Shown piece by piece: positions 1 through 9,691 of a stretch of DNA of 9,691 nucleotides. A program made the translations under genes and the position numbers. Origin of the DNA: Pseudomonadota bacterium. GTDB taxonomy: Bacteria; Pseudomonadota; Alphaproteobacteria; Sphingomonadales; Sphingomonadaceae. The notes beneath the pieces are model-generated. The model worked only from the letters and a program-made list of their open reading frames with translations, did not search any database and was not told the DNA's origin. The DNA lies in the NCBI GenBank assembly GCA_023386515.1, contig JAEWJQ010000335.1, positions 1-9,691 on the forward strand, in the 5' to 3' direction. How positions within the stretch are numbered: position 1 is the stretch's first letter; every line of letters starts with the position of its first letter.

Positions 1-69
1 ATGCCGCCCGATCCAGCCGGTCCCCAGAAATCCCACGCGTGGCTTGTTCAACGTCTGCTCCCCGTTCAT
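1..69 (-). CDS. Gfo/Idh/MocA-type oxidoreductase, N-terminal fragment (runs off left edge)
   Basis: Only 23 codons are present, reading MNGEQTLNKPRVGFLGTGWI then GRH. The hydrophobic strand RVGFLG followed by GTGWIG is the first beta strand and glycine-rich dinucleotide loop (GxGxxG, residues 15-20) of a Rossmann fold. The form 'RVGFLGTGWIGR' is typical of Gfo/Idh/MocA sugar dehydrogenases, which oxidise or reduce sugars and inositols with NAD(P). The ATG at 69 has GGAAGGGG directly against it, which is a poor ribosome-site spacing. A TTG at 51 has GGGGAG six bases upstream and would give MNKPRVGF..., so the true start may be there. The gene follows the dehydrogenase stop after 23 bp on the same strand, so the two are probably cotranscribed. 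Family assignment is inferred from a short stretch; another Rossmann dehydrogenase is possible. Confidence 0.65.
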   Translation of the reverse strand, partial: MNGEQTLNKPRVGFLGTGWIGRH

Positions 70-92
70 CCCCTTCCGAAAGCGGAGGGAAG

Positions 93-1079
93 TCATTCCA
101 TCATCACCAGCGCCTTGACGAAGCCGCCCGGCTTGTCGCGCGTCGCATCCAGCGCCTCGCCCAGCCGCTCCAGGGGATAGCGATGCGTGTAGAGCGGCGT
201 CGGGTCGAGCCGCCCGCTTGCCACCGCCTCGATCGCCTCGGTCAGGCCGCGCATCTGCACCGCGGGATCGCGCTCGTGGGCGTTGACCACGTCGATCCCC
301 TTCCAGTTCCATTCCTGCATGTTGATCTGCCGCGGCCCGTCCTGGTGATAGCCCGCCACCACCAGCCGGCCGCCGAAGCCAATCAACGCGGTGGCGAGGT
401 CGAGCGGCCATGGCTTGCCGACCGCCTCAATCACCCGCTCGCACAGCGCATCGCCGGTCAGCGCCTTGACCCGTTCGATGATCGCCCAGTGATCGTCCAT
501 CGCGATGGTTTCGGCGGCGCCATAATGGCTCGCGAGGTCGAGGCTTTCCTGCCGCCGCGAAATGGCGATCACCCGTGCGCCCGCATCGCTCGCCAGCTTG
601 GTCAGCACCGCGCCCAGGAAGCCGATGCCGATGATCGCCACCGTCTGCCCGGGCCGGATGTCGCTGCGCCGGAAGATGTTGAACGCGCAGCCGAGCGGTT
701 CGCCGGGAAAGGGCTGGCCGTCGAGGCTCGCCGGCAATTTGGCGACCATGTCCGCGCGCGCCACGTCATACTCGGCGAAGCTGCGGTAGGAGAGGGCGGC
801 GACCCGGTCGCCCACCGCCAGGCCGGTCACACCGTCGCCGAGGGCATCGACCCGACCCCAGCCTTCGTGGCCGAGGCCCCCCGGCTCGCCCGGATAGGTC
901 ATCCAGGGCAGCCCCGCCCAGGGTTCCAGGTTCGAGGCGCAGACGCCGCACCCCTCCAGCTTGAGCCGGACCTCGCCCGGCGCCGGCAGGGGCAGGGGGG
1001 CGTCGGCCATCTCGATCCGACCCGGCGCGGCCAGTACCGAACTCCTTATCATGCGTGCATCCAATTGATTATCGGGCAA
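93..1079 (-). CDS. Zinc-dependent medium-chain alcohol/polyol dehydrogenase (MDR superfamily)
   Basis: 328 residues. The N-terminal GroES-like domain carries what look like the catalytic zinc ligands: Cys47 in GCGVCAS, His71-Glu72 in GHEGWG, and Cys131 in EPLGC. The Rossmann cofactor domain has GIGFLG at 151-156. The end of its second strand reads AISRRQE, with arginines where NAD-specific enzymes usually have an acidic residue, so NADP(H) is suggested. The four-cysteine structural-zinc lobe of classical alcohol dehydrogenases is absent, as in some shorter MDR branches. The start is TTG, chosen because GGAGAG lies five bases before it. An internal ATG at 1052 (MIRSSVL) fits the usual family N-terminus but has no good ribosome site. 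The neighbouring Gfo/Idh/MocA fragment and the glycosidase suggest a sugar or sugar-derived alcohol as substrate; this is inference. Family call is firm, substrate unknown. Confidence 0.9.
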   Translation of the reverse strand: MPDNQLDARMIRSSVLAAPGRIEMADAPLPLPAPGEVRLKLEGCGVCASNLEPWAGLPWMTYPGEPGGLGHEGWGRVDALGDGVTGLAVGDRVAALSYRSFAEYDVARADMVAKLPASLDGQPFPGEPLGCAFNIFRRSDIRPGQTVAIIGIGFLGAVLTKLASDAGARVIAISRRQESLDLASHYGAAETIAMDDHWAIIERVKALTGDALCERVIEAVGKPWPLDLATALIGFGGRLVVAGYHQDGPRQINMQEWNWKGIDVVNAHERDPAVQMRGLTEAIEAVASGRLDPTPLYTHRYPLERLGEALDATRDKPGGFVKALVMME

Positions 1080-1084
1080 TTTGT

Positions 1085-1090
1085 CTCTCC
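1085..1090 (-). promoter_or_regulatory. Ribosome binding site GGAGAG supporting a TTG start
   Basis: On the minus strand GGAGAG is followed by ACAAA and then TTG at 1079. This is a near-consensus Shine-Dalgarno sequence at normal spacing. It favours the TTG over the downstream ATG at 1052 as the start of the dehydrogenase. It sits directly against the likely ATG (1091) of the divergent DUF1003 gene. Confidence 0.6.
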
Positions 1091-1633
1091 ATGAGCGATG
1101 CCGGCATGACCTCGACCCTGCAGGGCAATATCGCCCGCCTGACCGATCGCGCGGCGCGCGACAGGGCGGCGGCGCCCTGGTCGGCGCGGTTGGCGGACCG
1201 GATCACCCGCTTCACCGGGTCGATGACCTTCGTGTTGCTGCATCTGATCGTCTACGGCCTGTGGATCGTCGCCAATTGCGGTTGGCTGCCCGGCGTACCG
1301 CGCTTCGATCCCACCTTCGTCATCCTGGCATCGGAGGCGTCGGTGGAAGCGATCTTCCTGTCGACCTTCGTGCTCATCAGCCAGAACCGCATGGCGGCGG
1401 TCGCCGATCGCCGCGCGGACCTCGACCTGCACATCAACCTGCTCGCAGAGCATGAACTGACCCGGCTGGCGACCCTGGTCGCGCGGATCGCCGAGCGGGT
1501 CGGCGTTGCGGTCGACGATCCGGCCTTTCACGAGATCCAGCGCGATGTCGCGCCCGAGCAGGTGCTCGACGTGATCGACGCTCATTCCGCCGCGACGGCA
1601 GAGGGCAAGACGTCGGATCGCGCCGGTGCATAG
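1091..1633 (+). CDS. DUF1003-type small membrane protein
   Basis: 180 residues from the ATG at 1091. GTG at 1055 and ATG at 1106 are also possible, and none has a clear ribosome site. After a charged N-terminal segment come two hydrophobic helices at about residues 44-62 (GSMTFVLLHLIVYGLWIV) and 75-97. The second runs into SQNRMAA, followed by an acidic/basic amphipathic stretch with ADLDLHINLLAEHE. The pair of helices followed by SQNR and a D-x-x-x-N-x-x-AE stretch is characteristic of DUF1003 proteins, which are inner-membrane proteins of unknown function. It is the only plus-strand gene within the minus-strand run. Its 3' end overlaps the glycosidase gene tail-to-tail by 52 bp, and its start lies 11 bp from the dehydrogenase start. 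Its own promoter would have to lie inside the dehydrogenase gene. Confidence 0.85.
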   Translation: MSDAGMTSTLQGNIARLTDRAARDRAAAPWSARLADRITRFTGSMTFVLLHLIVYGLWIVANCGWLPGVPRFDPTFVILASEASVEAIFLSTFVLISQNRMAAVADRRADLDLHINLLAEHELTRLATLVARIAERVGVAVDDPAFHEIQRDVAPEQVLDVIDAHSAATAEGKTSDRAGA

Positions 1634-2511
1634 CGGTCGATCATCCAGGCGCAGAAATCCGCGAAGGCCTGCGGGTCCTTGGCCGCGCTGGTATGATGCG
1701 GCTCGATGCCGAGGTGTTCGGGCGTGAAGCAGAAGGTGACGGTGACGTCGAAGTCGGCGCGCGCCTCCATCTGCCGGTCGAACCAGTCGATCGCGTCAGG
1801 ACGGAAGCTGTCCGCCCAGCTGAGGCCGGTGCGCAGCCGTCGGGTGCCGAGCCGCTTCATCCAGGCGACCGCCTCGTCCAGCCGCGGGTCCTGGTAATGG
1901 AACCACTGCATCAGGCCCATGCGATCCGCGACCTTCGCATAGTCGTCGAGCGCGGGCTTGGCCGTGCCGTCCTCGCGGATCAGACCCATGTAGAAATGCC
2001 GGTAATAGCTCGACCCCTCCGCCTCGCGGTGGCGCGTCGTCGCGCCCCAGGCGTGCGGTAGGTCGTAGAGCGAATACCAGAACACCCGCGGCACCCGGTC
2101 GAGCAGCAGCTCGGCGGTCTTGGCGAAGCCGAACACCTGCACCTCCTCGGCGCCGAAGCTGCCGACGCCGACCTCGGTCGCCCAGATCGGCTTGTCGGGG
2201 CAGACCGCCTCGATCTCGGCGATCTTGTCCGGCCAGGCGTGGATCGGCCACAGATTCCAGTCGAGCGGGAAGCCATGCACGGCGACGACGTCGACCGCGT
2301 CGAGCGCGCCGTGCGCGCGCATCCGGTTGACCCAGTCTGGATCGATGGGGCTCATTCCGCCGAGCACCCGCGTCTCCGCCGGGTTCATCTCGCGGATCGC
2401 GGCGCCGGCACGGATCACCGTGTCGGCGAACTTCGACCAGTCGGGGTCCACCACCGGGTCCCAGTGCGATTTGTTGTTCGGCTCGTTCCAGATCATCGCC
2501 GCTTCGATCAT
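1582..2511 (-). CDS. Clan GH-A-like glycoside hydrolase (beta-xylosidase-like), apparently circularly permuted
   Basis: 309 residues, no signal peptide, so probably cytoplasmic. IWNEPNN at residues 7-13 is the strand-4 motif of clan GH-A TIM barrels, with Glu10 as likely acid/base. IWATEVG at 109-115 is the strand-7 motif, with Glu113 as likely nucleophile. Between and after them are plausible strands 5 (RVLGGMSP), 6 (VDVVAVHGFP) and 8 (RVFWYSLYDLP). Strands that normally precede WNEPN appear instead at the C-terminus: RRLRTGLSW (about 224-232) and FDVTVTFCFTPEH (about 254-266), followed by the helix FADFCAWMIDRYA. The order therefore looks like 4-5-6-7-8-1-2-3. The ATG overlaps the methyltransferase stop as ATGA, so translation is probably coupled. 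The 3' end overlaps the convergent DUF1003 gene. Substrate unknown; it may trim or recycle the glycoside made by this locus. Hydrolase fold is well supported; beta-xylosidase is only a resemblance. Confidence 0.8.
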   Translation of the reverse strand: MIEAAMIWNEPNNKSHWDPVVDPDWSKFADTVIRAGAAIREMNPAETRVLGGMSPIDPDWVNRMRAHGALDAVDVVAVHGFPLDWNLWPIHAWPDKIAEIEAVCPDKPIWATEVGVGSFGAEEVQVFGFAKTAELLLDRVPRVFWYSLYDLPHAWGATTRHREAEGSSYYRHFYMGLIREDGTAKPALDDYAKVADRMGLMQWFHYQDPRLDEAVAWMKRLGTRRLRTGLSWADSFRPDAIDWFDRQMEARADFDVTVTFCFTPEHLGIEPHHTSAAKDPQAFADFCAWMIDRYAPARSDVLPSAVAAE

Positions 2512-3293
2512 GCTTGCCCCCCGTGCTGCGGATAGACGGCCATCGGCCCGTATTCGGCGTAAGGCACCGGCGCGGTGCGGCAGAGATAGACCTCAGCCTC
2601 CGGCTGGCCCAGGATCGTGAAGCCGGCCGCGCGCAGCATCGCCGCGCTGCACGCCGCATTGGGCGCCCACCAGTTGGTCCAGTCGTGCGCGAACTCGCGC
2701 TCGATGAAATGCATCTTCGGATAGCCCGGCTCGTCGAAGAAGGCGGGCGGCCGGTGCGTGCCGGGCAGGTGGAACGGATGATCCTCCGGCACCGGATAGA
2801 CGTCGCGCGACCCCTGCTGCATCGTCTGGAACAGCATCAGGTCGCCGGCGACATGCTCGCGGATCAGGTCGAGCGCCAGCAGCGGATGGCGCAGATGGTA
2901 AAGCACGCCCATGAAGATGACGAGGTCGAACCGCTCGCCCAGCGCACCGACGTCATAGACCGACAGATTGCGCAGCTCGACGTCGTCGAAGCCCAGCGCC
3001 TTCGTCGCCAGCCGCGCCTGCGCCAGATAGCGGTCGTCGCTGTCAATGCCGAGCACGCGCGCCGCGCCGCGCCGCTTCATCTCGACCGCATAGAAGCCCG
3101 CGTTGCAGCCGATGTCGAGCACGCTCTTGCCCGTCAGGTCGGAGGGTAAAGCATCGGCGAAGCGCGCGAATTTGAAGCGCGGATAGTCACCAAGGAAATG
3201 GTCGGGCGCGGTATGGATGCCGTGGCCAAGGTCGATGTTGTGAAACCATGGGCCCAGCCGATCGACCTCGGCGCGCAGCATATCTGGCGTCAT
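2508..3293 (-). CDS. Class I SAM-dependent methyltransferase, CmoB-like (resembles the TIGR04290 group)
   Basis: 261 residues. SAM-binding motif I is VLDIGCNAGFYAVEM (58-72), followed by LGIDSDDRYL at the end of strand 2 with the expected acidic residue. FDLVIFMGVLYHLRHPL (122-137) closely resembles the corresponding segment of CmoB, the tRNA wobble-uridine carboxymethyl transferase. The N-terminal WFHNIDLGHGI (16-26) and the Trp/His-rich stretch near 196-211 recall the TIGR04290 methyltransferases, which I associate from memory with glycan gene neighbourhoods. The short length and the flanking genes argue against tRNA modification and for a sugar O-methyltransferase; that is inference. The start overlaps the phosphatase stop (ATGA) and the end overlaps the glycosidase start (ATGA), so the three are probably translated as a coupled unit. 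Confidence 0.85.
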   Translation of the reverse strand: MTPDMLRAEVDRLGPWFHNIDLGHGIHTAPDHFLGDYPRFKFARFADALPSDLTGKSVLDIGCNAGFYAVEMKRRGAARVLGIDSDDRYLAQARLATKALGFDDVELRNLSVYDVGALGERFDLVIFMGVLYHLRHPLLALDLIREHVAGDLMLFQTMQQGSRDVYPVPEDHPFHLPGTHRPPAFFDEPGYPKMHFIEREFAHDWTNWWAPNAACSAAMLRAAGFTILGQPEAEVYLCRTAPVPYAEYGPMAVYPQHGGQA

Positions 3294-3895
3294 GCCGCCA
3301 TCCTTTCGTTGAGGCTGTGGAGTTTCGCGCCCCAGTCGCCGATCACCAGCCGGCTAACCGACGCCGGCCCGATGTCGAAGCGCAACAGCCGGTCGAGCGG
3401 CAGGTCCAGCGCATAGGCGACCGCACCACGGATCATGTCGGAATGGCTGACCAGCGCGATGACGGCGCCGTCCGCCTCCGACGCGGCGAGCGCCGACAGG
3501 TAGCCAACGATACGGGCCTGCGCCTCCGCCATCGTCTCGCCACCGGGGATGCGGGCGGTGCCGCGCTCCCTGTTCCAGCGATCCCATGCCGGAGCGTCGT
3601 GCAGGCTATCGAAGGTCGCCCCGGTCCAATCGCCCATGTCGATCTCGACCAGCGCGTCGACAGGCGTTGGCGCGGGCAGGCCATGCGTGGTGGCGATCGC
3701 TGCGGCGGTCTCACGTGCCCGCTCCAGCGGGCTGCACTCGATCCGGTCGATCCGCTCGCCTGTCAATGCGGCGGCGAGCGCCCCGGCCTGGGCACGGCCG
3801 GTCTCGCTCAGCGGCACATGCTCCATCCGACCGGAAAGGCGCTGGTCGAGATGGATGTGCGCGGCGTGCCGGATCAGGAGGAACGTCGCGGTCAC
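3290..3895 (-). CDS. Histidine phosphatase superfamily enzyme (phosphoglycerate-mutase-like)
   Basis: 201 residues. LIRHA (7-11) supplies the nucleophile His10 with Arg9, although the common RHG is RHA here. SPLERARETA (55-64) supplies the second phosphate-binding arginine. EIDMGDW (84-90) has the usual acidic residue Glu84, and VSHSDMIR (149-156) has the second catalytic His151. The set is complete, so the enzyme should be active. The branch includes alpha-ribazole, sugar-phosphate and glycosyl-phosphate phosphatases, and the substrate cannot be read from sequence. The start is GTG, supported by GAAGGA (3901-3906 on the minus strand) five bases upstream. It is the promoter-proximal gene of the minus arm and would be first transcribed from the divergent region. 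In this setting it could remove phosphate from a sugar or glycoside intermediate; that is inference. Confidence 0.9.
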   Translation of the reverse strand: MTATFLLIRHAAHIHLDQRLSGRMEHVPLSETGRAQAGALAAALTGERIDRIECSPLERARETAAAIATTHGLPAPTPVDALVEIDMGDWTGATFDSLHDAPAWDRWNRERGTARIPGGETMAEAQARIVGYLSALAASEADGAVIALVSHSDMIRGAVAYALDLPLDRLLRFDIGPASVSRLVIGDWGAKLHSLNERMAA

Positions 3896-3900
3896 TAGGG

Positions 3901-3906
3901 TCCTTC
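3901..3906 (-). promoter_or_regulatory. Ribosome binding site GAAGGA supporting a GTG start
   Basis: On the minus strand GAAGGA is followed by CCCTA and GTG at 3895. There is no ATG at the N-terminus, since the catalytic RH pair is already at codons 9-10. The site therefore fixes the GTG as the phosphatase start. Confidence 0.65.
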
Positions 3907-3967
3907 GTGCTGCCCCGACTCGATGTCATCTTAACATCGGTTATGAGGATTGTGGTCTAAGAGACTA

Positions 3968-3992
3968 GGAACAAAGAAGAAGAACCTTCGTT
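3968..3992 (+). promoter_or_regulatory. Candidate EcfG/SigT general-stress promoter, plus strand
   Basis: GGAAC (3968-3972), a 16-base spacer, then CGTT (3989-3992). This is an exact match to the alphaproteobacterial EcfG/SigT consensus GGAAC-N16/17-CGTT. It lies in the intergenic region and points at the plus-strand epimerase gene. Transcription would begin near 4000 and give a leader of about 100 bases before the ATG at 4098. The match is seen; use by an EcfG sigma factor is inferred. Confidence 0.6.
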
Positions 3993-3994
3993 CC
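3970..3994 (-). promoter_or_regulatory. Candidate EcfG-like promoter, minus strand, sharing the same bases
   Basis: Because the -35 GGAAC is followed 17 bases later by GTTCC, the minus strand reads GGAAC (3994-3990), 16 bases, then TGTT (3973-3970). It differs from the EcfG consensus only at the first, less strict base of the -10 element. It points at the phosphatase GTG at 3895 and would give a leader of roughly 60 bases. It is weaker than the plus-strand reading. Confidence 0.4.
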
Positions 3995-4043
3995 ACCTCC
4001 GTAGCAATTGTTTGCAGCGAGGGGAAAAGCGACCGATGACACG

Positions 4044-4076
4044 ATCAGACACAATCGTTTCCCTATTGTCTTTGAT
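4044..4076 (+). promoter_or_regulatory. Imperfect dyad in the leader of the plus-strand operon
   Basis: ATCAGACACAAT (4044-4055) and ATTGTCTTTGAT (4065-4076) are inverted repeats matching at 10 of 12 positions around a 9-base loop. GGGAAA (4022-4027) and TTTCCC (4058-4063) form a second, interleaved short dyad. The dyad lies between the predicted transcription start and the ATG at 4098, in an A+T-richer stretch. It could be an operator or a leader hairpin. There is no T-run after it, so a simple terminator is unlikely. No known riboswitch was recognised. Confidence 0.3.
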
Positions 4077-4097
4077 GTCGATCAGTCGGTCGGCGCG

Positions 4098-5213
4098 ATG
4101 ACCGAGACGGTGCTGATCACCGGCGGCGCCGGATTCATCGGCCGCTTCGTCGGTGAAGAATTGCTTCGCCGCGGCAACCGCGTCCGCGTGCTCGACAGCC
4201 TGATCCCGCAGGTGCACGGCCATGTCGACCGCCCGCCCTTGCTGTCCGACGAGGTGGAGCTGATCCGCGGCGATGTCCGCGACGGCGATGCCGTGGCGCG
4301 GGCGCTCGCGGGCGTGGACAGCGTCATCCACCTTGCCGCGGAGGTCGGCGTCGGCCAGTCGATGTACGAGGTCGAGCGTTATACCTCGACCAACGACGTC
4401 GGCACCGCCGTGTTGTTCGAGCGGCTGATCGATCGTCCCGTGCGGCGCGTGGTCACCGCCTCCTCCATGTCGATCTACGGCGAAGGCCTGTATCGCGACG
4501 CCGACGGCGCGATGCGCGAGGATGTCGAACGTGGCGCGGTGCGCGACGGCATGGCGAATTGGGATCCGGTCGACGCCGATGGCCGGGCGCTGACCCCGGT
4601 GGCGACGCCGGAATGGAAGCGGCCCAATCTCGCCTCGATCTACGCGCTCAACAAATATGTGCAGGAGCGCACCACCCACATCATGGCCAAGCCCTATGGC
4701 ATCGAGGGCGTGTGCCTGCGGCTGTTCAACGTCTACGGGCCGGGGCAGGCGCTGTCGAACCCCTATACCGGCGTGCTCGCGATCTTCGCCTCGCGGCTGC
4801 TCAACGGCCAGGAGCCGATGATCTTCGAGGACGGGGAACAGCGTCGCGATTTCGTCCACGTCAGCGATGTCGCGCGCGCCTTCGCCGATGCGCTGGTGCT
4901 GCCCGAGGCGGCGGGTGAGACGTTCAACATCGGTTCCGGTCACGACCGGTCGGTCACCGAGGTGGCGCAGGCGCTGGCCCAGGCGATGGGCAAGAACGAC
5001 ATCCGGCCGGAAATCGTCGGAAAGGCGCGGATCGGCGACATCCGCCATTGCTTCTGCGACACGACCCGCGCTGCCGAGCGCCTGGGCTTCCGCGCCGAGG
5101 CGGATTTCATCGCGGGCCTTGCCGAACTGGCCGAATGGGTCGGTGAGCAGACCGCCGAGGACAATGTCGCACAGGCGCGGGCCGAGCTGGAGAAGCGGGG
5201 GCTGGTGGCATGA
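4098..5213 (+). CDS. NAD-dependent nucleotide-sugar epimerase/dehydratase, WbiB-like (dTDP-L-rhamnose 4-epimerase-like)
   Basis: 371 residues, extended short-chain dehydrogenase. GGAGFIG (9-15) binds the dinucleotide, and Asp33 in VLDSL suggests NAD. The active-site serine region is TASSMSIYGEG (120-130) and the catalytic pair is Tyr182/Lys186 in YALNK. Substrate-domain motifs LRLFNVYGPGQ and RRDFVHVSDVARA are also present. The AAEVGVGQSMYEV and SSMSIYGEG segments recall dTDP-L-rhamnose 4-epimerases of the WbiB type, but the exact sugar cannot be fixed from sequence. ATG at 4098 is chosen because it begins MTETVLITGGAG as is usual for the family, although no clear ribosome site precedes it. 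The frame stays open back to a TTG at 4008, which lacks a ribosome site and is almost on the predicted transcription start. It is the first gene of the plus-strand run. Confidence 0.9.
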   Translation: MTETVLITGGAGFIGRFVGEELLRRGNRVRVLDSLIPQVHGHVDRPPLLSDEVELIRGDVRDGDAVARALAGVDSVIHLAAEVGVGQSMYEVERYTSTNDVGTAVLFERLIDRPVRRVVTASSMSIYGEGLYRDADGAMREDVERGAVRDGMANWDPVDADGRALTPVATPEWKRPNLASIYALNKYVQERTTHIMAKPYGIEGVCLRLFNVYGPGQALSNPYTGVLAIFASRLLNGQEPMIFEDGEQRRDFVHVSDVARAFADALVLPEAAGETFNIGSGHDRSVTEVAQALAQAMGKNDIRPEIVGKARIGDIRHCFCDTTRAAERLGFRAEADFIAGLAELAEWVGEQTAEDNVAQARAELEKRGLVA

Positions 5214-5231
5214 GGGGTGCCGTTACCTCAT

Positions 5232-5337
5232 TCGTCATCCCGGCGCACGCCGGGACCCATGGACACGGTGCCGCCGATCTATCGCGCCACCAGGGTCGTT
5301 GCGTATCCATGGGTCCCGGCTTCCGCCGGGATGACGA
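5232..5337. repeat. Palindromic repeat element 1 (106 bp, REP/BIME- or MITE-like)
   Basis: A 32-base left arm (5232-5263) starting TCGTCATCCCGGC and a 32-base right arm (5306-5337) ending GCCGGGATGACGA are inverted repeats matching at 30 of 32 positions. They are separated by 42 bases. Each arm also folds on itself through CCCGGC/GCCGGG. CGTCATCCCGGC-type repeats are widespread and intergenic in sphingomonads and other alphaproteobacteria. The element begins 18 bp after the first epimerase stop and could act as an RNA hairpin affecting read-through or message stability. It encodes no transposase. Confidence 0.85.
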
Positions 5338-5364
5338 GGGGAGGGCAGCCGTGCGCTTTCCTAT

Positions 5365-5466
5365 TGTCCGTCTTCCCCGCGGAGGCGGGGATCCAGACGC
5401 GCAGGTTTCCGTAAGTGGCGCAACGGCAGCGTCTCTGGATTCTCGCCTTCGCGGCAATGACGGACA
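5365..5466. repeat. Palindromic repeat element 2 (102 bp), diverged relative of element 1
   Basis: The left arm (5365-5400) starts TGTCCGTCTTCCCCGCGG and the right arm (5429-5466) ends GCGGCAATGACGGACA. They pair imperfectly, with about six mismatches and a 2-base gap over some 36 bases. Terminal GTC(A)T/ATGAC and the overall length match element 1, but the arms are more decayed and the core differs. It ends 15 bp before the second epimerase ATG. Together the two elements fill nearly all of the 268-bp gap 5214-5481, where no credible gene and no other signal was found. Confidence 0.75.
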
Positions 5467-5481
5467 AAAAGGCGCGCCGGC

Positions 5482-6549
5482 ATGACCGCTCCCATCCTCG
5501 TCACCGGTGGTGCGGGCTTCATCGGCAGCAACATCGCCGACCGTCTCGCGAGCGAAGGTCACGACGTCCTCATCTACGACCGGCTGTCGCGGCCGGGCGT
5601 CGAGCGCAACCTGGCGTGGCTGCAGGATCGCCACGGCGCGCGGATCACCGCCATCCGCTCCGACATCCGGGACGCCGACACGCTCGCCGGTGCGGTGGCG
5701 GAGGCGCAGGCAGTGTTCCACATGGCGGCGCAGGTCGCGGTGACCACCAGCCTCGACGATCCGCGCGACGATCTGGAGATCAACGTCCTCGGCACCTTCA
5801 ACCTGCTCGAGGCGCTGCGCCGCAAGGGCGCCGCGACGCCTTTGGTCTTCGCCTCGACCAACAAGGTCTATGGCGATCTTGCCGACCTCGACTTTGCGCG
5901 CGACGGCGACACCTATGTCCCCGTCGATGCGGCGGTGCGTGCGCATGGCATCGGGGAGGGGCGACCGCTCGACTTCCACACGCCCTATGGCGTGTCGAAG
6001 GGGGCCGCCGACCAATATGTCCTCGATTACGCGCGCAGCTACGGCATCCCCGCTGCGGTGCTGCGGATGAGCTGCATCTACGGCCAGCGGCAGATGGGCA
6101 CCGAGGATCAGGGCTGGGTCGCCCATTTCTTGATCCGCGCGCTCGAAGGCCAGCCGATCACGCTTTATGGCGACGGGTGCCAGGTCCGCGACATCCTCGA
6201 CGTATCCAACGCGGTGGAGGCCTATCTGAACGCCTGGCGCCGCATCGATGCGGTGCGCGGGCGCGCCTTCAATCTCGGCGGCGGGCCGGCCAATGCCATT
6301 TCGCTGCGGACATTGCTCGCCCATATCGGCGACCTGATCGGGCGGGAGGTCGATGTCTCTTTCGCCGACTGGCGGGCGGGCGACCAGCGTTACTTCGTCG
6401 CCGACACCCGCGCCGCCGATGCCGCGCTCGGCCTGTCGACGAAGCTGCCGTGGCGGGAGGGCGTCGCCAACCTCGCTCGCTGGCTGGCGGTGGAGCGGGG
6501 GCTCAACCATCCGATCGGCGCGCGCGCACCCGAACTGGCGGCGGAATGA
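5482..6549 (+). CDS. NAD-dependent epimerase, CDP-paratose/tyvelose 2-epimerase-like
   Basis: 355 residues, extended short-chain dehydrogenase. GGAGFIG is at 9-15 with Asp33 in YDRL for NAD. The active-site segment is FASTNKVYG (123-131), with Thr126 in the usual Ser/Thr position, and the Tyr169/Lys173 pair is in YGVSK. STNKVYG, PYGVSKGAADQYVLDYAR and MSCIYGQRQMGTEDQGWV closely recall CDP-tyvelose (CDP-paratose) 2-epimerases, which invert C2 of a CDP-dideoxyhexose. Homologues with this signature act on other nucleotide sugars too, so the substrate is not settled, and no CDP-dideoxysugar synthesis genes are visible here. The ribosome site is weak. The gene is separated from the first epimerase by the two repeats and overlaps the next gene by ATGA (6546-6549). 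Confidence 0.9.
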   Translation: MTAPILVTGGAGFIGSNIADRLASEGHDVLIYDRLSRPGVERNLAWLQDRHGARITAIRSDIRDADTLAGAVAEAQAVFHMAAQVAVTTSLDDPRDDLEINVLGTFNLLEALRRKGAATPLVFASTNKVYGDLADLDFARDGDTYVPVDAAVRAHGIGEGRPLDFHTPYGVSKGAADQYVLDYARSYGIPAAVLRMSCIYGQRQMGTEDQGWVAHFLIRALEGQPITLYGDGCQVRDILDVSNAVEAYLNAWRRIDAVRGRAFNLGGGPANAISLRTLLAHIGDLIGREVDVSFADWRAGDQRYFVADTRAADAALGLSTKLPWREGVANLARWLAVERGLNHPIGARAPELAAE

Positions 6550-7649
6550 AGGTTCTCGTCACCACCGACGCCGTCGGCGGCGTCTGGGAGTATAGCGTCG
6601 AGCTAGCGCGCGGCCTCAGCGCCGCGGGTGTCGAGGTCGTCGTCGCCAGCGTCGGGCCGCCGCCGAGTGCGGACCAGCGCGCGATGTTCGCCGCCGCCTC
6701 GTCCTGCACCCTGATCGAGACAGACCTGCCCCTCGATTGGCTATGCGCGGATGCGCCACCCGTCCTGGCCGCGGGCAGGGCGATCGCCGCACTCGCGTCC
6801 GAACTGTCGGTCGATCTGATCCAGCTCAACATGCCGACGCTCGCCGCCGCCGGGCCGATGCCGGTGCCGACCATCGCCGTCACCCATGGCTGTGTCGCCA
6901 CCTGGTGGGAAGCCGCCCGCCCCGGCACGCCATTGGCGCGGAACTATCGCTGGCACAGCGCGCTGACCGCGGCGGCGCTGCGCAACGTCGAACGCGTCGT
7001 CGCCCCCAGTGCCGCTTATGCCGCGATCGTGCGCCGCCACTATGGCCTCGCCGAGGCGCCGCTGGCGATTTACAACGGCCGCACCCCCCTGCGCACCTTC
7101 GACCCGGCCGAGCCGATCGCGGACGTCGCGCTGACGGTCGGGCGGCTTTGGGACGGCGTCAAGAATGCGGCGCTGCTCGACCGGGCCGCGGCGCGGCTGC
7201 CGGTCCCCTTCCTTGCCGCCGGCGCAGCGCGCGGGCCGCATGGCGAGACGATTCGGCTGACCCATCTGCGCGAACTCGGACAGCTCTCCGCCGACCAGAT
7301 CGCCGGCCATCTTGCCAAGCGGCCGGTATTCGTCTCCGCCGCCAGCTTCGAACCCTTCGGCCTCGCGGTGCTGGAGGCGGCGCAGGCAGGTTGCGCCCTG
7401 GTCCTCGCCGACAATCCGACCTTCCGCGAATTGTGGGCCGGTGCGGCGCTGTTCGTCCCGATCGGCGAGGACGGCTGGTGCAGCGCGATCGAGGGGCTGA
7501 TCCTCGATCCCTCCCGCCGCCACGCTTTGGGCGAAGCCGCCCGCAGCCGCGCCGGCCACTACACCCCCGCCGCCACCGCGGCGGCTATGCTCGCGCTCTA
7601 CCGCGACCTGCTCGCCGCGCGTCCCCCCGCCAGCAAGGTCGCCGCATGA
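6546..7649 (+). CDS. Glycosyltransferase, GT4-type (GT-B fold)
   Basis: 367 residues. The N-terminal domain opens with MKVLVTTDAVGGVWEYSVEL, a glycine-rich acceptor-side loop typical of GT4. The donor domain has VGRLWDGVKN (198-207), giving the Arg200/Lys206 phosphate-binding pair. FEPFGLAVLEA contains the E-x7-E retaining-glycosyltransferase motif (Glu269, Glu277), followed by GCALVLADNPTFRELW. No membrane segment is seen, so it probably works in the cytoplasm or loosely at the membrane. Donor and acceptor are unknown. The ATG overlaps the epimerase stop and the TGA overlaps the next ATG, each by 4 bases, implying translational coupling. The same reading frame stays open far upstream (from 5415), but that part is arginine/alanine-rich noise opposite a real gene. 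Confidence 0.9.
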   Translation: MKVLVTTDAVGGVWEYSVELARGLSAAGVEVVVASVGPPPSADQRAMFAAASSCTLIETDLPLDWLCADAPPVLAAGRAIAALASELSVDLIQLNMPTLAAAGPMPVPTIAVTHGCVATWWEAARPGTPLARNYRWHSALTAAALRNVERVVAPSAAYAAIVRRHYGLAEAPLAIYNGRTPLRTFDPAEPIADVALTVGRLWDGVKNAALLDRAAARLPVPFLAAGAARGPHGETIRLTHLRELGQLSADQIAGHLAKRPVFVSAASFEPFGLAVLEAAQAGCALVLADNPTFRELWAGAALFVPIGEDGWCSAIEGLILDPSRRHALGEAARSRAGHYTPAATAAAMLALYRDLLAARPPASKVAA

Positions 7650-8755
7650 GGATCGTCTATTTCACCCACAGCCTCGCCTCCTGCTGGAACCACGGCAACG
7701 CCCATTTCCTGCGCGGCGTGCTCAGCGAGCTGATCGCGCGCGGCCACGACGTGCGCGTATTCGCGCCGGAAAACAGCTGGAGCCTGACCAACCTCTATGC
7801 CGACCATGGTCCCGATGGCCTCGCTGCCTATCGCGCTGCCTATCCGGAGCTCGGCTCGGTCAGCTATCCGGAGGACGCCGACGTCGAGGAGATGGTCGAC
7901 GGCGCCGACCTCGTCCTCGTTCACGAATGGAATGCGCACCGGCTGGTCGCCGATCTCGGCCGCCTGCGCCAGCGCGGCGCACGCTGGTCCCTGCTGTTCC
8001 ACGACACCCACCATCGCGCGGTCAGCGAGCCCGACCAGATGCGCGCCTACGATCTGTCGGGCTATGACGGCGTGCTGGCCTTCGGCGAGACGCTGAGCGC
8101 CGTCTATCGGCAATGGGGCTGGGGCGCACGCGTCTGGACCTGGCATGAGGCCGCCGACATCCGCCGCTTCCACCCGCCTGCTGTCGAGGGGCCGCGCGAG
8201 GGGCTGGTCTGGGTCGGCAATTGGGGCGACGGCGAGCGCACCGAGGAGCTGGAGCGCTTCCTGTTCGAGCCTGCGCGCGCCGCGGGACTGGGCCTCGACA
8301 TCTATGGCGTCCGGTATCCGGTGGAGGCCAGGGCGACGCTGGCCCGATATGGCGCGCGCTATCACGGTTGGGCGCCCAATGCGGCGGCGCCGGCGCTGTT
8401 CGCGCGGGCGCTGGCGACCGTCCACGTGCCGCGCCGTTATTATGCGACCATCTTGCCCGGCATTCCGACGATCCGCGTCTTCGAGGCGCTCGCCTGCGGC
8501 ATCCCGCTCGTCTCCGCGCCGTGGGACGATAGCGAAGGGCTGTTCCGCGTCGGCGAGGATTTCCTGATGGTCCGCTCGGGCGAGGACATGGCCGTCGCGT
8601 TGGGCGTGATCCGTGACGATCCGGACCGCCGCAACGCCCTCGTCGCCGCTGGGCTCGCGACGATCCGCGCCCGGCATACCTGTGCGCATCGCGTCGACGA
8701 ACTGCTCGCCATCGTCGACCGCCTCCACGACACTCCCGCGAAGGACGCCGCATGA
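7646..8755 (+). CDS. CgeB-like glycosyltransferase, first copy
   Basis: 369 residues, GT-B fold. It starts MRIVYFTHSLASCWNHGNAH. The C-terminal donor domain has HVPRRYYATILPGIPTIRVF (from 260) and then EALACGIPLVSAPWDD, with the signature RVFEALACG of CgeB / Glyco_trans_1_2 proteins. The strand LVWVGNWGDGERTEELERF (about 187-205) corresponds to the 'LGN' segment that opens the donor domain in this family. Members transfer sugars in spore-coat, capsule and surface-glycan systems; substrate here is unknown. It is joined to both neighbours by ATGA overlaps. Its N-terminus and its RVFEA region resemble those of the next gene, so the pair probably arose by an old duplication. Confidence 0.85.
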   Translation: MRIVYFTHSLASCWNHGNAHFLRGVLSELIARGHDVRVFAPENSWSLTNLYADHGPDGLAAYRAAYPELGSVSYPEDADVEEMVDGADLVLVHEWNAHRLVADLGRLRQRGARWSLLFHDTHHRAVSEPDQMRAYDLSGYDGVLAFGETLSAVYRQWGWGARVWTWHEAADIRRFHPPAVEGPREGLVWVGNWGDGERTEELERFLFEPARAAGLGLDIYGVRYPVEARATLARYGARYHGWAPNAAAPALFARALATVHVPRRYYATILPGIPTIRVFEALACGIPLVSAPWDDSEGLFRVGEDFLMVRSGEDMAVALGVIRDDPDRRNALVAAGLATIRARHTCAHRVDELLAIVDRLHDTPAKDAA

Positions 8756-9691
8756 AAATCGCCTTCTACGGCTCCAGCCTCGTTTCCTCCTACTGGAATG
8801 GCGCTGCTACCTATTATCGCGGCATCCTCAAGGCGCTGCATGCACGCGGCCACGACATCACCTTTTACGAGCCCGATGCCTTCGAAAGGCAGCAGCATCG
8901 CGACATCGAGGCGCCGCCCTATGCGAAGTCCGTCGTCTACCCGGCGACGGCCGACGCGCTAAATGCCGTGCTGGCCGAGGCGGCGAACGCCGACGTCGTG
9001 GTCAAGGCGAATGGCGTCGGCGTGTTCGACGCCGAACTGCTCGATGGCATCGTCCGCCATGCCCGCGCCGATGCGATCAGGATCTTCTGGGACGTCGACG
9101 CCGCCGCGACGCTGGACGAGATGCGCGCCGACGCCAGTCATCCGGTGCGGCGCGTGCTGCCCGACCTCGACATGGTGCTGACCTATGGCGGCGGCCCGCC
9201 GGTGGTCGATGCCTATCGCGGCTTCGGCGCGGCGCAATGCGTGCCGGTCTACAATGCGCTCGATCCGGAGACGCACCATCCGGTGCCGCGCGACGAACGC
9301 TTCTCCTGCGATCTCGCCTTCCTCGGCAACCGCCTGCCGGATCGGGAGTCGCGGGTGGAGGAATTCTTCCTCAAACCGGCGGCGTTGCTGCCGGAACAGC
9401 GCTTTCTGATCGGTGGCAACGGCTGGGAGAGCAAGGCGATGCCCGGCAACGTCCGCCATCGCGGCCATGTCTACACCGCCGAGCACAACGCCTTCAACTG
9501 CACCCCGCGCGCGGTGCTCAACGTCGCGCGCGACAGCATGGCGCATATCGGCTTCTCGCCGGCGACCCGGGTATTCGAGGCGGCGGGTGCCGCCGCCTGC
9601 CTGATCACCGATGCGGGGGAGGGTATCGAACAGTTCCTGCAACCCGACGCGGAGGTGCTGGTCGCCCGGGACGGCCAGGACGTCGCGGAGC
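8752..9691 (+). CDS. CgeB-like glycosyltransferase, second copy (cut by right edge)
   Basis: 313 complete codons are present with no stop before the window ends. It begins MKIAFYGSSLVSSYWNGAAT and has CDLAFLGNRLPDRESRVEEF (about 186-205), the typical CgeB donor-domain entry. RHRGHVYTAEHNAFNCTPRA and then LNVARDSMA (about 255-263) follow. TRVFEAAGAAACLITD (272-287) and EVLVARDGQD match the end of CgeB domains, so only a short C-terminal part should be missing. The start is fixed by the ATGA overlap with the preceding paralogue. IFWDVDAAATLDEM (111-124) is typical of this subgroup. Sugar donor and acceptor are unknown. Confidence 0.88.
   Translation, partial: MKIAFYGSSLVSSYWNGAATYYRGILKALHARGHDITFYEPDAFERQQHRDIEAPPYAKSVVYPATADALNAVLAEAANADVVVKANGVGVFDAELLDGIVRHARADAIRIFWDVDAAATLDEMRADASHPVRRVLPDLDMVLTYGGGPPVVDAYRGFGAAQCVPVYNALDPETHHPVPRDERFSCDLAFLGNRLPDRESRVEEFFLKPAALLPEQRFLIGGNGWESKAMPGNVRHRGHVYTAEHNAFNCTPRAVLNVARDSMAHIGFSPATRVFEAAGAAACLITDAGEGIEQFLQPDAEVLVARDGQDVAE

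Follow-up and report, generated by a model that had tools for sequence, protein, structure and literature searches.

Natural permutations of TIM-barrel enzymes are few, and both the path that led to them and the advantage that favoured them can seldom be traced. PslG of Pseudomonas aeruginosa (PDB 4zn2, 5bx9 and 9g17), which we take to be a GH39 member, is the nearest solved relative by sequence of the enzyme described here. According to a passage of PMC9075953, E165 and E276 are key residues for hydrolysis by PslG, and the same source provides a precedent for an intracellular glycosidase within a polysaccharide synthesis cluster. Permuted glycosidases are represented by the GH70 glucansucrases, presented in the relevant passage of PMC11299179 as naturally permuted relatives of GH13 with the motif order II-III-IV-I. 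Further natural permutants are named in a passage of PMC2395249, namely transaldolases, bacterial beta-glucanases, beta-glucosidases and the thiaminase/phosphonopyruvate hydrolase pair; some of them are TIM barrels and some are glycosidases, and that passage does not state which beta-glucosidases are meant. In the open-licence literature we found neither a permuted clan GH-A enzyme nor a description of a permuted family of this kind, and a report in print elsewhere is possible. The permuted beta-glucosidases are probably a domain-order swap in GH3 and the beta-glucanases a GH16 jellyroll; neither is known to be a GH-A barrel.

Here we describe a gene that, judging from its sequence and its predicted fold, very probably encodes a full (beta/alpha)8 glycosidase barrel in circularly permuted form, with the order 4-5-6-7-8-1-2-3. 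This GH-A-type glycosidase gene occupies 1582..2511 on the reverse strand of the window, i.e. the whole stretch of 9,691 nucleotides that was analysed, and encodes 309 aa from an ATG at 2511 to a stop codon at 1582-1584. In this reading, the two motifs pointed out in the initial annotation fall exactly where it had placed them: WNEPN at residues 8-12 (2476..2490, reverse strand), at the end of strand 4, with Glu10 (2482-2484) as predicted acid/base, and ATEVG at residues 111-115 (2167..2181, reverse strand), at the end of strand 7, with Glu113 (2173-2175) as predicted nucleophile. The ATGA overlap (2508-2511) by which the start had been fixed relative to the upstream methyltransferase gene is real. 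It had also been argued that no upstream segment was missed, and indeed only 27 open codons precede the ATG in frame; given that strands 1-3 would need about 100 residues, a missed N-terminal part in the glycosidase frame is excluded. Among 98 homologous loci, which correspond to 95 distinct proteins since three loci were re-fetched, the start codon aligned with Met1 in 94 and lay one codon upstream in the remaining 4. Comparison with the gene of Sphingomonas sp. MA1305 gave a dN of 0.017 for a dS of 0.297, and three more distant comparisons gave a dN of 0.060-0.172 for a dS of 0.562-0.700. That dN was far below dS in all four indicates that selection keeps the frame. On its other side, the glycosidase gene (reverse strand) overlaps tail to tail with a DUF1003 gene (1055-1633, forward strand) over about 50 bases (1582-1633).

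The protein encoded by this gene is not isolated. Taking the best 120 of 8000 scored proteins, the search with the window protein listed 119 homologues besides itself, 300-336 aa long and covering 94-100% of the query. At least 80% of the query was found in one place in 97 of the 147 plasmid records with a match, and 529 of 531 pattern-matched stretches in a genome collection encode relatives, the best 80 of which were retained as loci. Where a genus is named, we take the hosts to be Alphaproteobacteria; the name of one host goes no further than "Pseudomonadota bacterium".

A tblastn search of the plasmids also gave weak matches within proteins that bear an epimerase annotation. In Rhizobium sp. 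NLR16a and Paracoccus sp. AK26, these proteins turned out to be two-domain fusions (L006:4647-6689 and L005:4671-6662) of an N-terminal GH-A-type glycosidase domain in normal strand order and a C-terminal short-chain dehydrogenase/reductase (SDR) part resembling NDP-sugar epimerases. Homologues that carry the C-terminal half of the window protein first, as sought in the initial annotation, do exist. With the normal-order domain as query, 226 relatives were obtained (120 listed), and the names among those listed include Coleofasciculus, an Acidobacteria bacterium and Flavobacterium. Many of these relatives are named for their SDR half only, as "CDP-paratose 2-epimerase" or "NAD-dependent epimerase/dehydratase". 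In the tree set described below, normal-order domains were about 26-36% identical to the window protein. The catalytic pair is present in 59 and 61 of the 64 full-length fused domains, and 6 of the 64 lack one or both Glu (P0170, P0177, P0178, P0179, P0193 and P0199), which implies that activity is not a constant feature of the fused domain.

The order of strands deduced in the initial annotation, and its placement of the cut in the loop between helix 3 and strand 4, were both borne out when the two families were compared. Profiles built from 76 permuted rows (of 90 representatives, 14 with long tails or unsure starts being left out) and 46 normal-order rows were aligned with hhalign. In native order, two swapped matches were found: residues 7-193 aligned with positions 120-300 of the normal-order profile (E 3e-43) and residues 196-295 with positions 11-112 (E 1e-24), the next alternative alignment having an E value of 0.24. 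Chance is far from sufficient to produce such a swap. Once the permuted profile was rotated at residue 195, these merged into one 282-column match (E 7e-68) with a score of 462 versus 297 unrotated. An HMM of the normal-order domain, made from the 64 of 122 rows that span the whole domain (the 120 listed relatives plus the two fusions, 58 incomplete rows being left out), behaved in the same way: the window protein scored 134 bits over HMM 105-282 in its native order and, when rotated at 195, 210 bits in one stretch (HMM 2-282 of 291). When the cut was moved in steps of 3 residues, the score against this HMM was maximal at 192-195. According to a passage of PMC2395249, sequence similarity must go up once a true permutant is permuted, and the higher score of the window protein after rotation agrees with it.

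Barrel units 4 to 8 (residues 1-195, 1927..2511, reverse strand) thus correspond to about residues 117-300 of the normal-order domain P0145, and units 1 to 3 with a variable tail (residues 196-309, 1585..1926, reverse strand) to its residues 11-112. Identity to P0145 amounts to 60/181 in the N-terminal piece and 38/101 in the C-terminal piece, that is 35% over 282 columns. Moreover, the two families share the same residue, conserved at 90% or more, in 40 aligned columns; 13 of these, including Arg227, Ser231 and Trp232, belong to the moved piece. The C-terminal segments singled out in the initial annotation stood as part of strands 1-3, RRLRTGLSW being strand 2 and FDVTVTFCFTPEH strand 3; strand 1, which it had left unnamed, lies in MGLMQWF (198-204). 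The swapped order is visible against PslG too, where only the N-terminal piece is strong.

The window protein is unlisted for PF01229 (GH39) at E <= 10 and its relative P0062 reaches 12.9 bits versus a cut-off of 26; a linear profile is unable to match the whole of a permuted protein. For PF11790 (Glyco_hydro_cc), the window protein scored 16.2 bits, below the cut-off of 21, and P0062 scored 25.4. Poor naming of permuted proteins is partly explained by linear profiles catching the N-terminal piece only, and database names such as "beta-xylosidase" are no evidence of function.

The AlphaFold2 model of the window protein (pLDDT 86, pTM 0.87) contains eight strands, at residues 4-7, 47-53, 75-80, 109-114 and 143-146 in the N-terminal piece and at residues 199-201, 225-231 and 255-261 in the C-terminal piece, and all eight map onto the strands of the normal-order model. 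Low confidence (pLDDT under 50) is limited to residues 156-160 and 162-167. A complete TIM barrel, 7uek, matches the model over residues 3-295, in line with the closed eight-stranded barrel foreseen in the initial annotation, and the separate domain of residues 195-309 that would have spoken against it is absent from a model that is confident as a whole. In Foldseek searches of the PDB at E <= 0.001, the permuted model had 9 matches and the normal-order model 337. Comparing the two predicted models, the fold is the same despite the new termini.

Three explanations other than a genuine permutation have to be weighed against these data. An unusual order could by itself betray an error of annotation or assembly, or a frameshift, in a normal-order gene that was wrongly cut. 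We reject this as having almost no chance of being right: many genomes and plasmids hold homologues of about the same length, the start is kept within one codon in 98/98 loci with only those few open codons upstream, and dN is far below dS. We likewise reject, as next to impossible, that the pseudo-symmetry of TIM barrels, whose half-barrels are alike, produces swapped alignments in proteins that are not permuted: the swapped pair is unique with regard to the next alternative, the scan of cuts has one peak, and no equally good alignment at another rotation was seen in that scan. The C-terminal piece might otherwise be a separate domain, or strands 1-3 might be supplied by another chain. A swapped dimer would be compatible with a monomer prediction, but the monomer model is confident as a whole and residues 3-295 are accounted for by a single TIM barrel in 7uek, which leaves this explanation very improbable. 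A circular permutation is therefore the reading that we retain.

All 76 permuted rows carry Glu10, Glu113 and the Asn that precedes the acid/base, and Asn9, Glu10 and Glu113 are kept, with no stop codon, in the permuted gene of all 18 survey genomes in which it was found in two draws. The equivalents of Glu10 and Glu113 are present in 91% and 96% of the 46 normal-order rows. Both families also conserve His79, Trp145 and Arg227. With strands numbered by homology, a Glu preceded by Asn follows strand 4 and another Glu follows strand 7, which is the signature of clan GH-A; in this clan, such a pair acts as acid/base and nucleophile. In the alignment with PslG, Glu10 falls on E165 and Glu113 on E276. 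No signal peptide was apparent by eye in the permuted enzyme, and its homologue is fused in front of an SDR; together, these observations suggest that the enzyme is probably cytosolic. By analogy with PslG, there is about an even chance that it works as a cytosolic or inner-membrane enzyme in which Glu10 would be the acid/base and Glu113 the nucleophile, and which would hydrolyse or transfer a beta-glycosidic bond in a glycan intermediate of its cluster.

The glycosidase gene lies in a cluster. Its start overlaps a gene for a methyltransferase of the TIGR04290 family (2508..3293, reverse strand; 367 bits versus a cut-off of 300), whose own start is overlapped by a histidine phosphatase gene (PF00300; 3290..3895, reverse strand). 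A zinc-binding dehydrogenase, a frequent member of the cluster, is encoded at 93..1079 (reverse strand). On the forward strand follow SDR1, an NAD-dependent epimerase/dehydratase (4098..5213, from the first ATG of the ORF), SDR2 (5482..6549), which is 60% identical over 337 residues to the SDR half of the GH-SDR fusion P0121 and is its stand-alone counterpart, a glycosyltransferase of the family 4 type (6546..7649) and a PF13524 glycosyltransferase (7646..8755). A third glycosyltransferase-like ORF (8752-9690), whose ATG overlaps the previous gene, runs off the end of the window. Two long imperfect inverted repeats (5232-5337 and 5364-5467, with arms of 36 and 39 nt) separate SDR1 from SDR2; we take them to resemble REP-type intergenic repeats.

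To count neighbours we used the 64 loci of at least 14 kb among the best 80 of the 529 relatives. The TIGR04290 methyltransferase is the labelled gene directly upstream of the permuted gene in 61/64. A Gfo/Idh gene is found near it in 58 loci, the dehydrogenase in 54, SDR1, SDR2 and the glycosyltransferase GT_A in 51 each, the histidine phosphatase in 48, Ino1 in 24 and a pyruvyl transferase in 16. A close SDR2 is absent from the viewed stretch of some permuted loci, including L003, L012 and L073. In some cluster relatives (L001, L003, L011 and L078), genes for inositol-3-phosphate synthase, pyruvyl transferase and an F420-hydrogenase-like protein were noticed, and these accessory genes could be a sign of an uncommon glycan modified with inositol or pyruvate. 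The epimerase-like enzymes, the glycosyltransferases and, in part of the loci, the inositol-phosphate synthase and pyruvyl transferase point to surface glycan synthesis. Eight normal-order clusters were viewed for comparison (L140, L155-L158 and L161-L163). In all of them the SDR2 protein has the GH domain as its front half, which directly follows SDR1 in 7/8, with GT_A behind; a relative of a TIGR04295 radical SAM protein is present in 6/8, and the methyltransferase lies about 6-9 kb from the fusion. The open-licence literature held no paper that we could find on TIGR04290, nor any on gene clusters combining a GH with a CDP-paratose 2-epimerase.

We then looked at how both forms are distributed. 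The native query had matches in 21 of 398 Pseudomonadota genomes: 12 carry a full-length permuted gene, two (G318 and G268) have both pieces side by side in swapped order, and 7 gave weak partial matches (G040, G117, G158, G240, G289, G347 and G359). One of the latter, G117, was also weakly matched by the normal-order query (28%) and is not among the genomes with TIGR04290. Among 385 Alphaproteobacteria, the rotated query matched 15: 8 permuted genes, each found in two pieces, 6 domains in normal order that aligned without a break (E values from 4e-32 to 1.5e-19), and one weak match (G480). A second match in G648 is weak, 26-30% identical and located in an 801-aa frame. TIGR04290 scored above its cut-off in 14/398 Pseudomonadota, which are exactly the 12 permuted and 2 normal-order genomes, and in 16/385 Alphaproteobacteria, of which 8 are permuted, 6 are normal-order only and 2 have contigs cut nearby. 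Neither of these two gave a GH match. In G460, the contig starts 21 bases before the SDR2 match, too close to its end for a fused GH to be visible; in G521, the contig starts about 3 kb before the methyltransferase, and the first 16,000 of its 20,979 bases were read. Overall, this methyltransferase accompanies either form of the glycosidase in 25/25 genomes and is above the cut-off in 0/14 controls, and it is a good marker of the cluster.

Across both draws, 16 of the 25 genomes have the permuted gene only, 7 the normal-order fused domain only and 2 both (G712 and G581). The permuted genomes were searched with the normal-order query at E <= 1e-10 for the 12 of the phylum draw and at E <= 1e-3 for the further 6 from the class draw. 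With both exceptions counted and G460 and G521 entered as "neither", Fisher's test gave a p value of 0.0012 for the complementary distribution, which serves only as a guide since related genomes are not independent. Strict mutual exclusion is ruled out by the two genomes that carry both forms. In G712, a group with SDR1, a GH-SDR2 fusion, the radical SAM protein and GT_A lies about 447 kb from the permuted gene. The fusion (L206, 7835-9775) is a 649-aa open frame whose SDR part matches over its usual length, but whose GH part is about 40 residues shorter, reads AAAPG in place of WNEPN and ITGTG without the nucleophile Glu, and has lost the His of HGFP; the permuted enzyme of the same genome keeps both Glu. 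In G581, the fused protein is cut by the contig end and the last ~76 residues of its GH part, including the nucleophile Glu, are visible.

When 27 permuted domains, rotated, and 64 normal-order domains were placed in one tree, the former made up one side of a branch (100/100). This branch is long, with 2.0 changes per column, and the permuted gene may therefore derive from an unsampled normal-order glycosidase; and as the root of this tree is not known, a single origin of the permuted form is the simplest reading. In the permuted barrel, the old termini are joined, with helix 8 leading into strand 1 around residue 195, and the new ones lie in the helix 3/strand 4 loop. This arrangement probably arose by a tandem duplication followed by new start and stop points. 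A tandem GH-GH intermediate was not found among the best 120 of 8000 scored proteins.

The SDR2 genes tell more about the relation between both forms. In Sinorhizobium meliloti 1021, whose cluster carries the permuted gene, SDR2 is a stand-alone gene separated from SDR1 by about 60 bases, which leaves no GH there; this SDR2 groups with the fused ones (96/94, or 92/93 with the G712 and G581 fusions in the tree). The SDR2 part of the dead G712 fusion groups with the stand-alone SDR2 of G620 (100/97). Without the G712 and G581 fusions, the SDR2 tree requires three changes between the fused and stand-alone states, two of them forced by starred branches; with them, and with a slightly different set of rows, it requires four, all forced. 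Whether these are gains or losses of the fusion depends on the root of the SDR2 tree. Stand-alone SDR2 rows were mostly picked because their loci hold the permuted gene, and L153 was left out of these trees on account of its cut contig. On these sequence comparisons, we are inclined to think that the stand-alone permuted enzyme has taken over both the job and the place of the fused domain; G712 would be a genome caught in between, after the fused domain had died and with the permuted enzyme intact. Replacement is not strict, as G581 shows that a permuted gene and a fused domain can coexist, and permuted and fused clusters differ in other genes too.

These last points could also mean that both forms differ in function and that their complementary distribution reflects lineage only. 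The histidine phosphatase and Ino1 found near the permuted gene in many loci were unseen in the 8 fused clusters, the normal-order domains share only about a third or less of their residues with the window protein, and G581 has both forms. However, TIGR04290, SDR1, SDR2, GT_A and often the dehydrogenase and Gfo are common to both types of cluster, the Sinorhizobium SDR2 accompanies a permuted enzyme in spite of its fused relatives, and in G712 it is the fused domain that is dead, all of which makes a difference in function the less likely, though quite conceivable, reading. It could further be supposed that the permuted protein is catalytically dead or merely a structural partner of the SDR enzymes, as the loss of Glu in six fused domains and in G712 indicates either that a non-catalytic role exists for this type of domain or that decay is common. 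This seems improbable to us for the permuted form itself, given the invariance of its two Glu and the preceding Asn in the alignment and in every survey genome, and the three further residues that both families conserve. Replacement of the fused domain by the permuted enzyme is the reading that we prefer.

How then does this enzyme compare with the known systems? The GH domain of the GH-SDR fusions is like it in having a homologous whole barrel, the catalytic pair and TIGR04290 and SDR genes in its cluster, and is unlike it in its normal strand order and its fusion in front of SDR2. PslG, which is also the nearest solved relative by fold of the normal-order model, shares the catalytic Glu pair and a gene location in a polysaccharide synthesis cluster; it differs in being larger and in normal order, in acting on PSL and in belonging to a different cluster. 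GH70 resembles it as a glycosidase (beta/alpha)8 barrel that was circularly permuted in nature and has relatives with and without the permutation, whereas those enzymes belong to clan GH-H, synthesise alpha-glucans, are multidomain extracellular proteins and have a different cut. The window protein is set apart from the GH70 type by its WNEPN and TEVG motifs and by its homology to GH-A-type enzymes. Natural permutation of glycosidase barrels is thus already known from GH70, and what appears new here, from sequence comparison and within the literature searched, is a case of the clan GH-A type. It is an open call, about as likely right as wrong, that this is the first recognised natural GH-A permutation, with sampled members that form one group and a spread over many Alphaproteobacteria, in which the permuted enzyme repeatedly displaced a fused GH-epimerase domain, with a dead fused copy in one genome. 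Both forms survive in related clusters at ~35% identity; their strands correspond one to one, their distributions complement each other, and one genome looks like a transition state. Such a pair allows a direct test of whether permutation keeps activity and whether it was favoured by freeing the domain from its fusion, as well as a comparison of folding for a barrel that starts at strand 4. With related clusters carrying either the rotated or the normal-order version, this locus offers a natural case of enzyme permutation that is uncommonly clear.
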